Positions 1 to 64,000 of a stretch of DNA of 64,000 nt are shown one piece after another. Under the pieces are notes generated by a model that was not told the DNA's origin, did no database searches, and worked only from the letters and a program-made list of their open reading frames with translations. Position numbers and translations under genes: made by a program. This DNA comes from an uncultured Pelagibacteraceae bacterium (lineage in GTDB: Bacteria > Pseudomonadota > Alphaproteobacteria > Pelagibacterales > Pelagibacteraceae). Position 1 is the stretch's first letter. The number at the start of each line of letters is the position of its first letter. The stretch spans positions 248,001 through 312,000 of the forward strand of contig CACKGF010000001.1 of NCBI GenBank assembly GCA_902599625.1, in the 5' to 3' direction.

Positions 1-131
1 ATAAAATAAAATTTGTATTCAATATTTTTTGAATTAAACCATTGAATGAGATCAATAATTCCAGTTAACGTGATATGAGAAATATTACCCTCATATAAAG
101 GCATACCAATAAATATTTTTTTTTTACTCAT
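1..131 (-). CDS. N-terminal fragment of a probable glycosyltransferase-like protein (cut by window edge)
   Basis: A reverse-strand frame opens with ATG at 131-129 and stays open for 43 codons to the left edge, so only the N-terminus is visible. After a lysine run it reads a hydrophobic beta-strand followed by GMPLYEGNISH. This pattern (strand, G-M-P-x-Y, small residues) resembles the start of GT-A-fold family 2-like glycosyltransferases. The neighbouring envelope-sugar gene at 2756 would fit that, but the fragment is too short for a firm assignment. It lies just downstream of tRNA-Leu on the same strand. Confidence 0.45.
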   Translation of the reverse strand, partial: MSKKKIFIGMPLYEGNISHITLTGIIDLIQWFNSKNIEYKFYF

Positions 132-144
132 TTATTATTTTCTA

Positions 145-230
145 TGGTGCCCTCGGCCAGACTCGAACTGGCACTCCCAAAAGGGCAAGGATTTTAAGTC
201 CTTTGTGTCTACCAATTTCACCACGAGGGC
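145..230 (-). tRNA. tRNA-Leu (anticodon UAA)
   Basis: The reverse strand folds as an 86-nt class II (long variable arm) tRNA including an encoded CCA end at 147-145. The acceptor strand GCCCTCG pairs with CGAGGGC, a D-arm GGTAGACAC segment follows, the anticodon stem is AAGGA/TCCTT with loop CTTAAAA (anticodon TAA), and the T-loop is GTTCGAGTC. The long variable arm and the anticodon together identify tRNA-Leu(UAA). It sits 14 bases upstream of the cut-off gene at the left edge. Confidence 0.96.
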
Positions 231-320
231 ATCTACTATTTTTATAAGCATATATTCTAATATTTATAATTGAACAAGATGAATAAGTAAATTTTTTTAA
301 TTTATCTCTTTATAAATAAG

Positions 321-2726
321 TTATCTGATTAATCTAAATTTACTTGAAGAAAGATAAGCCATGAAATAAAAAAATATAGCTAGTAAGTATAAAAATTTAA
401 AGCCAAAATACATTGAATTATATTCTAGCAATCCACCAACAATCGCGCCTAATATATTGCACGATAATGCGTTAGCAGTAGATCCGTATCTTACTAGCTC
501 CCTTGAAAAAGCTAATCCTGAAAAAAAAACTGGGAATGTTAAAACTATTGGAATTAAAAATTTTAAGAGAATAATTGGATAATTGTAAAAATTTATAAAT
601 GTCACAGAATAACTTAATAAAAGTGAAAAAATTAGAAAAAAGTATATTTGATTTATGCTTATTTTAATGCCTTTAATAATGAATAAATTAGCCAAGTACG
701 CCATAGTTAAAATAGCTAATATTACAATACTAACTACAAACCATGTGCTCCCATAAATCTTTGCAAGTTCAGTAATACCTTTTGTTTCCATTAACATAAA
801 ACCAACACCAAGAAAAAAACTTGGGTAAGAAAATTTGCTTAATCTCATTTTTGTTAAATTTTTTAAAAAAAACCAAGATATAAAAAAAATTATTGAAATC
901 AAAACAACATAAGAAACTGGATAAATTCTATAGGACATATAAAAAAACGGCCAATCATCTGTTGAAACATCAACATTTTTATAAAGTTTTGTGTCTTTAA
1001 ATAAATTCGTTTCAATAAAATTTGATTCTGATAAGTCTAAAGGGAGGTCTTTATTAGATACAACAAATGAATAAATGCCTTCAACAAATTTTTTATTACC
1101 TGTTTTATAATTTCTTGTCAAAATTTTGGGCTCGTTTTCAAAATTCATTTTAAGCATTTTATAGATTTTATTACCCATTTGCTCTGTTGAAACTGCAAAG
1201 CTTAAAAACATAACACCATTTTCTTTTAATTTTTTCTTAGCTTCATAAAAGGACTCTACGGTATAAACATAGCTATCAAGTCTGACTCCTCCTTTTGATG
1301 ATAGGTTGGCATGAGAGTCTAAAACACTATAAACAATTAAATCATATTTCTTATCAATCTCTTTTATAAAATTTCTTGCATCATTAATGATCAAATTTAC
1401 TCTAGAATTATTGTATGGATCTTCAGGATGAAATTTTTCTCCTAAATTTGCTACTAATGGATCTATTTCTACTGCATCAATCTTACCTTTTGAATATCTA
1501 ATTGCAGTAGCAACATCATTACCGGTACCACTCCCAACAATTAATATATCTTCAAAATCATATTTAGTAGACGTAAAAGGAATAATATAAAACTTATGCC
1601 ATGATGAGTTCTTTTTTTGATTAACTTCATTAGATAAATCTATTGGTGTCTGTAACCAAATATTATTTGATTGAACAGTTATCGGTGTGAGTTGATTGTT
1701 ATTAAACTTAACAGAAACATTTTGATAAGGTGAATGTAGATCCATTTTGCTGGTATCATTAAATAAATTTAAACTTAAAATTAAAACTACAAATGTAAAA
1801 CAACTAAATTTAATATTTAATTTAAGGTTAAATTGGAAAAAAATTAGAATTGAAAATGAAATTACTAACCATATTGTTGGCCCTGTCCAAAGAAATGAAA
1901 GTATTGTGAACAAACAAATTCCTGCAATGGCACCTATTAAATCATAACTGTATGCTTTTAAAGGATCGGTGTTTAACATCAATCTTGCCACTAGATGACC
2001 CAAAGGAATAAAAGCCACAGCATTAAATAAAAATATTACTGAAATAAAAAAATAAATAATTATTACATGCAAAGTGCCTGCAGCTATTGATTGTCCCATA
2101 TTCCATATTTCTGAAACAGGATTCTGAAAAAAAAGAGTTACCGGAGTATCTCTAAGTATGTACATAAACGAAACTTGAAGAGCAACTAATGGAAATGTCC
2201 AGTTTAAAGAATATAGTCTTACCTTTGAAAAAGAATAACCAATACCCAAGCCCAAGAAGCAAGATAACAGACTTAAATTTTTGAAGTATGCAAATAATTG
2301 AAAATATGAGGAATGGATTCTAATGATTGCTAATTCAAGAAATAAACCCAATCCCGCTGCAAGAGCAATTAAAATATATATATTACTTTTAAGAAACTCA
2401 GGTTTAAATTCATTTAAATTAAAAAAGTCATAGAACTTGTTAGAAAAAATAATTTTTTTTGAATTTAACAAAAAGAAAATCATTAAGAGAAAGAAGAATA
2501 GACCAATCATTACCTTAAAATATTGATCGTCTAAAGAAAATATTAATTCTTTAATACGAACTCCCGACTCTGATTTTATAACTGACAATAAGATACTATC
2601 GAAACCGTTGTTATATAGTGTTAGAAAAGGTTGTCCTGCAGATAAAACATAACTAACAATAACAATAGAAAAAAAAATTAATGTTAGGTGTATAAATTTT
2701 TTTTTAATCTTTGAATTTTTAAACAT
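321..2726 (-). CDS. Polytopic membrane protein with a spermidine-synthase-like Rossmann domain
   Basis: This 801-residue protein has three parts. About residues 1-330 contain many hydrophobic helices. A soluble central domain has a SAM/dcSAM-binding glycine loop (VGSGTGND, near residues 397-404) and an acidic strand end VEID near 420, followed by an IVYSVLDSH segment. The C-terminus from about 605 is again multi-helical. This matches the family of membrane proteins annotated as spermidine-synthase-like. The catalytic loop differs from true SpeE (GGGDGG is GSGTGND here), and a complete SpeD-SpeE enzyme is encoded at 47575-48615, so a role in ordinary spermidine synthesis is unlikely. The substrate is unknown. 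It is divergent from the glycosyltransferase at 2756, with 29 bases between them. Confidence 0.7.
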   Translation of the reverse strand: MFKNSKIKKKFIHLTLIFFSIVIVSYVLSAGQPFLTLYNNGFDSILLSVIKSESGVRIKELIFSLDDQYFKVMIGLFFFLLMIFFLLNSKKIIFSNKFYDFFNLNEFKPEFLKSNIYILIALAAGLGLFLELAIIRIHSSYFQLFAYFKNLSLLSCFLGLGIGYSFSKVRLYSLNWTFPLVALQVSFMYILRDTPVTLFFQNPVSEIWNMGQSIAAGTLHVIIIYFFISVIFLFNAVAFIPLGHLVARLMLNTDPLKAYSYDLIGAIAGICLFTILSFLWTGPTIWLVISFSILIFFQFNLKLNIKFSCFTFVVLILSLNLFNDTSKMDLHSPYQNVSVKFNNNQLTPITVQSNNIWLQTPIDLSNEVNQKKNSSWHKFYIIPFTSTKYDFEDILIVGSGTGNDVATAIRYSKGKIDAVEIDPLVANLGEKFHPEDPYNNSRVNLIINDARNFIKEIDKKYDLIVYSVLDSHANLSSKGGVRLDSYVYTVESFYEAKKKLKENGVMFLSFAVSTEQMGNKIYKMLKMNFENEPKILTRNYKTGNKKFVEGIYSFVVSNKDLPLDLSESNFIETNLFKDTKLYKNVDVSTDDWPFFYMSYRIYPVSYVVLISIIFFISWFFLKNLTKMRLSKFSYPSFFLGVGFMLMETKGITELAKIYGSTWFVVSIVILAILTMAYLANLFIIKGIKISINQIYFFLIFSLLLSYSVTFINFYNYPIILLKFLIPIVLTFPVFFSGLAFSRELVRYGSTANALSCNILGAIVGGLLEYNSMYFGFKFLYLLAIFFYFMAYLSSSKFRLIR

Positions 2727-2755
2727 TTGAGTTAGCTTAATACATTATTTTTATT

Positions 2756-3715
2756 ATGGCGGCAATTATTTCAGGAAAGTTAATTAAATTAGGAACGGCT
2801 CAAAATGCTGTGGGCGGGACTGAATTGCTCGCTGAAAGATTATTAAAAGGCACAAAAAAAGAACTCTTTAAAGACACAAATATTATATTTAACAGACCTG
2901 AGTTATATGAAAATTATTTGGCTAAAGGTAAGAATATTTTTAATTTTCATGATTTACCTAATGACAGAATGTATAAAGAGCTCTTCGAAAGCGAAATGAT
3001 TAATAAATTTTCACATTTCGTTTTTAATAGTGATTATCAGAAAGAAGAGTTTTTGAAAAAATTTAATTTTAAAGGAAAAAATATTTCAGTTATAAAAAAT
3101 TCTATTAATCCAATACAAATTAAACACAAAAGATACGATGGAAAGGTAAATTTAATTTATCATACTACACCACACCGAGGTTTAGAGCTCCTATCCCATT
3201 GTTTTCCAATGATACTTGCTGAAAATAAGAACGTTTATTTAAATATTTTTTCTAGTCTAAAAATTTATGGTTGGGATAAGAAAGATAAAGTATTTGATCC
3301 TCTTTATAAAAAATTAAAAAATATGAAAAACGTAAAATATTCATCAAATGTTTCTAACGAAGAAATAAGAACTGAGCTGTTAAATTCCCATATTTTTGCT
3401 TACCCTAATATTTGGCCTGAGTCCTCTTGTTTATCAGCTATTGAAGCCATGAGTGCTAAAAATTTATTAGTTCTTCCAAACCTTGCGGCTCTTAAAGAAA
3501 CTGCCAGCAAAAGTAAATTTTTGTACAATTTTACACATAATATTTCGGAGCACATTAATACTTTTCAAAAACAATTATCTCTTGCAATTCAATATGTCCA
3601 AAAACAATCAGATGATTACACCTCTCATATAAATGAATTAAAGATATACGCTGATAAAAACCATAACTTGAAAGAATATTTAAAAAAGTGGGAAAAGGTT
3701 CTTTCTAATAAGTAA
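2756..3715 (+). CDS. Glycosyltransferase (GT4-like, GT-B fold)
   Basis: A 319-residue cytoplasmic protein with a short N-terminal donor-independent half (AVGGTELLAERL near residue 20) and a C-terminal half with the typical retaining-transferase segment, in which WPESSCLSAIEAMS near residue 222 corresponds to the E-x7-E motif of family 4. It probably transfers a sugar to an envelope polysaccharide or LPS. It is a little shorter than common GT4 enzymes (about 350-400). It is divergent from the membrane protein at 321-2726 and ends three bases before the convergent azlD. The specific sugar cannot be inferred. Confidence 0.75.
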   Translation: MAAIISGKLIKLGTAQNAVGGTELLAERLLKGTKKELFKDTNIIFNRPELYENYLAKGKNIFNFHDLPNDRMYKELFESEMINKFSHFVFNSDYQKEEFLKKFNFKGKNISVIKNSINPIQIKHKRYDGKVNLIYHTTPHRGLELLSHCFPMILAENKNVYLNIFSSLKIYGWDKKDKVFDPLYKKLKNMKNVKYSSNVSNEEIRTELLNSHIFAYPNIWPESSCLSAIEAMSAKNLLVLPNLAALKETASKSKFLYNFTHNISEHINTFQKQLSLAIQYVQKQSDDYTSHINELKIYADKNHNLKEYLKKWEKVLSNK

Positions 3716-3718
3716 TTT

Positions 3719-4030
3719 CTATAAAACAAATATCAGTAACCAATAAGAAGCTAATCCTGAGATAATAGTGAGGATTACATTTCTTGAAAAGTAGCCCACA
3801 GTTATTGCTGTGAGAGCGCCATAAATTTTAGGGTCTAAAATAGTAACTAAACTTCCATAATCATCTAAAAGTACACCCGGAAATATTATTGATGGAAAAA
3901 CAACTGAGGGTACATAATTCAGAATTTTTCTAAAATTTTCGCTAAAAATATCTTTATCTATTAATGTAATCATTCCCATCCTTGTAAAATAAGTTATTAA
4001 TCCTGCAATAAATATCGAAGTCCAAGTCAT
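3719..4030 (-). CDS. azlD: AzlD-family branched-chain amino acid export subunit
   Basis: A 103-residue hydrophobic protein with about four membrane helices, beginning with a T-W-x-x-I segment followed by YFTRMG, as in the AzlD family. AzlD is the small partner of AzlC in a two-subunit exporter for branched-chain amino acids (and, in other bacteria, azaleucine). Its start overlaps the end of azlC by four bases (4027-4030), which indicates translational coupling. Substrate specificity is inferred from the family only. Confidence 0.85.
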   Translation of the reverse strand: MTWTSIFIAGLITYFTRMGMITLIDKDIFSENFRKILNYVPSVVFPSIIFPGVLLDDYGSLVTILDPKIYGALTAITVGYFSRNVILTIISGLASYWLLIFVL

Positions 4031-4713
4031 TTTTTTATTTTTAATATTAAATAAGCTGCAAATAAACCAATTAGAGGTGATATTAAAATGTAGGATTTAA
4101 ATGGTGCGTTATAAAAAAAAGTTGCAGATAAACCGGAAACAATCATTACAATTAAATGATCCAATTTTCTCAATTCATTTATAATAATTGCTATGAAGGT
4201 TAATGGTATTGCAAATTTTAATCCTAATTCGTCGGGAACAATTGATCCAAGAAATATTCCTATAATTGTAGCAATCTGCCAACAAAACCAAAGTACAATT
4301 CCAGATCCCATCAGGTGGTAATAATTAAAATTCTGCTCACTATTTTTTTTTAAATAAATATTTGAAACTGCAAAACCTTGATCAACAATAAAATATGAAA
4401 TAAAAAGTTTTTTAATTAATGATAACTTATCCAAATACTCTGATAAAACAGCACCATACAATAAGTGTCTCGAATTTATTACTGCAACCGAAGTGATAGC
4501 AATAAGAGATGAGGCTCCACCAGATAACAATTGTAAAAAGACAATTTGTGACGCACCACCAAATATAATTAATGATGTAGCATAAGTCATTATTGGATCA
4601 AAACCTAATTCAATACCAATAGCTCCAAATATAATTCCAAACGGTACCACTGAAAGCAAATGTGGGGCCACATCAAAAAAACCTAATTTAAAGATTTGAA
4701 GCTTTGATAACAT
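4027..4713 (-). CDS. azlC: AzlC-family branched-chain amino acid exporter
   Basis: A 228-residue inner-membrane protein with the AzlC N-terminal pattern (VVPFGIIFGAIG near residue 22), then IIFGGASQIVFLQL near 50 and VINSRHLLYGA near 78. All are conserved AzlC landmarks. It forms a transporter with AzlD, encoded next with a four-base overlap. It lies one base downstream of the gamma-glutamylcyclotransferase-like gene on the same strand, so the three or four reverse genes here are probably one transcript. Length is normal for the family. Confidence 0.87.
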   Translation of the reverse strand: MLSKLQIFKLGFFDVAPHLLSVVPFGIIFGAIGIELGFDPIMTYATSLIIFGGASQIVFLQLLSGGASSLIAITSVAVINSRHLLYGAVLSEYLDKLSLIKKLFISYFIVDQGFAVSNIYLKKNSEQNFNYYHLMGSGIVLWFCWQIATIIGIFLGSIVPDELGLKFAIPLTFIAIIINELRKLDHLIVMIVSGLSATFFYNAPFKSYILISPLIGLFAAYLILKIKK

Positions 4714-4714
4714 T

Positions 4715-5116
4715 TCAACCCTTTAAGGCTTCAATTAAAAAATTAGTGTCTAAACCACAGTCTTTATAACCTTGTTTTATGATATTTAAATATCTTGTAC
4801 TTGGATACTTAAAAGGAGTTTTTTTATCCATTGAGTATGCCATTACATCCCTGCTCTCATATTTGAAAAATATTTTTTTGTAAAGAATAGGAAAGTCCTC
4901 GTATTTATCTAGACAAGATTCATCTTTGGCTGTAATTTCATACAGGGCACCTTGCACACAAGATCCCTTTTTGTATTCAATATCTGCTACACACAATTCG
5001 CTTCTAAAAGTTAATCGATAATCTTGAAGAATATATTTTTTTAAATATTTACAACCAGAACATCTTCTTTTCATCTGTTCTTTATGAAGGTTACTACCAT
5101 AGGCAAAATATAACAT
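4715..5116 (-). CDS. Gamma-glutamylcyclotransferase-like (AIG2/GGCT fold) protein
   Basis: A 133-residue protein opening with YFAYGSNLHKEQM, the substrate-binding Y-G-S-N loop of the gamma-glutamylcyclotransferase superfamily. It continues with YEITAKDESCLDKYED, which carries the conserved acidic residue of the active site near residues 70-74. Members cleave gamma-glutamyl amino acids or amines to 5-oxoproline, but the exact substrate varies within the family. The ATG at 5116 shares one base with the stop codon of the upstream CinA-like gene. Confidence 0.78.
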   Translation of the reverse strand: MLYFAYGSNLHKEQMKRRCSGCKYLKKYILQDYRLTFRSELCVADIEYKKGSCVQGALYEITAKDESCLDKYEDFPILYKKIFFKYESRDVMAYSMDKKTPFKYPSTRYLNIIKQGYKDCGLDTNFLIEALKG

Positions 5117-5868
5117 TATACCTCGTTTACTATTTGAATATTTTGTTCTGCAACAAATTTTAAAATTTCACTGTTACAAGTATCAATTTTAGCTTTATCA
5201 GTAGATCTTACAACAATCGAAACACCTAGTCTTCCTGCACGAAAAAATGGATAACTTCCAATTTCAACATCTTGATTATTGTTCTGAACTTGTGTTAAAG
5301 ATTTTGCAATTTCACTTTCCACAGTTCTTAGGTTTATTGTGTGACTTAAAATTGGTGCACCACCTGTAATCAAATGATCTAAACCACCAAGCATTGACTT
5401 TAAAATAGAGGGAACTCCTGGAAGAGAAAAAACATTTTCAACATAAAATCCTGGTGCTCCACTGGTTGGATTTAATATTAGTTTAGCAGTCACAGGCATC
5501 ATAGCCATTTTTTTTCTACCTTCACTAAATTCACTTGGTTTATAATATTTTTCTAAAATCGAAAGAGCATCTTTATGATAACCATATTTTATATTAAATG
5601 CTTTTGATACTGATGCTGCCGTAATATCATCATGTGTTGGACCTATTCCCCCTGTTGTAAAAACGTATGAAAACTTATTTTTAAAAATATTTATTGTTTC
5701 AATAATATCTTTTTCAACATCTGGTATAATTCTTACTTCCTTTACTTGAACACCTAAAGAGTTCAGCCATAGTGATAAGGTGCTTGTATTAATATCTTTA
5801 GTTCTTCCAGAAAGGACTTCATTTCCAATTATGATTATGCCTGCATTTATTTCTTTTTTATTTTTCAT
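5116..5868 (-). CDS. CinA N-terminal / MoaB-like molybdopterin-binding-domain protein
   Basis: A 250-residue protein with the MoCF (MogA/MoaB/CinA N-terminal) fold. It shows IIIGNEVLSGRTKDINT near the start, FTTGGIGPTHDDIT near residue 70, and SGAPGFYVENVFSLPGVP near 135. It lacks the C-terminal nicotinamide-nucleotide amidase domain of full-length CinA (usually about 400 residues). The frame is open to 6057, but that extension would run across the divergent sfsA, and homology starts at the ATG at 5868, so I chose that start. A nucleotide-repair pyrophosphatase role is possible but unproven. Confidence 0.8.
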   Translation of the reverse strand: MKNKKEINAGIIIIGNEVLSGRTKDINTSTLSLWLNSLGVQVKEVRIIPDVEKDIIETINIFKNKFSYVFTTGGIGPTHDDITAASVSKAFNIKYGYHKDALSILEKYYKPSEFSEGRKKMAMMPVTAKLILNPTSGAPGFYVENVFSLPGVPSILKSMLGGLDHLITGGAPILSHTINLRTVESEIAKSLTQVQNNNQDVEIGSYPFFRAGRLGVSIVVRSTDKAKIDTCNSEILKFVAEQNIQIVNEV

Positions 5869-5890
5869 ATACAAATATAAATTTATAAAT

Positions 5891-6577
5891 ATGAAATTTA
5901 CCAATACTTTAATCAAAGGCAAACTTATCAAGCGGTATAAAAGATTTTTTGTTGATATCAAAGTAAATAATTCAAAGATTACTGCGCACTGTCCTAACAC
6001 TGGATCTATGATGGGTCTTTTAGAACCAGGAAATACGGTCTTTGTTTCCAAAAACAATGATCCAAAAAGAAAACTTAAATTTACATTGGAAATGATAAAA
6101 TCTAATAATCACATGGTTGGTGTAAATACTCATAGGGCAAACAAAATAGTATTAGATGGACTTAACAAAAAATTAATTAAAGAATTGAAAAATGTTAAAG
6201 AAATTAAACCAGAATTTAAATACTCAGATGATACTAGATTTGATTTCTTATGTGATAAAAATTTACTCGAAGTAAAAAATGTAACTCTTTTAAGGAATAA
6301 AGATTTTGCAGAATTTCCAGATGCCATAACTTCTAGAGGCTCAAAACATTTAATTAAATTAGCTGAATCAATAAAAAAAGGCTTTAAGCCGTTTGTCTTA
6401 TTTTTAACTCAAATTGAGGGTATAAATAAATTTAAAATAGCTAAAGACATCGATGCTGAATATTATAAGAATTATTTAAAAGTTAAAAAAGATGGTGTTA
6501 AGTTTTTAGCTTATAGATGTAAATTAAACGAAAAAGAAATCAGAATAGAAAAAAAAATAGATATTATTGATGAGTAA
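5891..6577 (+). CDS. sfsA: SfsA family DNA/RNA nuclease-like protein
   Basis: A 228-residue protein whose TLIKGKLIKRYKRFFVDIK start, HCPNTGSMMGLLEPG near residue 38 and RFDFL followed by LLEVKNVTL near 117 are SfsA hallmarks. The latter resembles a PD-(D/E)xK nuclease core. SfsA was named for sugar fermentation stimulation in E. coli, but its fold suggests a nucleic-acid role. The longest frame starts at 5780 inside the divergent cinA-like gene. The ATG at 5891 matches the family start and leaves a 22-base divergent gap. It overlaps map by eight bases. Confidence 0.88.
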   Translation: MKFTNTLIKGKLIKRYKRFFVDIKVNNSKITAHCPNTGSMMGLLEPGNTVFVSKNNDPKRKLKFTLEMIKSNNHMVGVNTHRANKIVLDGLNKKLIKELKNVKEIKPEFKYSDDTRFDFLCDKNLLEVKNVTLLRNKDFAEFPDAITSRGSKHLIKLAESIKKGFKPFVLFLTQIEGINKFKIAKDIDAEYYKNYLKVKKDGVKFLAYRCKLNEKEIRIEKKIDIIDE

Positions 6578-7340
6578 CTATTTGGAAAAATTTGAAAAAA
6601 TGAGAGTTGCTGGTTCTTTGGCATCTAAAACTTTAGACATGATTACAGATTATGTAAAAGAAGGAACAGCAACAAATCATATTGATAAACTTTGTTATGA
6701 ATTTATAAGAGATAACGGTGGATATTCTGCCCCTCAATTCTATAGGGGATTTAAAAAATCAATTTGCACTTCGCTTAATCATGTTGTTTGTCACGGTATA
6801 CCTGGTGACAGAACACTTCAAGATGGAGATATTGTTAATATAGATGTAACTGCTGTAATTAATAATCACTACGGTGACACAAGTCGAATGTATACTATTG
6901 GTGATACCTCTGTAAAATCAAAAAAACTTATTACCGTTACTTATGAGTCTCTTAACAGAGCAATTAAGATATTAAAGCCTGGAAAAAGAATTGGTGATAT
7001 TGGTCATGAGATACAATCTTTTGTAGAAAAAAATGGTTTTTCAGTTGTGAGAGATTTTTGTGGTCACGGAATTGGAACAAATTTTCATCAAGAGCCAAAT
7101 ATTCTTCACTATGGTTCGAAAGATACTGGGGATGAATTAAAACCAGGAATGACTTTTACCATTGAGCCAATGATAAATGCTGGAAAGTATCATACTAAAG
7201 TTTTAGACGATGGTTGGACAGCAGTTACAAAAGATAAAACATTATCTGCACAATTCGAGCATACTGTTGGAATCACAGAAAATGGTTATGAAATTTTTAC
7301 AGAATCTGCTAAAGGTTATAAGGAGCCTCCTTACAATTAA
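6570..7340 (+). CDS. map: Type I methionine aminopeptidase
   Basis: This 256-residue cytosolic metalloprotease removes the initiator methionine. Visible landmarks are CHGIPGDRTLQDGDIVNIDVT, with the first metal Asp, then GDTSRMY with the second, CGHGIGTNFHQEP with the metal His, FTIEPM with a metal Glu, and SAQFEHTV with the last Glu. These form the full D-D-H-E-E set. A TTG at 6567 also opens the frame, but ATG at 6570 is preferred. It overlaps the sfsA stop and shares its last base with the purB start. Confidence 0.96.
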   Translation: MSNYLEKFEKMRVAGSLASKTLDMITDYVKEGTATNHIDKLCYEFIRDNGGYSAPQFYRGFKKSICTSLNHVVCHGIPGDRTLQDGDIVNIDVTAVINNHYGDTSRMYTIGDTSVKSKKLITVTYESLNRAIKILKPGKRIGDIGHEIQSFVEKNGFSVVRDFCGHGIGTNFHQEPNILHYGSKDTGDELKPGMTFTIEPMINAGKYHTKVLDDGWTAVTKDKTLSAQFEHTVGITENGYEIFTESAKGYKEPPYN

Positions 7341-8632
7341 TGATATCGAGATATTCAAGAAAAGAACTTACAGAAATTTGGTCAGAGGAAAATAAGTATA
7401 AAATTTGGCTTGATGTTGAAATTGCTGCAGCTCAAGCAATGGAAAAATTAAGAATTATTCCTAGAGGAGTGGCATCTGTAGTTAGGCGAAGAGGAAAAAT
7501 AAATGTCAAAAGAATTCATCAAATTGAAGGTAAAGTAAAACATGATATTATTGCTTTTCTAACTTCAATAACTGAAAAAGCGGGAATTAAAGCAAGATAT
7601 CTCCATCAAGGTATGACTTCATCAGATGTACTTGATACGAGTTTCAATATTCAATTAGTCCAATCAGGTAAAATTTTAATTAAAGATATAGATAAATTAT
7701 TATCTGTAATAAAAAAAAAGGCTTTAAAGCATAAAATGACCCCATGTATCGGAAGAAGTCACGGTATTCACGCCGAGCCAATAACATTTGGTTTAAAACT
7801 TGCAACTTATTATGAGGAATTTAAAAGAAATAAAAAAAGATTAGAGAATGCTATAGATGAAGTTTCCACATGTGCTATTTCTGGAGCAGTTGGAACTTTT
7901 GCTAATATTGATCCAAGAGTGGAAATTTTTGTATCAAAAAAGTTAAAACTTAAACCTGAACCAATATCAACACAAATTATTCCAAGGGATAGACATGCAT
8001 ATTATTTTTCTGTTTTAGGAATCATAGCTGGATCAATTGAAAGATTTGCAACAGAGATTAGACATTTACAAAGATCTGAGGTTTATGAGTTACAAGAATT
8101 TTTTTCAAAAGGCCAAAAAGGTTCCTCAGCTATGCCTCATAAAAAAAATCCGATACTAAGTGAAAATTTAACAGGACTTGCAAGACTTGTCAGGGGTAGC
8201 GTTATTCCTGCACTAGAAAATATTGCACTTTGGCATGAGCGAGATATATCTCACTCTAGCGTAGAGAGAAATATAGGTCCTGATGCTAATATTACTTTAG
8301 ATTTTGCTTTATTTAGACTTACAAATCTTGTGGATAATATGATTATTTATCCAAAAAATATGATGAAAAATCTTAATATAACTAAAGGAGTAATTTTTTC
8401 ACAAGAGATGATGTTAGAACTTACAAAAGTTGGTCTTTCAAGAGAAAAGGCTTATAAAAAAATTCAAATGCATGCAATAAATAGCTTTAATAAGAATACC
8501 AATCTGATTGAACTGATTAAAAAGGACAAATCAATCACATCACTAATTTCTGAGAAAAAAATTAACAAAGTGTTTACATATTCAAAGCATTTAAAAAATG
8601 TAAATTATATTTTTAGAAGAGTTTTTAGATAA
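7340..8632 (+). CDS. purB: Adenylosuccinate lyase
   Basis: A 430-residue cytosolic enzyme of the fumarase/aspartase superfamily. It cleaves SAICAR to AICAR and adenylosuccinate to AMP, each time releasing fumarate. Motifs include HQGMTSSDVLDTS near residue 90, GRSHGIHAEP near 138 with the catalytic His, and the superfamily signature KGSSAMPHKKNP near 256-267 on the flexible loop. It is the first gene of the compact pur block, and each junction from here to purL overlaps or abuts. Full length. Confidence 0.97.
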   Translation: MISRYSRKELTEIWSEENKYKIWLDVEIAAAQAMEKLRIIPRGVASVVRRRGKINVKRIHQIEGKVKHDIIAFLTSITEKAGIKARYLHQGMTSSDVLDTSFNIQLVQSGKILIKDIDKLLSVIKKKALKHKMTPCIGRSHGIHAEPITFGLKLATYYEEFKRNKKRLENAIDEVSTCAISGAVGTFANIDPRVEIFVSKKLKLKPEPISTQIIPRDRHAYYFSVLGIIAGSIERFATEIRHLQRSEVYELQEFFSKGQKGSSAMPHKKNPILSENLTGLARLVRGSVIPALENIALWHERDISHSSVERNIGPDANITLDFALFRLTNLVDNMIIYPKNMMKNLNITKGVIFSQEMMLELTKVGLSREKAYKKIQMHAINSFNKNTNLIELIKKDKSITSLISEKKINKVFTYSKHLKNVNYIFRRVFR

Positions 8633-9414
8633 TGAAAAAAGGGAAGAAACTATATGAAGGTAAAGCAAAAGTTATTTTCGCTACTGACAATAAAGATTTT
8701 GTAATTCAGCATTTTAAAGATGACGCAACTGCTTTCAACAATCAAAAAAAAGCAAGAATTGAAGGTAAAGGTGTTCTTAATAATAGAATCTCTGAACATA
8801 TTTTAATGAATTTAGATCAAGTTGGAATAAAAAATCATTTAATCAAAAGACTAAATATGAGGGAGCAGCTTATTAAACATGTCGAAATTATTCCGATTGA
8901 GTTTATTGTAAGAAATATTGCAACTGGCTCTCTTACAAAAAGACTTGGGATAGAAGACGGTACTATTTTAGAAGATCCATTAATTGAATATTGTTTAAAA
9001 AATGATGAACTAGGAGATCCTCTTATATCTAAAGAACATATTTATACTTTTAAATGGGCAACTAAAAAAGAAATAGAAAAAATAGATAAACAACTACTAA
9101 GAATAAATGACTTCATGGTAGGAATGTTTAGAGGTGTTGGCATTAAACTTGTGGATTTTAAAGTTGAATTTGGAAGAATTAAAGATAACGGCAAAACAGA
9201 TATATTGCTAGCAGATGAAATAAGTCCAGACACATGTAGATTATGGGACAATAAGACTGATAAAAAATTAGATAAAGATAGATTTAGAAATAATCTTGGA
9301 AATTTAATTAATGCATATCAAGAAGTAGCAAAAAGATTAGGTATTCTTCATGAACAATCCAACATACAAGCTGTCAATTTTGAAAAACCAAAAGCGGTAA
9401 AAAACAAAAAATAA
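8632..9414 (+). CDS. purC: SAICAR synthetase (phosphoribosylaminoimidazole-succinocarboxamide synthase)
   Basis: This 260-residue enzyme joins CAIR and aspartate with ATP. The start KLYEGKAKVIFAT and the central IPIEFIVRNIATGSLTKR and ADEISPDTCRLWD segments are family signatures. It is about 20 residues longer than compact bacterial PurC, owing to a basic C-terminal tail after the conserved core. The ATG overlaps the purB stop by one base, and purS starts immediately after the stop codon. Confidence 0.97.
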   Translation: MKKGKKLYEGKAKVIFATDNKDFVIQHFKDDATAFNNQKKARIEGKGVLNNRISEHILMNLDQVGIKNHLIKRLNMREQLIKHVEIIPIEFIVRNIATGSLTKRLGIEDGTILEDPLIEYCLKNDELGDPLISKEHIYTFKWATKKEIEKIDKQLLRINDFMVGMFRGVGIKLVDFKVEFGRIKDNGKTDILLADEISPDTCRLWDNKTDKKLDKDRFRNNLGNLINAYQEVAKRLGILHEQSNIQAVNFEKPKAVKNKK

Positions 9415-9648
9415 ATGAAAGTAAAGGTAGTTGTTACTCTTAAATCTGGAGTTCTTGATCCTCAAGGTAAAGCAATACAACAAACATTAAATGGAATGGG
9501 CTTTTCAAATGTTAAAGATGTAAGGCAAGGAAAATATTTTGATATAGATATTGATGAAAGTGATGAACAAAAATCAAAACAATCTGCAGAAGAAATTTGC
9601 AAAAAACTTCTAGCCAATCAAGTCATTGAGGATTTTAAAATTATTTAA
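9415..9648 (+). CDS. purS: FGAM synthase subunit PurS
   Basis: A 77-residue protein with the PurS pattern: VVVTLKSGVLDPQGKAIQ at the start, GFSNVKDVRQGKYFDIDI in the middle. PurS dimerises and bridges PurL and PurQ in the three-part FGAM synthase, the arrangement used when PurL is the short form. That is consistent here, since purQ and the 729-residue purL follow directly. It begins one base after purC and overlaps purQ by one base. Confidence 0.95.
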   Translation: MKVKVVVTLKSGVLDPQGKAIQQTLNGMGFSNVKDVRQGKYFDIDIDESDEQKSKQSAEEICKKLLANQVIEDFKII

Positions 9649-10331
9649 TGAATTCATCGGTCATTATATTCCCAGGATCTAATTGTGATAGGGATATGGA
9701 TGTCGCTTTAAAAAAGTTTGGATTTAAGAATAAGATGGTGTGGCATGATGATGATAAATTACCCAAAAGTGATTTAATTGTTTTGCCAGGTGGATTTTCT
9801 TATGGGGACTATCTGAGATGTGGAAGTATAGCTGGAAAATCTAAAATTATTCAATCAGTTATAGATTATGCAAAATCTGGTGGTTTAGTTTTAGGAATTT
9901 GCAATGGATTTCAAATCTTAACAGAAACTGGTCTACTAAAAGGGGTTCTTCAACAAAATAAAAATATTGAATTTATTTGTAAAAATGTATTTGTCAAAAT
10001 TAATAATAGCGAAAACAAATTTTTTGAAAATATAGATAGAGATATTTTAGAACTTCACATAGCTCATAATGAAGGTAACTATTTTTGTAGTGAAGACGAA
10101 TTAAAGTCGTTAGAAGATAACAATCAAATTGCAGCCTACTATTGTAGCTCTGATGGAAAAGTAGATGATAGATCAAATCCAAACGGTGCAATAAAAAATA
10201 TTGCTGGAATATTTAATGAAAAGAAAAATATCCTAGGAATGATGCCTCACCCAGAGCGAATGATAGATCAAAGTTTATCTGGTGAAGATGGCTCAATATT
10301 TTTTGAAAATTTATTAAAGAATTTGAAATAA
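9648..10331 (+). CDS. purQ: FGAM synthase glutaminase subunit PurQ
   Basis: A 227-residue class I glutamine amidotransferase that supplies ammonia to PurL. It opens with [13 protein letters not shown], has the nucleophile elbow [10 protein letters not shown] with catalytic Cys near residue 85, and ends with MMPHPERM, which gives the catalytic His and Glu. Size is normal. It overlaps purS and purL by one base each, so the three subunits are presumably translated in a fixed ratio. Confidence 0.96.
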
Positions 10332-12520
10332 TGGAAGTAAATGAAAAAATTGCAGTAGATCACGGTTTAAAGCTCGATGAATACAAGAAAATTTGTGATT
10401 TGTTAAAGCGTGTTCCAAATTTAACAGAACTTGGAATTTTTTCAGCAATGTGGAATGAGCATTGCTCCTATAAGTCTTCAAGATTACATTTAAAAAAATT
10501 AAACACTAAGGGTAAAAAAGTAATTCAAGGTCCAGGTGAAAATGCTGGCGTAATTGATATAGGGGATGACGATGCAATAGTTTTTAAAATTGAAAGTCAT
10601 AACCATCCCTCATTTATAGAACCATACCAAGGTGCAGCAACAGGTGTTGGTGGAATAATGAGAGATGTTTTTACAATGGGTGCGAGACCAATTGCAAACT
10701 TAAATTCAATTCATTTTGGCTCCACACAACATAAAAAAACTAAAAATTTGTTGAGGGGGGTTGTCAAAGGAATTGGGGGTTATGGAAATTGTATTGGTGT
10801 CCCAACTATAGCTGGTCAAACTTGTTTTGATCAGTCTTATAATGGAAATATTTTAGTAAATGCAATGACATTGGGTTTAGTAAATAAAAACAAAATTTTC
10901 TATTCAAAAGCTGCAGGGATAAACAAACCAGTTATTTATGTTGGGTCAAAAACTGGAAGAGATGGTATTCACGGTGCAAGCATGGCCTCAGCAATATTTG
11001 ATGACAAAATAGAGGAAAAAAAACCAACCGTTCAAGTTGGAGATCCTTTTACTGAAAAACTTCTTTTAGAAGCTTGCTTAGAATTAATGTCTGACAAATC
11101 TATTATTGCAATTCAAGATATGGGTGCTGCAGGATTGACTTCCTCAAGTATTGAAATGGCGTCAAAAGGAAATTTAGGAATTGAATTACATTTAGATAAA
11201 GTGCCATGTCGAGAAGAAAAGATGACACCTTATGAAATTATGTTGTCTGAAAGCCAAGAGAGAATGTTGATAGTTTTAGAAAATGGGAAGGAAGATAGTG
11301 CAAAAAAAATATTTGATAAATGGAACCTAGATTTTGCAGTAATAGGAAAAACAACTAATTCCAAAAATATCGAGCTTTATTTTAAAAAAGAAAAAGTAGC
11401 AAATGTACCGATTAAATTTTTAGCAAATGAAGCTCCTATGTATGATAGACCTTGGAAAAAAACTAAACTTCCTCAAAAGATAAAATTTTCAAATAATGAT
11501 TTTAAAAAATTAAAATTTAATGATGTGATAAAAAAAATTATTTCTAATCCAAATATTTGTTCAAAGCAATGGATATGGGAACAATATGATCACACTGTAA
11601 TGGGTGATACAATTCAAAAACCTGGTGGTGATGCAGGTGTTGTTAGAGTACATGGTACTAAAAAAGCGGTAGCCTCGTCAGTTGATTCATCTGCTTCATA
11701 TTGTTATGCGCATCCATTTACAGGAGGAAAGCAAGTAGTTTGTGAAGCATGGAGAAATTTAGTTTCAGTTGGTGCTGAACCAATAGCAATAACAAATTGT
11801 TTAAACTTTGGAAATCCGGAGAAAAAAGAAAATATGGGGGAATTTGTTGAATGTATAGATGGAATTAATGAAGCAAGTAAGTATCTAAATTTCCCTGTTG
11901 TTTCAGGAAATGTATCTTTTTATAACGAAACGAAAGATAAAGGTATCAAACCTACTCCAACAATTGGGGGCGTTGGGTTAATAAAAGATTATAAAAACTT
12001 AATGAGTATGAATTTTAAATCTATAGGAAATTTAGTTTTGGTTATTGGAAAAACAGAGGGCATTTTAGATCAAAGCATCTTTGCCAAAGTAATTTTAGAT
12101 GAAAGAAAAGGACCACCGCCTGAAATAAATTTATTTAATGAAAAAAATAATGGTGAAACGGCTCTTAAACTTATCAAAGAAAAGTTAGCGTTATCAGTCC
12201 ACGATGTATCTCTTGGTGGAATAATGATTGGTGCCTTAAAGATGTGTATAGCGGGCAGTAAGGGAATTAAATTTAACAAGTTCAAGGACTTAATAAATAT
12301 TTATCAATATTTTTTTGCAGAAGATCAAGGAAGATATATTATTGAGGTAGATAAAAATAATCTGAAAAAAGTAGAGAGTATTTTAAAGAAAAGCTCTGTA
12401 CACTTTGATTTACTGGGAGAAATAACCGATAAGGAGATTATCATAAATGATGAGCTAACTTTTACAGTAGACAAGGTGACAGAATTTTATAAAGGTTGGT
12501 TGTATAAATACATGAGTTAA
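10331..12520 (+). CDS. purL: FGAM synthase large subunit (small-form PurL)
   Basis: A 729-residue ATP-dependent amidotransferase subunit converting FGAR to FGAM. It contains [16 protein letters not shown] near residue 35, the nucleotide/substrate segment [21 protein letters not shown] near 86, a second-half repeat with [15 protein letters not shown] near 415, and [10 protein letters not shown] near 620. The length and lack of a C-terminal amidotransferase domain mark the PurS/PurQ-dependent form, matching its neighbours. Next comes bolA, two bases after the stop. Confidence 0.97.
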
Positions 12521-12522
12521 TT

Positions 12523-12753
12523 ATGGCGATGGATTTAAAAGAAATTGAAAAAATGATTAAGGAAGCTCTACCAGATGCATCCATTGATATACAAGACTTA
12601 GCTGGTGATGGGAATCACTATTCCGCCACAGTGACTTCTTCTCAATTTAAAGGTAAAAATAAAGTACAACAACATAAAATGGTGTATGATGCTCTAAAAG
12701 GAAAAATGGGAAACGAACTTCACGCTCTAGCACTTAAGACAAAGGAAAATTAA
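12523..12753 (+). CDS. bolA: BolA-family protein
   Basis: A 76-residue protein with the BolA fold pattern: acidic N-terminus, VTSSQFKGKNKVQQHKMVYDAL with the conserved F-x-G-x-x-x-V-x-x-H, and HALALKTKE at the end. BolA proteins bind a [2Fe-2S] cluster together with a CGFS monothiol glutaredoxin. The adjacent gene encodes one, sharing a base at the stop/start. The pair most likely acts in Fe-S cluster trafficking or iron sensing. No Fe-binding Cys beyond the BolA His is seen. Confidence 0.9.
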   Translation: MAMDLKEIEKMIKEALPDASIDIQDLAGDGNHYSATVTSSQFKGKNKVQQHKMVYDALKGKMGNELHALALKTKEN

Positions 12754-13085
12754 TGGATCAACAAGTAAAAGAACAAATAGAAAATTCAATAAACAACAAT
12801 GATGTTTGTTTATTCATGAAAGGAAGTCCAGAAGCTCCGCAATGTGGTTTCTCATTGGCTGTCTCTAACATCTTAAAAATTTTGGAAGTCAAATATCAAA
12901 GCGTTGATGTATTAAAAGATCAAAAAATTCGTGAAGGTATAAAAATATATAGTGACTGGCCAACAATTCCTCAACTTTATATAAAAAAAGAATTCATCGG
13001 TGGATGTGATATCATTAAAGAAATGTTTGAAAACGGTGAGCTTAAAAAAGTTTTTGACGAAAAAGGTATAGGATACAAAAAATAA
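12753..13085 (+). CDS. grxD: Monothiol glutaredoxin (Grx4/GrxD type)
   Basis: A 110-residue glutaredoxin with the monothiol active site CGFS at residues 31-34, preceded by LFMKGSPEAPQ. Further GSH-contact segments are WPTIPQLYI near 70 and FIGGCDI near 83. This class carries a glutathione-ligated [2Fe-2S] cluster and forms heterocomplexes with BolA, whose gene is directly upstream. It ends the forward run and faces rpsD with only two bases between stop codons. Confidence 0.94.
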   Translation: MDQQVKEQIENSINNNDVCLFMKGSPEAPQCGFSLAVSNILKILEVKYQSVDVLKDQKIREGIKIYSDWPTIPQLYIKKEFIGGCDIIKEMFENGELKKVFDEKGIGYKK

Positions 13086-13087
13086 TA

Positions 13088-13705
13088 TTATCTAGAGTAA
13101 TATTCTATTACTAAGTTTGGCTCCATAACAACAGGATAAGGAACTTCTTCAAACTTTGGTGTTCTCACAAATTTAATTGTTCTTTTCTTTTCATCTACTT
13201 GCAGATATTCAGGAATATCTCTTTCTTTGTTAGCTAACGCTATATCAATGATAGCTAATTGTTTTGATTTATCTTTAATCTCGATAGTGTCTTCTTCACT
13301 TAAAAGGTAGCTTGATATGTTTACTTTTTTACCATTTACTTTTACATGTCCATGATTAATAAACTGTCTTGATGAAAAAATGGTACTAGAAAATTTTGCT
13401 CTGTAAATAACTGAGTCTAATCTTCTTTCTAATAGACCTATCAAATTTTCTGCTGTGTCCCCTTTTTTCATAATAGCTTTTCGATAAACGTTTCTGAATT
13501 GTCTCTCATTAATGTTTCCATAATATGATTTTAATTTTTGCTTAGCTTGAAGTTGAGTTCCGTAGTCTGATAGTTTTGCATTTTTAGATTGTCCGTGTTG
13601 TCCTGGAGGGTATGCTCTCTTATTGAAAGGGCTTTTTGGTCTTCCCCAAAGGTTAACCTTTAGTCTTCTATCAATTTTATGTTTAGAATTTAATCTTTTT
13701 GTCAT
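13088..13705 (-). CDS. rpsD: 30S ribosomal protein S4
   Basis: A 205-residue primary 16S-binding protein. Features are the basic N-terminus with [20 protein letters not shown], then AYPPGQHGQ, and the S4 RNA-binding domain containing [12 protein letters not shown] and [16 protein letters not shown]. There is no N-terminal Cys zinc cluster, as in many alphaproteobacteria. It stands alone rather than in the alpha operon, which is also usual for this class. A strong promoter lies just upstream at 13718-13745. Confidence 0.97.
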
Positions 13706-13717
13706 TTAGTGAAATGG

Positions 13718-13745
13718 GTTATAAACTTAACATCTTATTTGTCAA
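13718..13745 (-). promoter_or_regulatory. Sigma-70-type promoter of rpsD
   Basis: On the reverse strand a perfect -35 hexamer TTGACA (13745-13740) is followed after 16 bases by TATAAC (13723-13718). The -10 element ends 12 bases before the rpsD ATG, so the leader would be only a few nucleotides long. It is the best-looking housekeeping promoter in the window, as expected for a ribosomal protein gene. Confidence 0.75.
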
Positions 13746-14459
13746 TCAACGTTTTTTTCCTAAACTTGCAAATACACTTGATAAAATACGTGTTTCTTTA
13801 TCTGAAAGTTCCATTCTGTAAAAAATGTTTCTTAAATTTTCTAGCATTATAGGTTTTTTTTCTTTGTGTTTAAAAAAATTAATTTCATTTAGATTGTTTA
13901 GGCATAAATTTATCATCGCTTGAATTTCCTTTTTAGATGCTTTCTTAACCTTTTTTGACTTTTTAAATTGACTAGATTTGGAATTTAATAAACTTGAGAT
14001 GAATTGCGCAATAATTATTAAACTATGGGATAGATTTAAAGATTTAAAATTTATGTTTGTAGGTATTTGTAAAGTGTAATTTGCATAACTAACTTCTTTA
14101 TTTGATAAACCTGATGCTTCTGAACCAAATAAAAACCCAATTTTTTTACTAAAATCTATTTTTTTTAAACCCTCAAGATTAATATGTTTTACATTTTTGT
14201 TTCTAAATCTTGCAGATGTAGCGATTAATATATCGATATCTCCTAATGAACTTTCTAAGTTATTAAATACTTTACTTTTTTTTATGATATCTTTTGCTCC
14301 AACGGATGTCGCTAATATCTTATCGTTAGGAAAAATAGGTTTTGGATCAATTAGATAGAGCTTTTGGAAATCAAAATTCTTTATTGCTCTTGCGCATGCG
14401 CCAATGTTCTCAGATAACTGAGGTTTGTGTAAAATAAATGTAACTTTACTTTTGTTCAT
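13746..14459 (-). CDS. trmJ: TrmJ-like SPOUT tRNA 2'-O-methyltransferase
   Basis: A 237-residue protein with the three SpoU/TrmH knot motifs: NIGACARAIKNF near residue 18 (motif 1), FLFGSEASGLSNKE near 110 (motif 2), and LNLSHSLIIIAQFI near 140 (motif 3). The order and the 70-residue helical C-terminal tail match TrmJ, which methylates the ribose at position 32 of tRNA anticodon loops. Position specificity is inferred from the family. It lies immediately downstream of the DUF1989 gene on the same strand. Confidence 0.88.
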   Translation of the reverse strand: MNKSKVTFILHKPQLSENIGACARAIKNFDFQKLYLIDPKPIFPNDKILATSVGAKDIIKKSKVFNNLESSLGDIDILIATSARFRNKNVKHINLEGLKKIDFSKKIGFLFGSEASGLSNKEVSYANYTLQIPTNINFKSLNLSHSLIIIAQFISSLLNSKSSQFKKSKKVKKASKKEIQAMINLCLNNLNEINFFKHKEKKPIMLENLRNIFYRMELSDKETRILSSVFASLGKKR

Positions 14460-15320
14460 TTATTTGATGCCATGATTTCTATTGTAGTTAGATAATGTTG
14501 AAGGATTAATTCCTTTAAGATATTTTTGATCAACATCCCATATAGAAACCTTTAACGGGTAACATTTTGCAACATCAGATGAATGTTCTGATCCACAGTC
14601 TCCACCCGGACAAGCAGATAAAGCCCCTAATAAATCTGTTTCAGCAAAAAATTCCAAATAATCACCGGGTCTTACTGGGCTTGATTTCATAAAGTATTGT
14701 TTTGTATCATTTGTAAAGCCAGTGAGCATAAATACATTTAATACATCGTGCACAATTTTTTCTGCATCATCTAATTTAATATCTTTTTCTTTTACTAAAG
14801 CTCTAGTTAAATTTGAGTGACAACAATAATGATAATCATTGTTTGATGTTAGCTTATACGTGTAAGGATCACATCTAGTACCTATGACGTCGTGGACCGA
14901 GCCCCCATCTTTGTCATAACCATACCAATCTAATGTATCCCATGTAATTGTAGCTAATGATCTTAAATATGGGAAACTACTAAACATTTTATCTCCAACC
15001 GAAATATGTGTCCCGTAGAGAGCTCTAGTTTTTCCAGAATAAAACTTTTCCTCTAAATTATTAGCTTGAAATAAATTTAAATCTCCAACTTGTGGTCCTT
15101 CAATACTTTCTATTCTAAAAAAATTACCTGATTTAACATTAAAAGTTTTAGCATCTCTTGGTGGAATTAAAACTTCATCGACTTGTTTGATGTGTTTTCT
15201 CGCTTCATGTAATATTTCAAGATTGTTATTTATGCTTTCATTTGGGTAACAAACGACGGGATCTGCTCCTACTCTACTTTCGATATCAATAGGTTTCTTA
15301 GAGAACTTCTTGATTTTCAT
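14460..15320 (-). CDS. DUF1989 (urea-carboxylase-associated / carboxyguanidine-deiminase-like) protein
   Basis: A 286-residue soluble protein with the DUF1989 landmarks VLIPPRDAKTFNVKSGNFFRI, YHYCCHSNLTRAL, FMLTGF, and PGDYLEFFAETDLLGALSACPGGD. Conserved Cys and His residues suggest a metal centre. In other bacteria DUF1989 proteins accompany urea or guanidine carboxylases and include the carboxyguanidine deiminase subunits. Here it is a single copy without any carboxylase nearby, abutting cimA and trmJ, so the substrate is open. Family membership is clear, function is not. Confidence 0.75.
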   Translation of the reverse strand: MKIKKFSKKPIDIESRVGADPVVCYPNESINNNLEILHEARKHIKQVDEVLIPPRDAKTFNVKSGNFFRIESIEGPQVGDLNLFQANNLEEKFYSGKTRALYGTHISVGDKMFSSFPYLRSLATITWDTLDWYGYDKDGGSVHDVIGTRCDPYTYKLTSNNDYHYCCHSNLTRALVKEKDIKLDDAEKIVHDVLNVFMLTGFTNDTKQYFMKSSPVRPGDYLEFFAETDLLGALSACPGGDCGSEHSSDVAKCYPLKVSIWDVDQKYLKGINPSTLSNYNRNHGIK

Positions 15321-16922
15321 TTATTTACTTGCAGGAGCTTTATCCTTAAATAATTTGAAATCTAAACTATCGATTAGAGCTTTAAATGAAGCATCAATTA
15401 TGTTTGGCGACACTCCTATAGTAAACCAATTTTTTCCTTGAGAGTCAGTACTTTCAATCGATACTCTCGTGGTAGCTTCAGTTCCTGTATTTAAAATTCT
15501 AACTTTGTAATCAACGAGTTTTAAATCTTTTAAATATTCAGAATATTTTTCTAACTTAGTGACATTTTTTCTTATAGCGTTGTCTAAAGCGTGAACAGGT
15601 CCATTACCCTCACCTTCACAGACTATTTGTTCACCGTCTACTTCCAGTTTTGCTTTTGCTCTTGAAATTATTTTATCCTGACTGTTTTTTGAAACTGAAA
15701 CGTCATATTCTTTAATTGAGATATATCTTGGAATTTCTCCCATTACTCTTCTAGCAAGTAACTCAAATGATGCATCAGCCCCATCATAACTGTAACCTAT
15801 GAACTCTCTATCTTTTACTTCTTCCAAAAGTTTTTTAACTTTTGGATCGTTTTCTTCGATTTCTATTCCAATTGTTTTAAGCCTAGATAAAATATTTGAT
15901 TTACCTGATTGATCAGAAACAACTATATTTCTGTTGTTACCAACATCCTCTGGATTTATATGCTCATAAGTTTTAGGATCTTTTTGAACTGCAGACACAT
16001 GTAAACCACCTTTATGTGAAAATGCTGCAGCACCCACATAGGGTAAATGTTTATTAGGTTTTCTATTTAATATCTCATCAAGTAACCTTGAACATTGAGT
16101 AATGTGTTTGATGTTTTTTTCTTTAATATTTATTTCAAATTTGTCTGATAATTCTTTTTTTAGATGAAAAGTTGGAATAATTGACATTAGGTTAGCATTA
16201 CCACATCTTTCACCTAAACCATTTATAGTACCTTGTATTTGTCTTGCTCCTGATAAAACGGCTGCAATTGAATTTGCAACTGCGTTACCAGTATCATTAT
16301 GTGCGTGAATACCTAAGTTTTCACCAGGAATATGTTCTGAAACTTCTTTAACTATTTTTGTAACTTCATGAGGAAGTGTTCCTCCATTAGTATCACAAAG
16401 AACTATCCATTTAGCACCGTTATCGTATGCAGCTTTAACGCAAGCTAAAGCATACTTTGGATTTGCTTTATAGCCATCAAAGAAGTGTTCTGCATCAAAC
16501 ATGAACTCTTTGTTGTTTTTTACAAAATGTTTTGTTGTGTCTTTAATGTTTTCTAAATTTTCCTCATTAGTTATTCCTAATGCAACATCAACATGAAAAT
16601 CCCAAGACTTTCCTACTAAACAAACAGATTTGGTATTTGAGTTTAAAATCGCTGACAAACCCGGATCATTTTCTGCACTTCGTCCAGCTTTCTTTGTCAT
16701 TCCAAAAGCAGTGAAGGTGGAGTTTTTTAAATCCAAACCCTTTTGAAAAAATTCTGTATCAGACGGATTAGCCCCTGGCCAACCTCCCTCTATATAATCT
16801 ACACCAAGATCATCTAATGCATGCGCAATCTTTGTTTTTTCATCAATTGAAAAATGTACACCTTGGGTTTGGGCTCCATCTCTCAATGTAGTATCAAATA
16901 TGTATAATCGTTCTTTACTCAT
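15321..16922 (-). CDS. cimA: (R)-citramalate synthase
   Basis: This 533-residue enzyme condenses acetyl-CoA and pyruvate to citramalate, feeding isoleucine via 2-oxobutyrate. The N-terminal DRE-TIM barrel shows FDTTLRDGAQTQGVHFS, IHAHNDTGNAVANS with the metal His pair, and INGLGERCGNANL. The C-terminal part from about residue 400 is a LeuA-type regulatory domain. I start it at ATG 16922, which forms an ATGA overlap with the cysS stop, not four codons earlier. The TTLRDGAQT variant separates it from isopropylmalate and homocitrate synthases. Confidence 0.93.
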   Translation of the reverse strand: MSKERLYIFDTTLRDGAQTQGVHFSIDEKTKIAHALDDLGVDYIEGGWPGANPSDTEFFQKGLDLKNSTFTAFGMTKKAGRSAENDPGLSAILNSNTKSVCLVGKSWDFHVDVALGITNEENLENIKDTTKHFVKNNKEFMFDAEHFFDGYKANPKYALACVKAAYDNGAKWIVLCDTNGGTLPHEVTKIVKEVSEHIPGENLGIHAHNDTGNAVANSIAAVLSGARQIQGTINGLGERCGNANLMSIIPTFHLKKELSDKFEINIKEKNIKHITQCSRLLDEILNRKPNKHLPYVGAAAFSHKGGLHVSAVQKDPKTYEHINPEDVGNNRNIVVSDQSGKSNILSRLKTIGIEIEENDPKVKKLLEEVKDREFIGYSYDGADASFELLARRVMGEIPRYISIKEYDVSVSKNSQDKIISRAKAKLEVDGEQIVCEGEGNGPVHALDNAIRKNVTKLEKYSEYLKDLKLVDYKVRILNTGTEATTRVSIESTDSQGKNWFTIGVSPNIIDASFKALIDSLDFKLFKDKAPASK

Positions 16923-18280
16923 TTTATTTTCCAAGTTGTTTTATCATCTTTATCTTCAATTAAAATACCTTTGTCTAAAAGTTCGTTTCTAATTTTATCA
17001 GCTAATTGGTAATTTTTGTTGTCTCTAGCTGTGTTCCTATCTTTTATCTTTTGCAAAATCTCTTCCTCTGAAATTTCTAAAATATTTTTTTTAAACTCTT
17101 GCCACTTTGATTTTGGCTCAGTTAACAGACCAATAAAATTACATGCTGTTGTAAAAATTTCTTTGTCTTTGTCAGATCCTTTGGTAGCTTTATCATATAA
17201 TTTATGAATGTTACTAATATATCCAGGAGTATTTAAATCATCATAAAGAGGAATTAAATCATCATCTGGGATTAATACTTTGCCCTCTGGTTTTTTTTGG
17301 CACTCGTACCATTTATCTAAAGTTTTTTTTGATTGTGTTAATAAATCATTACTCCAATCCATTGCTTGTTTGTAGTGAGTTGAAATTAAAGCTAATCTTA
17401 AAACTTGGCCATTATATTTCTGATAGAAATCTTTTATTTTAAAAATGTTCCCTTGAGACTTTGCCATTTTCTCATTTGCTATCGTAATGAATCCATTATG
17501 TATCCAATAATTTGAAAAAGATTTATTATTATTAGCACACCTTGATTGAGCAATTTCATTTTCGTGATGAGGAAATATTAAATCCCTTCCTCCACCATGA
17601 ATGTCAAAAATATCACCAAGATATTTTTTTGACATAGCAGAACACTCTAAATGCCAACCCGGTCTTCCTTTGCCCCAAGGCGAGTCCCAACTTGGCTCAT
17701 CTTTATTAGATGGCTTCCACAATACAAAATCTTCTGGATTTTTTTTATTTTCTGATACTTCAACCCTAGCTCCTGCTTTTAATTCATCTATATTTTTATT
17801 TGATAATTTTCCATAATCTTTAAAACTAGAAACATCGAAATAAACATGAGAATTATTTTCGTAAGCATTTTTATTTTTAAGAAGAACTTTGATCATTTCT
17901 ACCATTAAAGAAATATTCTCAGTTGCCTTGGGCTCAAAAGATGGTTTTTCACAATTTAGATAATCACAATCATTGTGAAAACTATTTGTGATATTTTTTG
18001 TTAAAACATCAATTGATATTTTTTTTTGTTTTGCACTTTCAATAATTTTATCGTCTATATCAGTTATGTTTCGAACATAAGTAACTGATTTATTTCCATA
18101 TTTACATTTTAAAACTTTGAACAGAATATCAAATACTACTAAGGGTCTTGCATTGCCTATATGAGGATCATCATAAACTGTTGGTCCACATACATACATT
18201 TTTACTTTCGTGGGATCTAACGGTTTAAATATTTCTTTTTTACCACCAAGACTATTAGTTAAATATATATCTTTGTTCAT
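16919..18280 (-). CDS. cysS: Cysteinyl-tRNA synthetase
   Basis: A 453-residue class I synthetase charging tRNA-Cys. It shows YVCGPTVYDDPHIGNARP, with the zinc Cys and the HIGH motif as HIGN, then GWHLECSAM and FPHHENEIAQS with further zinc ligands, and KMAKSQGN as the KMSKS loop. A short DALR-like C-terminus follows. Its stop overlaps the cimA start by four bases (ATGA), linking the two translationally. Confidence 0.96.
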   Translation of the reverse strand: MNKDIYLTNSLGGKKEIFKPLDPTKVKMYVCGPTVYDDPHIGNARPLVVFDILFKVLKCKYGNKSVTYVRNITDIDDKIIESAKQKKISIDVLTKNITNSFHNDCDYLNCEKPSFEPKATENISLMVEMIKVLLKNKNAYENNSHVYFDVSSFKDYGKLSNKNIDELKAGARVEVSENKKNPEDFVLWKPSNKDEPSWDSPWGKGRPGWHLECSAMSKKYLGDIFDIHGGGRDLIFPHHENEIAQSRCANNNKSFSNYWIHNGFITIANEKMAKSQGNIFKIKDFYQKYNGQVLRLALISTHYKQAMDWSNDLLTQSKKTLDKWYECQKKPEGKVLIPDDDLIPLYDDLNTPGYISNIHKLYDKATKGSDKDKEIFTTACNFIGLLTEPKSKWQEFKKNILEISEEEILQKIKDRNTARDNKNYQLADKIRNELLDKGILIEDKDDKTTWKIK

Positions 18281-18325
18281 TATATTAGGAATATACCTTT
18301 AATTTAGATTTGTGAATCTATTTGA

Positions 18326-19063
18326 TTAATTGGGAATCTTGCATATTGGAATTGGCTCCATTTTATGCAAATTTGCTTTTCTGATTTGAATATATTTATC
18401 TCGATTTTTTGAATTCTCGTTATCCATAGCCTCTTCTATTTCTTTGTATGATAATCCTAACTGACCTTCGTCAGTTCTTCCATCATCCCAAAGACCATCT
18501 GTTGGAGCTGCATTGATAATGTCATCAAGTATTTTTAGTTCTCTTCCAAGTTCCCAAACTTCAGTTTTATTACAATCAGCTATTGGAGATATATCTACAC
18601 CACCATCACCATATTTTGTATAAAAACCAACTCCAAAGTCTTCAACTTTATTTCCAGTTCCAACAACTATTCCGTTGTTAGCTGCTGCAACTTGATAAAG
18701 TGTTGACATTCTTAATCTTGCTCTTGAATTAGCCATACCATGTTCGCTATTAAAATCTTTCAGTGTGCTTTCAAATGTTTTAAACAAACTGTCCAGTTCA
18801 ACAGTATGACCCTCAACATTTTTAAAATTTTTCTTCAACCATTCTTGATGTCTTAAACTTAAATCGTGTTGTGAACCATTTTGCTTTATTGGCATCGATA
18901 AGGCAATTGTTCTTAGTCCTGTCATGGCACTGAGTGTACTTGAAACTGATGAATCGATACCTCCTGATATACCAATAACTAATGATTTAGCCTTTACTGG
19001 CATTGAATTTACGTAATTTAAAATCCAATCTTTAATAAATATTACTTTTTTAGAAGGTTCCAT
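18326..19063 (-). CDS. nadE: NAD synthetase (ammonia-dependent form)
   Basis: About 245 residues, adenylating and amidating deamido-NAD. The PP-loop is GISGGIDSSVSS near residue 35. Later ones are GTGNKVEDFGVGFYTKYGDGGVDISPI and NAAPTDGLWDDGRTDEGQLG, both strongly conserved in NadE. It has no glutaminase domain, so it uses ammonia or an unlinked donor. A TTG six codons upstream (19081) also opens the frame. I prefer the ATG at 19063. Confidence 0.92.
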   Translation of the reverse strand: MEPSKKVIFIKDWILNYVNSMPVKAKSLVIGISGGIDSSVSSTLSAMTGLRTIALSMPIKQNGSQHDLSLRHQEWLKKNFKNVEGHTVELDSLFKTFESTLKDFNSEHGMANSRARLRMSTLYQVAAANNGIVVGTGNKVEDFGVGFYTKYGDGGVDISPIADCNKTEVWELGRELKILDDIINAAPTDGLWDDGRTDEGQLGLSYKEIEEAMDNENSKNRDKYIQIRKANLHKMEPIPICKIPN

Positions 19064-19100
19064 GATTTGAATATAAGACAAAATTTAAATTTTTAAATGT

Positions 19101-20480
19101 CTAAGATGCCGCTTTAATTGCATTTCTTGCATAGTTGGAATTCTTTTTAATCTCATCTGAGATTAAGAAAGCCAATTCTAAAGCTTGATCTGCATTCAAT
19201 CTAGGGTCACAATGAGTATGATATCTGCTTGATAAATCTTGTTCAGATATGTTTTTTGCCCCACCTGTACATTCTGTCACATTCTGACCAGTCATTTCTA
19301 TATGCAATCCACCAGCATAAGAACTTTCACTTTGATGTACTCCAAAAACATTCTTTACTTCATTTAATACTTTATTAAACGGCCTTGTTTTAAAACCTGT
19401 TGTAGATTTAATTGTATTTCCATGCATTGGATCACATGACCAAATAACATTTAAACCTTCTTTTTTAATTCTTCTTATCAACTTTGGTAAAAATTTTTCG
19501 ACTTGATCGTGACCAAACCTAGATATTAAAGTTATTTTACCTTTTTCATTTTTCGGATTAATTACTTCACAAATTTTTGCAATCTCTTCTGGTTTAGATG
19601 TTGGGCCACACTTGATACCTATTGGGTTTTCAATACCTTTGCAAAATTCAACATGTCCACCATCCAGTTGCCTTGTCCTATCACCAATCCAAACAAAGTG
19701 TGCTGACGTTGCATGATACTCTCCAGTTGTTGAGTCTATTCTTGCCATACTTTCTTCAAATGGTAAATGCAAAGCTTCATGAGATGTCCAGAAATTTACT
19801 GTTTTTAATCTTCTGTTGAAATCTGAATTTATTCCACAAGCATCCATAAATGCTAAAGCATCTGCAATTTTATCTTCAAGGTCTTTAAATTTTTTCGCTT
19901 GAGGACTTTTTTTAATATAACCTAAATTCCATAAGTGTACATTTTTAAGATCTGCAAAACCCCCATTAGAAAATGCTCTTAAAAGATTCAATGTTGAAGC
20001 AGACTGAGAGTATGCCTTGAATAATCTTTTTGGATCATGCCTTCTAGATTTTTCAGTAAAATCAATTCCATTTACGTTATCACCTAAGTAACTTGGTAAT
20101 TCTTTATCACCTTGTTTTTCAGTTGGCGCACTTCTAGGTTTAGCAAACTGTCCTGCTATTCTTCCAAGTTTTATAATTGGGAGCGAAGCTGAGTATGTAA
20201 GGACCAACGACATTTGAAGAATAACTTTAAATGTGTCTCTTATATTGTCAGGATTAAACTCAGCAAAACTTTCTGCGCAGTCTCCTCCTTGTAAAAGAAA
20301 AGCTTTTCCGTCAACAACTTGTGAAAGTTGATCTTTAAGATGTCTTGTCTCTCCAGCAAATACTAGTGGGGGAAAAGATTTAATTTTACTTAATACCTGA
20401 TTAAGCTCCTTTTCACTTTCATAAGAAGGAACATGTTTGACAGGATATTTTCTCCAACTGTTTGGTTTCCAATTTTTCAT
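19101..20480 (-). CDS. Class II DAHP synthase (shikimate pathway entry)
   Basis: This 459-residue enzyme condenses phosphoenolpyruvate and erythrose-4-phosphate. It is the plant/actinobacterial-like type II family. Evidence includes WRKYPVKHVPSY at the start, FLLQGGDCAESF near residue 80 with the metal Cys, GRIAGQFAKPRS near 105, FWTSHEALHLPFEE, and WSCDPMHGNT and GGLHIEMTGQNVTECTGG toward the end. The length is typical. It is not related to the short AroF/G/H enzymes. It stands between glmS and nadE, apparently its own unit with a 59-base upstream gap. Confidence 0.94.
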   Translation of the reverse strand: MKNWKPNSWRKYPVKHVPSYESEKELNQVLSKIKSFPPLVFAGETRHLKDQLSQVVDGKAFLLQGGDCAESFAEFNPDNIRDTFKVILQMSLVLTYSASLPIIKLGRIAGQFAKPRSAPTEKQGDKELPSYLGDNVNGIDFTEKSRRHDPKRLFKAYSQSASTLNLLRAFSNGGFADLKNVHLWNLGYIKKSPQAKKFKDLEDKIADALAFMDACGINSDFNRRLKTVNFWTSHEALHLPFEESMARIDSTTGEYHATSAHFVWIGDRTRQLDGGHVEFCKGIENPIGIKCGPTSKPEEIAKICEVINPKNEKGKITLISRFGHDQVEKFLPKLIRRIKKEGLNVIWSCDPMHGNTIKSTTGFKTRPFNKVLNEVKNVFGVHQSESSYAGGLHIEMTGQNVTECTGGAKNISEQDLSSRYHTHCDPRLNADQALELAFLISDEIKKNSNYARNAIKAAS

Positions 20481-20539
20481 AATTCAACCTTAAGATGAAT
20501 ATATAACTAAATTATGACAAAAGAGAATAGTTATTTTTA

Positions 20540-22360
20540 TTATTCTACTGTTACTGATTTAGCTAAATTTCTTGGTTTATCGATGTCATAACCTTTTTTT
20601 AGTGCAGAATAATATGCAAGCTTTTGTAAAGGAATTGTTACTAAAAAAGGGAAAAGGTCATCTTCAGTATTCTCAACTTCAATAGTCTCCCAAATATTTT
20701 CAGAAAAAACTTCATCTTTACTTTTATTTGTAACAAGCAAAACTTTCGCTCCTCTTGCTATAACTTCCTGCATGTTTGAAATAGTTTTTTTATAGTGTTG
20801 GTCTCTTGGGGCAATAACTACTACTGGCATTCCATCTTCTATAAGAGCTAATGGTCCATGTTTCATTTCACCTGCAGGATATCCCTCGGCATGTACATAA
20901 GCTAATTCTTTTAATTTAAGCGCCCCTTCTAATGCTATTGGAAATGAATATCCTCTACCCAAAAACATTGAACCTTTTGCATCAATAAATGAACTGCATA
21001 TTGATTGTATCTTATTTTCAGTTTCTAAGGAATGTTTAACTAATTTTGCTAGATTAAATAAATTTTTGATCTTCTTTAAATAATCTTTTTTACTTATATC
21101 TTTCCTTTTTTGAGCTAATTTTAAGCAAAGTATATATAAAACAAGCATTTGTCCTAGAAAAGCTTTAGTAGATGCAACACCGATTTCTGGACCACAATGA
21201 ATAGGTAAAACAAATTTGGAGTCTCTTGCTATTGAGCTTTCAATAACATTTACAACTGAGCATGTTTTCATTTTATTTTTGTTACAAAGATCTAAAGCTG
21301 CATAAGTATCAGCAGTTTCACCTGACTGAGAAACAAAAATATAAAGACAATCTTTTTTAAATTTATTTTTTCTATAACGAAACTCTGAAGCAATATCGAT
21401 ACTAACATCGAATGATGTTAATTGCTCAAACCAATATTTTGCAATAAGACAAGAGTGATAAGCTGTGCCACATCCAATTAATGTAATAGAATTAATTTCC
21501 TTTTCTTTAAATGGAAAATTAAAAATATTTATGTCATTATTGATTTTGTCAATATATTCATTGACACAATTTTTGATAGTATTTGGCTGTTCATCAATTT
21601 CTTTAGCCATGAAATGTTTGTAGTCACCCTTTTCATAATTTTGTTCGTTCGATGACAAATGTAATATTTTTTTATTTATCTTTTTTCCGCTCTGATTAAA
21701 AAACTCAACATTATCTTTTTTAATAATACAAAACTCCCCATCGTTAAGATATGAAATTTTATTTGTCATAGATTTTAAAGCATAAGAATCTGATCCTAAA
21801 TAGTTTTCACCAGGACCATAGCCAACAGCTAGAGGTGAGCCCCTTCTAGCGCCAATTATTAAATTTGGATTGTCTTTAAAAATAATACCTAAAGCAAAAC
21901 TTCCATGAAGTTTTTTTAAAACTTTAATAATTGCTCCTTTGAGATTATCTTTTTTTAAATATTCAGTAATAAGGTGAACAATAACTTCAGTATCTGTTTG
22001 AGACTTAAACTTATGTCCTTTATTTATTAAAAACTTTTTTAGTAATGTTGAATTTTCAATTATTCCGTTATGAACTACAGATACATTTTCTGATGAATGT
22101 GGATGAGCATTAACTGTGTTTGGAATACCATGAGTTGCCCATCGTACATGACCAATACCAACATTTCCTGTTAACTTTGATTTTGCAACAGCTTCCTCTA
22201 AACTTTCAACTCTCCCTTCACATTTAACTTCTTTAATATATCCTGCGTCAATCGTAGCTATTCCTGCTGAGTCATAACCTCTGTATTCCAATTTTTTTAA
22301 TGAATTTATAATTGGAGACGAAACTAATTTGTTACTTGTTATCCCAATAATTCCACACAT
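20540..22360 (-). CDS. glmS: Glucosamine-6-phosphate synthase (isomerizing)
   Basis: A 606-residue two-domain enzyme making glucosamine-6-phosphate from fructose-6-phosphate and glutamine. Cys2 of MCGIIGI is the N-terminal nucleophile of the glutaminase domain (about 1-240). Two SIS domains follow, with SQSGETADTYAAL and GRGYSFPIALEGALKLKELAYVHAEGYPAGEMKHGP. The C-terminus ends NLAKSVTVE, as in the family. The upstream gene, three bases away, encodes the GlmU-type acetyltransferase that acts next in the pathway. Confidence 0.97.
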   Translation of the reverse strand: MCGIIGITSNKLVSSPIINSLKKLEYRGYDSAGIATIDAGYIKEVKCEGRVESLEEAVAKSKLTGNVGIGHVRWATHGIPNTVNAHPHSSENVSVVHNGIIENSTLLKKFLINKGHKFKSQTDTEVIVHLITEYLKKDNLKGAIIKVLKKLHGSFALGIIFKDNPNLIIGARRGSPLAVGYGPGENYLGSDSYALKSMTNKISYLNDGEFCIIKKDNVEFFNQSGKKINKKILHLSSNEQNYEKGDYKHFMAKEIDEQPNTIKNCVNEYIDKINNDINIFNFPFKEKEINSITLIGCGTAYHSCLIAKYWFEQLTSFDVSIDIASEFRYRKNKFKKDCLYIFVSQSGETADTYAALDLCNKNKMKTCSVVNVIESSIARDSKFVLPIHCGPEIGVASTKAFLGQMLVLYILCLKLAQKRKDISKKDYLKKIKNLFNLAKLVKHSLETENKIQSICSSFIDAKGSMFLGRGYSFPIALEGALKLKELAYVHAEGYPAGEMKHGPLALIEDGMPVVVIAPRDQHYKKTISNMQEVIARGAKVLLVTNKSKDEVFSENIWETIEVENTEDDLFPFLVTIPLQKLAYYSALKKGYDIDKPRNLAKSVTVE

Positions 22361-22363
22361 AAT

Positions 22364-22975
22364 TTATTTTTTTCTTTTGTAGTTTTTTACTTCAGTTTGT
22401 TTTGCTCTTGTTAACGCTAAAGAACCATTTTTAACATTTTGAGTGATTACAGAGCTAGCACCAATAATTGCTTTTTTTCCAATTTTAACTGGAGCAACTA
22501 ATGACGTGTTTGATCCTATAAAGGCACCATCTTCGATTATTGTTTTACTTTTTTTAACTCCATCGTAATTGCAAGTAATTGTACCCGCACCAATATTAGA
22601 TTTTTTTCCTATTGTTGCATCACCAATATAAGTAAGGTGATTTGCTTTTGAATTCTTTTTTAACCGAGATTTTTTGATTTCAACAAAGTTGCCGACTTTT
22701 GTACCTTCCTCCAAAACAGTTCCAGGTCTTAAACGTGCGTATGGACCAATTGAAACATTATTATCAACACTTACACCTTCGAGGTGAGAAAATGCTAATA
22801 TTTTTACATTGTTTTTAATTTTTACTTTTGAACCAAAAACAACGTATGGTTCGATTGTTACATTTTTTCCAATTTTAGTATCTTTTGAAAAAAAAACAGT
22901 CTCAGGCGCAGTCATTTTTACACCCTGAGTTAAAAATTTTTTTCTAAATTTATTTTGAATATCAGTTTGTTTCAT
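22364..22975 (-). CDS. Standalone GlmU C-terminal acetyltransferase (left-handed beta-helix), uridylyltransferase half absent
   Basis: A 203-residue hexapeptide-repeat protein matching only the C-terminal half of GlmU. The active-site residues fall in register with E. coli GlmU at a constant offset of 250: Arg83 (R333), Lys101 (K351), His113 (H363), Asn136-Tyr137 (N386-Y387). It begins at the linker equivalent and lacks all of the nucleotidyltransferase domain. It should acetylate glucosamine-1-phosphate. A separate UTP-dependent enzyme must complete UDP-GlcNAc synthesis. Upstream (22976-23046) lies an AT-rich gap shared with the divergent gph, with no remnant of the missing half. Confidence 0.85.
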
Positions 22976-23046
22976 TGATTTTTTCTTATAGATAAGTATT
23001 TATGATAAAAAATTCACAAAATATTTCTTAATAATACTTTTTAAAA

Positions 23047-23736
23047 ATGAGTCAAAAATATACAGTTTTAGTAGATTTAGATGGAACTATAGTAGATACA
23101 GCTCCTGATCTAATGAATGCTCATAATTATGTAATGAAAAAGTTTGGTTACGAGACAAAGACAACAGAGGAAATTAGAAACCTCGTTGGTAAAGGTGCTG
23201 GTGCTTTAATTGGAAGATCTATTTGGGGAACAGCCAAAAAAGAGTTTGGAAAAATATCAGATAAAAAAATTAAAGATGAAATGGTTAAGGATTTTATAGA
23301 TTATTATGGAAAGAATATTGTTAACGAAAGTAAAATAATTGATGGTGTGGTTGAATTTTTAAAATGGTCAAAACAAAATAATATTTCTTTAGCAGTTTGT
23401 ACTAATAAACAAGAACATTTGGCTATTGATTTGTTAAAGAAAATAAAAATTTTTGACTACTTTGAATATGTTGCTGGTAGTAATACTTTTGATTATTGTA
23501 AGCCTGATCCCAGACATTTAACTTCTGTAATTGAAATTCTTCAAGGGGATATAAAAAAAACTTTAATGATTGGTGATAGTGAAACAGACTCTGCTGCAGC
23601 TAATTCTGCAAACTTGCCATTTATATTGCTCGAGGACGGATATACTGATAAAAAAGTAAATGAAATACCTCATGATCACTTGGTAACCAATTTTCAAGGT
23701 ATTGAGAAAATAGTTTCAAAATATTTGAATACTTAG
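23047..23736 (+). CDS. gph: HAD-family phosphatase, phosphoglycolate phosphatase-like
   Basis: A 229-residue HAD hydrolase. Motif I is VDLDGTIVDTAPDL with the nucleophile Asp at residue 9, motif II is CTNKQ near 119, and motif III/IV is KPDP followed by GDSETDSAAA. The helical cap between motifs I and II is of the Gph type. The likely substrate is 2-phosphoglycolate, inferred from overall similarity. HAD substrate prediction is imprecise. It reads toward prpD, which starts 34 bases later, so co-transcription is plausible. Confidence 0.82.
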   Translation: MSQKYTVLVDLDGTIVDTAPDLMNAHNYVMKKFGYETKTTEEIRNLVGKGAGALIGRSIWGTAKKEFGKISDKKIKDEMVKDFIDYYGKNIVNESKIIDGVVEFLKWSKQNNISLAVCTNKQEHLAIDLLKKIKIFDYFEYVAGSNTFDYCKPDPRHLTSVIEILQGDIKKTLMIGDSETDSAAANSANLPFILLEDGYTDKKVNEIPHDHLVTNFQGIEKIVSKYLNT

Positions 23737-23770
23737 CATAAATGGAGTACTAAACTCAAAAAGGAATAAA

Positions 23771-25273
23771 TTGAAAATACATAAAGTAAAAGTTTTCGCA
23801 TCTAAAGATAAATTAAGTAAAAAAAATCAACTTGCATGGAAAATTGCAGAAATAGCAAGTGACAATGCTAAACTAAATAAAGATTCAGTTGATATGGTGA
23901 TAAACAGGATGATTGATAATGCATCTGTTGCTATCGCTTCATTGAATAGAAAAGCTGTAATCACCTCAAGGGAAATGGCAATGAAACATCCAAGAAGTAA
24001 TGGTGCTACTTTATTTGGAATTAATTCAAAAAAGAAATTTGATTGTGAGTGGGCTGCTTGGTCTAATGGAACTGCTGTAAGAGAATTAGATTTTCACGAT
24101 ACCTTTTTAGCAGCAGACTATAGTCATCCGGGAGATAATATTCCTGCATTAATGGCTGTTGCTCAACAAAAGAAAGTTTCTGGTTTAAATCTTATCAAGG
24201 GAATTATTACTGCGTATGAGATACAAGTAAATCTTGTTAAAGGTATCTGTCTTCATAAACATAAAGTAGATCATATCGCTCATTTAGGTCCAAGTGTTGC
24301 AGCAGGTTTAGGAACAATGCTTAATTTAAAAACTGAAACCATCTATCAAGCTGTTCAACAAGCATTGCATGTTACTATTTCTACAAGACAATCTAGAAAA
24401 GGGGAAATTTCTAGTTGGAAAGCTTTTGCTCCTGCGCATGCTGGAAAGCTCGGTATAGAAGCTGTCGATAGAGCAATGAGAGGTGAAGGAGCACCAAGTC
24501 CAATTTATGAAGGAGAAGATAGTGTGATTGCAAGAATACTCGATGGAAAAAAAGCGTTATATAAAGTCCCTCTTCCAAAAAAAAATCAGGAAAAAAAAGC
24601 TATTCTTGAAACTTACACAAAAGAATATTCAGCAGAATATCAAGCACAAGCTCTTATAGACCTTGCGAAAAAATTAAATAGAAAAATAGACAATTTAAAT
24701 AAAATTAAAAAAATAGATATATACACAAGTCATCATACTCATTATGTAATTGGAACAGGAGCAAACGATCCACAAAAAATGGATCCTAATGCCAGTAGGG
24801 AAACTTTAGATCACTCTATAATGTATATTTTTGCAGTTGCCTTAGAGGATGCTGATTGGCACCACGTAAAATCATATAGCAAATCAAGAGCAAGAAAAAA
24901 AAGTACCATTAAGATATGGAGATCTATTAAAACTCATGAGGATAAAAAATGGACTAAACGTTATCATGATCCAAACCCAAAAAATAAAGCTTTTGGGGCT
25001 AAGGTTATAGTCACATTGAAAAATAATGAAAAAATTATTGAAGAACAAGGGGTTGCAGATGCTCATCCTTATGGTTTAAGACCATTCAAAAGGGTTAATT
25101 ATATTAAAAAGTTTTTAACACTCACAAAAGATATTATACCCAAAAAAGAGTCAGATAGATTTCTTAGGGATATTCAAAACTTAAGAAAATTAAAGTCAAA
25201 TCAGTTACACAAACTAAATATTGAAATTAATAGTAGAAATATTAAAAAAAATAAAAAAATTGGTATTTTTTAA
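23771..25273 (+). CDS. prpD: 2-methylcitrate dehydratase
   Basis: This 500-residue MmgE/PrpD-family enzyme dehydrates 2-methylcitrate in propionate breakdown. Landmarks are NGTAVRELDFHDTFLAADYSHPGDNIPALMAVA near residue 95, HKVDHIAHLGPSVAAGL near 162, and AFAPAHAGKLGIEAV near 215. The start is a TTG at 23771, supported by AAGGA six bases upstream and the lack of an earlier ATG. The stop shares its last base with the prpB start. Because PrpD is present rather than AcnD/PrpF, hydration to methylisocitrate would fall to aconitase. Confidence 0.93.
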   Translation: MKIHKVKVFASKDKLSKKNQLAWKIAEIASDNAKLNKDSVDMVINRMIDNASVAIASLNRKAVITSREMAMKHPRSNGATLFGINSKKKFDCEWAAWSNGTAVRELDFHDTFLAADYSHPGDNIPALMAVAQQKKVSGLNLIKGIITAYEIQVNLVKGICLHKHKVDHIAHLGPSVAAGLGTMLNLKTETIYQAVQQALHVTISTRQSRKGEISSWKAFAPAHAGKLGIEAVDRAMRGEGAPSPIYEGEDSVIARILDGKKALYKVPLPKKNQEKKAILETYTKEYSAEYQAQALIDLAKKLNRKIDNLNKIKKIDIYTSHHTHYVIGTGANDPQKMDPNASRETLDHSIMYIFAVALEDADWHHVKSYSKSRARKKSTIKIWRSIKTHEDKKWTKRYHDPNPKNKAFGAKVIVTLKNNEKIIEEQGVADAHPYGLRPFKRVNYIKKFLTLTKDIIPKKESDRFLRDIQNLRKLKSNQLHKLNIEINSRNIKKNKKIGIF

Positions 25274-26169
25274 TGCACTTTATTAAAAAAAAAATAAAAG
25301 AAAAAAGAAAAGATTTTGTTGATAAATTAAAAAGTGGGAAAATTTTAAGAGTTCCTGGTGCATACAACCCATTAACTGCTAAAGTGATTGAAGAAATTGG
25401 CTATGATGCTGTTTATGTTTCAGGAGGTGTTATGTCTAATGACCTTGGTTACCCAGATATAGGTCTTACAACACTTGAAGATGTGAGTAATAGATCAAAA
25501 CAAATAGCAAGAGTAACAAACCTACCTACAATAGTAGATATTGATACTGGTTTTAAGTCTTGCAAAAAAACTATTAAAACTTTTGAAAAATTTGGTGTGA
25601 CAGCGGTACATATAGAAGACCAAGTTGAAAGAAAAAGATGTGGTCACCTTGATAACAAAGAACTTATTTCTGTTAAAAAAATGGTAAAAAAAATTGAAGA
25701 GTGTGTTAAAGCAAGAAAAGATAAAAATTTTAAGATAATTGCTAGATCTGATGCAAAAAGTGTAGAGGGAATAGATAAAATGATTGATAGATGTAAAGCA
25801 TATATCGACGCAGGGGCCGAAATAGTTTTTCCTGAAGCTTTAAAAGATAAAGGTGAATTTGAAAAGGTGAGGAAAAGTCTAAGTTCATATTTACTTGCAA
25901 ACATGACAGAATTTGGAAAATCAGATCTTTTAGATTATAAAGAGTTGGAAAATTTGGGTTATAATATTGTTATTTATCCCGTTACAACTCAAAGATTAGC
26001 AATGAAAAGTGTAGAGGAAGGTTTGAAGAAAATTTTTGAAGAAGGACACCAAAAAAACCTTATTGATAAAATGCAAACTAGAAGTAGATTGTATAACTTA
26101 GTAGATTATGAAAAATACAATGCTCTCGATAAAAAAATATATAATTTTAGCACAGATGGACACGATTAA
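25273..26169 (+). CDS. prpB: 2-methylisocitrate lyase
   Basis: A 298-residue isocitrate-lyase-superfamily barrel splitting methylisocitrate to pyruvate and succinate. The conserved segments are VPGAYNPLTAKVIEEIGYDAVYVSGG near the start, IVDIDTGF with a metal Asp, HIEDQVERKRCGHLDNKE with the catalytic KRCGH loop near residues 117-121, and IIARSDAKSVEG. It shows single-base overlaps with both prpD and prpC, giving a tight three-gene operon. Confidence 0.95.
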   Translation: MHFIKKKIKEKRKDFVDKLKSGKILRVPGAYNPLTAKVIEEIGYDAVYVSGGVMSNDLGYPDIGLTTLEDVSNRSKQIARVTNLPTIVDIDTGFKSCKKTIKTFEKFGVTAVHIEDQVERKRCGHLDNKELISVKKMVKKIEECVKARKDKNFKIIARSDAKSVEGIDKMIDRCKAYIDAGAEIVFPEALKDKGEFEKVRKSLSSYLLANMTEFGKSDLLDYKELENLGYNIVIYPVTTQRLAMKSVEEGLKKIFEEGHQKNLIDKMQTRSRLYNLVDYEKYNALDKKIYNFSTDGHD

Positions 26170-27293
26170 TGACTGAAGATATTAAAAAAGGTTTACTAGG
26201 AATTGTAGTTGATGAAACTGAGGTTTCAAAGGTGATGCCAGAAATAAATTCTCTTACTTATAGAGGATATGCGGCGCAAGACCTATGCGCAAAATGTAAA
26301 TTTGAAGAAGTTGCATATCTTATTCTAAATGGAGAGTTACCTTCTGAAAAACAGTTGAAGAATTTTGAAAAAGTTGAGAGAAAAGAACGAAACTTATCAA
26401 AAACATTAATGGAAAGTATCAAAAATTTCCCAAAAAAATCTCATCCCATGGATGTAGCTAGAACAGCAGTTAGTATAATGGGGCTTGAAGACAAAGAGAC
26501 AAAAGATAATTCTCCTGAAGCAAACTTGAGAAAAGTTATGAGAATTTTTGCAAAAACACCTGTTGCTTTAGCTGCCTTCTATAGAATTAGAAAAGGAAAA
26601 AAAATCATAAAACCAAAGAATAATTTGTCTTTTTCAGAAAACTTTTTCTACATGTGTTTTGGTAAAGTTCCTGAAAAAGAAATTGTAAAAGCGTTTGATG
26701 TATCTTTGATATTATATGCTGAACATAGTTTTAATGTTTCCACATTTACCGCAAGAACAATTACCAGCAGCTTATCTGATATTCATGGTGCAATTACTGG
26801 TGCCATTGCAAGTTTAAAAGGACCATTACATGGTGGAGCGAATGAAGAAGTAATGCACATGATGAGTAAGATTAAAAAGCCTGAAAATGCATTGAATTGG
26901 ATTAATAATGCTTTAGACCAAAAAGCTGTTGTAATGGGCTTCGGACATAGAGTTTATAAAAGTGGCGACTCAAGAGTACCAACCATGAGAGAATATTTTT
27001 CTAAAGTTGCAAAAGTTAAAAAAGATAAAAAGTTTGAAAAAATTTATGACATTGTTGAAAAGGTGATGATTGAAAGAAAAAATATTCATCCTAATGTAGA
27101 TTATCCAACTGGACCGACTTATCATTTAATGGGATTTGATACAGATTTTTTTACACCAATTTTTGTAATTTCCAGAATAACTGGATGGTCTGCACATATT
27201 CTAGAACAGTATGCTGCAAACAAATTAATCAGACCTTTAGCAAGTTATAAAGGTAGCAGCTATCGTAAAGTTGTACCTTTGAATCAAAGATAA
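26169..27293 (+). CDS. prpC: 2-methylcitrate synthase (citrate synthase family)
   Basis: A 374-residue citrate-synthase-fold enzyme joining propionyl-CoA and oxaloacetate. Catalytic elements are HSFNVSTFTAR (His near 186), GPLHGGANEEVMHMM (His near 222), GFGHRVYKSGDSR, and the C-terminal GWSAHILEQ, with NKLIRPLASYKG close to the end. The short length and operon with prpD and prpB favour methylcitrate synthase over the TCA enzyme. Confidence 0.94.
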   Translation: MTEDIKKGLLGIVVDETEVSKVMPEINSLTYRGYAAQDLCAKCKFEEVAYLILNGELPSEKQLKNFEKVERKERNLSKTLMESIKNFPKKSHPMDVARTAVSIMGLEDKETKDNSPEANLRKVMRIFAKTPVALAAFYRIRKGKKIIKPKNNLSFSENFFYMCFGKVPEKEIVKAFDVSLILYAEHSFNVSTFTARTITSSLSDIHGAITGAIASLKGPLHGGANEEVMHMMSKIKKPENALNWINNALDQKAVVMGFGHRVYKSGDSRVPTMREYFSKVAKVKKDKKFEKIYDIVEKVMIERKNIHPNVDYPTGPTYHLMGFDTDFFTPIFVISRITGWSAHILEQYAANKLIRPLASYKGSSYRKVVPLNQR

Positions 27294-27294
27294 A

Positions 27295-28326
27295 TTGATA
27301 AAATTTTATAATTATTCCAAAGTTTTTTTAATTAATATTTTAGTTTTTTTTGGTTTAATCATTGTTATTGAGTGTTTTTTTGGAAATTGGTTCAATAATA
27401 AATTTGCAAAAAAACTTTCGAGTGAAAGAAACATAGAAAGAATATATAAATTTGATTTTTCTAATCATAAAGGAACTTCTTTTTATAAAAGAAATAATTT
27501 GGGTTTTAGGGTATCTCAAAAAGAAGTACCTGAAAATAATCCAGACATAGTTTTTGTTGGTGGATCAACAACAAACCAAAAATTTTTAAACTATGAGGAT
27601 ACTATTGTTGGTAGATTACAAAAAAAATTTGATAAACTTAAAATTTTAAATGCTGGAGTTGATGGAATTTCTATATTAGGTCATATAAATAGTTTTGAAT
27701 TATGGTTTGATAAAATTGATAATTTTAGTCCAAAATATTATATTTTTTATATAGGAATAAATGATCAATCTAATTTGCAAAAAAAAAATAAGCTTAATAG
27801 TGTAGACAATTTAGCTGAAAGCTCTTTTAAAAATAGTATAAAAAGTTATTTTAAATCTAATTCCTTTTTTTATAATAATTTAAGAAAATTAAAGAGTCTT
27901 CTTTATCTTAAAACCGGAAATGATTTTTTTTTAAATATTGTTAATGATGGCACTGTAGTTTATGGTGAAAGGCCAAAAACTATTTTTGAAAATTATTCAA
28001 ATTTTGAAAATAATGATCAAGCAGCTCGGGCTAATGATTACTATAATAGTTTGTTAATAAAATTAACTAATAAAGTAAAAGATAGAAACTCAGAAATAAT
28101 TTATATTACACAAATTTCTGGAATTGGCATGAACGAAAGATTATTTGTCATTGCCAATACGATAATATCGCATTGCAATGATTATAAACTTAAATGTATT
28201 AACTTAGCTAAAAACGCAAACCTTCAGTACAATGATTTTTATGACTGGGCTCATTTAAATATAAAAGGATCAAAAAAAGTTTCAGATTTCCTCTCTGAAG
28301 AACTATTAAAACTCTCTATTAACTAA
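27295..28326 (+). CDS. Membrane-anchored SGNH/GDSL-like hydrolase
   Basis: A 343-residue protein with one N-terminal membrane helix (about 9-28) and an extracytoplasmic SGNH fold: VFVGGSTTNQ with Ser near 91, a GVDG oxyanion segment, GIND near 155, and DWAHLNIKGS with Asp/His near 322-325. It may de-acylate or acetylate an envelope sugar or lipid, but the substrate is unknown. The only sensible start is the TTG at 27295, one base after the prpC stop, so it is probably read through from prpDBC. Confidence 0.72.
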   Translation: MIKFYNYSKVFLINILVFFGLIIVIECFFGNWFNNKFAKKLSSERNIERIYKFDFSNHKGTSFYKRNNLGFRVSQKEVPENNPDIVFVGGSTTNQKFLNYEDTIVGRLQKKFDKLKILNAGVDGISILGHINSFELWFDKIDNFSPKYYIFYIGINDQSNLQKKNKLNSVDNLAESSFKNSIKSYFKSNSFFYNNLRKLKSLLYLKTGNDFFLNIVNDGTVVYGERPKTIFENYSNFENNDQAARANDYYNSLLIKLTNKVKDRNSEIIYITQISGIGMNERLFVIANTIISHCNDYKLKCINLAKNANLQYNDFYDWAHLNIKGSKKVSDFLSEELLKLSIN

Positions 28327-28344
28327 AAATTATACTATCAAATA

Positions 28345-29355
28345 TTAGCTAAAAGCTTCTGTCCAGTTACCTTGTGTTGATGCTTTTGAATACTCTGTAG
28401 CTCTTCCCTCAAAGAAATTCATGTGCTCAACAGCATTCAACATCGTATCGAGCCAAGTAAGTGGATTTTTTTCTACATCATAAATTGGCTCAAGACCTAA
28501 CTGAACTAATCTTCTGTTTCCTATAAATCTAATATAGTCTTTAACCTCTTGAGCTGTGAGACCTTTCATTGGCCCCATTTCAAAAGCTAAGTCAATAAAT
28601 GCATCTTCATGCTCTACAATTGTTCTGCACGCATCATAAATTTCTTTTTTAAGTTTAGGTGTCCAAATTTCAGGATTTTCTTTTATAAATTCTTTGAAAA
28701 TTCTGATCATTGAATTGCAGTGAAGAGTTTCATCTCTTACTGACCAAGTAACTATCTGTCCCATACCCTTAAGTTTATTGTGTCTTGGAAAGTTTAATAA
28801 AATTGCGAAACTTGCAAATAATTGTAATCCCTCTGTAAAAGCACTAAATACCGCAACAGTTTTTGCAATATCTTCTTTTGAGTTTACATTAAAACCTTGC
28901 ATGTAATCGTACTTATCTTTCATTTCTTTATACTTCATAAAAGCTGAGTATTCTGACTCGGGCATTCCTATTGTATCTAATAAATGTGAATAAGCAGCCA
29001 CGTGAACTGTTTCCATTGCAGCAAAAGCTGTCATCATCATTAAAACTTCTGTTGGTTTAAATACTGTTGTGTAATGTCTCAAGTAACAGTTATTAACTTC
29101 AACATCCGCTTGAGTAAAAAATCTAAAGATTTGTGTTACCAAATTTTTTTCTGGTTCTGACAAATTTTTCTGCCAGTCTCTAACATCATCTCCTAATGGC
29201 ACTTCTTCTGGCAACCAATGTATTCTTTGTTGTGTTAGCCAAGCATCATAACACCACGGATATCTGAATGGTTTATAAACAGGATTTTCTACTAATAACC
29301 CCATTTTTTTTGGTTGAATGATTTTTCCTTTTTCCTCTTTTTTTACTACTGACAT
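28345..29355 (-). CDS. nrdB: Class I ribonucleotide reductase beta subunit
   Basis: A 336-residue diiron-tyrosyl-radical subunit. Starting at ATG 29355, the ligands read Asp84, Glu115, His118 and the radical Tyr122, the same numbers as in E. coli NrdB. Later ligands lie in SAFTEGLQLFASF and RDETLHCNSM. The longest frame begins at a GTG three codons earlier (29364). The ATG is chosen because AGGAG lies eight bases before it. It follows nrdA with six bases between stop and start. Nucleotides are reduced in the cytosol together with NrdA. Confidence 0.96.
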   Translation of the reverse strand: MSVVKKEEKGKIIQPKKMGLLVENPVYKPFRYPWCYDAWLTQQRIHWLPEEVPLGDDVRDWQKNLSEPEKNLVTQIFRFFTQADVEVNNCYLRHYTTVFKPTEVLMMMTAFAAMETVHVAAYSHLLDTIGMPESEYSAFMKYKEMKDKYDYMQGFNVNSKEDIAKTVAVFSAFTEGLQLFASFAILLNFPRHNKLKGMGQIVTWSVRDETLHCNSMIRIFKEFIKENPEIWTPKLKKEIYDACRTIVEHEDAFIDLAFEMGPMKGLTAQEVKDYIRFIGNRRLVQLGLEPIYDVEKNPLTWLDTMLNAVEHMNFFEGRATEYSKASTQGNWTEAFS

Positions 29356-31283
29356 GATAGACACTCCTCGTATTTGTTTTCGTCGGTTTCTTGTTGATTT
29401 GATTTATAAACATTCGCAGTAACATCAGTTGATTTTGCATCATTAACATTTTCTGCTCTTTGTATTGATTTAGACCTGCAATAATAAAGACTCTTCAATC
29501 CTTTCTTCCAAGCTTGGAAATGAATTTGATGAAGATCTCTTTTATGAACATCTGCAGGTAAAAATAAGTTGATAGATTGCGCTTGTGAAATATGTGGAGT
29601 TCTGTCTGCACTCAAGTCAACAAGCCATCTTTGATCTAATTCAAAAGCTGTTTTAAAAACATCTTTTTCGTCTTGAGTTAAAAAATCTAAATGTGATACA
29701 GATCCTTGATTAGTTGTGATCGTCGACCACGTCTCATCTGTATCCTTTCCATGTTTTTCTAATAATTTTCTTAAGTATTTATTTCTGACATTAAAAGATC
29801 CTGAAAGAGTTTTGTGAGTATAGCTATTTGCTGCGATTGGCTCAACTCCTGGAGAAGTTCCGCCGCAAATGATCGAAATAGAAGCCGTTGGAGCAATTGC
29901 AGTTTTATTTGAAAATCTTTCTTTAAAACCGTATTCAGCTGCATCAGGACATGCTCCTCTTTCATCTGCTAAATCTTTTGAAGATTTATCAACTTTCTTT
30001 TGAATATTTTCGAAAATCTTTTTGTTCCAAACTTTACTCATGACTGACTCTAGAGGTATCATTTTTTTCTGATAGTATGAGTGAAGCCCCATAACACCTA
30101 AACCAACACTTCTTTCTTTTGCAGCTGAGTATGTTGCATCGCTAAATTCCTCAGGTGCATTGTTAATAAAGTCAGTTAAGACATTATCTAAAAATCTCAT
30201 CACATCATCTATGAAGCTTTCATCATCTTTCCATTCATCATATTTTTCAATATTTAATGAAGATAGACAACAAACAGCAGTTCTATCTCTACCCTCTTTA
30301 TCAATACCTGTTGGAAGAGTAATCTCACTACACAAATTGGATGTCTTAACTGTTAAGCCAGCTAACTTATGATGTTGAGGTATTTGTCTATTAACTGTAT
30401 CAATAAAAATTATATAGGGCTCACCTGTTTCAACTCTTGCAGTTAATAATCTGATCCATAAATTCCTAGCTGAAACTGTTGATTGCACAGATCCATTTTT
30501 CGGACTCTTAAGTGCCCATTGTTCATCAAGTTCAACTGCTCTCATGAAAGCATCTGAAACAAGAACACCATGATGTAAGTTAAGAGCTTTCCTATTTGGA
30601 TCTCCACCAGTAGGTCTTCTCATTTCAATAAATTCTTCAATCTCGGGATGATCTATAGGTAAATAACAAGCAGCAGATCCTCTTCTTAATGAACCTTGAC
30701 TGATTGCCATCGTTAAAGAGTCCATAACTTTTATAAAAGGAATTATTCCAGAAGTTTTTCCAACTCTTCCAATTTTTTCGCCAATAGATCTTAGGTTGCC
30801 CCAGTAACTTCCAATACCACCACCTCTTGCAGCTAACCAAACATTCTCACTCCAGAGACCCAAAATACCATTCAAACTATCACTCGCTTCATTTAAGAAA
30901 CATGAAATTGGCAAACCCCTTGTAGTTCCCCCGTTAGACAGAACTGGTGTTGCGGGCATGAACCATAGATTACTAATATAATTGTATAGTCTTTGTGCGT
31001 GTAAATTATCATCAGCATAATGACTTGCTACTCTTGCAAATAGGTCTTGAAAAGATTCATTCTCTCCTAAATATCTATCGCTAAGTGTTGCTTTTCCAAA
31101 ATCTGTTAGATTTTCATCTCTACTTCTATCAATCTTTATTGTGATACCTTTAGAGTTTTGAAATAGCTCTGTGTTGTTGTTTAAAGAGAATAAGTCTGGA
31201 CCTTTTGTTTTAGTCTTTTGATCAACCTGAGGTTTAAATTCAGAGACAGCTTTCTTTATTGCCTGAGACAATACTTTATTCAT
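29346..31283 (-). CDS. nrdA: Class I ribonucleotide reductase alpha subunit (no ATP-cone)
   Basis: A 645-residue catalytic subunit. It has LPISCFLNE with the first redox Cys, SNLCSEITLP with the thiyl-radical Cys on the finger loop, the partner Cys in TAVCCLSSLN, and a C-terminal ECLSCQ CxxC that accepts electrons from thioredoxin. The N-terminus passes straight from about 50 poorly conserved residues into LTDFGKATLSDRYL, so the 90-residue ATP-cone of E. coli NrdA (761 residues) is missing. GGGAG lies six bases before the ATG. Two NrdR-box-like sites lie upstream. The NrdA reading continues past 29355, so its last three codons overlap the nrdB ribosome-binding region. Confidence 0.95.
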   Translation of the reverse strand: MNKVLSQAIKKAVSEFKPQVDQKTKTKGPDLFSLNNNTELFQNSKGITIKIDRSRDENLTDFGKATLSDRYLGENESFQDLFARVASHYADDNLHAQRLYNYISNLWFMPATPVLSNGGTTRGLPISCFLNEASDSLNGILGLWSENVWLAARGGGIGSYWGNLRSIGEKIGRVGKTSGIIPFIKVMDSLTMAISQGSLRRGSAACYLPIDHPEIEEFIEMRRPTGGDPNRKALNLHHGVLVSDAFMRAVELDEQWALKSPKNGSVQSTVSARNLWIRLLTARVETGEPYIIFIDTVNRQIPQHHKLAGLTVKTSNLCSEITLPTGIDKEGRDRTAVCCLSSLNIEKYDEWKDDESFIDDVMRFLDNVLTDFINNAPEEFSDATYSAAKERSVGLGVMGLHSYYQKKMIPLESVMSKVWNKKIFENIQKKVDKSSKDLADERGACPDAAEYGFKERFSNKTAIAPTASISIICGGTSPGVEPIAANSYTHKTLSGSFNVRNKYLRKLLEKHGKDTDETWSTITTNQGSVSHLDFLTQDEKDVFKTAFELDQRWLVDLSADRTPHISQAQSINLFLPADVHKRDLHQIHFQAWKKGLKSLYYCRSKSIQRAENVNDAKSTDVTANVYKSNQQETDENKYEECLSCQ

Positions 31284-31318
31284 TATACTCCCTTTTTTAA
31301 CACTATTAATTAGTTAAA

Positions 31319-31334
31319 CAACTATATGTTGTGT
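31319..31334. promoter_or_regulatory. NrdR-box-like site 1
   Basis: This 16-base sequence agrees with the NrdR consensus ACACWATATATWGTGT at 13 positions by eye. It covers a TATAGT hexamer on the reverse strand (31326-31321) that would serve as the nrdA -10 element. A second site starts 31 bases further upstream, the three-helical-turn spacing usual for paired NrdR boxes. NrdR represses class I reductases when dATP/ATP is bound. The nrdR gene itself is not in the window. Confidence 0.6.
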
Positions 31335-31349
31335 GCAGATTTCTTAAAT

Positions 31350-31365
31350 ACACTATATAAATTAA
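31350..31365. promoter_or_regulatory. NrdR-box-like site 2
   Basis: The left half, ACACTATATA, fits the NrdR consensus perfectly and the right half is degenerate. Together with site 1 at 31319-31334 it forms a pair with a start-to-start distance of 31 bases upstream of nrdAB. The position also lies between the divergent nrdA and the phosphohexomutase gene, so either could be affected. Confidence 0.5.
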
Positions 31366-31439
31366 AAATCAACAGAACATTTATAGAACATAATAAAAAT
31401 AGTTCAATAAAAAAATCAAAAAAATGTACATATATCAAC

Positions 31440-32885
31440 ATGGAAGTGGAAAAAAAAATCGACCCATTAGGATTTAGAGAATATGACGCTAGGTGGTTAT
31501 ACCCAAAAAGCATCAACTCGAAGGGAATCGAGGCCGTAGGAAAAGGATTCGGGACACAGGTTATTAACTCTGAAAAGAATCCTATTGTGATTGTAGGAAA
31601 TGACTACAGATCCTATAGCGAAGAAGTTAAAAATAATTTCATAAAAGGACTTCTATCAACTGGCTGTAATGTAAAAGATATAGGTTTATGTTTATCACCC
31701 ACAGTTTATTTTTCTCAATTTAAAATAAAATCAAATGCTGTAGCAATGATAACAGCGAGCCACAATGAAAATGGTTGGACAGGAATAAAGATGGGAATTG
31801 AAAAAGGTTTAACTCATTGTAAAGAAGAAATGTCAGAACTTAAATCAATAGTAATGAATGAAACATTTAAACAAGGTTCAGGTAATTATGAAAAAGTAAA
31901 AGATTTTAATAAAGTATATATTGACGAACTATCAAAAAATAAGATTAAGAAAAAACTAAAAGTTGTAGCTGCTTGTGGTAATGGCACTGCTGGAATATTC
32001 GCACCTGAAATTCTTAGAAATATTGGGTGTGAAGTAATAGAGCTTGATTGTAACTTAGACTATAGTTTCCCTAGATATAACCCAAATCCAGAAGATATGA
32101 AAATGTTACATGAAATTTCAAAATGTGTAAAAGAAAATAATGCAGATGCAGGTTTTGGTTTTGATGGTGATGGAGATAGAGTTGGAGTTATTGATAATAA
32201 AGGGAATGAAATATTTGCGGACAAAATCGGTTTGTTAATTGCTAGAAATATTTCAGAGTTGCATCCTAATAACAAATTTATTGTAGATGTAAAATCTACA
32301 GGATTATTTAGCAAAGATGAAATTTTAAAAAAAAATAATTGTAAAACTCTGTATTGGAAAACAGGACATTCGTATATTAAAAGAAAAGTAAAAGAAGATA
32401 ATGCTATTGCCGGATTTGAAAAAAGTGGCCACTTTTTTTTTAATAAACCCTTAGGATTTGGCTTTGATGATGGAATTAATTCTGCAATTCAAATTTGTCA
32501 TTTAATTGATAATCAAAATAAAGAATTAGATATTTTAATAAGTGATTTGCCAAAAACTTTTCAAAGCCCAACTATGGGACCGTTTTGCAAAGATGAAGAA
32601 AAATATAAAGTTATAGACGAAATTATCTCTAATATAAAAAAACTCCAGACTGATAAACAAAAAATATGTAATCAGGAAATAACTGATATACTTACGGTCA
32701 ATGGTGTGAGATTTACTCTTGCTGATGGATCTTGGGGTCTTGTAAGAGCATCTTCAAACAAACCATCACTTGTTGTTGTTACAGAGAGTCCGGTATCAGA
32801 TAAAATAAAAACCGATATCTTTAGATTTATTGATGATCTACTTCAAAAAACTGGAAAGATAGGTGAATACGATCAAAAAATATAG
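31440..32885 (+). CDS. Phosphomannomutase/phosphoglucomutase
   Basis: A 481-residue alpha-D-phosphohexomutase interconverting hexose 1- and 6-phosphates for nucleotide-sugar synthesis. It has GFREYDARWLYP at the N-terminus, the phosphoserine loop TASHNENGWTGIKMG near residue 107, the metal loop DGDGDRVGV near 243, and a C-terminal phosphate-binding segment DGSWGLVRASSNKP. The frame is open from 31326, but that start lies inside the NrdR-box region. ATG 31440 fits the family. It ends two bases before the convergent DoxX gene. Confidence 0.9.
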   Translation: MEVEKKIDPLGFREYDARWLYPKSINSKGIEAVGKGFGTQVINSEKNPIVIVGNDYRSYSEEVKNNFIKGLLSTGCNVKDIGLCLSPTVYFSQFKIKSNAVAMITASHNENGWTGIKMGIEKGLTHCKEEMSELKSIVMNETFKQGSGNYEKVKDFNKVYIDELSKNKIKKKLKVVAACGNGTAGIFAPEILRNIGCEVIELDCNLDYSFPRYNPNPEDMKMLHEISKCVKENNADAGFGFDGDGDRVGVIDNKGNEIFADKIGLLIARNISELHPNNKFIVDVKSTGLFSKDEILKKNNCKTLYWKTGHSYIKRKVKEDNAIAGFEKSGHFFFNKPLGFGFDDGINSAIQICHLIDNQNKELDILISDLPKTFQSPTMGPFCKDEEKYKVIDEIISNIKKLQTDKQKICNQEITDILTVNGVRFTLADGSWGLVRASSNKPSLVVVTESPVSDKIKTDIFRFIDDLLQKTGKIGEYDQKI

Positions 32886-32887
32886 TT

Positions 32888-33289
32888 TTAAACTTTATTT
32901 CCTTTAATCAAAAAATAAAAGCCACCAATAAAAAGAAAAATTTGCTCACTAGTAAATAATTTTTGAGTGATAAACCAATCTGGGTGAGCAATTATAAATA
33001 TATTTGTCATCAGTATTACAATTACAAGTCCCGCAAATCTTGTAAGTGTGTCTCCTATGGGATTTCTCAAAAAACCACTAACAATCAAAATTATTCCAGA
33101 TAAAAGTTCACTTAGTGCTACAAATGTTGCAAGTGCTGGAGGTAAACCAAAATATTCAACCAGACCTGCTGGTGGCAAAGGAAATTTAGCATAACCGTGA
33201 ATGATAAAAGCTATTCCAATACCAAATCTTAGTAAAAGAGAAGCCAATGCTTCAAAGTTTAGTAAAAAGTTTTTTAATTTAGAAACCAT
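32888..33289 (-). CDS. DoxX-family membrane protein
   Basis: A 133-residue protein with four predicted membrane helices. LLRFGIGIAFIIHGYAKFP near the start, EYFGLP, and ELLSGIILIVSGFLRNP are typical DoxX-family positions. Members are linked to thiosulfate oxidation in archaea and to redox stress complexes in actinobacteria, but most, including this one, have no firm role. It may be a stand-alone gene, with a 57-base gap on its upstream side. Confidence 0.8.
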   Translation of the reverse strand: MVSKLKNFLLNFEALASLLLRFGIGIAFIIHGYAKFPLPPAGLVEYFGLPPALATFVALSELLSGIILIVSGFLRNPIGDTLTRFAGLVIVILMTNIFIIAHPDWFITQKLFTSEQIFLFIGGFYFLIKGNKV

Positions 33290-33346
33290 GATTAAAATTT
33301 AAATAATTTATATTTAAGTTCAAGATAAGTTTTCGAATTATCACCA

Positions 33347-34177
33347 TTAAATATTAAAATATCTGTAAAGAAATATTGTAGCAACCACATATAAAAAAAT
33401 TCCAAAAAGAATTTGAACTTTTGCCCTCTCAAGTTTGTGCACTGTATTAGCCCCAATTCTAGCCATTATTGTTGTGATAGGGACGAATATTAGAAAGGCA
33501 GGGATATTTACAAAACCAATGCTAAGGGGAATATCAACATTCTTAAATAATCCTGACAAGAAAAAACCAATTGCGCCAAACAATGAAATTATAAATCCAA
33601 TGGCTGCAGCACTCCCTATTGCTCTATTTATCGAGTAACCAAAGTATCTTAAAACAGGTACATTAATCATAGCTCCAGTAATACCCATTGGAGCTGAAAT
33701 TAAGCCAGAGATAAATCCAAATGAAAGACGAGGCAGCAAATTAAATGATGGATAAACTTTTTTATTTTTGTTTTTTGCAAGGAGTAGATAAGCACCTAAA
33801 AAATAGACCATGATTGAAAAAAAAAGAACCAATGATTTAGTATTCATCATAGAAGCAATTAAAGTCCCAGTTATTACGCCAAAAACAACAAATGTTCCAA
33901 AAGTTTTTATTATACTTAAATCGACAGCTCCATGTTTTCTATGAGCTAATACTGATGAGAATGAAGTTAATATTGTTATTGTAAATGCAGTACCAACTGT
34001 AAGATGCATTAGATAATCTTTATCTATTCCAAAAGTTTCAAAAATAAAGAAAAGAAATGGTACAGAAATTAAACCACCGCCAATACCAAATAGTCCTGCA
34101 AAAAAACCAACAGGAATAGCTGCTGCAATCATTAATAAAATGAAAAATATATATTCGTTGAAAATAATCTGGTCCAC
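33347..34177 (-). CDS. TauE/SafE-family anion permease (copy 1)
   Basis: A 276-residue protein with about eight membrane helices in two related halves. PVGFFAGLFGIGGGLISVP near residue 25 and SFGFISGLISAPMGITGAMINVP near 155 are the duplicated TauE/SafE motifs. The family exports or imports sulfite, sulfoacetate and other organic anions. The substrate is not predictable here. It is a clear paralogue of the next gene (34187-35023), nine bases away, and both follow dusA. Confidence 0.85.
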   Translation of the reverse strand: MDQIIFNEYIFFILLMIAAAIPVGFFAGLFGIGGGLISVPFLFFIFETFGIDKDYLMHLTVGTAFTITILTSFSSVLAHRKHGAVDLSIIKTFGTFVVFGVITGTLIASMMNTKSLVLFFSIMVYFLGAYLLLAKNKNKKVYPSFNLLPRLSFGFISGLISAPMGITGAMINVPVLRYFGYSINRAIGSAAAIGFIISLFGAIGFFLSGLFKNVDIPLSIGFVNIPAFLIFVPITTIMARIGANTVHKLERAKVQILFGIFLYVVATIFLYRYFNI

Positions 34178-34186
34178 AACTTTAAT

Positions 34187-35023
34187 TTAATTGATACTTA
34201 GATATTCTAAAAATGATCTAATTGATACCAAAATTAAAAAGGTTCCAAATATTTTGCTTAGTATTTTTTTATCTATTTTGTAGACTGCTTTTGCACCTAA
34301 CCTAGCCATTATCATAGTAACTGGAACAAACACAATGAAGCCGAGTAAATTTATATACCCCAAACTGAACGGTGTATTAACATTATCAATAATTTTTCCA
34401 CCAGTGATCATTGTAACTGTTCCAGTAACAGCGATAAGAAAACCTACTGCTGCAGCTGTTCCGATTGATTTCCTAATATCGTAACCAAATGTTCTCATAA
34501 AAGGAACCATTAATGATCCACCTCCAATCCCTAAAGGAATAGAAATAAATCCAATCAATATACCAGAAATATTTTTTATTAAGTTTGATATTTGTTTTGG
34601 GTTATCAACTAATTTTTCTCTCAAAAAAATAAAAAAAAGTCCAACCATAAAAGCAAATATAGAAAAAAATAATACAAGTGCAGGAGTTTTCAAATTAACT
34701 GCTAAGAAAGTTCCAAAAAAAACCCCAATTAAAATAAAAATTCCAAAAGATTTTACCATTTTAAAATCAACTGCATCATGTTCTCTATGTGTTAACGTAG
34801 AAATAATTGAGGTTGGAATTATTATTGCTAAAGAAGTACCAACTGCTAAGTGCATTCTTGTTACAATATCAAATTCTAAAACTGTAAATGCGTAATAAAG
34901 AGCGGGAACCATAATTATGCCCCCACCTACTCCAAGTAAACCAGCCATAAATCCTGCTACTGCTGCAGCAATAGCTAAAACAGTTAAAAGATAAAAAATT
35001 TCATTGATATTTAAATTTTCCAT
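34187..35023 (-). CDS. TauE/SafE-family anion permease (copy 2)
   Basis: A 278-residue membrane protein with the same two-fold design as copy 1: AGFMAGLLGVGGGIIMVP near residue 23 and SGILIGFISIPLGIGGGSLMVP near 150. Both copies also carry an HR(K/E)H-AVD segment between helices and the VP-x-T-x-IMAR-x-GA segment near the C-terminus. These shared features make an old tandem duplication likely. The ATG shares a base with the dusA stop. Confidence 0.85.
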   Translation of the reverse strand: MENLNINEIFYLLTVLAIAAAVAGFMAGLLGVGGGIIMVPALYYAFTVLEFDIVTRMHLAVGTSLAIIIPTSIISTLTHREHDAVDFKMVKSFGIFILIGVFFGTFLAVNLKTPALVLFFSIFAFMVGLFFIFLREKLVDNPKQISNLIKNISGILIGFISIPLGIGGGSLMVPFMRTFGYDIRKSIGTAAAVGFLIAVTGTVTMITGGKIIDNVNTPFSLGYINLLGFIVFVPVTMIMARLGAKAVYKIDKKILSKIFGTFLILVSIRSFLEYLSIN

Positions 35024-36030
35024 TAGGAATTTAATTGATTTGCTTTCTCATTGTTTTGCACGATAGTCATTATGTGTTTTGCTTTTTGAAAATCTGAGTC
35101 TCTAGCCATCATATTGTCACTTAAATATCTTTTCCAATCTTTAGAACCAGGTTGACCATGGTATAGTCCAACTGTGTGTCTCATTATATGATTTACTTTT
35201 GTACCAAGCTTAACTTCTTCTTCTAAATAACTAATAATCTGTTTTGCTATCTGTTCTCTTGATGGTGATTCATTTGTATTAAATATTTCTTTCTCTATGT
35301 CAGTCAAAAAATAAGGATTTTGATAAATTGCTCTTCCAATCATCACGCCATCGCAGCGTTCTAAATGTTTTTTAATTTGCTCAGTTTGTGAGATTCCTCC
35401 ATTAATTATTATCTCAAGATCTGGATTTGCTTTTTTAATTTCGTATACCATTTCATAATTAAGTTTTGGTATATTTAAATTTTGCTTAGGAGTAAGACCT
35501 TTTAATAAAGCCTTTCTTGCATGGAGTATGATTGTTTTACATCCAGATTTTTTTATTTTGTTAACGAAGTTATTTAAATATTCGAAGTCTTCAATTTCAT
35601 CAACTCCTATCCTAGTTTTAGCTGTAACGGGTATTTTACATGAGTTGACCATGTTATTAATACATTCTGCAACTAGATCAGGTTCTTTCATTAAGCACGC
35701 TCCAAATGAATTTTTTTGCACTTTTTTACTCGGACAACCCAAATTGATATTTATTTCATCATAACCAAATTGTTCTGCTAGTTTAGCAACCTCAGCCAGT
35801 TCGTTTTTATCTGAGCCCCCTACTTGAAGAGCAACAGGTTTTTCTTCCTCTCTAAAACCAAGTATTCTTTTTCTATCCCCATGAATTGCTGATTTTGTTG
35901 CAACCATTTCGGAATAAAGCATCACATTTTTACTGATTAATCTTAAAAAATAACGGTCATGTCTATCAGTGCAGTCCATCATCGGTGCTACTGATATTTT
36001 TCTATTAATATTTTTTTTATTAGTATCCAA
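35023..36030 (-). CDS. dusA: tRNA-dihydrouridine synthase A
   Basis: A 335-residue FMN enzyme reducing uridines in the tRNA D-loop. It has SVAPMMDCTDRHDRYFLR at the N-terminus, INLGCPSKKVQKNSFGACLM near residue 95 with the catalytic Cys of the loop, KTRIGVD near 138, and INGGI and GVMIGRAIYQNP for FMN-phosphate binding. The RHDRYFLR variant and C-terminal RHTVGLYHGQPGSKDWKRYL are DusA-specific. It overlaps dctM by 11 bases at its start. Confidence 0.94.
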   Translation of the reverse strand: MDTNKKNINRKISVAPMMDCTDRHDRYFLRLISKNVMLYSEMVATKSAIHGDRKRILGFREEEKPVALQVGGSDKNELAEVAKLAEQFGYDEININLGCPSKKVQKNSFGACLMKEPDLVAECINNMVNSCKIPVTAKTRIGVDEIEDFEYLNNFVNKIKKSGCKTIILHARKALLKGLTPKQNLNIPKLNYEMVYEIKKANPDLEIIINGGISQTEQIKKHLERCDGVMIGRAIYQNPYFLTDIEKEIFNTNESPSREQIAKQIISYLEEEVKLGTKVNHIMRHTVGLYHGQPGSKDWKRYLSDNMMARDSDFQKAKHIMTIVQNNEKANQLNS

Positions 36031-37351
36031 GAGGTTTGCCCATTAATTTGTCAGGTAACCAAGTTACAATTTCAGGGAAAATACATAAAATTATAATCGC
36101 TAAAACCATCATAAACATGAATGGTATAGATCCCCTTAAAATTTTAGACAAGCTTACATCGGGCGTTATACCCTTTATAATGTATAGGTTTAATCCAACT
36201 GGAGGCGTAATTAGACCAATTTCCATATTAATTGTGAATACTATTGCAAACCAATAAGGATCAAATCCTAAGGTTGTTATAACAGGTAAAAGTATAGCTG
36301 AAGTCATTACTATTACTGCCACTGGAGGTAAAAAGAATCCAGCAACTAGTAAAAAGATATTAATTAAGAAAAATATTACCCACTTGTTTGCACTAATCTC
36401 TATCATGCTTTGAGCTAAAGATTGAGTTACATATAACTGTGATAATGTGAATGAAAAAAAGTATGACGCTGCAATAATAAACATTATCATCACACTTTCT
36501 TTCATTGAGACTTTAATAATGTTCCATATTTTTTTAGGCTGATAAATTTTATAAACAACAGCAATAAGAACAAAAACTAAGAATGCTCCTACTCCAGATG
36601 CTTCTGATGGAGTAGCAACTCCTCCATATAAAACGTATAAAACTCCAGCAATGATAAGTAAAAAAGGTAGTACTCTTGGAAGAACTTCTAGCTTTTCTTT
36701 TAATGTTGGTGGTGTTCTTTGTCTTAAAGCTTTAGCAGAATCTTTATCAATAAAATAACTATGAATTAATGCCCAAATAGCAAATAACCCTGCTAACATA
36801 AAACCAGGTATCAAACCGCATAAAAATAATCTTCCAATTGAAGTTCCAGTGGCCATTCCATAAACAATTAAAACAATACTTGGCGGGATTAAGACTCCTA
36901 AAGTTCCACCAGCTGCAATTGTTCCCGTGGCAATTTGATCAGAATATCCCCGCTGTCTCATTTCTGGAATTCCCATTGTTCCTATAGCTGCACACGTTGC
37001 AGGACTTGATCCACTTAAAGCAGCAAAGATTGAACATGCTCCAATATTAGAAATGACTAATCCACCCGGTAATCTCCATAACCATCTATCAAGACCAGTG
37101 TATAAATCTTTTCCTGCTGGCGAGTTTGCAACGGCCATTCCCATGAGGATAAACATTGGTATTGAAAGTAAAACAAAAGAATTTAAACCTGCATAAAAAG
37201 TTTCAGCAAAGACATCAAGCATTTGAAAACCTTCAAATGAAACAAGAAGTACAACTGAAACAAAACTTAATCCAAAAGCAATAGGTATTCCAGAAAACAA
37301 AGTAATTAGTGTGAATACTGCTACTATTAATGCTATTATTAAAGGATCCAT
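36020..37351 (-). CDS. dctM: TRAP transporter large permease DctM
   Basis: A 443-residue protein with about twelve membrane helices, the sodium-coupled channel subunit of a TRAP transporter. Diagnostic segments include SIPMFILMGMAVANSP, AALSGSSPATCAAIGTMGIPEM, GGTLGVLIPPSIVLIVYG, and NMEIGLITPPVGLNLYIIKG. It shares one base with dctQ upstream. With DctP (37896-38906) it makes a complete uptake system for an organic acid. Confidence 0.95.
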   Translation of the reverse strand: MDPLIIALIVAVFTLITLFSGIPIAFGLSFVSVVLLVSFEGFQMLDVFAETFYAGLNSFVLLSIPMFILMGMAVANSPAGKDLYTGLDRWLWRLPGGLVISNIGACSIFAALSGSSPATCAAIGTMGIPEMRQRGYSDQIATGTIAAGGTLGVLIPPSIVLIVYGMATGTSIGRLFLCGLIPGFMLAGLFAIWALIHSYFIDKDSAKALRQRTPPTLKEKLEVLPRVLPFLLIIAGVLYVLYGGVATPSEASGVGAFLVFVLIAVVYKIYQPKKIWNIIKVSMKESVMIMFIIAASYFFSFTLSQLYVTQSLAQSMIEISANKWVIFFLINIFLLVAGFFLPPVAVIVMTSAILLPVITTLGFDPYWFAIVFTINMEIGLITPPVGLNLYIIKGITPDVSLSKILRGSIPFMFMMVLAIIILCIFPEIVTWLPDKLMGKPLGY

Positions 37352-37845
37352 TAATCTAAATCCCTTTCATCTAATAACTTAATTATTTCAGCAATGTATT
37401 GAAGTATCATTAAAGTTGCGCCAATTAACATTGATGAGTAAGGTATCCAGAGTGGTGGATCCCATATGCTTCCAGTGGTGTAATTTTTGATAAATGCTTC
37501 TGCGGTTATCAAATAACCAAAATAGAATAATAAAATAAAAAATAATAAACTTAAAAGAGATGTAAATATTTTTAATCTAATAATATTTTTTTTAGATAAA
37601 AAATCATAGACCCATTCCATGCTTACATGGGCCTTTTCACTTAAAACGTATGCGCTTCCTATAAATGTAGATGCAACAAGAAGCATTGTCACTAATTCAT
37701 TTTGCCAAGTTATTGCTCTTTGAAAAAAATATCTTTCAAATACTAGTTCAACTATTATTAATATTGCTAATGCAAGAGCTATAACTGCAAAAGCTCCACA
37801 AGCTTTCGAGACAATATCACAAAATTTGAGGTATTTAGATTTCAT
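37351..37845 (-). CDS. dctQ: TRAP transporter small permease DctQ
   Basis: A 164-residue protein with four membrane helices. FQRAITWQNELVTMLLVASTFIGSAYVLSEKAHVSMEWVYDFL-like content (W-x-E and H-V in helices 2-3) is typical of DctQ. It pairs with DctM, encoded next with a one-base overlap. Its ATG comes directly after the U-tract of a hairpin (37852-37881) that separates it from dctP, and its apparent Shine-Dalgarno AGGGG lies inside that hairpin. Confidence 0.92.
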   Translation of the reverse strand: MKSKYLKFCDIVSKACGAFAVIALALAILIIVELVFERYFFQRAITWQNELVTMLLVASTFIGSAYVLSEKAHVSMEWVYDFLSKKNIIRLKIFTSLLSLLFFILLFYFGYLITAEAFIKNYTTGSIWDPPLWIPYSSMLIGATLMILQYIAEIIKLLDERDLD

Positions 37846-37881
37846 AAAAAAAACCCCTACTTATTTTCATAAATAGGGGTT
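37846..37881 (-). terminator. Intrinsic terminator/attenuator between dctP and dctQM
   Basis: In transcript direction an 8-base arm AACCCCTA (37881-37874) pairs perfectly with TAGGGGTT (37859-37852), enclosing a 14-base loop that can add a few A-U pairs, and a run of eight U (37853-37846) follows. That is a textbook rho-independent terminator. The U-run abuts the dctQ start codon, and the 3' arm holds the only good Shine-Dalgarno (AGGGG) for dctQ. The hairpin may therefore both terminate most dctP transcripts and limit dctQ translation. Confidence 0.85.
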
Positions 37882-37895
37882 CTTTATATATTATT

Positions 37896-38906
37896 TTACT
37901 TAACAGCTAAAGCCATATCGATCAGTTTTTGACCGCCTGGTACTTTATCTGCAAAATTTTTGTAAGAAGATTTCTTAGCTATTTCTAACCATGCGTTGAA
38001 ATCATCTTGATCCATATACGCTAATTCAACACCAGCTGCTTTGTAAGCTTTTTCAAAAGTCTTATCTAAGCCTGCTGCTTGTTTAGTCATATACTTCTCA
38101 GCTTTTTTTCCAGCTTTCATCAAAGCTTTTTGTTGTTTTTCATTTAAAGCGTTGAAGTTCTTCTTAGACATCAAAATTGGCTCATACATAAACCATAAAC
38201 CAAATTTTCCTGGAGGTGTTGCACATTTTACTTGTTCATAAATTTTGTAACTTACAAAACTTCCTGAACTTGTATTTGCACCAGTTAATACTCCAGTCTG
38301 AAGACCAGTATAAATTTCAGATGATGGCATTTTTTGAATACCAGCGCCTGCTGCTGCTAACATTTGGTTAAATGCTTTTCCAGCTGCTCTCATAACTTGG
38401 CCTTGAGCGTCTGATGGGTTTCTAATACATTTAGTTTTTGAAGCAAATCCACCTGCTAACCATGCATCAGATAATACTATTACTCCAGCATCATCCATAA
38501 TTTTTCTAATTTCATCCATCATCGGAGATTTGTTTACTCTTAAAGCGTGTTTATGGTTTTTTACCATTCCAGGCATCAAAGTAATGTCAAACTCTGGGTG
38601 AAACTTAGCAGCGTATGCTAATGGGAAAGCTGAAATATCTAGCTGACCAGTTGTCATCGGCTTCCATTGCTCTTTTGGTTTGTAAAGTGATTTTGCAGGA
38701 TAAACTCTTACGTCTACTCCTACATTTGCTTTTTTCATTTCATCAGCGATAATTTGAACCATTTCATGTCTTACGTCGTAAGATCCATCGGCTCTTGGCG
38801 TACCTGGCCATTGGTGACTAGCTTTTAAAGTTACTGCAAAAGCTGATCCAATAGTTGTAGTTACGAAAACTAATGAAAGAAAATATAAAGATATTTTTTT
38901 AAACAT
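37896..38906 (-). CDS. dctP: TRAP transporter periplasmic solute-binding protein DctP
   Basis: A 336-residue secreted protein. A signal peptide covers about residues 1-24 (cleavage after AFA). The DctP core contains SHQWPGTPRADG near 30 and GQVMRAAGKAFNQML with the conserved carboxylate-binding Arg near 173. SSEIYTGLQTGVLTGANTS follows. Two cysteines (near 160 and in EQVKCATPP) might form a disulfide. The ligand is an organic acid of unknown identity. AGAGGA lies six bases before the ATG, and a strong promoter lies at 38940-38968. Confidence 0.94.
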   Translation of the reverse strand: MFKKISLYFLSLVFVTTTIGSAFAVTLKASHQWPGTPRADGSYDVRHEMVQIIADEMKKANVGVDVRVYPAKSLYKPKEQWKPMTTGQLDISAFPLAYAAKFHPEFDITLMPGMVKNHKHALRVNKSPMMDEIRKIMDDAGVIVLSDAWLAGGFASKTKCIRNPSDAQGQVMRAAGKAFNQMLAAAGAGIQKMPSSEIYTGLQTGVLTGANTSSGSFVSYKIYEQVKCATPPGKFGLWFMYEPILMSKKNFNALNEKQQKALMKAGKKAEKYMTKQAAGLDKTFEKAYKAAGVELAYMDQDDFNAWLEIAKKSSYKNFADKVPGGQKLIDMALAVK

Positions 38907-38939
38907 TATTATTCCTCTCTATTATTATTTTATTGATGT

Positions 38940-38968
38940 ATTAAATGTAACTTCTTGATAAGAGTCAA
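38940..38968 (-). promoter_or_regulatory. Sigma-70-type promoter of dctP
   Basis: On the reverse strand TTGACT (38968-38963) and TTTAAT (38945-38940) are separated by exactly 17 bases. The -10 element ends 33 bases before the dctP ATG, leaving room for the AGAGGA Shine-Dalgarno. This spacing and the high match suit a strongly expressed binding-protein gene. Confidence 0.65.
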
Positions 38969-38997
38969 TATGCTTTAAAATACAATTGACGCTAATT

Positions 38998-40143
38998 ATG
39001 AATGGACCCTTAAAAGATATATTGGTTTTAGACCTAACTAGAGTGCTGGTTGGTCCTTATTGTACCATGATTTTGTCAGATCTCGGAGCTAGAGTGATTA
39101 AAGTTGAAGCACCTGAAATTGGAGATGACTCTAGAAAATTTGGACCTTTTATTGATGATCAGTCTGCATACTTTATGTCCCTTAATAGAGGAAAAGAAAG
39201 TATAGCCCTAAATTTAAAAAATTCAGAAGACAAAAAAATTTTTGAACAAATACTCAAAAAGGCAGATGTGTTAGTTGAAAATTTTAAACCTGGAACATTA
39301 GAGAAATGGGGATTTGGTTGGAAAGATTTATGTAAAAAATTTCCAAAATTAATTTATGCTTCTGCATCAGGATTTGGTCAAACAGGTCCATTAAGAGAAT
39401 TACCTGCATATGATATGGTTGTTCAAGGAATGGGTGGATTAATGAGTGTAACAGGTCAACCAAATTCTGAACCTACAAGAGTTGGAACATCAATTGGAGA
39501 TATTACAGCTGGTTTGTTTACAGCAATAGGTGTTAATGCAGCACTATACGACAGGAAGAAAACAGGTAAAGGAACTTACATAGATGTTTCGATGCTTGAT
39601 TGTCAAATTGCAATTTTGGAAAATGCAATTGCAAGATACTTAGCAAAAAATGAAATACCTAAACCAATGGGATCACGTCATCCATCAATAGCACCTTTTG
39701 AAGCTTTTAAAACAAAAGATAGTCACATTATTATAGCGGCGGGTAACGATAAACTTTTTGAAAAGCTCTGCCAAGTTTTGAAAATTAATGATATTTCAAA
39801 AAAAGAAAAATTTAATACAAATTCATCTAGAGCTCAAAATATGGATGAACTAAAAAAAATTTTAGAAAAAGAGCTTTTAACTAAAAATACAAGCGATTGG
39901 GTCTCATTGATGGAAAGAGAAAAAATTCCTTGTGGTCCAATCTTTAATATTAAACAAGCTGTTGAAAATCCTCAAATCAAAGCAAGAAATATGATTGTAA
40001 ATTCATATCATAAAAAAATTGGTGAGTTTAAAACCGCCGGCAACCCAATAAAGATGTCAAACTATAAAGATGAAGAAAAAAGAGGCGATATTCCAGATTT
40101 AGATGAACATAGAGAAAAAATTATTAAAGAGTTTTGTAATTAA
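38998..40143 (+). CDS. Class III (CaiB/BaiF-type) CoA-transferase
   Basis: A 381-residue enzyme moving CoA between carboxylic acids. Landmarks are LVLDLTRVLVGPYCTMILSDLGARVIKVE at the N-terminus, SLNRGKESIALNLK, ADVLVENFKPGTLEKWGFG, and SMLDCQIAILEN with the catalytic Asp near residue 197. A TTG at 38986 also opens the frame. I take the ATG four codons later. Being divergent from the TRAP genes, it may activate the imported acid, but that is inference. Its 3' end overlaps the convergent cmk by 20 bases. Confidence 0.9.
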   Translation: MNGPLKDILVLDLTRVLVGPYCTMILSDLGARVIKVEAPEIGDDSRKFGPFIDDQSAYFMSLNRGKESIALNLKNSEDKKIFEQILKKADVLVENFKPGTLEKWGFGWKDLCKKFPKLIYASASGFGQTGPLRELPAYDMVVQGMGGLMSVTGQPNSEPTRVGTSIGDITAGLFTAIGVNAALYDRKKTGKGTYIDVSMLDCQIAILENAIARYLAKNEIPKPMGSRHPSIAPFEAFKTKDSHIIIAAGNDKLFEKLCQVLKINDISKKEKFNTNSSRAQNMDELKKILEKELLTKNTSDWVSLMEREKIPCGPIFNIKQAVENPQIKARNMIVNSYHKKIGEFKTAGNPIKMSNYKDEEKRGDIPDLDEHREKIIKEFCN

Positions 40144-40765
40144 TTTTTTCTATCTCCTGAGACATTTTAAGTAATACTTTTTTTTTATTTAGTTTATCTG
40201 TTCTAATTAAAATAGCATCTCTCATTTTTTTTAGTGGTGAATGTTTTCTTTTTTTATCAAGTCTAGTTCTTATACTTAAGCTTTTTTTAACATCTTTGAG
40301 AGGAACTTTCTTCTTTAAATCTTTCCATCTTCTAATGGATGCTAAATTAAGATTACAAGTAAAATAAAAAGCTAAGTCATAACGAGGATTTCTTTTGAGG
40401 ATAGTGCTAGCTATATCTCTTCCCTCAATACATATTCTTTTATTTTTTTTGATAATTCTTTTTTGAAATTTTTTCATTATCTCTCTTACATCTTTGTTTT
40501 TAGCTAAATAACCAACATGATTACTAATTTCCTGAGAGTGAAGAGATTGCTTCTTAATTTTATTGTAAGAAATGTTTTTAAATTTCTTCTTTAAAAAAGG
40601 AGCTATTTTTTTAGGCTTATGCTTAATGATAATTTTACTTGCATATCTGTACAATAATCCAGAATTTATAAGAAAAAGTTTGTATTTTTTTGAAATTAAT
40701 TTTGCACCTGTGCTTTTACCGCTAGCAGCTTCTCCGTCACATGCAATTCTTAAAGACTTATTCAT
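40124..40765 (-). CDS. cmk: Cytidylate kinase
   Basis: This 213-residue NMP kinase phosphorylates CMP and dCMP. The P-loop is DGEAASGKSTGAKLI near residues 9-23, followed by LINSGLLYRYA. CIEGRDIASTILKRNP near 113 and the lid segment IRRWKDLKKKV, with RTRLDKKRKHSPLKK near 166, are typical of Cmk. It is about ten residues shorter than E. coli Cmk. The last 20 bases overlap the convergent CoA-transferase gene. Confidence 0.9.
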   Translation of the reverse strand: MNKSLRIACDGEAASGKSTGAKLISKKYKLFLINSGLLYRYASKIIIKHKPKKIAPFLKKKFKNISYNKIKKQSLHSQEISNHVGYLAKNKDVREIMKKFQKRIIKKNKRICIEGRDIASTILKRNPRYDLAFYFTCNLNLASIRRWKDLKKKVPLKDVKKSLSIRTRLDKKRKHSPLKKMRDAILIRTDKLNKKKVLLKMSQEIEKINYKTL

Positions 40766-40812
40766 TAAAACTATGTTTAATTAAATAACTTATTTTGATT
40801 ATGATTGAAATA

Positions 40813-41340
40813 TTATTGTTCTGAATTTTCTGAGTTATCAGTGTCCTGCTGATCGTTTTCGGCTATTTCATCAAGAGAAACTTCTTTACTTTCCTCTACT
40901 CCACCCTCTTCAGCTGGAGCATCATTTGAATGAGGCGCATCAGCATTTTGTAATTCAGCTAAATCTTCTTTTGAAACTTGAATTTTTTCTGGAACTTTTC
41001 TCGCTCTCTTAGAAGGTAAAATAGGGGCTCCACTTTTTGAGATTTCACCTTTGTACAAGTTTTCAAAATCATCTCCAATATCTTCATCTTCTTCGCTTAA
41101 GTCATCAACTTGCTCGATATGTTTTCTAAGTTTGTAAACAGCGCTATCAGTTAATTCGCTTGTTTTGACATTTTCATTTGCAATTTCTCTTAGTGCGATA
41201 ACGGTATTTTTATCGTTATCTCTTTCTACACTCGGTTCAATTCCAGAATTCAATTGAGTAGCTCTTTCCTTTGCAACTAAAACTAATTCGTAAGGGCTGT
41301 CTACTTTATCGATACAATCTTCCACAGTTACTCTAGCCAT
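40813..41340 (-). CDS. rpoZ: RNA polymerase omega subunit with a long acidic C-terminal tail
   Basis: A 175-residue protein. The first 65-70 residues are the omega fold: [28 protein letters not shown], and [11 protein letters not shown]. After that comes a long acidic, low-complexity tail of about 90 residues (many Glu, Asp, Ser, Asn) with a short basic patch [11 protein letters not shown]. Common omega subunits have about 80-130 residues, so this tail is unusually long. A perfect palindrome lies at 41342-41359, one base before the start codon, where a Shine-Dalgarno would be expected. Confidence 0.9.
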
Positions 41341-41341
41341 G

Positions 41342-41359
41342 CAGAGTATTTATACTCTG
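41342..41359. promoter_or_regulatory. 18-base palindrome immediately upstream of rpoZ
   Basis: CAGAGTA and TACTCTG form a perfect 7-base inverted repeat around TTTA. On the reverse strand its centre reads TATAAA, with TTGATT 15 bases before it, so it could also be the rpoZ -10 region. It ends one base before the ATG, and I see no Shine-Dalgarno between. It could be an operator, an RNA hairpin at the start site, or a promoter giving an almost leaderless mRNA. Confidence 0.45.
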
Positions 41360-41382
41360 AGGTATATAAAATCAAGGTGTTT

Positions 41383-42585
41383 TTATAAAATCGTAGGATT
41401 GAGTTTGTTTTTAATTAAAAACAGTAAAATTAAGGAAATTAAAATATAACCTCCAGAAATCATAGATATCTGCTCTATAGAAAAGTCAAAGTCTATCATT
41501 AGTCCAAAAAAAGCAGTTCCAAACGCAGTTGAAAATACCATTAATGCAGTGGTTAATGCTTTGATAGATCCTATAAACTTAACCCCATATAATTCAGCCC
41601 ATGTTGATGAACCTAAAACGTTAGCAAAACCATTTGATACCCCAATTAATCCAAGAAAGAAGAATGAGGAAACTGGTGATTGAAAGTAAATTAAAATTAA
41701 TAAAGAAATCAAAAAAGGGATATTCATATATATAAGTAGTTTTCTACTTGTAAATTTGTCAATCAAATATCCAGCTACGAACAAAGTTAATACTGATGCT
41801 ATTGAATAAACCATAAAAGATTGAGCAATAGTATATTCCCCCCAATTTTTCGCAGACAAAATAAATGATTGATACACAAAGATACCTGTGGCTATCCAGG
41901 GCATTGCTAACATATTTAAAGCTATAATAATAAATCTATAATCTTTAATAACCTCAGATCTTTTCCATTGTTTTATGTTTTCTTTGGCAACTTCAGTATC
42001 ATTCTCTCTAGATGAAAGTTTAACCTCTTTAACTAAAAAGTAAGATACCATTGGGAGAAATAAAATTATGGCGACTGAGATAATGATCCATATATTTCTC
42101 CAATCCATTATTGTAAGAGCATAAATTATTGTAACTGGCATTAAAAATTCTGCAGTAGATAAACCAAACCATCCAGTACTTAGTGCTTTACCCCGAGTGT
42201 TAGTAAAATATCTAGATATTGTTGTAGAGGCAGTGTGAGACATCATTCCTTGACCAGAAAATCTCATTAACAATATTGCAACAAAAAGAAATGCTACTGA
42301 ATTAATCTTTGAGAAAGTAAATGTTGAAATTGCAAGCAATGATATAACAAAAAAAGAAAATTTTAAGACATCAAAGTCATCAATTTTCTTTCCAACCCAA
42401 ATTAAAATTATACTACTTAATAAAGTTGCTGATGCATAAATTGAGCCAAATTGTCCATGAGTAATATCTAATTCATTTCTTATACTTTCGTTGAACAATC
42501 CTAAAAAAAAACTCTGTCCAAAGCTTGAAAAAAATGTAAATATAAATCCAAAAATAATTACTTTAATACTTAAATTTTTTAACAT
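41383..42585 (-). CDS. Major facilitator superfamily transporter
   Basis: A 400-residue protein with twelve predicted membrane helices. IWVGKKIDDFD near residue 62 is an MFS loop 2-3 motif, and GYLIDKFTSRKLL near 265 is its counterpart in the second half. The N-terminal QSFFLGLFNESIRNELDITHGQFGSIY and GWFGLSTAEF segments resemble the monocarboxylate/oxalate-formate-like MFS branch. The substrate is unknown. It is divergent from the 3-hydroxyisobutyrate-dehydrogenase-like gene (six bases) and 42 bases upstream of rpoZ. Confidence 0.85.
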   Translation of the reverse strand: MLKNLSIKVIIFGFIFTFFSSFGQSFFLGLFNESIRNELDITHGQFGSIYASATLLSSIILIWVGKKIDDFDVLKFSFFVISLLAISTFTFSKINSVAFLFVAILLMRFSGQGMMSHTASTTISRYFTNTRGKALSTGWFGLSTAEFLMPVTIIYALTIMDWRNIWIIISVAIILFLPMVSYFLVKEVKLSSRENDTEVAKENIKQWKRSEVIKDYRFIIIALNMLAMPWIATGIFVYQSFILSAKNWGEYTIAQSFMVYSIASVLTLFVAGYLIDKFTSRKLLIYMNIPFLISLLILIYFQSPVSSFFFLGLIGVSNGFANVLGSSTWAELYGVKFIGSIKALTTALMVFSTAFGTAFFGLMIDFDFSIEQISMISGGYILISLILLFLIKNKLNPTIL

Positions 42586-42591
42586 TAAACT

Positions 42592-43461
42592 ATGTCTTGT
42601 AACGTTGCTTTCATTGGTCTTGGTGTAATGGGATATCCCATGGCTGGTTATATATCAAAAGGTGGGCACAATGTAACTGTTTATAATAGAACCGGAGCTA
42701 AAGCTGATAAATGGCTAAAAGATTTCAAAGGAAAAAAAGCTGATACACCTAAAGATGCTGCGAAAGACGCTGATTATATTTTCACATGTGTAGGGAATGA
42801 CAACGATCTAAGAGAAGTTACATTTGGAGAAAATGGAATATTCAAGTCAATTAAGAAAGGTGCAGTCTATATTGATAACACAACTGCTTCAGCAACAATA
42901 GCAAGAGAAATTTATTCATACGCAAAAAAAAATGGTTTTGGTTTTTTAGATGCGCCCGTATCTGGTGGTCAAGCAGGTGCTGAGAATGGTGCGCTTACTG
43001 TAATGGTAGGTGGAGATCAAGAAGATTTTGATAAAGCATTAGATAAAATTGATTGTTACAGTAAAAAAGTAAAGTTGTTAGGTAAATCAGGTTCAGGTCA
43101 ATTAGCAAAGATGGTTAATCAAATTTGTATTGCGGGATTAGTGCAAGGATTATCAGAAGCAATTAACTTTGGTCAAAAAGCAGGACTAAATATGGAAGAT
43201 GTTATTGAAGTTATTTCAAAAGGCGCTGCTCAGTCTTGGCAAATGGAGAACCGATATAAAACAATGTTAGAAGATAAATTTGATTTTGGATTTGCTGTAG
43301 ATTGGATGAGAAAAGATCTTAAAATTGCAATGGAAGAAGCAAAGAATAATGGATCTCTATTACCTATCACAGAAATAATTGATAAATATTATGCTGAAGT
43401 TCAAGACATGGGTGGTAAAAGATGGGATACTTCAAGCTTAATAAAAAGATTTAGAAAGTAA
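42592..43461 (+). CDS. 3-hydroxyisobutyrate-dehydrogenase-family NAD(P)-dependent oxidoreductase
   Basis: A 289-residue beta-hydroxyacid dehydrogenase. The Rossmann start is GLGVMGYPMAGYISKGGHNVTVYNRT, which ends in the N-R-T pattern often tied to NADP preference. The substrate loop is DAPVSGGQAGAENGALTVMVGG near residue 120, and the catalytic Lys is in GSGQLAKMVNQI near 174. Substrates of the family include hydroxyisobutyrate, tartronate semialdehyde and succinic semialdehyde. The exact one cannot be told. Confidence 0.87.
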   Translation: MSCNVAFIGLGVMGYPMAGYISKGGHNVTVYNRTGAKADKWLKDFKGKKADTPKDAAKDADYIFTCVGNDNDLREVTFGENGIFKSIKKGAVYIDNTTASATIAREIYSYAKKNGFGFLDAPVSGGQAGAENGALTVMVGGDQEDFDKALDKIDCYSKKVKLLGKSGSGQLAKMVNQICIAGLVQGLSEAINFGQKAGLNMEDVIEVISKGAAQSWQMENRYKTMLEDKFDFGFAVDWMRKDLKIAMEEAKNNGSLLPITEIIDKYYAEVQDMGGKRWDTSSLIKRFRK

Positions 43462-43465
43462 AAGT

Positions 43466-44065
43466 ATGCAGCCTGCGTACTATGAAGACTTCACAGAGAT
43501 TAAGAAAAAAATCTGGTCAATGCTAGATGATGCAGTGACGAATAGAAGTTCTCAATTTAGAATTCCAACTTTTATATGTGGTCATAATAACGATATAGAT
43601 GGAAGAATTGTTGTTTTAAGAAAGTCAGACCAACAAAATAACTTAGTTCAATTTCACAGTGATATTAGATCAGATAAAATAGAATTAATTAAAAATAATC
43701 CCAATGCTGCTCTTTTATTTTATGATAAGGATGAAAAAATTCAGGTTCGACTCAAAGTAAAATGTATTATCAATCATAAAAACGACATTACAAAGAATTC
43801 TTGGGAAAAAACTCAACATATAAGTCGTAAATGTTATTTGGTTGATAATGGACCAGGATCAAAGTCTGATGTTCCAACATCAGGATTAAAACCTGAGTTA
43901 GATAATTTTGATTATACAAAAGAACAGAGCGAAGAAGGTTATAAAAACTTCACTGTAATTCAGTGTAAAATAAAATCTATTGAATGGTTATATCTTGCTG
44001 CTAAAGGACATCGAAGAGCAAAGTTTGATTTAGAAAGTAATAAAGATACTTGGTTGGTTCCTTAA
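43466..44065 (+). CDS. FMN-binding split-barrel protein (PNPOx-like)
   Basis: A 199-residue protein with the pyridoxamine-phosphate-oxidase-like fold: RSSQFRIPTFICG near residue 28, DGRIVVLRKSD near 47, FHSDIRSDKIELIKNNPNAALLFYD near 70, and WLYLAAKGHRRAKFDL near the end. The pattern resembles the Alr4036-type branch rather than PdxH, so an FMN-dependent oxidase or reductase of unknown substrate is the best call. It starts four bases after the preceding gene and overlaps the convergent carbonic-anhydrase-like gene by four bases. Confidence 0.75.
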   Translation: MQPAYYEDFTEIKKKIWSMLDDAVTNRSSQFRIPTFICGHNNDIDGRIVVLRKSDQQNNLVQFHSDIRSDKIELIKNNPNAALLFYDKDEKIQVRLKVKCIINHKNDITKNSWEKTQHISRKCYLVDNGPGSKSDVPTSGLKPELDNFDYTKEQSEEGYKNFTVIQCKIKSIEWLYLAAKGHRRAKFDLESNKDTWLVP

Positions 44066-44574
44066 AAAATTGATTTAGAATATTTTTTCCAATTATCTTG
44101 ATAGTGTTTTGTGTTTTCAAACACTGCTTTTTTTTCTTCTTCTGTTACTTGTCTAATAATTTTTCCTGGGGATCCTACAACTAAAGAATTATCTGGTATC
44201 TCTTTATTTTCTGTAATCAAAGCCTTGGCGCCTATAATACAATTTTTTCCTATCTTTGCTTTGTTAAGGATCACTGCACCAATTCCGATTAAACTATTGT
44301 CCCCAATTGTGCATCCATGAAGCATTACTAGGTGGCCAATAGTTACATTTTTTCCAACCTTTAAAGGACAACCTGGATCAGTGTGTAACACACAACCATC
44401 TTGAACGTTTGAACCCTCACCAATATGAATATTTTCAATGTCACCTCTTAAGGTTGCATTAAACCAAACACTTGTATTCTTATCTAATGTTACATCTCCT
44501 ATAATAACAGCATTAGGAGCTACCCAATTTTCGCCTGAGTTTTTTGGTTTTTTATTTTCCAAATCGTAAAACAT
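44062..44574 (-). CDS. Gamma-class carbonic-anhydrase-like hexapeptide protein
   Basis: A 170-residue left-handed beta-helix protein. NATLRGDIENIHIGEGSNVQDGCVLH, then GHLVMLHGCTIGD gives the three His positions that bind zinc in gamma-carbonic anhydrases, and a C-terminal helix completes the fold. The active-site Glu of archaeal Cam is not obvious, so it may be a Paa-Y/YrdA-like paralogue without strong hydratase activity. It starts 17 bases from the divergent thioredoxin-like gene. Confidence 0.83.
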   Translation of the reverse strand: MFYDLENKKPKNSGENWVAPNAVIIGDVTLDKNTSVWFNATLRGDIENIHIGEGSNVQDGCVLHTDPGCPLKVGKNVTIGHLVMLHGCTIGDNSLIGIGAVILNKAKIGKNCIIGAKALITENKEIPDNSLVVGSPGKIIRQVTEEEKKAVFENTKHYQDNWKKYSKSIF

Positions 44575-44591
44575 AATTTATATATTCTAAC

Positions 44592-45146
44592 ATGGCACTT
44601 TTAAAAACTCCAATATGTGATTTCGGTCTGAATGCAATAGATTTTAAGCTTAAATCAATTAATGGGGAATTATTAACATTGAATGATGTCAAAGGTAATA
44701 ACGGGACTTTGATTATGTTTATATGCAATCATTGCCCTTATGTAAAAGCTATAATAAGAGAACTTGCAGATGATTGTGCAAAACTTAAAGAAGATGGCAT
44801 TAGCTCAGTTGCGATAATGTCAAATGATACCAAAAACTATCCTGAAGACTCTTTTGAAAATATGAAAAAGTTTTCTGATAGATATAACTTTTCATTCCCT
44901 TATTTAATTGATGAAACACAAGAAATTGCAAAAAAATATGATGCAGTTTGTACGCCAGACTTCTTTGGCTACAACAAAAACCTTGAGCTAAATTATAGAG
45001 GAAGAATAAGAGAGTTAAATGATTTAAAGCCTGTCGGTTTGGGTGAAAGTGAGTTGCTTAAATCAATGAAATTAATTGCTAAAACCCAACGCGGTCCTAA
45101 AGAACAATATCCTAGTATGGGATGTAGTATTAAATGGTTTAAATAA
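44592..45146 (+). CDS. Thioredoxin-fold (AhpC/TSA-type) protein with CNHC motif
   Basis: A 184-residue thioredoxin-fold protein. The motif FICNHCPYVKAIIRELADDC near residue 43 places CxxC at the active-site position. SNDTKNYPEDSFENMKKFS and VCTPDFFGYNKNLELNYRGRI follow as in thioredoxin-like peroxiredoxin relatives found widely in marine bacteria. A thiol reductase or peroxidase role is likely, but the partner is unknown. It has no signal peptide. The stop shares one base with the next gene. Confidence 0.8.
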   Translation: MALLKTPICDFGLNAIDFKLKSINGELLTLNDVKGNNGTLIMFICNHCPYVKAIIRELADDCAKLKEDGISSVAIMSNDTKNYPEDSFENMKKFSDRYNFSFPYLIDETQEIAKKYDAVCTPDFFGYNKNLELNYRGRIRELNDLKPVGLGESELLKSMKLIAKTQRGPKEQYPSMGCSIKWFK

Positions 45147-46234
45147 TGAATTTAATTATCACAAGAAATTTTCCACCTGATGTTGGAGGTATGCAAAACC
45201 TTATGTTTGGACTTACAAAATCACTATCAGAACATATGATGGTCAAGGTATTTGCTGATGAACATCATCAACAAGAAAAATTTGACGAAGATTTATCATT
45301 TTCAATTGAAAGAGTTGGGGGACCAAAAATCTTTAGAAAATTTAGAAAAGCCTCCTTAATTAATAATTACTTACAAAAAAATATTAAAGTAAAAAATATT
45401 ATCTCTGATCATTGGAAAAGTTTAGAAAATATTAATACCAAAATTAGAAAAATATGTCTTATTCACTCTAAGGAAATAAATCATAAAAAAGATTCTTTTT
45501 TGAATAAACGAGTTGTTAGAGTTTTAAACAACTGCGATCATGTCATTGCAAATTCAAACTTTACAAAAAACCTCGGTATTGAAATTGGTATTAATGAGGA
45601 AAAAATCAAAATTATTAACCCAGGTGTGTTTCCAAGAGAAGGAATAAATCAAAAAATAGAGGAAAAAATATTAAAGAAACTTGAGGGAAAAGATCCAAGA
45701 CTCATTACTGTCGCTAGATTTGATAAAAGAAAAAATCATGAAAAAATTATAATGTCTTTGAGAAATCTGAAAGAAATTTACCCAAACATAATTTATATTT
45801 GTATAGGTCAAGGCGATACTTTGGAGTCTCAGAAAAAACTTATTAAAGAATTAAAACTTGAAAGTAATGTTTTGTTTTTAAAAAATTTATCTAAAGATGA
45901 AAAAAACTCTTATTTAAAAAATTCAAATGTTTTTGTTATGCCATCAATATCTTATAAAAAGTCTGTGGAGGGATTTGGAATTGTTTATGTTGAGGCTGCT
46001 CAATATGGAGTTCCATCAATTGGCGGAATAGTTGGTGGTGCTTCAGACGCAATTGTCAATAATGAAACTGGTTTACTTTGTGATGGAAATAACATGGATG
46101 AAATCTATCAAAGTTTAGTAGAAATATTACAGAATAATAAATTTAAAGTTTTAGGAAAAAATGCTGAAGAAAATGCAAAAAAATTTCTTTGGCAAGAAAT
46201 CATAAAAAGTTATTTACTAATACTAAAGAACTAA
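45146..46234 (+). CDS. Glycosyltransferase family 4
   Basis: A 362-residue GT-B enzyme. The N-terminal half has RNFPPDVGGMQNLMFGLTKSL, with the G-G-M-x-x acceptor-side loop. The C-terminal half has LITVARFDKRKNHEKII near residue 187, CIGQGD near 215, and EGFGIVYVEAAQYGVPSIGG near 275 (the E-x7-E donor site). It probably acts in LPS or surface polysaccharide assembly with the convergent GT9 gene, overlapping it by 12 bases. The sugar is not identifiable. Confidence 0.88.
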   Translation: MNLIITRNFPPDVGGMQNLMFGLTKSLSEHMMVKVFADEHHQQEKFDEDLSFSIERVGGPKIFRKFRKASLINNYLQKNIKVKNIISDHWKSLENINTKIRKICLIHSKEINHKKDSFLNKRVVRVLNNCDHVIANSNFTKNLGIEIGINEEKIKIINPGVFPREGINQKIEEKILKKLEGKDPRLITVARFDKRKNHEKIIMSLRNLKEIYPNIIYICIGQGDTLESQKKLIKELKLESNVLFLKNLSKDEKNSYLKNSNVFVMPSISYKKSVEGFGIVYVEAAQYGVPSIGGIVGGASDAIVNNETGLLCDGNNMDEIYQSLVEILQNNKFKVLGKNAEENAKKFLWQEIIKSYLLILKN

Positions 46235-47152
46235 TCTTTCGAAAACTTTCTCTGCACTCAAGTTTTTTAAATCACTTACTTGTATTGCTTTAAAATTTTC
46301 TCTTTCAATACTCACCTTATGAGCTGTTGTATGACTTCCAAACAATGATAAACCTTTAACATTTAAATGTGCTGCCATGTGTGCAGGTCCTGTATCATTA
46401 GCAACGACAAATTTACTTTTCTTTATTAAACCTGCCAGTTCTGAAATTGAAATTGCTTTGTCTTCACTTAGAATAGAAACAGCATCTAGCTTTTTGGCTT
46501 TTTCTATTTCATTAGGACCAGGAGCTATCACTATTTTTAGATTAGGATGATTTTGTTTAATCATTTTAATGAGTTGATCGTAATACGGCCATCTCTTCTG
46601 TTCTAAGTGATCAGAGCAGAAAGGAAATAACAATATATAGTCTGATAAATTATATTTGGAAATAAGTTTATCGATATTAGAACAACCCCAAGAAAAATCT
46701 GGCTTTAAAGTGTGGGATGTTTTTAAACCAGATATCTTTAATTGATAATCAAATCTTTCTAATACGGGCTTTTTATCAAATTCTTTTTTAGTTTCACTTG
46801 CTGGAAGGGTAGTTTCTGAAGAAGACCATTTATAAGATCCTGAGTTAGGAAATAAAATTCTTTTATAAAATGAAGTCCTTGAGGAATTCTGTAGATCGTA
46901 GACCTTTGTAAACTTATGTTGTTTAATTTTTTTCATTAAAGAAAAAAGATAGATCAAATTAAATCTAGATAATCTTTTATCCACAATTACTTCTCTTATA
47001 TTGGGATTTTTTTTGAAAAGATCTGAATATACGTGAGTGGTTAATAAATAAATAAAATCATCTTTATGGTTGTCATAAATATCTTGAATTGCCCCACTCG
47101 CTTGAGCTATATCTCCTAGTGATCCGTGTTTTATGATTAATATATTAGACAT
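46223..47152 (-). CDS. Glycosyltransferase family 9 (heptosyltransferase-like)
   Basis: A 309-residue protein with the GT9 pattern: IIKHGSLGDIAQASGAI at the N-terminus, where heptosyltransferases have the LGD acceptor loop, and VANDTGPAHMAAHLNVKGLSLFG near residue 252, the nucleotide-sugar binding segment. It likely adds heptose or a related sugar to LPS core. It is divergent from the DUF6165 gene (32 bases), a family often found next to GT9 genes. Confidence 0.87.
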   Translation of the reverse strand: MSNILIIKHGSLGDIAQASGAIQDIYDNHKDDFIYLLTTHVYSDLFKKNPNIREVIVDKRLSRFNLIYLFSLMKKIKQHKFTKVYDLQNSSRTSFYKRILFPNSGSYKWSSSETTLPASETKKEFDKKPVLERFDYQLKISGLKTSHTLKPDFSWGCSNIDKLISKYNLSDYILLFPFCSDHLEQKRWPYYDQLIKMIKQNHPNLKIVIAPGPNEIEKAKKLDAVSILSEDKAISISELAGLIKKSKFVVANDTGPAHMAAHLNVKGLSLFGSHTTAHKVSIERENFKAIQVSDLKNLSAEKVFERLVL

Positions 47153-47184
47153 ATTTTTAACAATTTATCACACTATAAAATTTT

Positions 47185-47574
47185 ATGAATAAAATATTAG
47201 TTGAAGTATCTGTTGGTGAGTTATTAGATAAATTAACTATCCTTGAAATCAAAAAAGACAAAATCAAAGACACAGAAAAATTAAAATTCATAAATTTAGA
47301 ATATGATTCTTTAAAGGAACAATATGATAAAAATGTGAAAGTTGATGAAAAGATTAAAAATCTTTTCTCTGAATTAAAAGAAATAAATGCTAAATTGTGG
47401 GATATTGAAGATAATAAAAGACAGTGCGAAAAAGACTCAAAATTCGATGATCATTTCATTTTGTTATCAAGAGAGATCCACTTTTTAAACGACAAACGAG
47501 CGAATATTAAGTTGGAAATAAATAATCACACTGGATCTAAGATTAAAGAGATTAAAGAGTATACTAAATATTAA
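47185..47574 (+). CDS. DUF6165-family helical protein
   Basis: A 129-residue, largely helical and charged protein. VSVGELLDKLTILEIKKDKI near the start, LWDIEDNKR in the middle, and the closing GSKIKEIKEYTKY match the DUF6165 pattern as I remember it. Function is unknown. Members are usually found beside heptosyltransferase and polysaccharide genes, as here. Coiled-coil character is likely for residues 15-70. It ends right at the stop of the convergent speDE fusion. Confidence 0.7.
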   Translation: MNKILVEVSVGELLDKLTILEIKKDKIKDTEKLKFINLEYDSLKEQYDKNVKVDEKIKNLFSELKEINAKLWDIEDNKRQCEKDSKFDDHFILLSREIHFLNDKRANIKLEINNHTGSKIKEIKEYTKY

Positions 47575-48615
47575 TTATTTATTTAGAGAAGATGCAAAAT
47601 TCCAAGAACAGTCAAAGCTTGGGATATAAACTCTGTCTAATGACGTATTGCCAAAACTTTTTTCAAAAAGATTTAACCATTTATCAACTTGCTTAGGTTT
47701 TTTATCCTGGCTTCCAACTTGGGCGGTTATAGTCCCATTTGGTTTAAGAATTCTTTTTAAAGATTTGATATTTTTTGAGGCTAAATCAATACAATATTGA
47801 TCATCGTTAAGGTCTACATAAATTTTATCATATTTGTTATCTTCAACTGATTTAATACTTTCAAATGCATCTCCCCATACACATTGCACATGATTTTTTG
47901 TAGTTGCTTTCTTGCCTACCTTGGATAAGTATTTTTCACACATTGTCACAACTTCAGGATCTAACTCATACCAATCAATTAACTTAAAACCTTTAGAGAT
48001 GCATTCTCTTGCTACCCCTCCATCTCCTCCTCCAATGATTGCAGTTTTATCATTTGATGGATTGAGTTTTAAACCAGAGTTAACAAACGTTGAGCTGTAC
48101 AAATGTTCATCATTTTCTGCTACTTGAAGTTCACCATCGATAAATAGAGATTTGCCAAATTGTTCTAAATCCAAAATTTCAATGTTTTGACCTACTTTTG
48201 AAGTGAAGTTTTCTAAAACATCTTTTACCATGTAATATTTTTTTAAACCTGGTGAGCTATAAATATCATCATAATAACTTATTGTATCTCTATTGAATTC
48301 TTTTTTAACAATTCTTTTATGTTTGATTTCTTTTTTTAAAATATCATAAGCAACATTAGGATTTACTTTTCCGCACGTAAAAAAATCAAAACTTATAATT
48401 CCTCTTTCTGGGAAAGTATGAAAGCTGATATGACTTTCTGCTAATAGTGCTACAAGAGTGAAGCCTTGTGGTTCGAACTTATACTTTGAAATCTCTAGAA
48501 CAGTTACCTTTGCTTTCTTTGATATCTTGTAGACTAGTTTTTCAAAGAATTTTGGTTCGTACTCTTTTTCAGTACCTATGATATCTAAAGTGACGTGCTC
48601 CCCAACCTTCGTCAT
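47575..48615 (-). CDS. Bifunctional S-adenosylmethionine decarboxylase / spermidine synthase fusion (SpeD-SpeE)
   Basis: A 346-residue fusion. Residues about 1-115 are a class 1b AdoMet decarboxylase proenzyme: the cleavage pair Glu60-Ser61, which yields the pyruvoyl group, plus His66 and Cys81, in the same spacing as Ser63/His68/Cys83 of the Thermotoga enzyme. Residues about 118-346 are an aminopropyltransferase with GGGDGG at 195-200, Asp219, Asp249 and the catalytic-region Asp268. It makes decarboxylated SAM and transfers its aminopropyl group to a diamine, releasing methylthioadenosine. Six bases separate it from the aldolase gene upstream. Confidence 0.93.
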   Translation of the reverse strand: MTKVGEHVTLDIIGTEKEYEPKFFEKLVYKISKKAKVTVLEISKYKFEPQGFTLVALLAESHISFHTFPERGIISFDFFTCGKVNPNVAYDILKKEIKHKRIVKKEFNRDTISYYDDIYSSPGLKKYYMVKDVLENFTSKVGQNIEILDLEQFGKSLFIDGELQVAENDEHLYSSTFVNSGLKLNPSNDKTAIIGGGDGGVARECISKGFKLIDWYELDPEVVTMCEKYLSKVGKKATTKNHVQCVWGDAFESIKSVEDNKYDKIYVDLNDDQYCIDLASKNIKSLKRILKPNGTITAQVGSQDKKPKQVDKWLNLFEKSFGNTSLDRVYIPSFDCSWNFASSLNK

Positions 48616-48621
48616 AAAAAG

Positions 48622-49269
48622 TTATCCTTTTTTATAATTTTTAACTTTTTCTAATATTACATCCATCTCACTTGATGAAAGAATCTTAGGTTCTCCTAAC
48701 TTTATTGCATTTATGTATTGATGGCAAATATTTTCAACTTCTTCTGCAAGTTCGAAAGCTGAGTTTAAGTTATTCCCATAAGCAACTTGACCGTGATTAG
48801 ACATTAAGCATGCTTTTCTATTTTCTAATGCTTCAATAATATTGTCAGATAGTTCTTGTGTTCCAAAAGTTGCATACTTTGCACACTTTATATTGTCTCC
48901 TCCAGCTAACGCTATCATGTAGTGAAAAGCTGGAATGTCTTTATTGTGTGCAGATACAGCTGTTGCGTGTGGTGAATGAGCATGAACGATGGCTTTTGCA
49001 TCAGCCTTCTTTAAATATATATCTTTATGAAATCTCCATTCCGAAGAAGGCTGCAAACCTTTTTCATCATATCTCCCCTCTAAAGATACAAATACGATAT
49101 CATCAGCTTTTAAACTGTCGTATTTTTTGCCTGATGGAGTAATTAAAAACCCCTCTTCATTATTGTTCTGAGCTTTAAGTGAAATATTTCCTGATCTTAA
49201 CGGAGATAAATTTGTACTATTTAGTTTTTGTGCAAATTTTATTATTTCTTCTCTACTCTTAACGTCCAT
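48622..49269 (-). CDS. Class II (zinc) aldolase, candidate methylthioribulose-1-phosphate aldolase
   Basis: A 215-residue member of the aldolase II/adducin family. Glu77, His96, His98 and His159 reproduce the catalytic Glu73 and zinc ligands His92/His94/His155 of E. coli fuculose-phosphate aldolase with a constant offset of four. Because it lies in an operon with mtnP and mtnA, the likely substrate is methylthioribulose-1-phosphate, cut to DHAP and methylthioacetaldehyde (the Ald2 reaction of the DHAP shunt). The dehydratase MtnB belongs to the same family and cannot be excluded by motif. The start overlaps the preceding gene by 11 bases. Confidence 0.8.
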   Translation of the reverse strand: MDVKSREEIIKFAQKLNSTNLSPLRSGNISLKAQNNNEEGFLITPSGKKYDSLKADDIVFVSLEGRYDEKGLQPSSEWRFHKDIYLKKADAKAIVHAHSPHATAVSAHNKDIPAFHYMIALAGGDNIKCAKYATFGTQELSDNIIEALENRKACLMSNHGQVAYGNNLNSAFELAEEVENICHQYINAIKLGEPKILSSSEMDVILEKVKNYKKG

Positions 49270-49582
49270 AATTTTTTAAATATTTTAAAAATAAATACCC
49301 AAAAATTAGACCTACGCCTATAAGAATATACTGGTAAAGCTTTAATAATAAAAACTGTGGTGGAAGCTCACTTTCATAAGGGTTCTGCATAAAAAAGTTT
49401 TTTGAACCGTCTTCATACAAATCAACAGGTCCAATAACTAAATAAATTCCATAAATTGCTATATAAATACATGGTGCTAAAGAAAGATAAATTAATGTCT
49501 TATTATTTTTAACAATACTTAGCCAATTAGCAGAAACTCCAACTAATAAAAGACAAACAAGTGATAAAATTAGTGGGTTCAT
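49259..49582 (-). CDS. Small membrane protein of unknown function in the mtn-spe operon
   Basis: A 107-residue hydrophobic protein with three membrane helices (about 4-20, 30-52 and 82-101) and a polar loop rich in acidic and aromatic residues between the second and third. I do not recognise a family. It overlaps mtnA by four bases upstream and the aldolase by 11 bases downstream, so it is translated with a methylthioadenosine-salvage operon. A transport or anchoring role is possible but unsupported. Confidence 0.7.
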   Translation of the reverse strand: MNPLILSLVCLLLVGVSANWLSIVKNNKTLIYLSLAPCIYIAIYGIYLVIGPVDLYEDGSKNFFMQNPYESELPPQFLLLKLYQYILIGVGLIFGYLFLKYLKNYGR

Positions 49583-50649
49583 TTAAATAAATTTTTTAAT
49601 CCTTTTTCAGATGCTTCGCAAATACCTTTTTCTGTTATTAAGCCAGTTATATATTTTGCTGGAGTAACATCAAATGCTAAATTCATAGCCTTACTTTTAT
49701 CTGGGTATATCTTTACTTTTTTTACTTTTCCATCTTCATCAACACCTTCAATTTTTGACAACTCTTCTGAACTTCTTTCTTCAATAGGAATATCTTTAGA
49801 ATTTTTAATTTTCCAGTCGATAGTCGAACTTGGTAAGGCCACATAAAATGGTATATTGTTATCTTTTGCAGCAAGCGCTTTAAGATAAGTCCCTACTTTA
49901 TTACACACATCGCCATTAGATAAAGTGCGATCAGTTCCAACTATACACATATCAACTTGCCCTCTCTGCATTAAAATTCCACCAGTATTGTCAGCAATAA
50001 TTGTATTTTTAATACCCTCTTCATTTAATTCATATGACGTTAAGTTTGCGCCTTGGTTTCTGGGTCTAGTTTCATCTGCCCAAACATGTACGGGAATACC
50101 CTTTTTATGTGCATGATAAATTGGGGATGTGGCTGTTCCCCAATTAATTGTTGCAAGCCATCCAGCGTTACAATGAGTTAAAATGTTTACTGTATCTTTT
50201 TTTTTTTTATAAATTTCCTCAATTATTTTAAGACCATTTAATCCTATATTTTCGCAAAATTTAATATCTTCTTCGCAAATTTCTTTTGCTTCACTTAATG
50301 CAATATCTAAAATTTTTTCGCTATTAACACCTGAAAGTTTTTTCATCATTCTATCTACTGCCCATTTTAAATTGATTGCAGTGGGTCTAGATTTAATTAA
50401 GTCGTCACCAGATTTTTTTAAAAAAGATTGGTCATTATTTTCTAATATCGCTAAAACTAAACCATATGCAGCTGTTGCCCCTATTAAAGGTGCGCCTCTC
50501 ACCTCCATTGTTTTAATGGCATTTATTGAATCTTTAACTGTTTTTAATTCTTTAATAACGAATTGATGTGGGAGTTTTGTTTGATCAATTATTTTTACTA
50601 AATTGTTTTCAAACCAAATAGTTCGGTATTCTTTGCCTTCAATTTTCAT
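49579..50649 (-). CDS. mtnA: Methylthioribose-1-phosphate isomerase
   Basis: A 356-residue eIF2B-like sugar-phosphate isomerase turning methylthioribose-1-phosphate into methylthioribulose-1-phosphate. RGAPLIGATAAYGL near residue 50, ILTHCNAGWLATINWGTATSP near 155 with the catalytic Cys, WADETRPRNQG, and GTDRTLSNGDVCNKVGTY near 235 with the catalytic Asp are all conserved. It overlaps mtnP upstream and the small membrane protein downstream by four bases each. Confidence 0.95.
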   Translation of the reverse strand: MKIEGKEYRTIWFENNLVKIIDQTKLPHQFVIKELKTVKDSINAIKTMEVRGAPLIGATAAYGLVLAILENNDQSFLKKSGDDLIKSRPTAINLKWAVDRMMKKLSGVNSEKILDIALSEAKEICEEDIKFCENIGLNGLKIIEEIYKKKKDTVNILTHCNAGWLATINWGTATSPIYHAHKKGIPVHVWADETRPRNQGANLTSYELNEEGIKNTIIADNTGGILMQRGQVDMCIVGTDRTLSNGDVCNKVGTYLKALAAKDNNIPFYVALPSSTIDWKIKNSKDIPIEERSSEELSKIEGVDEDGKVKKVKIYPDKSKAMNLAFDVTPAKYITGLITEKGICEASEKGLKNLFK

Positions 50650-51518
50650 TTACTTAAAACTCTACCTGCAACTGTTTTTAGTTTGTCTTTTGTTTTTTGG
50701 GTTCTTTTTTCTGGTGCTGTTATAATAGCCACATCTAAACAATTATTAGTTGGATCTTTAGGATCAATATGTTTTTCGAAATTTTCTATTAGATTTTTAA
50801 TCATATTTTTTGCTTTTGCAGCATTACCTAAAAGAACTTTAATTACTTGTTGAACATCAACATTTTCATGATCCGGGTGCCAACAATCATAATCTGTGAC
50901 CATTGATACGGAAGCATATCTTATTTCAGCTTCTCTAGCTAATTTTGCTTCTGGCATATTAGTCATTCCAATTACATCAGCTTTCCAGGATCTATATAAG
51001 TTAGATTCTGCTAATGTTGAAAACTGTGGTCCTTCCATAACAACATAAGTGCCATTTCTTTGATAATCGATTTTTTCTTTCTTAATTGCATCTTCACATG
51101 CATTCATTAATCCAGTTGAAGTTGGATGTGCCATTGAAACATGGGCCACAATTTCGTCTTCAAAAAATGTTTTATTTCTCGCAAAAGTTCTGTCAATAAA
51201 TTGGTCAACTATAACAAATTTTCCTGGTGATAAATTTTCTTTAAGTGATCCTACAGCTGAGATAGAAACAATGTCGGTAACTCCAAGTTGTTTAAGGGCA
51301 TCGATATTCGCTCTAAAATTTATTTTGGATGGACTTATAAAGTGTCCTCTACCATGTCTTGGCAAAAAATAAACTTCTTTATTTTTGTAATTAGTTTTTA
51401 AAATTTTATCTGAAGGTTTTCCCCATGGTGTATTTATATCTAATAACTCTCTATCCTTAAATTCTTCAACATCATACAACCCGCTTCCACCAATTATAGC
51501 TAATTTATTGTTTGCCAT
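50646..51518 (-). CDS. mtnP: 5'-Methylthioadenosine phosphorylase
   Basis: A 290-residue phosphorylase cleaving methylthioadenosine to adenine and methylthioribose-1-phosphate. It has IIGGSGLYDVEEF at the N-terminus, PRHGRGHFISPSKINFRANI near residue 54, MEGPQFSTLAESNLYR near 162, and MVTDYDCWHPDH near 207, where the D-Y-D-C-W pattern favours adenine nucleosides. It is the first gene of the reverse operon and is divergent from apt, which takes up the adenine it releases. Confidence 0.94.
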   Translation of the reverse strand: MANNKLAIIGGSGLYDVEEFKDRELLDINTPWGKPSDKILKTNYKNKEVYFLPRHGRGHFISPSKINFRANIDALKQLGVTDIVSISAVGSLKENLSPGKFVIVDQFIDRTFARNKTFFEDEIVAHVSMAHPTSTGLMNACEDAIKKEKIDYQRNGTYVVMEGPQFSTLAESNLYRSWKADVIGMTNMPEAKLAREAEIRYASVSMVTDYDCWHPDHENVDVQQVIKVLLGNAAKAKNMIKNLIENFEKHIDPKDPTNNCLDVAIITAPEKRTQKTKDKLKTVAGRVLSK

Positions 51519-51524
51519 ATTTAA

Positions 51525-51553
51525 AAGATAGTTTATTTAATAATATAACGCAA
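51525..51553 (-). promoter_or_regulatory. Possible promoter of the mtnP-mtnA-aldolase-speDE operon
   Basis: In the 41-base divergent gap the reverse strand has TTGCGT (51553-51548), 17 bases, then TATCTT (51530-51525). The -10 element ends seven bases before the mtnP ATG, so the leader would be extremely short. The match is moderate and the region is AT-rich, so chance is a real alternative. Confidence 0.4.
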
Positions 51554-51559
51554 ATTTAA

Positions 51560-52087
51560 ATGGATTTAAAAAAGTTTATAAGATCAATTCCTGATTATCC
51601 TAAAAAAGGTATTTTATTTAGAGACATAACAACTTTAATTAAAGACGAAAAAGCTTTTGAAGAAACAATTAATCAAATAGTTGAAAGATCTAAAAAGTTT
51701 GAATTTAATAAGATTGCAGCAATTGAGTCGAGGGGTTTTGTTTTTGCATCTGCTGTTTCATATATTCTTAAAAAACCTTTTATAATGTTAAGAAAAAAAA
51801 ATAAATTACCTGCTGAAACTCACTCAGTAGATTTTGAATTAGAGTATGGAACTGCAACTATTGAAGTGCATAAGGACTCAATTAATGAAAATGATACTGT
51901 TTTAATAATTGATGATTTAATTGCTACCGGCGGAACAGCTCAAGCAGCTTCAAGACTTATTGAAATCTCAAAGGGAAAAGTTGGAGCGTTTATTTTTGTT
52001 ATAAACTTATTTGACTTAGGTGGATCAGATAAATTAATTGAAAAAGGTTTTAAAGTTGAAAACTTAATCGATTTTCCAGGACATTAA
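51560..52087 (+). CDS. apt: Adenine phosphoribosyltransferase
   Basis: A 175-residue enzyme making AMP from adenine and PRPP. It opens with DLKKFIRSIPDYPKKGILFRDITTL, has AAIESRGFVFASAVSYIL near residue 54, and the PRPP loop VLIIDDLIATGGTAQAA near 115. It lies divergent from mtnP, whose reaction produces adenine, which fits a shared salvage role. Its last four bases overlap the convergent GT2 gene. Confidence 0.95.
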   Translation: MDLKKFIRSIPDYPKKGILFRDITTLIKDEKAFEETINQIVERSKKFEFNKIAAIESRGFVFASAVSYILKKPFIMLRKKNKLPAETHSVDFELEYGTATIEVHKDSINENDTVLIIDDLIATGGTAQAASRLIEISKGKVGAFIFVINLFDLGGSDKLIEKGFKVENLIDFPGH

Positions 52088-52950
52088 TTTATTTCTGGCC
52101 TATACCAAGATCGTTTACCTAATAAAGCATTGAAGGTGCCTAACGTTCTCATTCTATAAATATTTTTTTTTTTGTTAAAAGTGAATAGGCAGATAGTATA
52201 TTTTATTAAGTTTCCTAATAAACTGATTAATCCTAATAAGAGCGAGACAAAAGTACCTCGATGTTTCTTGTTAAAATAAAATCTTGACCACATCCAATGC
52301 CAGTTTCTTGAAAGTTCTATCTCCTCACTATATTTATCATCAACAGCTTTGGCTCCTAGGTGACGAACTTTAGAATTCATAACGATATATAGTTTTCCAC
52401 CATTTTTTTTTGCTCTTAAGCATAAGTCGACGTTTTCTAAATACATAAAAAATTTTTCATCAAAAAAAATATTATCTTCAAAACAATCTTTATTAATAAT
52501 CATTGAATAACCATCAATCTCTTCAACATTACTAATTGATTTATTATTATTTTTTATTATCTCATCAGAAATTCCTCTATAATTTGGGTAAAGAGGGTTA
52601 TCTGACATAGGTGATAAGATTGCAAAATTATCTAATTCGGAAATTGAATTATTAATATTTAGTATAGTGTCACTTTTTAAAACAACATCTGGATTTAAGA
52701 CATAAGCATATTGAGTATTTGATTTGATAATACCAAGATTGCTTCCAGCGCCCATCCCTATATTCTTAGACAAAACTACCTCAGTTTTATCATAATTTTG
52801 CTCTAATTCTTTTTTTAATTCTTTATCAGATGAATTTTCAATTATTAATTTATGAAAATCTTTCGGTAGTGAGTTTAAACAATCGTAGATTACTTTTCTG
52901 CTATTAAAAGTGACTATTACAAAGGTAAGATTATTGCTTGTAAATTCCAT
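52084..52950 (-). CDS. Glycosyltransferase family 2 (rhamnosyltransferase-like)
   Basis: A 288-residue GT-A enzyme. FVIVTFNSRKVIYDCLNSLP at the start, NIGMGAGSNLGI near residue 65, and YAYVLNPDVVL near 82 (a D-x-D-like N-P-D site) resemble dTDP-rhamnosyl or related transferases. FDEKFFMYLENVDLCLRAKKNGG near 180 is the acceptor-side ED motif. A hydrophobic stretch sits close to the C-terminus. The frame is open to 53067, but ATG 52950 fits the family and leaves room for a promoter. It neighbours the dTDP-sugar genes, consistent with donor use. Confidence 0.85.
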   Translation of the reverse strand: MEFTSNNLTFVIVTFNSRKVIYDCLNSLPKDFHKLIIENSSDKELKKELEQNYDKTEVVLSKNIGMGAGSNLGIIKSNTQYAYVLNPDVVLKSDTILNINNSISELDNFAILSPMSDNPLYPNYRGISDEIIKNNNKSISNVEEIDGYSMIINKDCFEDNIFFDEKFFMYLENVDLCLRAKKNGGKLYIVMNSKVRHLGAKAVDDKYSEEIELSRNWHWMWSRFYFNKKHRGTFVSLLLGLISLLGNLIKYTICLFTFNKKKNIYRMRTLGTFNALLGKRSWYRPEIN

Positions 52951-52960
52951 TTGAGAATGA

Positions 52961-52988
52961 AGTATACTTAAAATAACTATTGTTGTAA
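52961..52988 (-). promoter_or_regulatory. Probable promoter of the GT2 gene
   Basis: The reverse strand has TTACAA (52988-52983), 16 bases, then TATACT (52966-52961), ten bases before the GT2 ATG. The -10 lies in AAGTATACTT, which is palindromic and so also offers TATACT on the forward strand toward rfbB. The two divergent genes could share this element. Confidence 0.45.
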
Positions 52989-52999
52989 AAAAAAAAGTA

Positions 53000-54022
53000 A
53001 TGAAAAAAATTATTGTAACTGGTGGTTTAGGATTTATTGGGAGTAATCTAATAAAACTATTAATCAAGAAAAACTATTTTGTAGTAAACATTGATAAAGT
53101 TAACTATGCCTCAAACTTTTACAATACGAGAAATTTTTCTAAAAAGAAAAATTATAAATTTGTAAGATTAGATATAAATAATAGATCAAAACTTAAAAAA
53201 ATTTTAAATTTACATAAACCTATTGCTATATTTAATCTAGCAGCAGAAACACATGTAGATAGATCAATTGATGCTCCTACTGAATTCATAAGAAGCAACA
53301 TAGTTGGTGTATTTAATTTACTTGAGGTATTTAAAGATTTTGCAAAAAAAAACAAAAAGACTAAACTAATACATATTTCTACTGATGAAGTTTATGGAGA
53401 TGTTTTAAAAGGTAGAAGTAAAGAAACCGACCCTTACAAACCAAGCTCTCCTTATGCTGCATCAAAAGCATCATCAGATCATTTAGTATACTCTTACGTC
53501 AGAACTTTTAAACTAAATGCAATGATAACAAACTGTTCAAATAATTATGGACCTCATCAACATCCTGAAAAACTTATTCCAAAATTAATTTATAATATAA
53601 TTAATAATAAGCCTTTGCCTTTATATGGAAAAGGAAAAAATTCTAGAGAATGGATATTTGTAGATGACCACTGTGAAGCCTTATTTAAAGTATTTAAAAA
53701 TGGAGTTAAGGGAGAATTTTATAACATTGGATCTAATATAAATAGTAGTAATTTTGATATTGCAAAATTACTAATTAATATCTCTAAGAAAAGAATAAAA
53801 TTAGGCAAAAACGTAAAGATAAAATTTGTAAAAGATAGACCTGGACATGATTTTAGGTACGCTTTAGATAGTAAAAAGGTTTTAAAAAAACTCAAATGGA
53901 AGTCTAAAATAAATCTTAAAAAAGGTTTAGAAAATACCTTTAAGTGGTATTTCGAAAATATGAAATACTATACAACTTTAAAAAAAAAGGATATCACAAA
54001 GAGACTTGGAATAGTAAAATGA
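53000..54022 (+). CDS. rfbB: dTDP-glucose 4,6-dehydratase
   Basis: A 340-residue extended short-chain dehydrogenase. NAD binding is TGGLGFIGSNLIKLL at residues 7-20, followed by NLAAETHVDRSIDAP near 75, HISTDEVYGDV near 122 with the catalytic T-D-E triad, and YAASKASSDHLV with Tyr/Lys near 152-156. It converts dTDP-glucose to the 4-keto-6-deoxy sugar. It starts the four-gene rfbBACD-like cluster and overlaps rfbA by four bases. Confidence 0.94.
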   Translation: MKKIIVTGGLGFIGSNLIKLLIKKNYFVVNIDKVNYASNFYNTRNFSKKKNYKFVRLDINNRSKLKKILNLHKPIAIFNLAAETHVDRSIDAPTEFIRSNIVGVFNLLEVFKDFAKKNKKTKLIHISTDEVYGDVLKGRSKETDPYKPSSPYAASKASSDHLVYSYVRTFKLNAMITNCSNNYGPHQHPEKLIPKLIYNIINNKPLPLYGKGKNSREWIFVDDHCEALFKVFKNGVKGEFYNIGSNINSSNFDIAKLLINISKKRIKLGKNVKIKFVKDRPGHDFRYALDSKKVLKKLKWKSKINLKKGLENTFKWYFENMKYYTTLKKKDITKRLGIVK

Positions 54023-54888
54023 TAAATAAAGCAATTATTTTAGCTGGTGGTAAGGGTACTCGAATGAGTCCTTTAACAAAAGCCGTCAACAAACAATTGC
54101 TTCCAATCTATGATAAACCATTAATTTTTTATCCACTTTCGATTTTGATGTTAGCAAAAATCAAAGATATTTTAATCATTGTTAATAAAGGTCAATTGAA
54201 CCAATATAAAAAGGTTTTGCCTGACGGAAAACGTTTAGGAATTAATATAGTTTACAAAGAACAACAATATCCAAAAGGCCTACCTGATGCATTTCTATTA
54301 GGAGAAAAATTTATAAATAATAAAAATGTTGCATTAATTCTTGGAGATAATTTTTTTTACGGTCAAAATTTAACATCTAAACTAATTAACTGTACAAAGC
54401 TTAAAAGTGGAGCAAAAATCATTTTGCATAAAGTAATTAAACCTGAACTATTTGGTGTGGCAAGTACGTCTAGGAGTGGAAAAATTTTATCAATTAAAGA
54501 AAAACCAAAAAAATATATTTCTGATATGGCCATTACTGGTTTATATTTTTTTGATAAAAAGGTTGTTGAATATGCAAAAAAACTTAAACCTTCGTCTAGA
54601 AATGAATTAGAGATTACTGATTTATTAAAATTTTATTTAAAGAAAAAAAAATTGACATCAGATATTTTGGGGAGAGGTGGAGCGTGGCTGGATACTGGTT
54701 CTATAGAAGATTTTTATAAAACGAGCGCTTTTGTTTCTGCAATAGAAAACAGACAAGGTTTTAAAATTGCTTGTCTTGAAGAAATTGCTTTTAACAATAA
54801 ATGGATTGGTAAAAAAGAGGTTTTAGATGCAATTCAATTTTATGGAAAGTGTGAATATACAAATTATTTAAAGAAATTAATTGCCTAA
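54019..54888 (+). CDS. rfbA: Glucose-1-phosphate thymidylyltransferase
   Basis: A 289-residue nucleotidyltransferase making dTDP-glucose. It has IILAGGKGTRMSPLTKAVNKQLLPIYDKP at the N-terminus, the active-site loop and Lys, then LPDAFLLGEKFI, ALILGDNFFYG with the metal Asp near residue 110, and GGAWLDTGS near 220. The frame is open from 53944, but ATG 54019 is the family start and forms an ATGA overlap with rfbB. rfbC follows with no gap. Confidence 0.94.
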   Translation: MINKAIILAGGKGTRMSPLTKAVNKQLLPIYDKPLIFYPLSILMLAKIKDILIIVNKGQLNQYKKVLPDGKRLGINIVYKEQQYPKGLPDAFLLGEKFINNKNVALILGDNFFYGQNLTSKLINCTKLKSGAKIILHKVIKPELFGVASTSRSGKILSIKEKPKKYISDMAITGLYFFDKKVVEYAKKLKPSSRNELEITDLLKFYLKKKKLTSDILGRGGAWLDTGSIEDFYKTSAFVSAIENRQGFKIACLEEIAFNNKWIGKKEVLDAIQFYGKCEYTNYLKKLIA

Positions 54889-55416
54889 ATGAAAAAAATT
54901 AAAACAAAGTTTAAGGGTTTGTTTATTGTTAAGACAAAGGTTTTTAGGGATAAAAGGGGTTGGTTAAAAGAAGAATTTAAAAAAAATTTTATTAAAAAAA
55001 ATTTAGTTTTTACATTGGTATCAAGTTCAAAAAAAAATGTTTTGCGAGGTCTTCATATGCAAACTAAAAAATCACAGGATAAATTTTTATCAGTTCTTAA
55101 GGGAAGAGTACTTGATATTGCGGTAGATTTAAGAAAAAATTCCAAAACATATGGGAAACATTTTAAAATTGTTTTGAGTGAAAAAAATGGAAAGCATTTA
55201 TTTGTTCCAAAAGGATTCGCTCACGGAATTTTAGGATTAGATAAAGAAAATATTCTCCATTATGCGTGTTCAAATTATAGGAGTCCTAAAAGTGAGGTAT
55301 CTATTAAATGGAACGATCGTGATTTAAAAATAAATTGGGGAGTTAAAAAACCTATTATTTCCAAAAAAGACAAACAAGCTCTTTCATTTAAAAATTTTAA
55401 AAAATATAAAAGATGA
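54889..55416 (+). CDS. rfbC: dTDP-4-dehydrorhamnose 3,5-epimerase-like protein
   Basis: A 175-residue cupin with the RmlC pattern: FRDKRGWLKEEFKKNF near residue 20, NVLRGLHMQTKKSQDKFL near 47 with the catalytic His, GRVLDIAVDLRKNSKTYGK, and FVPKGFAHGIL near 105. The C-terminal IKWNDRDLKINWG is also conserved. Whether it epimerises at C3, C5 or both cannot be told from motifs alone. It overlaps the next gene by four bases. Confidence 0.88.
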   Translation: MKKIKTKFKGLFIVKTKVFRDKRGWLKEEFKKNFIKKNLVFTLVSSSKKNVLRGLHMQTKKSQDKFLSVLKGRVLDIAVDLRKNSKTYGKHFKIVLSEKNGKHLFVPKGFAHGILGLDKENILHYACSNYRSPKSEVSIKWNDRDLKINWGVKKPIISKKDKQALSFKNFKKYKR

Positions 55417-56117
55417 AAAAAATAATATTTACTGGTGGCAGTGGAAAATTTGGTAGGATATTTAAAAAAATAAATTCAAAAAAAGAAAATATTTTCTATC
55501 CCCCTTCAAATACATTCGATGTAACAAATATTAAAAAGATGGAACGGTATATTAAAAAAACAAAGCCAAAATTGATAATTCATACTGCTGCAGTTTCAAG
55601 ACCGATGGATATTCATGAAAAAAAAATTGAAAAAAGTATAATTACAAATATTATTGGAACATCAAATATAGTAAATCTTTGCCACAAATATAAAATAAAA
55701 CTAATATATTTCTCAACAAATTATGTTTATCCGTCTAAAAAAGGCAACTATAAAGAGGATCATCCTTTGCTTCCTTTTAATAATTATGCCTGGTCTAAGC
55801 TGGGAGGAGAGTGCGCTGTTCAAATGTTAAAAAATTCTCTTATATTAAGGATATGCATGACCGAAAAGCCCTTTACACATAAATATGCTTTTTCGAACTT
55901 AAGAACAAATTTTATGTTTCATGAAGACCTAGCAAAAGTTTTTTTTAAAATAATTAACGAAAAGGGTATAATTAATATTGGAGGCCCCGTGCAATCCGTC
56001 TATGATTTTGCAAAAAAAAGTAACAAAAAGATCAAAAAAAAAAATTTGAAAACAAAAAAAAATAACCTCCCATTAAATTCAACTATGAATACTTGGAAGT
56101 TTAAAAAATTTCTTTAA
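55413..56117 (+). CDS. RmlD-like dTDP-sugar reductase (short)
   Basis: A 234-residue NAD(P)-dependent sugar-nucleotide reductase. FTGGSGKFGRIFKK at the N-terminus, HTAAVSRPMDIHEKK near residue 60, YFSTNYVYPSKKGNY near 102 and YAWSKLGGECAV near 127 (the Y-x-x-x-K pair) place it with RmlD and related enzymes. At 234 residues it is about 50 shorter than typical RmlD, with a lysine-rich C-terminus. The product might be dTDP-rhamnose or another 6-deoxyhexose. It is the last gene before tRNA-Met, which is on the other strand. Confidence 0.78.
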   Translation: MKKIIFTGGSGKFGRIFKKINSKKENIFYPPSNTFDVTNIKKMERYIKKTKPKLIIHTAAVSRPMDIHEKKIEKSIITNIIGTSNIVNLCHKYKIKLIYFSTNYVYPSKKGNYKEDHPLLPFNNYAWSKLGGECAVQMLKNSLILRICMTEKPFTHKYAFSNLRTNFMFHEDLAKVFFKIINEKGIINIGGPVQSVYDFAKKSNKKIKKKNLKTKKNNLPLNSTMNTWKFKKFL

Positions 56118-56120
56118 TTT

Positions 56121-56197
56121 TGGTAGCGGGAAGTGGGATCGAACCACTGACCTCGGGCTTATGAGTCCCGCGCTCTAACCAACTGAGCTACCCCGCC
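56121..56197 (-). tRNA. tRNA-Met (CAU, elongator type)
   Basis: A 77-nt tRNA with encoded CCA (56123-56121). The acceptor strand is GGCGGGG pairing with TCCCGCT, the D-loop is GCTCAGTTGGTTAGAGC, the anticodon loop is CTCATAA (anticodon CAT), and the T-loop is GTTCGATCC. A1-A72 mismatch and the initiator GGG/CCC anticodon-stem signature are absent, so this is an elongator or, less likely, tRNA-Ile2. One A-G mismatch closes the anticodon loop. The overall sequence is like other alphaproteobacterial elongator tRNA-Met genes. Confidence 0.9.
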
Positions 56198-56214
56198 GTA
56201 CTTAGAAATAATAA

Positions 56215-56242
56215 ACTATACTTATAAAACTTTTTTATACAA
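56215..56242 (-). promoter_or_regulatory. Probable promoter of tRNA-Met
   Basis: On the reverse strand TTGTAT (56242-56237) is followed by 16 bases and TATAGT (56220-56215). Transcription would begin about 10-12 bases before the tRNA. It lies in the short gap between the methyltransferase stop and the tRNA. Confidence 0.6.
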
Positions 56243-56244
56243 CA

Positions 56245-56898
56245 TTATTTGAATATTGATTTAAATAGTTGGCTTATCTTTTTTAATTTGGGGTAAAGAG
56301 TCCTTAAAAAGAAGTTATAATTCCATATCTTTTTGACTTTATTCGGTGAAACACCGAAATTATTTTTTTTATATAACATTGCTAAACCATTTCCTTTGTG
56401 AAAAATTTTTAAAGAACAATTATCTGTATTATTGTAATAAAATTCTTTGACACTATCCAAAGTAAGGTCATAAATTATAGAGCTCCAGGTATTTTTTTGT
56501 AATCTTAAAGGAAAACTATCTATGTCATCAACAAATATTGCTCCATCTTTTTTTAAATAAGTAAAATAATAAGATATTAATTTTTGAACATGTCCAGCCT
56601 CATGATAGCTATCAATATATATTAAATCAGCACCATTTTGTTTTATCTCATTGAACTGATCTAAAACATAATTAAATTTCAGATCATCAGTTTGTAAGAA
56701 CCTCCAAATTTTTGAATCACTCACCTTTGAACAATCTGTAATATCTACGCTAAAAACTTTACCAGAGTTTTTTTCAGCAAAGTCAATAAATCTTTTGGTC
56801 GAAGAACCTCTTTCAACTCCGAATTCTAATATTATTGGATTTTGTTTTTTTGAAACAAAATCAATCATTAAGTCAAAAGGTTCCTCAATATTGTACAT
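56245..56898 (-). CDS. Class I SAM-dependent methyltransferase-like protein
   Basis: A 217-residue protein with a Rossmann core: ILEFGVERGSSTKRFID near residue 20 is the SAM glycine loop, VFSVDITD near 45 the acidic strand end, and DLIYIDSYHEAG near 85 and GAIFVDDID near 120 the later strands. The layout resembles small TylF/Methyltransf_24-type enzymes found in sugar and polysaccharide clusters. Its place beside the dTDP-sugar island suggests methylation of a sugar or glycan, which is inference. It contains no membrane helix. Confidence 0.75.
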   Translation of the reverse strand: MYNIEEPFDLMIDFVSKKQNPIILEFGVERGSSTKRFIDFAEKNSGKVFSVDITDCSKVSDSKIWRFLQTDDLKFNYVLDQFNEIKQNGADLIYIDSYHEAGHVQKLISYYFTYLKKDGAIFVDDIDSFPLRLQKNTWSSIIYDLTLDSVKEFYYNNTDNCSLKIFHKGNGLAMLYKKNNFGVSPNKVKKIWNYNFFLRTLYPKLKKISQLFKSIFK

Positions 56899-56917
56899 CA
56901 GGTAAATCTAATTAAAA

Positions 56918-57772
56918 TTATTTTGCCGTAATTCTGTTTATATTAATGTTTCCTATATAAAACATTAAAGCCACATATTGAATTAGAGCATAAATTGCTA
57001 TTGGTGTAATATACTCAATCTCATGAAATAATTGGGCTCCAACGATAAAACCCATTGCACCATTTTGCAACATAGCCTCAATCATAATAGTTCTTTTTAC
57101 CTTTACATCTCTTAAAGTATAACTTGTAATTATATAAACAGACGTCAATACAGAAATAATTACAACAAATGCAATTGCGCCAGCGTCTGCAAAATAACCA
57201 CCCAGATTTCCCTGTTCTGTGAATATAGCCACTAATAAGATAATTATAAATAAAGCAAGAGCCGCTCTATCGAATTTTAAATTGTTTTGCTCAGAAAATC
57301 TTTTAAAATTTCCCCTAACAAGAATGCCAACAAATGTTGGTAAAGCTATAAACAAAAACATTCTCACGGAAAATTTTAAAAGATTCAGATCAAATTCTAC
57401 TGATGAGAAGAAGGCTGCATAAATCTTCAAAAACATTGGAATAGTTATGAATGATATTAATCCACAAATCGATGTAATAGTTATCGATAATGCTACATTT
57501 CCTTTTACAAGTTTAGTCGCGTAATTTGACATAACTGCAGAGGGTAGAATTAATAATAAGAATACTCCAAGTTGAAACTCGGCCTGCATTGGAAAGAAGG
57601 AAATGATTATTATCCCAATGAATGGAAGTATTACCATTTGACAAATTAGTGCAACAATAAGATTTCTTGGTTTTTTTAATACCTCAAAGAAATCTTTATA
57701 AGATAAATTAAGACCTAAAGAAAACATGATGAAAATCATGCCAAGTGGCCCAACGGTTTTTACAAATTCCAC
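56918..57772 (-). CDS. BASS-family (bile acid:sodium symporter-like) transporter
   Basis: A 284-residue protein with nine to ten membrane helices. VGPLGMIFIMFSLGLNLSYKDF near the start and LLILPSAVMSNYATKLVKGNVALSI near residue 75 are the SBF/BASS pattern, and EAMLQNGAMGFIVGAQL near 230 corresponds to the second conserved half. Members carry bile acids in animals and organic anions in bacteria, with sodium. The start is GTG at 57772, with GAGGG five bases upstream. The substrate is unknown. Confidence 0.83.
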   Translation of the reverse strand: MEFVKTVGPLGMIFIMFSLGLNLSYKDFFEVLKKPRNLIVALICQMVILPFIGIIIISFFPMQAEFQLGVFLLLILPSAVMSNYATKLVKGNVALSITITSICGLISFITIPMFLKIYAAFFSSVEFDLNLLKFSVRMFLFIALPTFVGILVRGNFKRFSEQNNLKFDRAALALFIIILLVAIFTEQGNLGGYFADAGAIAFVVIISVLTSVYIITSYTLRDVKVKRTIMIEAMLQNGAMGFIVGAQLFHEIEYITPIAIYALIQYVALMFYIGNININRITAK

Positions 57773-57859
57773 AATTCCCTCATGAGCTTTATGAAGGAAA
57801 AAAAATAAAATTCAAGGCATTTTTGTTCATTTTGGGGTTGCTAAATCATAAAATTTAAG

Positions 57860-57877
57860 ATTATTTGCGTAAATAAT
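57860..57877. promoter_or_regulatory. Palindrome in front of the double-HTH gene
   Basis: ATTATTT and AAATAAT form a perfect 7-base inverted repeat around GCGT, ending five bases before the ATG of the putative DNA-binding protein at 57883. The position suits an autoregulatory operator. In so AT-rich a genome such repeats also arise by chance. Confidence 0.35.
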
Positions 57878-57882
57878 TAAAA

Positions 57883-58887
57883 ATGTCATTAAGAGAGTTA
57901 AAATTTTCAAATCAAATCCAAGAAGAACAAGTCAAATCTGTCTATCACAAAAATTTTAATTATATCGTTACAGAAAGATTTTATTTCCAACAACAATGGC
58001 TACATGCTGCTTATAATAGATTTAAAGATTTTGATAAGTATTTAATCTTAATTCATTTAGTACACAAAACTTTTAAAGCATATAGGGATTATCAAATCAA
58101 AAATTCATTTGATGAGTTTTATGCAAAAGAAACTTACGAAATACCAAAAATAAATGTAATTGATTTATCAAGAGAATTACTGATTTCTAAAGAAACAACT
58201 AGAAGAAAAATTTTAGAGATGGAAAGAGATGGGGCTATTAAGAAAGATAAGAAAAAAATAATGATAAATCGTAAAGGGCAAGAATATCAAAAACCAAAAG
58301 ATTCAATACGAAACATGGCTAGATTACTTTCAAGATTTACAGATTTTTTAAGTCAAGCAAATCTTTTGGATAAAAAGGTTGATAATTCAATTCTTGATAA
58401 AAAAATAAGAGATAATTTTACACAAATTTGGACTATCTTTTTTGAATTTCAGATACCAACAATTATAGGTTGGAAAAAATTTTTTGGAGATATAGAGACT
58501 TGGTCTATCTGGGCTCAGTGCGCATATAATCAAAATCTTGTAATGAATAAAGGTTTTAAAGAAAGTATAAGTACAGAATTAACAATGGATAATTTCGTTG
58601 AAAAAATTAACAATTGGGGAAACCAAGGTTTAAATGCTATGACTATTTCTGAGCTATCAGGAATACCAAGACCTACAGCACTTAGAAAATTAAATACTTT
58701 GCTTAAAAGAAAATTGCTTAAAAAAGATAAAAATAATCTTTATCTTTTATTCGGATTACCAAGATTGGATACAAATACTATTGAAAAAGATGTAACTTTA
58801 AAAACAGTTCGTGATATTAATAAAACTAATGAAGATAGATTTATTAGAATGTTAACGAGAATATTGAATACTATCGTATTTAATTAA
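57883..58887 (+). CDS. Putative DNA-binding protein with two helix-turn-helix segments
   Basis: A 334-residue soluble protein I cannot place in a named family. Two stretches look like winged helices. The first is at about residues 90-130 (NVIDLSRELLISKETTRRKI and a basic wing). The second is at about 245-290 (MTISELSGIPRPTALRKLN and a following basic wing). Both carry the turn of an HTH with T-x-R-x-K-(I/L). The 100-residue helical region between them may sense a ligand or dimerise. It is divergent from the BASS transporter (110-base gap), a possible target, and overlaps the next convergent gene by four bases. Confidence 0.65.
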   Translation: MSLRELKFSNQIQEEQVKSVYHKNFNYIVTERFYFQQQWLHAAYNRFKDFDKYLILIHLVHKTFKAYRDYQIKNSFDEFYAKETYEIPKINVIDLSRELLISKETTRRKILEMERDGAIKKDKKKIMINRKGQEYQKPKDSIRNMARLLSRFTDFLSQANLLDKKVDNSILDKKIRDNFTQIWTIFFEFQIPTIIGWKKFFGDIETWSIWAQCAYNQNLVMNKGFKESISTELTMDNFVEKINNWGNQGLNAMTISELSGIPRPTALRKLNTLLKRKLLKKDKNNLYLLFGLPRLDTNTIEKDVTLKTVRDINKTNEDRFIRMLTRILNTIVFN

Positions 58888-59072
58888 AGAGACGCAATAA
58901 TACCAGTAATCACTATCACTGAACCAATTAATCCTAAGAATAAAAGATTTTCTTTTCTTTCTTTTTTCTTTTCGTCTCTTACCCTTGATAATAAATCGTT
59001 GATATCAACTTTAATATTTGGCGTTTTTTTAAGCTCTACTTGTTGATCGTAACTTGATGTTTCCCCACTCAT
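58884..59072 (-). CDS. Small single-pass membrane protein
   Basis: A 62-residue protein with a polar, charged N-terminus, a basic stretch (RVRDEKKKERKEN near residues 30-42) and one C-terminal membrane helix from about 43 to 61. The basic segment before the helix fits the positive-inside rule with a cytoplasmic N-terminus (tail-anchored). I recognise no family. It may be transcribed from its own promoter in the upstream 90-base gap. Coding nature is plausible but rests only on its reading frame and sensible topology. Confidence 0.6.
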   Translation of the reverse strand: MSGETSSYDQQVELKKTPNIKVDINDLLSRVRDEKKKERKENLLFLGLIGSVIVITGIIASL

Positions 59073-59162
59073 AAAATGTATTTAACACCACCCGATTCGG
59101 TTTTTCAAGAAAAGCGTTGTTCAAAATGAGTTACAAATTTTCGGGCCCCGCTCAAAATGGTC
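59073..59162. other. GC-rich 90-base intergenic segment with a repeated TCAAAATG word
   Basis: Between the dimethylglycine-dehydrogenase-like gene and the small membrane protein lies a segment with GGGCCC and CCCGATTCGG, much richer in G and C than its surroundings. The word TCAAAATG occurs twice about 34 bases apart (near 59121 and 59151), and TCGGG/CCCGA words could pair at a distance. TTGAAA followed 17-18 bases later by a TAAAT word could be a promoter for the small gene on the reverse strand. I do not recognise a known RNA family. Confidence 0.35.
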
Positions 59163-61604
59163 CTACAAAGAGCTAAGCTTTTTATCATTTAGAGGTCGGG
59201 TGATCACAGATGCTGGGTATTTTTTTTTCTCAACCTCTATCTCAAAGGCTTGTTTATCGATTTGGTCGCTACTTAACCCTGAATTGATATAACCAAAAGC
59301 TAAATTTTTGTTGTAATTAAAAGAATAGCACCCTGAAGTTGTACGTCCTACAATTTTATCTTTCAAATAAATAGGTTCATCATGAAGCAGAAGAGGTGCA
59401 CCTACTTTAGAATTGTTCAAAATGAGCATTTTAAATTTCTTATGGTCCTTTTTGTCACGCTTCTTTTCTAAAGCAGCTCTTCCAATAAAATTTATATTCT
59501 TTTTAAAACTGACAGCAAAATTTAAACCTGCTTCAAATTGATTTTCTTCAGGTGAAATATCGTGGCCCCAATGTAAATAACCACTTTCCATCCTCATAAT
59601 ATCCATTGCATGCATTCCGCAAAGAGAAATTTTATAAGATTTTCCTTTATCCATTAAAATATCAAAAAGTTTTAATGCATTTTCTTTTTTTACATAGAGT
59701 TCAAAGCCTAATTCTCCCACATATGAAATTCTTTGAGCCCATACTTCTACATCATCAATTTTAACAAATTTAGCTGTAGCAAATTTAAAGTTTTCATTAG
59801 AAAAATCATCAGAACTTATTGAAGAAATCATATCTCTACTTTTTGGTCCAAATAAACCTAAACAACAATAATCCTCTGTTACATCAGTTAATTTCACATC
59901 TTTAGAAATATGCTTTAAAATATGAAATTTATCATGTTCTCTATTAGCTGCAGAAGAAACAATTCTAAAATAATTCTTTTCAATACAAATAACAGTTAAA
60001 TCAGTCTCAATTCCACCATCTGAATTTAACATTTGCGTATATTTAATTTTACCGGGATCGTTTGGGATATTTGCTGTACATAGAACTTGCAATTCTTCAT
60101 GAACTTTTTCCCCTTTTAAATCAAATTTTGAAAATGGAGATAATTCAAACAAACCTACATTTGATCTTGCATTTTTAGTTTCAAACTCTGCACTTGGATA
60201 CCAGTTTTGATAATTGTAACTATATTTATAATCTTTATTTTTTTTATCTTTAGAAAACCACATTGGTCTTTCGTATCCACCAGATACACCAAAACATGCA
60301 CCATGATCTTTTAATCTATCATGATAAGGAAGTGTAATTACATTTCTTGAGGTTTTGTGTTGTTTATACGGCCAATGCATTCCGTATAAATCACCAAGTG
60401 TTTCTGTCACTCTTTCTTTAATAAAATTAATGCCAGAGTGAAATTTTTGAAATCTTTTAATATCATAACTAAAGATATCTTCGTTAATATGACCGTTCAT
60501 CATCCATTCAGCTGTAACTTTACCAACACCTCCAGCACTTGCTATTCCAATGCTATTTAAACCACAACAAACAAAAAAGTTTTTAACTTCAGGAACTTCG
60601 CCTAATAAAGTATTTGTGTCAGGTGTAAAAGACTCTGGTCCTGCAAAAAACTTTCTTATTCCTGTTTTTTCTAAAATAGGAAATCTTTTCATGCATGCAT
60701 TTAGATAAGGTTCAAAATGTTCAAGATTTTCTGGAAACTCACCAAAAGAAAAATCTTCTGGAACTTTATTTGTTTTATCAAAAGCAGGAATAGATTTTCC
60801 TTCAAATATTCCTAAAAGTAATTTTCCAGCATCTTCTTTAAAATAAGTTCTGCTATCAAAATCTCTAATTACAGGTAAATCTTTCGGTACTTCTTTAATT
60901 GGTTCAGTAATTACATAAAAATGTTCTGCTGGATATAATGGAATACTTACACCTAATTTTTCTCCAATTTGTCTTGACCACATTCCTGTTGCCAAAACAA
61001 TATATTCACATTCAATTTTTTCTCCGTTTACGACAACACCTTCTATTCTTTTATTTTTAACTAAAATATCTTCAACAGGTGAGTCTTCAAAAATTTTTGC
61101 ACCTTCTTCTCTTGCAGCTTTAGCAAGTAACTGAGTTATTCCAGATGGATCTCCTGATCCATCCCCTGGCATTAAAATACCACCTAGCAAATCATCATTT
61201 TTAATTAATGGAACTTTTTCTTTAATTTGATCTTTATTTAAAATTTGAACATCAACATCAAAAAGTTGGGCAGTTGTAGCCTGTCTTTTTAATTCTTGCC
61301 ATCTACCCTCTTCTTGAGCAATTGACATTGCACCATTTAAACGAAGTCCAGCAGAATGATCTACTTTCTTTTCAAGTTCTTTATATAGATCTAGAGAATA
61401 TTTTCTTATTTTTGTAATTGTTGCAGAAGGACCTAATTGACTAACCAATCCTGCTGCGTGCCAAGTGGTACCAGAAGTTAATTTATCTCTTTCTAAAAGG
61501 ATAACATCTTTCCATCCAAATTTTGCTAAATGGTAAGTGCATGAACATCCAACAACCCCACCACCAATAACAACAACTTTTGCTGAACTAGGAATTTTTT
61601 TCAT
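59163..61604 (-). CDS. Dimethylglycine/sarcosine-dehydrogenase-like flavoprotein with GcvT domains
   Basis: An 813-residue two-part enzyme. The N-terminal FAD oxidoreductase (about 1-370) has VIGGGVVGCSCTYHLAKFG near residue 12 and TTWHAAGLV near 46, in which His49 matches the His that carries covalent FAD in mammalian dimethylglycine dehydrogenase. A linker (FAO_M-like) and folate-binding GcvT and GcvT-C domains follow (about 430-800; e.g. GELGFELYV, MRMESGYLHWGHDISP). It would demethylate a glycine-betaine-derived amine and pass the one-carbon unit to folate. Choice among dimethylglycine, sarcosine or another N-methyl substrate is inferred. Confidence 0.87.
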   Translation of the reverse strand: MKKIPSSAKVVVIGGGVVGCSCTYHLAKFGWKDVILLERDKLTSGTTWHAAGLVSQLGPSATITKIRKYSLDLYKELEKKVDHSAGLRLNGAMSIAQEEGRWQELKRQATTAQLFDVDVQILNKDQIKEKVPLIKNDDLLGGILMPGDGSGDPSGITQLLAKAAREEGAKIFEDSPVEDILVKNKRIEGVVVNGEKIECEYIVLATGMWSRQIGEKLGVSIPLYPAEHFYVITEPIKEVPKDLPVIRDFDSRTYFKEDAGKLLLGIFEGKSIPAFDKTNKVPEDFSFGEFPENLEHFEPYLNACMKRFPILEKTGIRKFFAGPESFTPDTNTLLGEVPEVKNFFVCCGLNSIGIASAGGVGKVTAEWMMNGHINEDIFSYDIKRFQKFHSGINFIKERVTETLGDLYGMHWPYKQHKTSRNVITLPYHDRLKDHGACFGVSGGYERPMWFSKDKKNKDYKYSYNYQNWYPSAEFETKNARSNVGLFELSPFSKFDLKGEKVHEELQVLCTANIPNDPGKIKYTQMLNSDGGIETDLTVICIEKNYFRIVSSAANREHDKFHILKHISKDVKLTDVTEDYCCLGLFGPKSRDMISSISSDDFSNENFKFATAKFVKIDDVEVWAQRISYVGELGFELYVKKENALKLFDILMDKGKSYKISLCGMHAMDIMRMESGYLHWGHDISPEENQFEAGLNFAVSFKKNINFIGRAALEKKRDKKDHKKFKMLILNNSKVGAPLLLHDEPIYLKDKIVGRTTSGCYSFNYNKNLAFGYINSGLSSDQIDKQAFEIEVEKKKYPASVITRPLNDKKLSSL

Positions 61605-61709
61605 AATTTATCATACCAGTAGAATAATTAATCACCAGCCCCTTGACCTTTTATTTTTTTAATTTTCAACAATTTTTAAAAGAATTTGTTAAAACAAAAG
61701 CAGGACAAG

Positions 61710-61737
61710 AGAATAAATTAATAGTACAATTTATTCT
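61710..61737. promoter_or_regulatory. 10-base inverted repeat directly before the PrsW-like gene
   Basis: AGAATAAATT (61710-61719) and AATTTATTCT (61728-61737) are exact reverse complements around an 8-base loop. The repeat ends two bases before the ATG at 61740, so an RNA hairpin would cover the ribosome-binding region, or a dimeric protein could bind the DNA. No clear Shine-Dalgarno is visible outside it. Confidence 0.5.
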
Positions 61738-61739
61738 TA

Positions 61740-62447
61740 ATGATAACAATTTTACTAACTTTTGTTCCATCAATAGTTTTATTATTATATTTTACATTAT
61801 CCGATAGATTTAAAGAGCCTAGAGGAACAGTTTTGTTAATTTTTTTTCTGGGCTTTTTAATATGCTTACCTGCAGGAATTTTAAATGGTTTAAGTCATGA
61901 CTTTTTTTATGATGGATCAAAATATTCAGAAAATCTAACTAGTAGTTTTTTAGGTCCTGCTTGGGCTGAGGAATTATTAAAATTTTCAATTCTTTATTTG
62001 ATAGTTTTGAAAAGAAATGAATTTAATGAACCCATGGATGGCTTAGTTTATGGTGTTGTTGTTTCACTAGGTTTTGCAACGTACGAAAACTATACTTATG
62101 TGTATCAGTGGGCAGAAATAATAGCCAAAGAGGAAAATATTAATTTTGCCGAATTTTCATATCTAGTTGCATTAGGAAGGTCTTATTCAGCTATTCCAAT
62201 GCATGGTTTTAACGGTGCGGTAATGGGATATTATTTCGGAATGTATGCTTTTACCGGTAATAAAAAATTTCTTATTTTTTCTTTAGCATTACCATACTTG
62301 TTTCATGGTTTTTATAACTTTCTTGTATGGCCAAATCCAATGATTATAATTGGAATTTTAGTTATTTTTTCTTTTTATTTACATTTGGAATTGAAGAAAA
62401 AACAAAAATTTAAAAAGAATGAAAAGGAAATTAAAGTAATAAAATAA
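61740..62447 (+). CDS. PrsW-family intramembrane metalloprotease-like protein
   Basis: A 235-residue protein with about eight membrane helices. PAWAEELLKFSIL near residue 74 (Glu77-Glu78), GFATYENYTYV near 111 (Glu116), MHGFNGAVMGYYFG near 154 (His155) and FHGFYNF near 190 supply the EExxK, E-N and two His positions that define the PrsW family. In Bacillus PrsW starts cleavage of an anti-sigma factor. Other members have unknown substrates. It is the first of three consecutive forward genes. The next starts after three bases. Confidence 0.82.
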   Translation: MITILLTFVPSIVLLLYFTLSDRFKEPRGTVLLIFFLGFLICLPAGILNGLSHDFFYDGSKYSENLTSSFLGPAWAEELLKFSILYLIVLKRNEFNEPMDGLVYGVVVSLGFATYENYTYVYQWAEIIAKEENINFAEFSYLVALGRSYSAIPMHGFNGAVMGYYFGMYAFTGNKKFLIFSLALPYLFHGFYNFLVWPNPMIIIGILVIFSFYLHLELKKKQKFKKNEKEIKVIK

Positions 62448-62450
62448 AAA

Positions 62451-63290
62451 ATGTATAGATTTTTTTTATTTAGGTTTTCTTTTTTGTCAATTAAGCAATT
62501 AGTAAATTCTAAAGTAAATATAATAATAAATTTATCAATATTTGTTATAATATTCGCATTAACAGTATCTTTCATTTCTATATTGTTCGAAAATAGAATC
62601 GAAAAACTCGAAACAAAAATAACTAAAAATGAAATAAATCAAATCTTATATACAAAGTGGTTAAATCGATCACCAAAAATTATTAATCAAATAGATAATG
62701 TATATAGATATAGAAATGAGGAAAAATTATTTCAATTAATGATTACATCACTTCCTACTAAATCAATAGTTTCGAAGAGAGAGCTACATTACAATCCTTA
62801 TTTTTTTTTAAATAACTTTATAGAAATAAATTTTAAAAACATGGATTTGGCATTGACTGATGCAGTTTTATTATCTTCTTCCTTGGAGGATATTAGGGTT
62901 GTTAAAGAGCAAAAGTTAATTCTTTTTAATTTGTTAAAAAAATTTGATAAAAATACGTTTGAACAATTAAAATATCAAGATAGCAAACCAGATAAAACTT
63001 TCGAAGAGGATCAAATATTCTATTCAGGTTATGAGAAATATAATGAAGTAAATTCAGAAATTATCAATGAGCAAAATCTTTTTTTTTTAAATTTTGTTTC
63101 TCCCTTTTTTTCAAAAAAAAGAGAATTCTATAACAAACAAAATGTTTCTTACTTAAATGAAATAAATGAATTTGGCAGATTAGAGACAATCTTTATATTT
63201 TGTGCTTTTCTAATTCAATTTACGATTTTTATTATTTTGCAAATATTTGAAATTACAGTTGAGAGAGATAGAAGAAATGAGAAGAACTAA
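62451..63290 (+). CDS. Unrecognised two-helix membrane protein
   Basis: A 279-residue protein with a membrane helix at about 22-45 and another at about 248-270, enclosing some 200 residues likely outside the cytoplasm. The enclosed part is rich in Lys, Asn, Glu and Phe and is probably helical. No cysteines are seen in it and I recognise no motif. It starts three bases after the PrsW-like gene and overlaps the following gene by 14 bases, so the three are probably one operon. A receptor or a protease substrate are possible roles. Confidence 0.65.
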   Translation: MYRFFLFRFSFLSIKQLVNSKVNIIINLSIFVIIFALTVSFISILFENRIEKLETKITKNEINQILYTKWLNRSPKIINQIDNVYRYRNEEKLFQLMITSLPTKSIVSKRELHYNPYFFLNNFIEINFKNMDLALTDAVLLSSSLEDIRVVKEQKLILFNLLKKFDKNTFEQLKYQDSKPDKTFEEDQIFYSGYEKYNEVNSEIINEQNLFFLNFVSPFFSKKREFYNKQNVSYLNEINEFGRLETIFIFCAFLIQFTIFIILQIFEITVERDRRNEKN

Positions 63291-64000
63291 AAAACCTACT
63301 TCAAAGATTATTATTCTAGTAATTTTATCTGGTATATTTAATCTATTATCTTATAGTTTTGATCAACTAGTGGTCCAAGCAGAGTTGACAAATAGAAACC
63401 TTGAAAGACAATTAGTTTCGCAAAGAATAGAATTAGAAACTTTATCCTATGAAATTACAACGCTAAATGATTTAAGTTTTGATGTTATAAATTCTGCAAA
63501 TTATTTCTATAAACATTTACCTACAAATTTATATGGGTCATTAAGTTTTTTAGGTGAAAACCCTAAATCTAAATTAAAGTGGGAAAAGTTTTATAAAAAA
63601 GAGTTACAAAATAAAATCGGGAATAATTTTATAATTAAATTAGATGAATTAATAGCTTATTTTAATAATAAAACAGATGACATTGATAATATTTTTAAAT
63701 CAATTTATCCTGATCCTGTCATATATAAAAATATATTAGGTGAAAATTACTCAATTAAAGACATTAAAATAGAGCGAAATCTCTTGAAAAAATTTGATCC
63801 CTACTTCGAGGAAGACCAAAAAAAATTAAATGAAAAGGATAATGTTAATTTTGAGATATATTCAACTATATATAAGAAAATTACTGAATTTAGAAATCTT
63901 GAGTATGAATTCTATAGGTATTTACAGAAATCGGAGGGAGAATATGTTGAAAAATTTGGGTCTTTTTTAAATTTTGTTGATAAATATGCTCAAGTACAAA
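63277..64000 (+). CDS. Unrecognised membrane-anchored protein (cut by the right window edge)
   Basis: An ATG at 63277 opens a frame of 241 codons with no stop up to the window end. After a basic start comes one membrane helix (about 10-27). A long polar region follows, with heptad-like leucine/isoleucine spacing around residues 30-65 suggesting a coiled coil. It overlaps the end of the preceding gene by 14 bases in another frame and has the same general layout. The C-terminal domain, which would tell its function, lies outside the window. Confidence 0.65.
   Translation, partial: MRRTKKPTSKIIILVILSGIFNLLSYSFDQLVVQAELTNRNLERQLVSQRIELETLSYEITTLNDLSFDVINSANYFYKHLPTNLYGSLSFLGENPKSKLKWEKFYKKELQNKIGNNFIIKLDELIAYFNNKTDDIDNIFKSIYPDPVIYKNILGENYSIKDIKIERNLLKKFDPYFEEDQKKLNEKDNVNFEIYSTIYKKITEFRNLEYEFYRYLQKSEGEYVEKFGSFLNFVDKYAQVQ

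Follow-up and report, generated by a model that had tools for sequence, protein, structure and literature searches.

A PrsW-family protease gene of SAR11 bacteria is followed by an exchangeable gene pair for predicted two-helix membrane proteins

The protease locus at the end of the window

The window, i.e. the whole stretch of 64,000 nucleotides that was analysed, comprises positions 248001-312000 of contig 1 of a genome of 1.08 Mb that is given as 93% complete. At its right end lie genes for a PrsW-family intramembrane protease (61740..62447, forward strand, 235 aa, recognised by Pfam PF13367 and by its motifs), for protein A (62451..63290, forward strand, 279 aa) and for protein B (63277..64000 within the window, forward strand). 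The three-gene arrangement reported in the preliminary description, with a gap of 3 bases between PrsW and A and an overlap of 14 bases between A and B, is confirmed in its positions. B starts with the ATG at 63277, and the TTG at 63247 is merely the mechanically first start. As B runs 113 bases beyond the window, the locus was followed on the extended contig, here termed L002, whose positions plus 54999 give window positions. This rightward extension, which the preliminary description had recommended, completes B at 278 aa with its end at window-equivalent position 64113 (L002 9114), and no unrelated function came to light in the missing C-terminus: the part beyond the window ends in a second membrane helix, with no hidden C-terminal domain.

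Outside the window, on the same strand, B is followed with an 8-base overlap by a gene for a Sel1-like protein of 411 aa (L002 9107-10342), then by a gene for a DUF805 membrane protein of 124 aa (L002 10403-10777), after which a gene for 168 aa on the opposite strand borders the locus. The 411-aa protein reaches 28.8 bits with Pfam Sel1 (cut-off 30.7), it matches solved Sel1 proteins at 2e-14, and its counterpart in locus L104 is above the Pfam Sel1 cut-off (57.6 bits). It starts with a hydrophobic N-terminus and is, judged from this sequence, probably secreted. Among the loci checked, a Sel1 gene follows A-B only in L002, L117 and L104. Restriction-modification and HerA-like genes also lie in the vicinity of the locus.

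The protease itself matches Pfam PF13367 with 113.1 bits (cut-off 23.5, E=1.5e-32), and with 112.5 bits it stays under the cut-off of 225 of the NCBIfam PrsW equivalog NF033739, and we thus classify it as a member of the family and not as the equivalog. The motif set of PrsW proteins consists of EExxK, FxxxE and two His motifs. The window protein has E77-E78-x-x-K81, F112-x-x-x-E116, H155 and H189-x-x-x-N193, and these motifs are kept in 20 of 20 aligned sequences (the window PrsW and 19 close relatives; the PrsW of L126 is left out of this alignment). Four conserved PrsW motifs are also mentioned in the available part of PMC3482391. The named relatives of the window PrsW are mostly from Pelagibacteraceae, i.e. 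SAR11, and a sequence search of solved structures with PrsW gave no relative.

Proteins A and B as a pair

Hydropathy and the long end helices of AlphaFold models indicate that A and B each have a membrane helix at both ends and an ectodomain in between. In A, an N-tail is followed by TM1 (about 28-46), a helical ectodomain (about 47-246), TM2 (about 247-266) and a short C-tail, and in B the helical ectodomain is placed between TM1 (about 11-29) and TM2 (about 247-266). The preliminary description had assigned to each protein one N-terminal helix followed by a long region; the N-terminal helix holds, but the second membrane helix at the C-terminal end has to be added. After TM2, only short tails exist in both proteins, with no cytoplasmic signalling domain as in chemoreceptors. 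The tails contain more Lys and Arg per residue (0.22 and 0.30 in A, 0.39 and 0.26 in B) than the flanks of the ectodomains (0.15 and 0.20 in A, 0.17 and 0.19 in B), and it is therefore likely, weakly so in case of the N-tail of A, that the tails are inside and the ectodomains outside. The structure prediction that had also been proposed gave helical models of limited quality, with a mean pLDDT of 71.1 for A and 65.7 for B from 11-row alignments; the long end helices run from the membrane into the ectodomain, and its middle is helical and poorly predicted.

Conservation is concentrated in the membrane. In sets of 14 A and 17 B proteins that are at most 70% identical, the TM segments reach 3.19 and 3.15 bits in A versus 1.84 bits for the ectodomain, and 2.85 and 3.37 bits in B versus 1.70, whereby gappy columns count as 0 and lower the ectodomain figure. 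The conserved residues of A are F31, A36, I42 and E47 in or near TM1, and I249, F253, Q256, F260, Q264 and E267 in or just after TM2, of which Q256, Q264 and E267 are invariant in the 19-member alignment. In B, D29, Q30, R40, L249, Q255, L265 and F266 are conserved, and all of these except L249 are invariant in the 21-member alignment, Q255, L265 and F266 being positioned in TM2. Within TM2, the conserved residues lie preferentially on one side of the helix in A (p=0.0004) as well as in B (p=0.0002); the corresponding values for TM1 are p=0.41 and p=0.02.

That A and B belong together as a real pair is shown by relatives of both that iterated profile searches found in the same order in other SAR11 genomes, by stop and start codons that overlap in each of the 18 pairs read (by 4 bases in 13 of them, by 14 in the window), and by dN/dS values of 0.065-0.372, which indicate purifying selection (eight comparisons, with A and B each compared in four pairs of loci). 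The distances among A proteins correlate with those among B proteins at r=0.94 (permutation p 0.0002, 15 loci). The conserved Gln in both TM2 helices led us to consider that A and B might be paralogues, but in a profile-profile comparison (probability about 1%, E=0.057) homology was not detectable.

Judged from the searches, A and B represent families that are not listed in the databases searched. No model of Pfam or NCBIfam exceeded its cut-off with the window proteins, PHROGs and PADLOC gave no hit for them at E<=0.1, and a comparison of 19 A and 21 B members with Pfam, carried out down to E<=0.1, gave no family that occurred in more than two of the A proteins or in more than one of the B proteins. 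We regard the scattered Pfam matches (CoV_S2, Sigma_reg_N, FliP and others; best E=0.0011) as chance matches of membrane helices or coiled coils. Foldseek gave no match at E<=0.001 with the models of A and B, and the best VIA-align score, determined for A only, was Z 10.7, below the value of about 13 stated for long helices. What these fold searches returned (BAR domains, SMC arms, dynein stalks, chemoreceptor stalks) are generic long helices. A profile search of solved structures yielded nothing for A and mainly coiled coils for B. The negative outcomes of the fold and profile searches exclude no family. In searches that reach mainly close relatives, A had no relatives in viral contigs or plasmids, and B had none in viral contigs (with alignment and single query) or phages.

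Linkage to PrsW and the question of sigma factors

The distribution of the genes was surveyed in a draw of 297 Pelagibacterales genomes, which has the same size in all counts and is taken as one set. PrsW is over its cut-off in 32 of them (33 loci found, 32 read), and A-B is present in 12 (all of them matched with B and 11 also with A), 10 of which have PrsW. This co-occurrence has a Fisher p of 3e-9, or 2e-7 when one trio is collapsed, kinship being otherwise uncorrected. A search of the genus with A alone found 9 of 329 genomes, some of them common to the 297-genome set, so that both searches together give 17 genomes with A-B. A search of the whole class with B found 2 of 289 genomes, one being the window genome; the other match, in G616 (E=8.4e-4), is partial and was discarded. 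Also discarded were an A match in G109, which sits within an 890-aa frame, and first-round profile members that were 63-aa frames (L044, L045) or had no TM helices (L073, L074).

In three of the 17 genomes (G156, G261, G056), a contig end cuts the pair upstream of or within A; in G056, PrsW is more than 5 kb off on the other side, and G156 and G261 have none. The upstream flank is intact in the other 14 genomes, and 13 of these have PrsW no more than 2 kb from A, directly upstream in 10 and one gene away in 3 (G176, G207, G294), with divergent orientation in two of the latter. The exception is G008, in which A-B is about 42 kb away from the nearest PrsW. These counts lean towards PrsW because the profile rows stem mostly from loci found via PrsW: 9 of the 13 linked genomes are the window genome or were first found via PrsW, the same 9 gave profile rows, and nearly all A profile rows come from such loci. 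Among the five genomes found without the help of PrsW, the genes are adjacent in four (G362, G654, G674 and G762, but not in G008). Neither of the two outcomes that the preliminary description had set against its proposal, a pair occurring mostly without PrsW or an unrelated C-terminal function, was found. Seen from the protease, A-B lies nearby in 9 of the 32 PrsW loci read, and 23 of 32 have no adjacent A-B.

Does this closeness have a functional meaning? A-B might simply pass through variable SAR11 islands and hitchhike beside PrsW. Both genes are indeed patchy (32 and 12 of 297 genomes), just four adjacent pairs were found without PrsW help while the G008 pair is far from it, and the co-variation of PrsW with A-B is weak: A and PrsW distances correlate at r=0.32 (permutation p 0.0008), those of B and PrsW at r=0.30 (p 0.0022). 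Such values are a blunt measure, as most A distances are saturated with identities of mostly 18-31%. They were obtained with the 15 of 21 loaded loci that have A, B and PrsW (six lack one gene), and at L109 and L114 they refer to a convergent A-B pair at the far locus end. We nevertheless consider mere hitchhiking to be improbable, since the adjacent PrsW proteins differ deeply, down to about 27% identity, and since 20 loci can be sorted by the flanking genes that they share into 10 neighbourhood groups, a grouping that is limited by short flanks; one of these groups (L071, in G008) is without PrsW. Individual comparisons go in both directions. L002 and L107 share 89% identity in PrsW and 23% in A, L060 and L117 share 94% and 24%, and the loci that are alike in both proteins are L002/L117 (82% and 61%), L060/L107 (81% and 73%) and L046/L048/L050 (82-86% and 42-59%). 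With correlations of about 0.3, A-B does not appear to be tuned to one PrsW. One A-B locus (L145) is positioned after lon and before nuo genes, as judged by eye.

In Bacillus, according to the available part of PMC3498285, PrsW acts as the site-1 protease on the anti-sigma factor RsiW, and proteases of this type cut their substrates in the extracytoplasmic part. The SAR11 locus resembles the PrsW/RsiW/sigma-W system of B. subtilis in the protease family and in a membrane partner with an extracytoplasmic part, but it differs in that no ECF-like sigma gene was found, and in that the partners are a pair of two-TM proteins or a ligand-gated channel. A search for sigma-70 region 2 gave two matches in the 93% complete genome, by eye an RpoD-like gene that is cut by the contig start and an RpoH-like gene; an ECF-like gene could still lie in the missing part. 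No anti-sigma domain was recognised by Pfam in 19 A and 21 B members, the best such match being a sub-threshold Sigma_reg_N match in one of the 19 A proteins (E=0.0011). With the sigma genes found limited to an RpoD-like and an RpoH-like one, a cascade of PrsW and an ECF sigma factor is unlikely in this genome.

An exchangeable slot shared with ligand-gated channels

A further 27 PrsW loci were collected from relatives of PrsW; several duplicate genomes of the survey (e.g. L108 = L061, L116 = L060, L118 = L062), and these loci are therefore kept outside the linkage counts. What follows PrsW in them is a channel gene, A-B, A-B-Sel1, DUF805 directly, or other genes, and in some loci this is followed by DUF805, then by either an amine-oxidase-like gene plus a second channel or a convergent A-B pair, and by the 168-aa gene. 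The comparison of L002 with L115 (AG-325-B10) is most informative. The two DNAs are collinear at L002 1232-7431 with 87.6% identity, ending in the last PrsW codons, and again back from L002 10380, just before DUF805, with 92.6%. Between these breakpoints, L002 has A-B-Sel1 and L115 has a single gene of 516 aa. The A-B slot between the same PrsW and DUF805 genes is thus exchangeable with a ligand-gated channel gene.

The assignment of the 516-aa gene as a pentameric ligand-gated channel homologue is based on a score of 540 bits against a profile built from neighbouring channel-like proteins, together with four C-terminal TM helices. From the same channel set, the L061 member matches GLIC structures at 4.5e-23; the L115 gene has a match to Pfam Neur_chan_memb at 9.8e-5, which is under the cut-off, and a shorter paralogue in L058 is above that of Neur_chan_LBD (38.2 vs 26). 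Of the 32 PrsW loci read, 12 have a channel gene next to PrsW. When the 297 genomes were searched for channels, 29 gave a match (E<=1e-10), 16 of them with PrsW over cut-off and 12 with both genes adjacent, a count that leans towards PrsW, as 10 of these 12 genomes gave rows of the channel profile; among the 19 genomes that gave none, 2 have a PrsW-adjacent channel. A PDZ-like N-terminal domain of the channels, suspected by eye, was backed by neither Pfam nor solved structures.

The swap with a channel suggests that the slot holds an exchangeable receptor module, although exchange at one place only suggests a shared function. The preliminary description had taken A and B either for protease targets or for a receptor pair. 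The latter fits the anatomy as well as the exchange; the former is possible, but a pair dedicated to this role is weakened by the correlations with PrsW, by the near-identical PrsW beside a channel, and by the many PrsW loci that have no A-B. If A and/or B were dedicated PrsW substrates, an outside signal would lead to a cut by PrsW, and a released piece or the lost complex would relay the signal. The closeness of A-B to PrsW, the intact PrsW motifs and the example of RsiW (in the accessible part of PMC3498285) speak for such a relay, and the above Sigma_reg_N match might be counted in its favour, although a match in 1 of 19 looks like chance. However, neither protein has a signal-carrying cytoplasmic domain, and the limited co-variation, the channel cassette next to a near-identical PrsW and the restriction of the sigma genes to RpoD- and RpoH-like ones make dedicated substrates an unlikely solution, albeit one that deserves to be kept in mind.

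A different kind of explanation is suggested by PrsW domains that form the N-terminal part of polymorphic toxin systems with exchangeable toxin domains, as described in the available part of PMC3482391. The SAR11 loci likewise combine a constant PrsW with an exchangeable downstream part, but here the genes are separate, no toxin domain was found, and membrane proteins take its place. A conflict or defence module, in which the cassettes would be variable membrane effectors or exclusion proteins beside a constant PrsW, would agree with this likeness and with the restriction-modification and HerA-like genes nearby. We hold it to be improbable, as A, B and the Sel1-like protein of the window match no defence model and no phage family of known function, as the channels that take this slot elsewhere are ligand-gated receptors and not known toxins, as A and B are under purifying selection, and as the searches made of viral, phage and plasmid collections gave no relatives.

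The explanation that we tentatively prefer, at somewhat less than even chances, is that A and B constitute a heteromeric, possibly channel-like receptor of the inner membrane that is encoded by an exchangeable cassette and is trimmed or cleared by PrsW. A and B would be two subunits of one complex, each crossing the membrane twice, with variable, mostly helical ectodomains held outside and a membrane part that is kept. The conserved Gln-bearing TM faces might be what joins the subunits, or they might border a path across the membrane. Together with the Sel1-like protein, where present, A-B would form the exchangeable receptor cassette, and PrsW, the DUF805 membrane protein and the 168-aa border gene would be the constant parts in this branch. 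PrsW would then not be a site-1 protease for an anti-sigma factor, but would act on whichever receptor is present, or on a secreted partner, in maturation, shut-off or turnover. With regard to A-B, we infer the binding, the orientation, the sensing and the cleavage by PrsW; the receptor reading rests on anatomy and context because neither fold nor sequence searches gave a relative of known function, and it leaves the output of A-B unexplained because the two proteins are almost without a cytoplasmic part.

The Sel1-like protein could serve as a periplasmic regulator by analogy with the ExoR-ExoS system, in which, according to the available part of PMC4550343, the Sel1-repeat periplasmic protein ExoR regulates the membrane sensor ExoS and is itself cleaved. 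The likeness, which is meant as an analogy only, consists in a Sel1-repeat protein near two-TM membrane proteins and a protease gene; unlike ExoS, A and B have no kinase or cytoplasmic output domain, and Sel1 is found in only some A-B loci. A-B resembles GLIC and ELIC channels in position, as a close relative has its channel gene where L002 has A-B, between PrsW and DUF805, and in the character of a membrane protein with a large ectodomain. The architecture is nevertheless distinct: pentameric channels combine a beta-rich ligand-binding domain with four TM helices, whereas A and B, with two TM helices each and all-helical models that are partly of low confidence, show no sequence match to channels. 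A-B may possibly be channel-like. That A-B constitutes a new class of heteromeric ligand-gated receptor or channel, which is swapped with pentameric channels under PrsW as general control protease, appears quite doubtful to us; if true, it would establish a PrsW partner system beyond anti-sigma factors and toxins and would offer a handle on the role of bacterial ligand-gated channels.

SAR11 bacteria belong to the most abundant cells of the ocean and are known to have few signalling genes. A slot for exchangeable receptors next to a fixed protease, if true, could be the way in which they vary what they sense; PrsW would gain a role without sigma factors, and bacterial ligand-gated channels would be placed in a testable genetic setting. 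The biological role of these channels is called unknown in the accessible part of PMC4795631, and in the available text of a survey of bacterial channels from 2004 (PMC549065) the word "protease" does not occur. The literature searched contains no description of a PrsW linkage to A-B or to ligand-gated channels in SAR11, nor was the exchange of A-B with a ligand-gated channel beside PrsW found in these papers; the individual parts work along known lines. At one locus (L109), a 75-aa B-like frame (48 bits) follows PrsW, which is perhaps a remnant of B.

PrsW and channel genes

The association of PrsW with channel genes may extend past SAR11, because in a gammaproteobacterial MAG contig (L126, CAJWIN010000025.1) a PrsW that is 41% identical to the PrsW of the window is followed by a 514-aa protein, which scores 301 bits with the profile built from GLIC-like channels encoded next to PrsW.

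PrsW cassettes that combine a GLIC-like channel, DUF805, an amine-oxidase-like protein and a second channel were seen in the loci L108 (identical to L061), L110, L111 (L056) and L113 (L058). The amine-oxidase-like protein of L061 matches Pfam Amino_oxidase (6.7e-44), and by eye a Tat-like start can be recognized on this protein in these cassettes. The pairing of a channel with an adjoining enzyme that could degrade amine ligands is striking.

A longer PrsW type of 262-272 aa occurs in L046, L050, L051, L053 and L144, directly preceded by a DUF2167-like gene, an assignment made by Pfam for L046 and by similarity for the other four loci. In L118, L119 and L125, DUF2167-like genes lie upstream of PrsW in divergent orientation.

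A possible remnant and double A-B pairs

Between PrsW and DUF805 of the locus L109 lies a 75-aa B-like frame (48 bits), perhaps what is left of a former A-B pair. The loci L060 and L107 each contain two A-B pairs, which differ in type and face each other.

The border gene and its neighbors

The far edge of the exchangeable locus, in which A-B-Sel1 or a channel, among other contents, can lie, is marked by the border gene (L002:10780-11286 in the extended contig of the window; 168-176 aa across loci), with counterparts in L104, L107, L108, L110, L111 and L113-L117. Its similarity to the phage regulator CII (CP76) is sub-threshold, with 25 bits against a cut-off of 26.

Near PrsW-A-B, a PD-(D/E)XK nuclease, a zinc-finger protein, a NurA-like protein (a weak match under the cut-off) and a HerA-like ATPase are encoded in series (L002:11954-17029), possibly as a DNA-processing or defence cluster. 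At L002:17033-18626, a nuclease-like gene, which matches the REase_II model and appears HNH-like by eye, overlaps a DNA cytosine methyltransferase gene, and the two probably constitute a restriction-modification pair.
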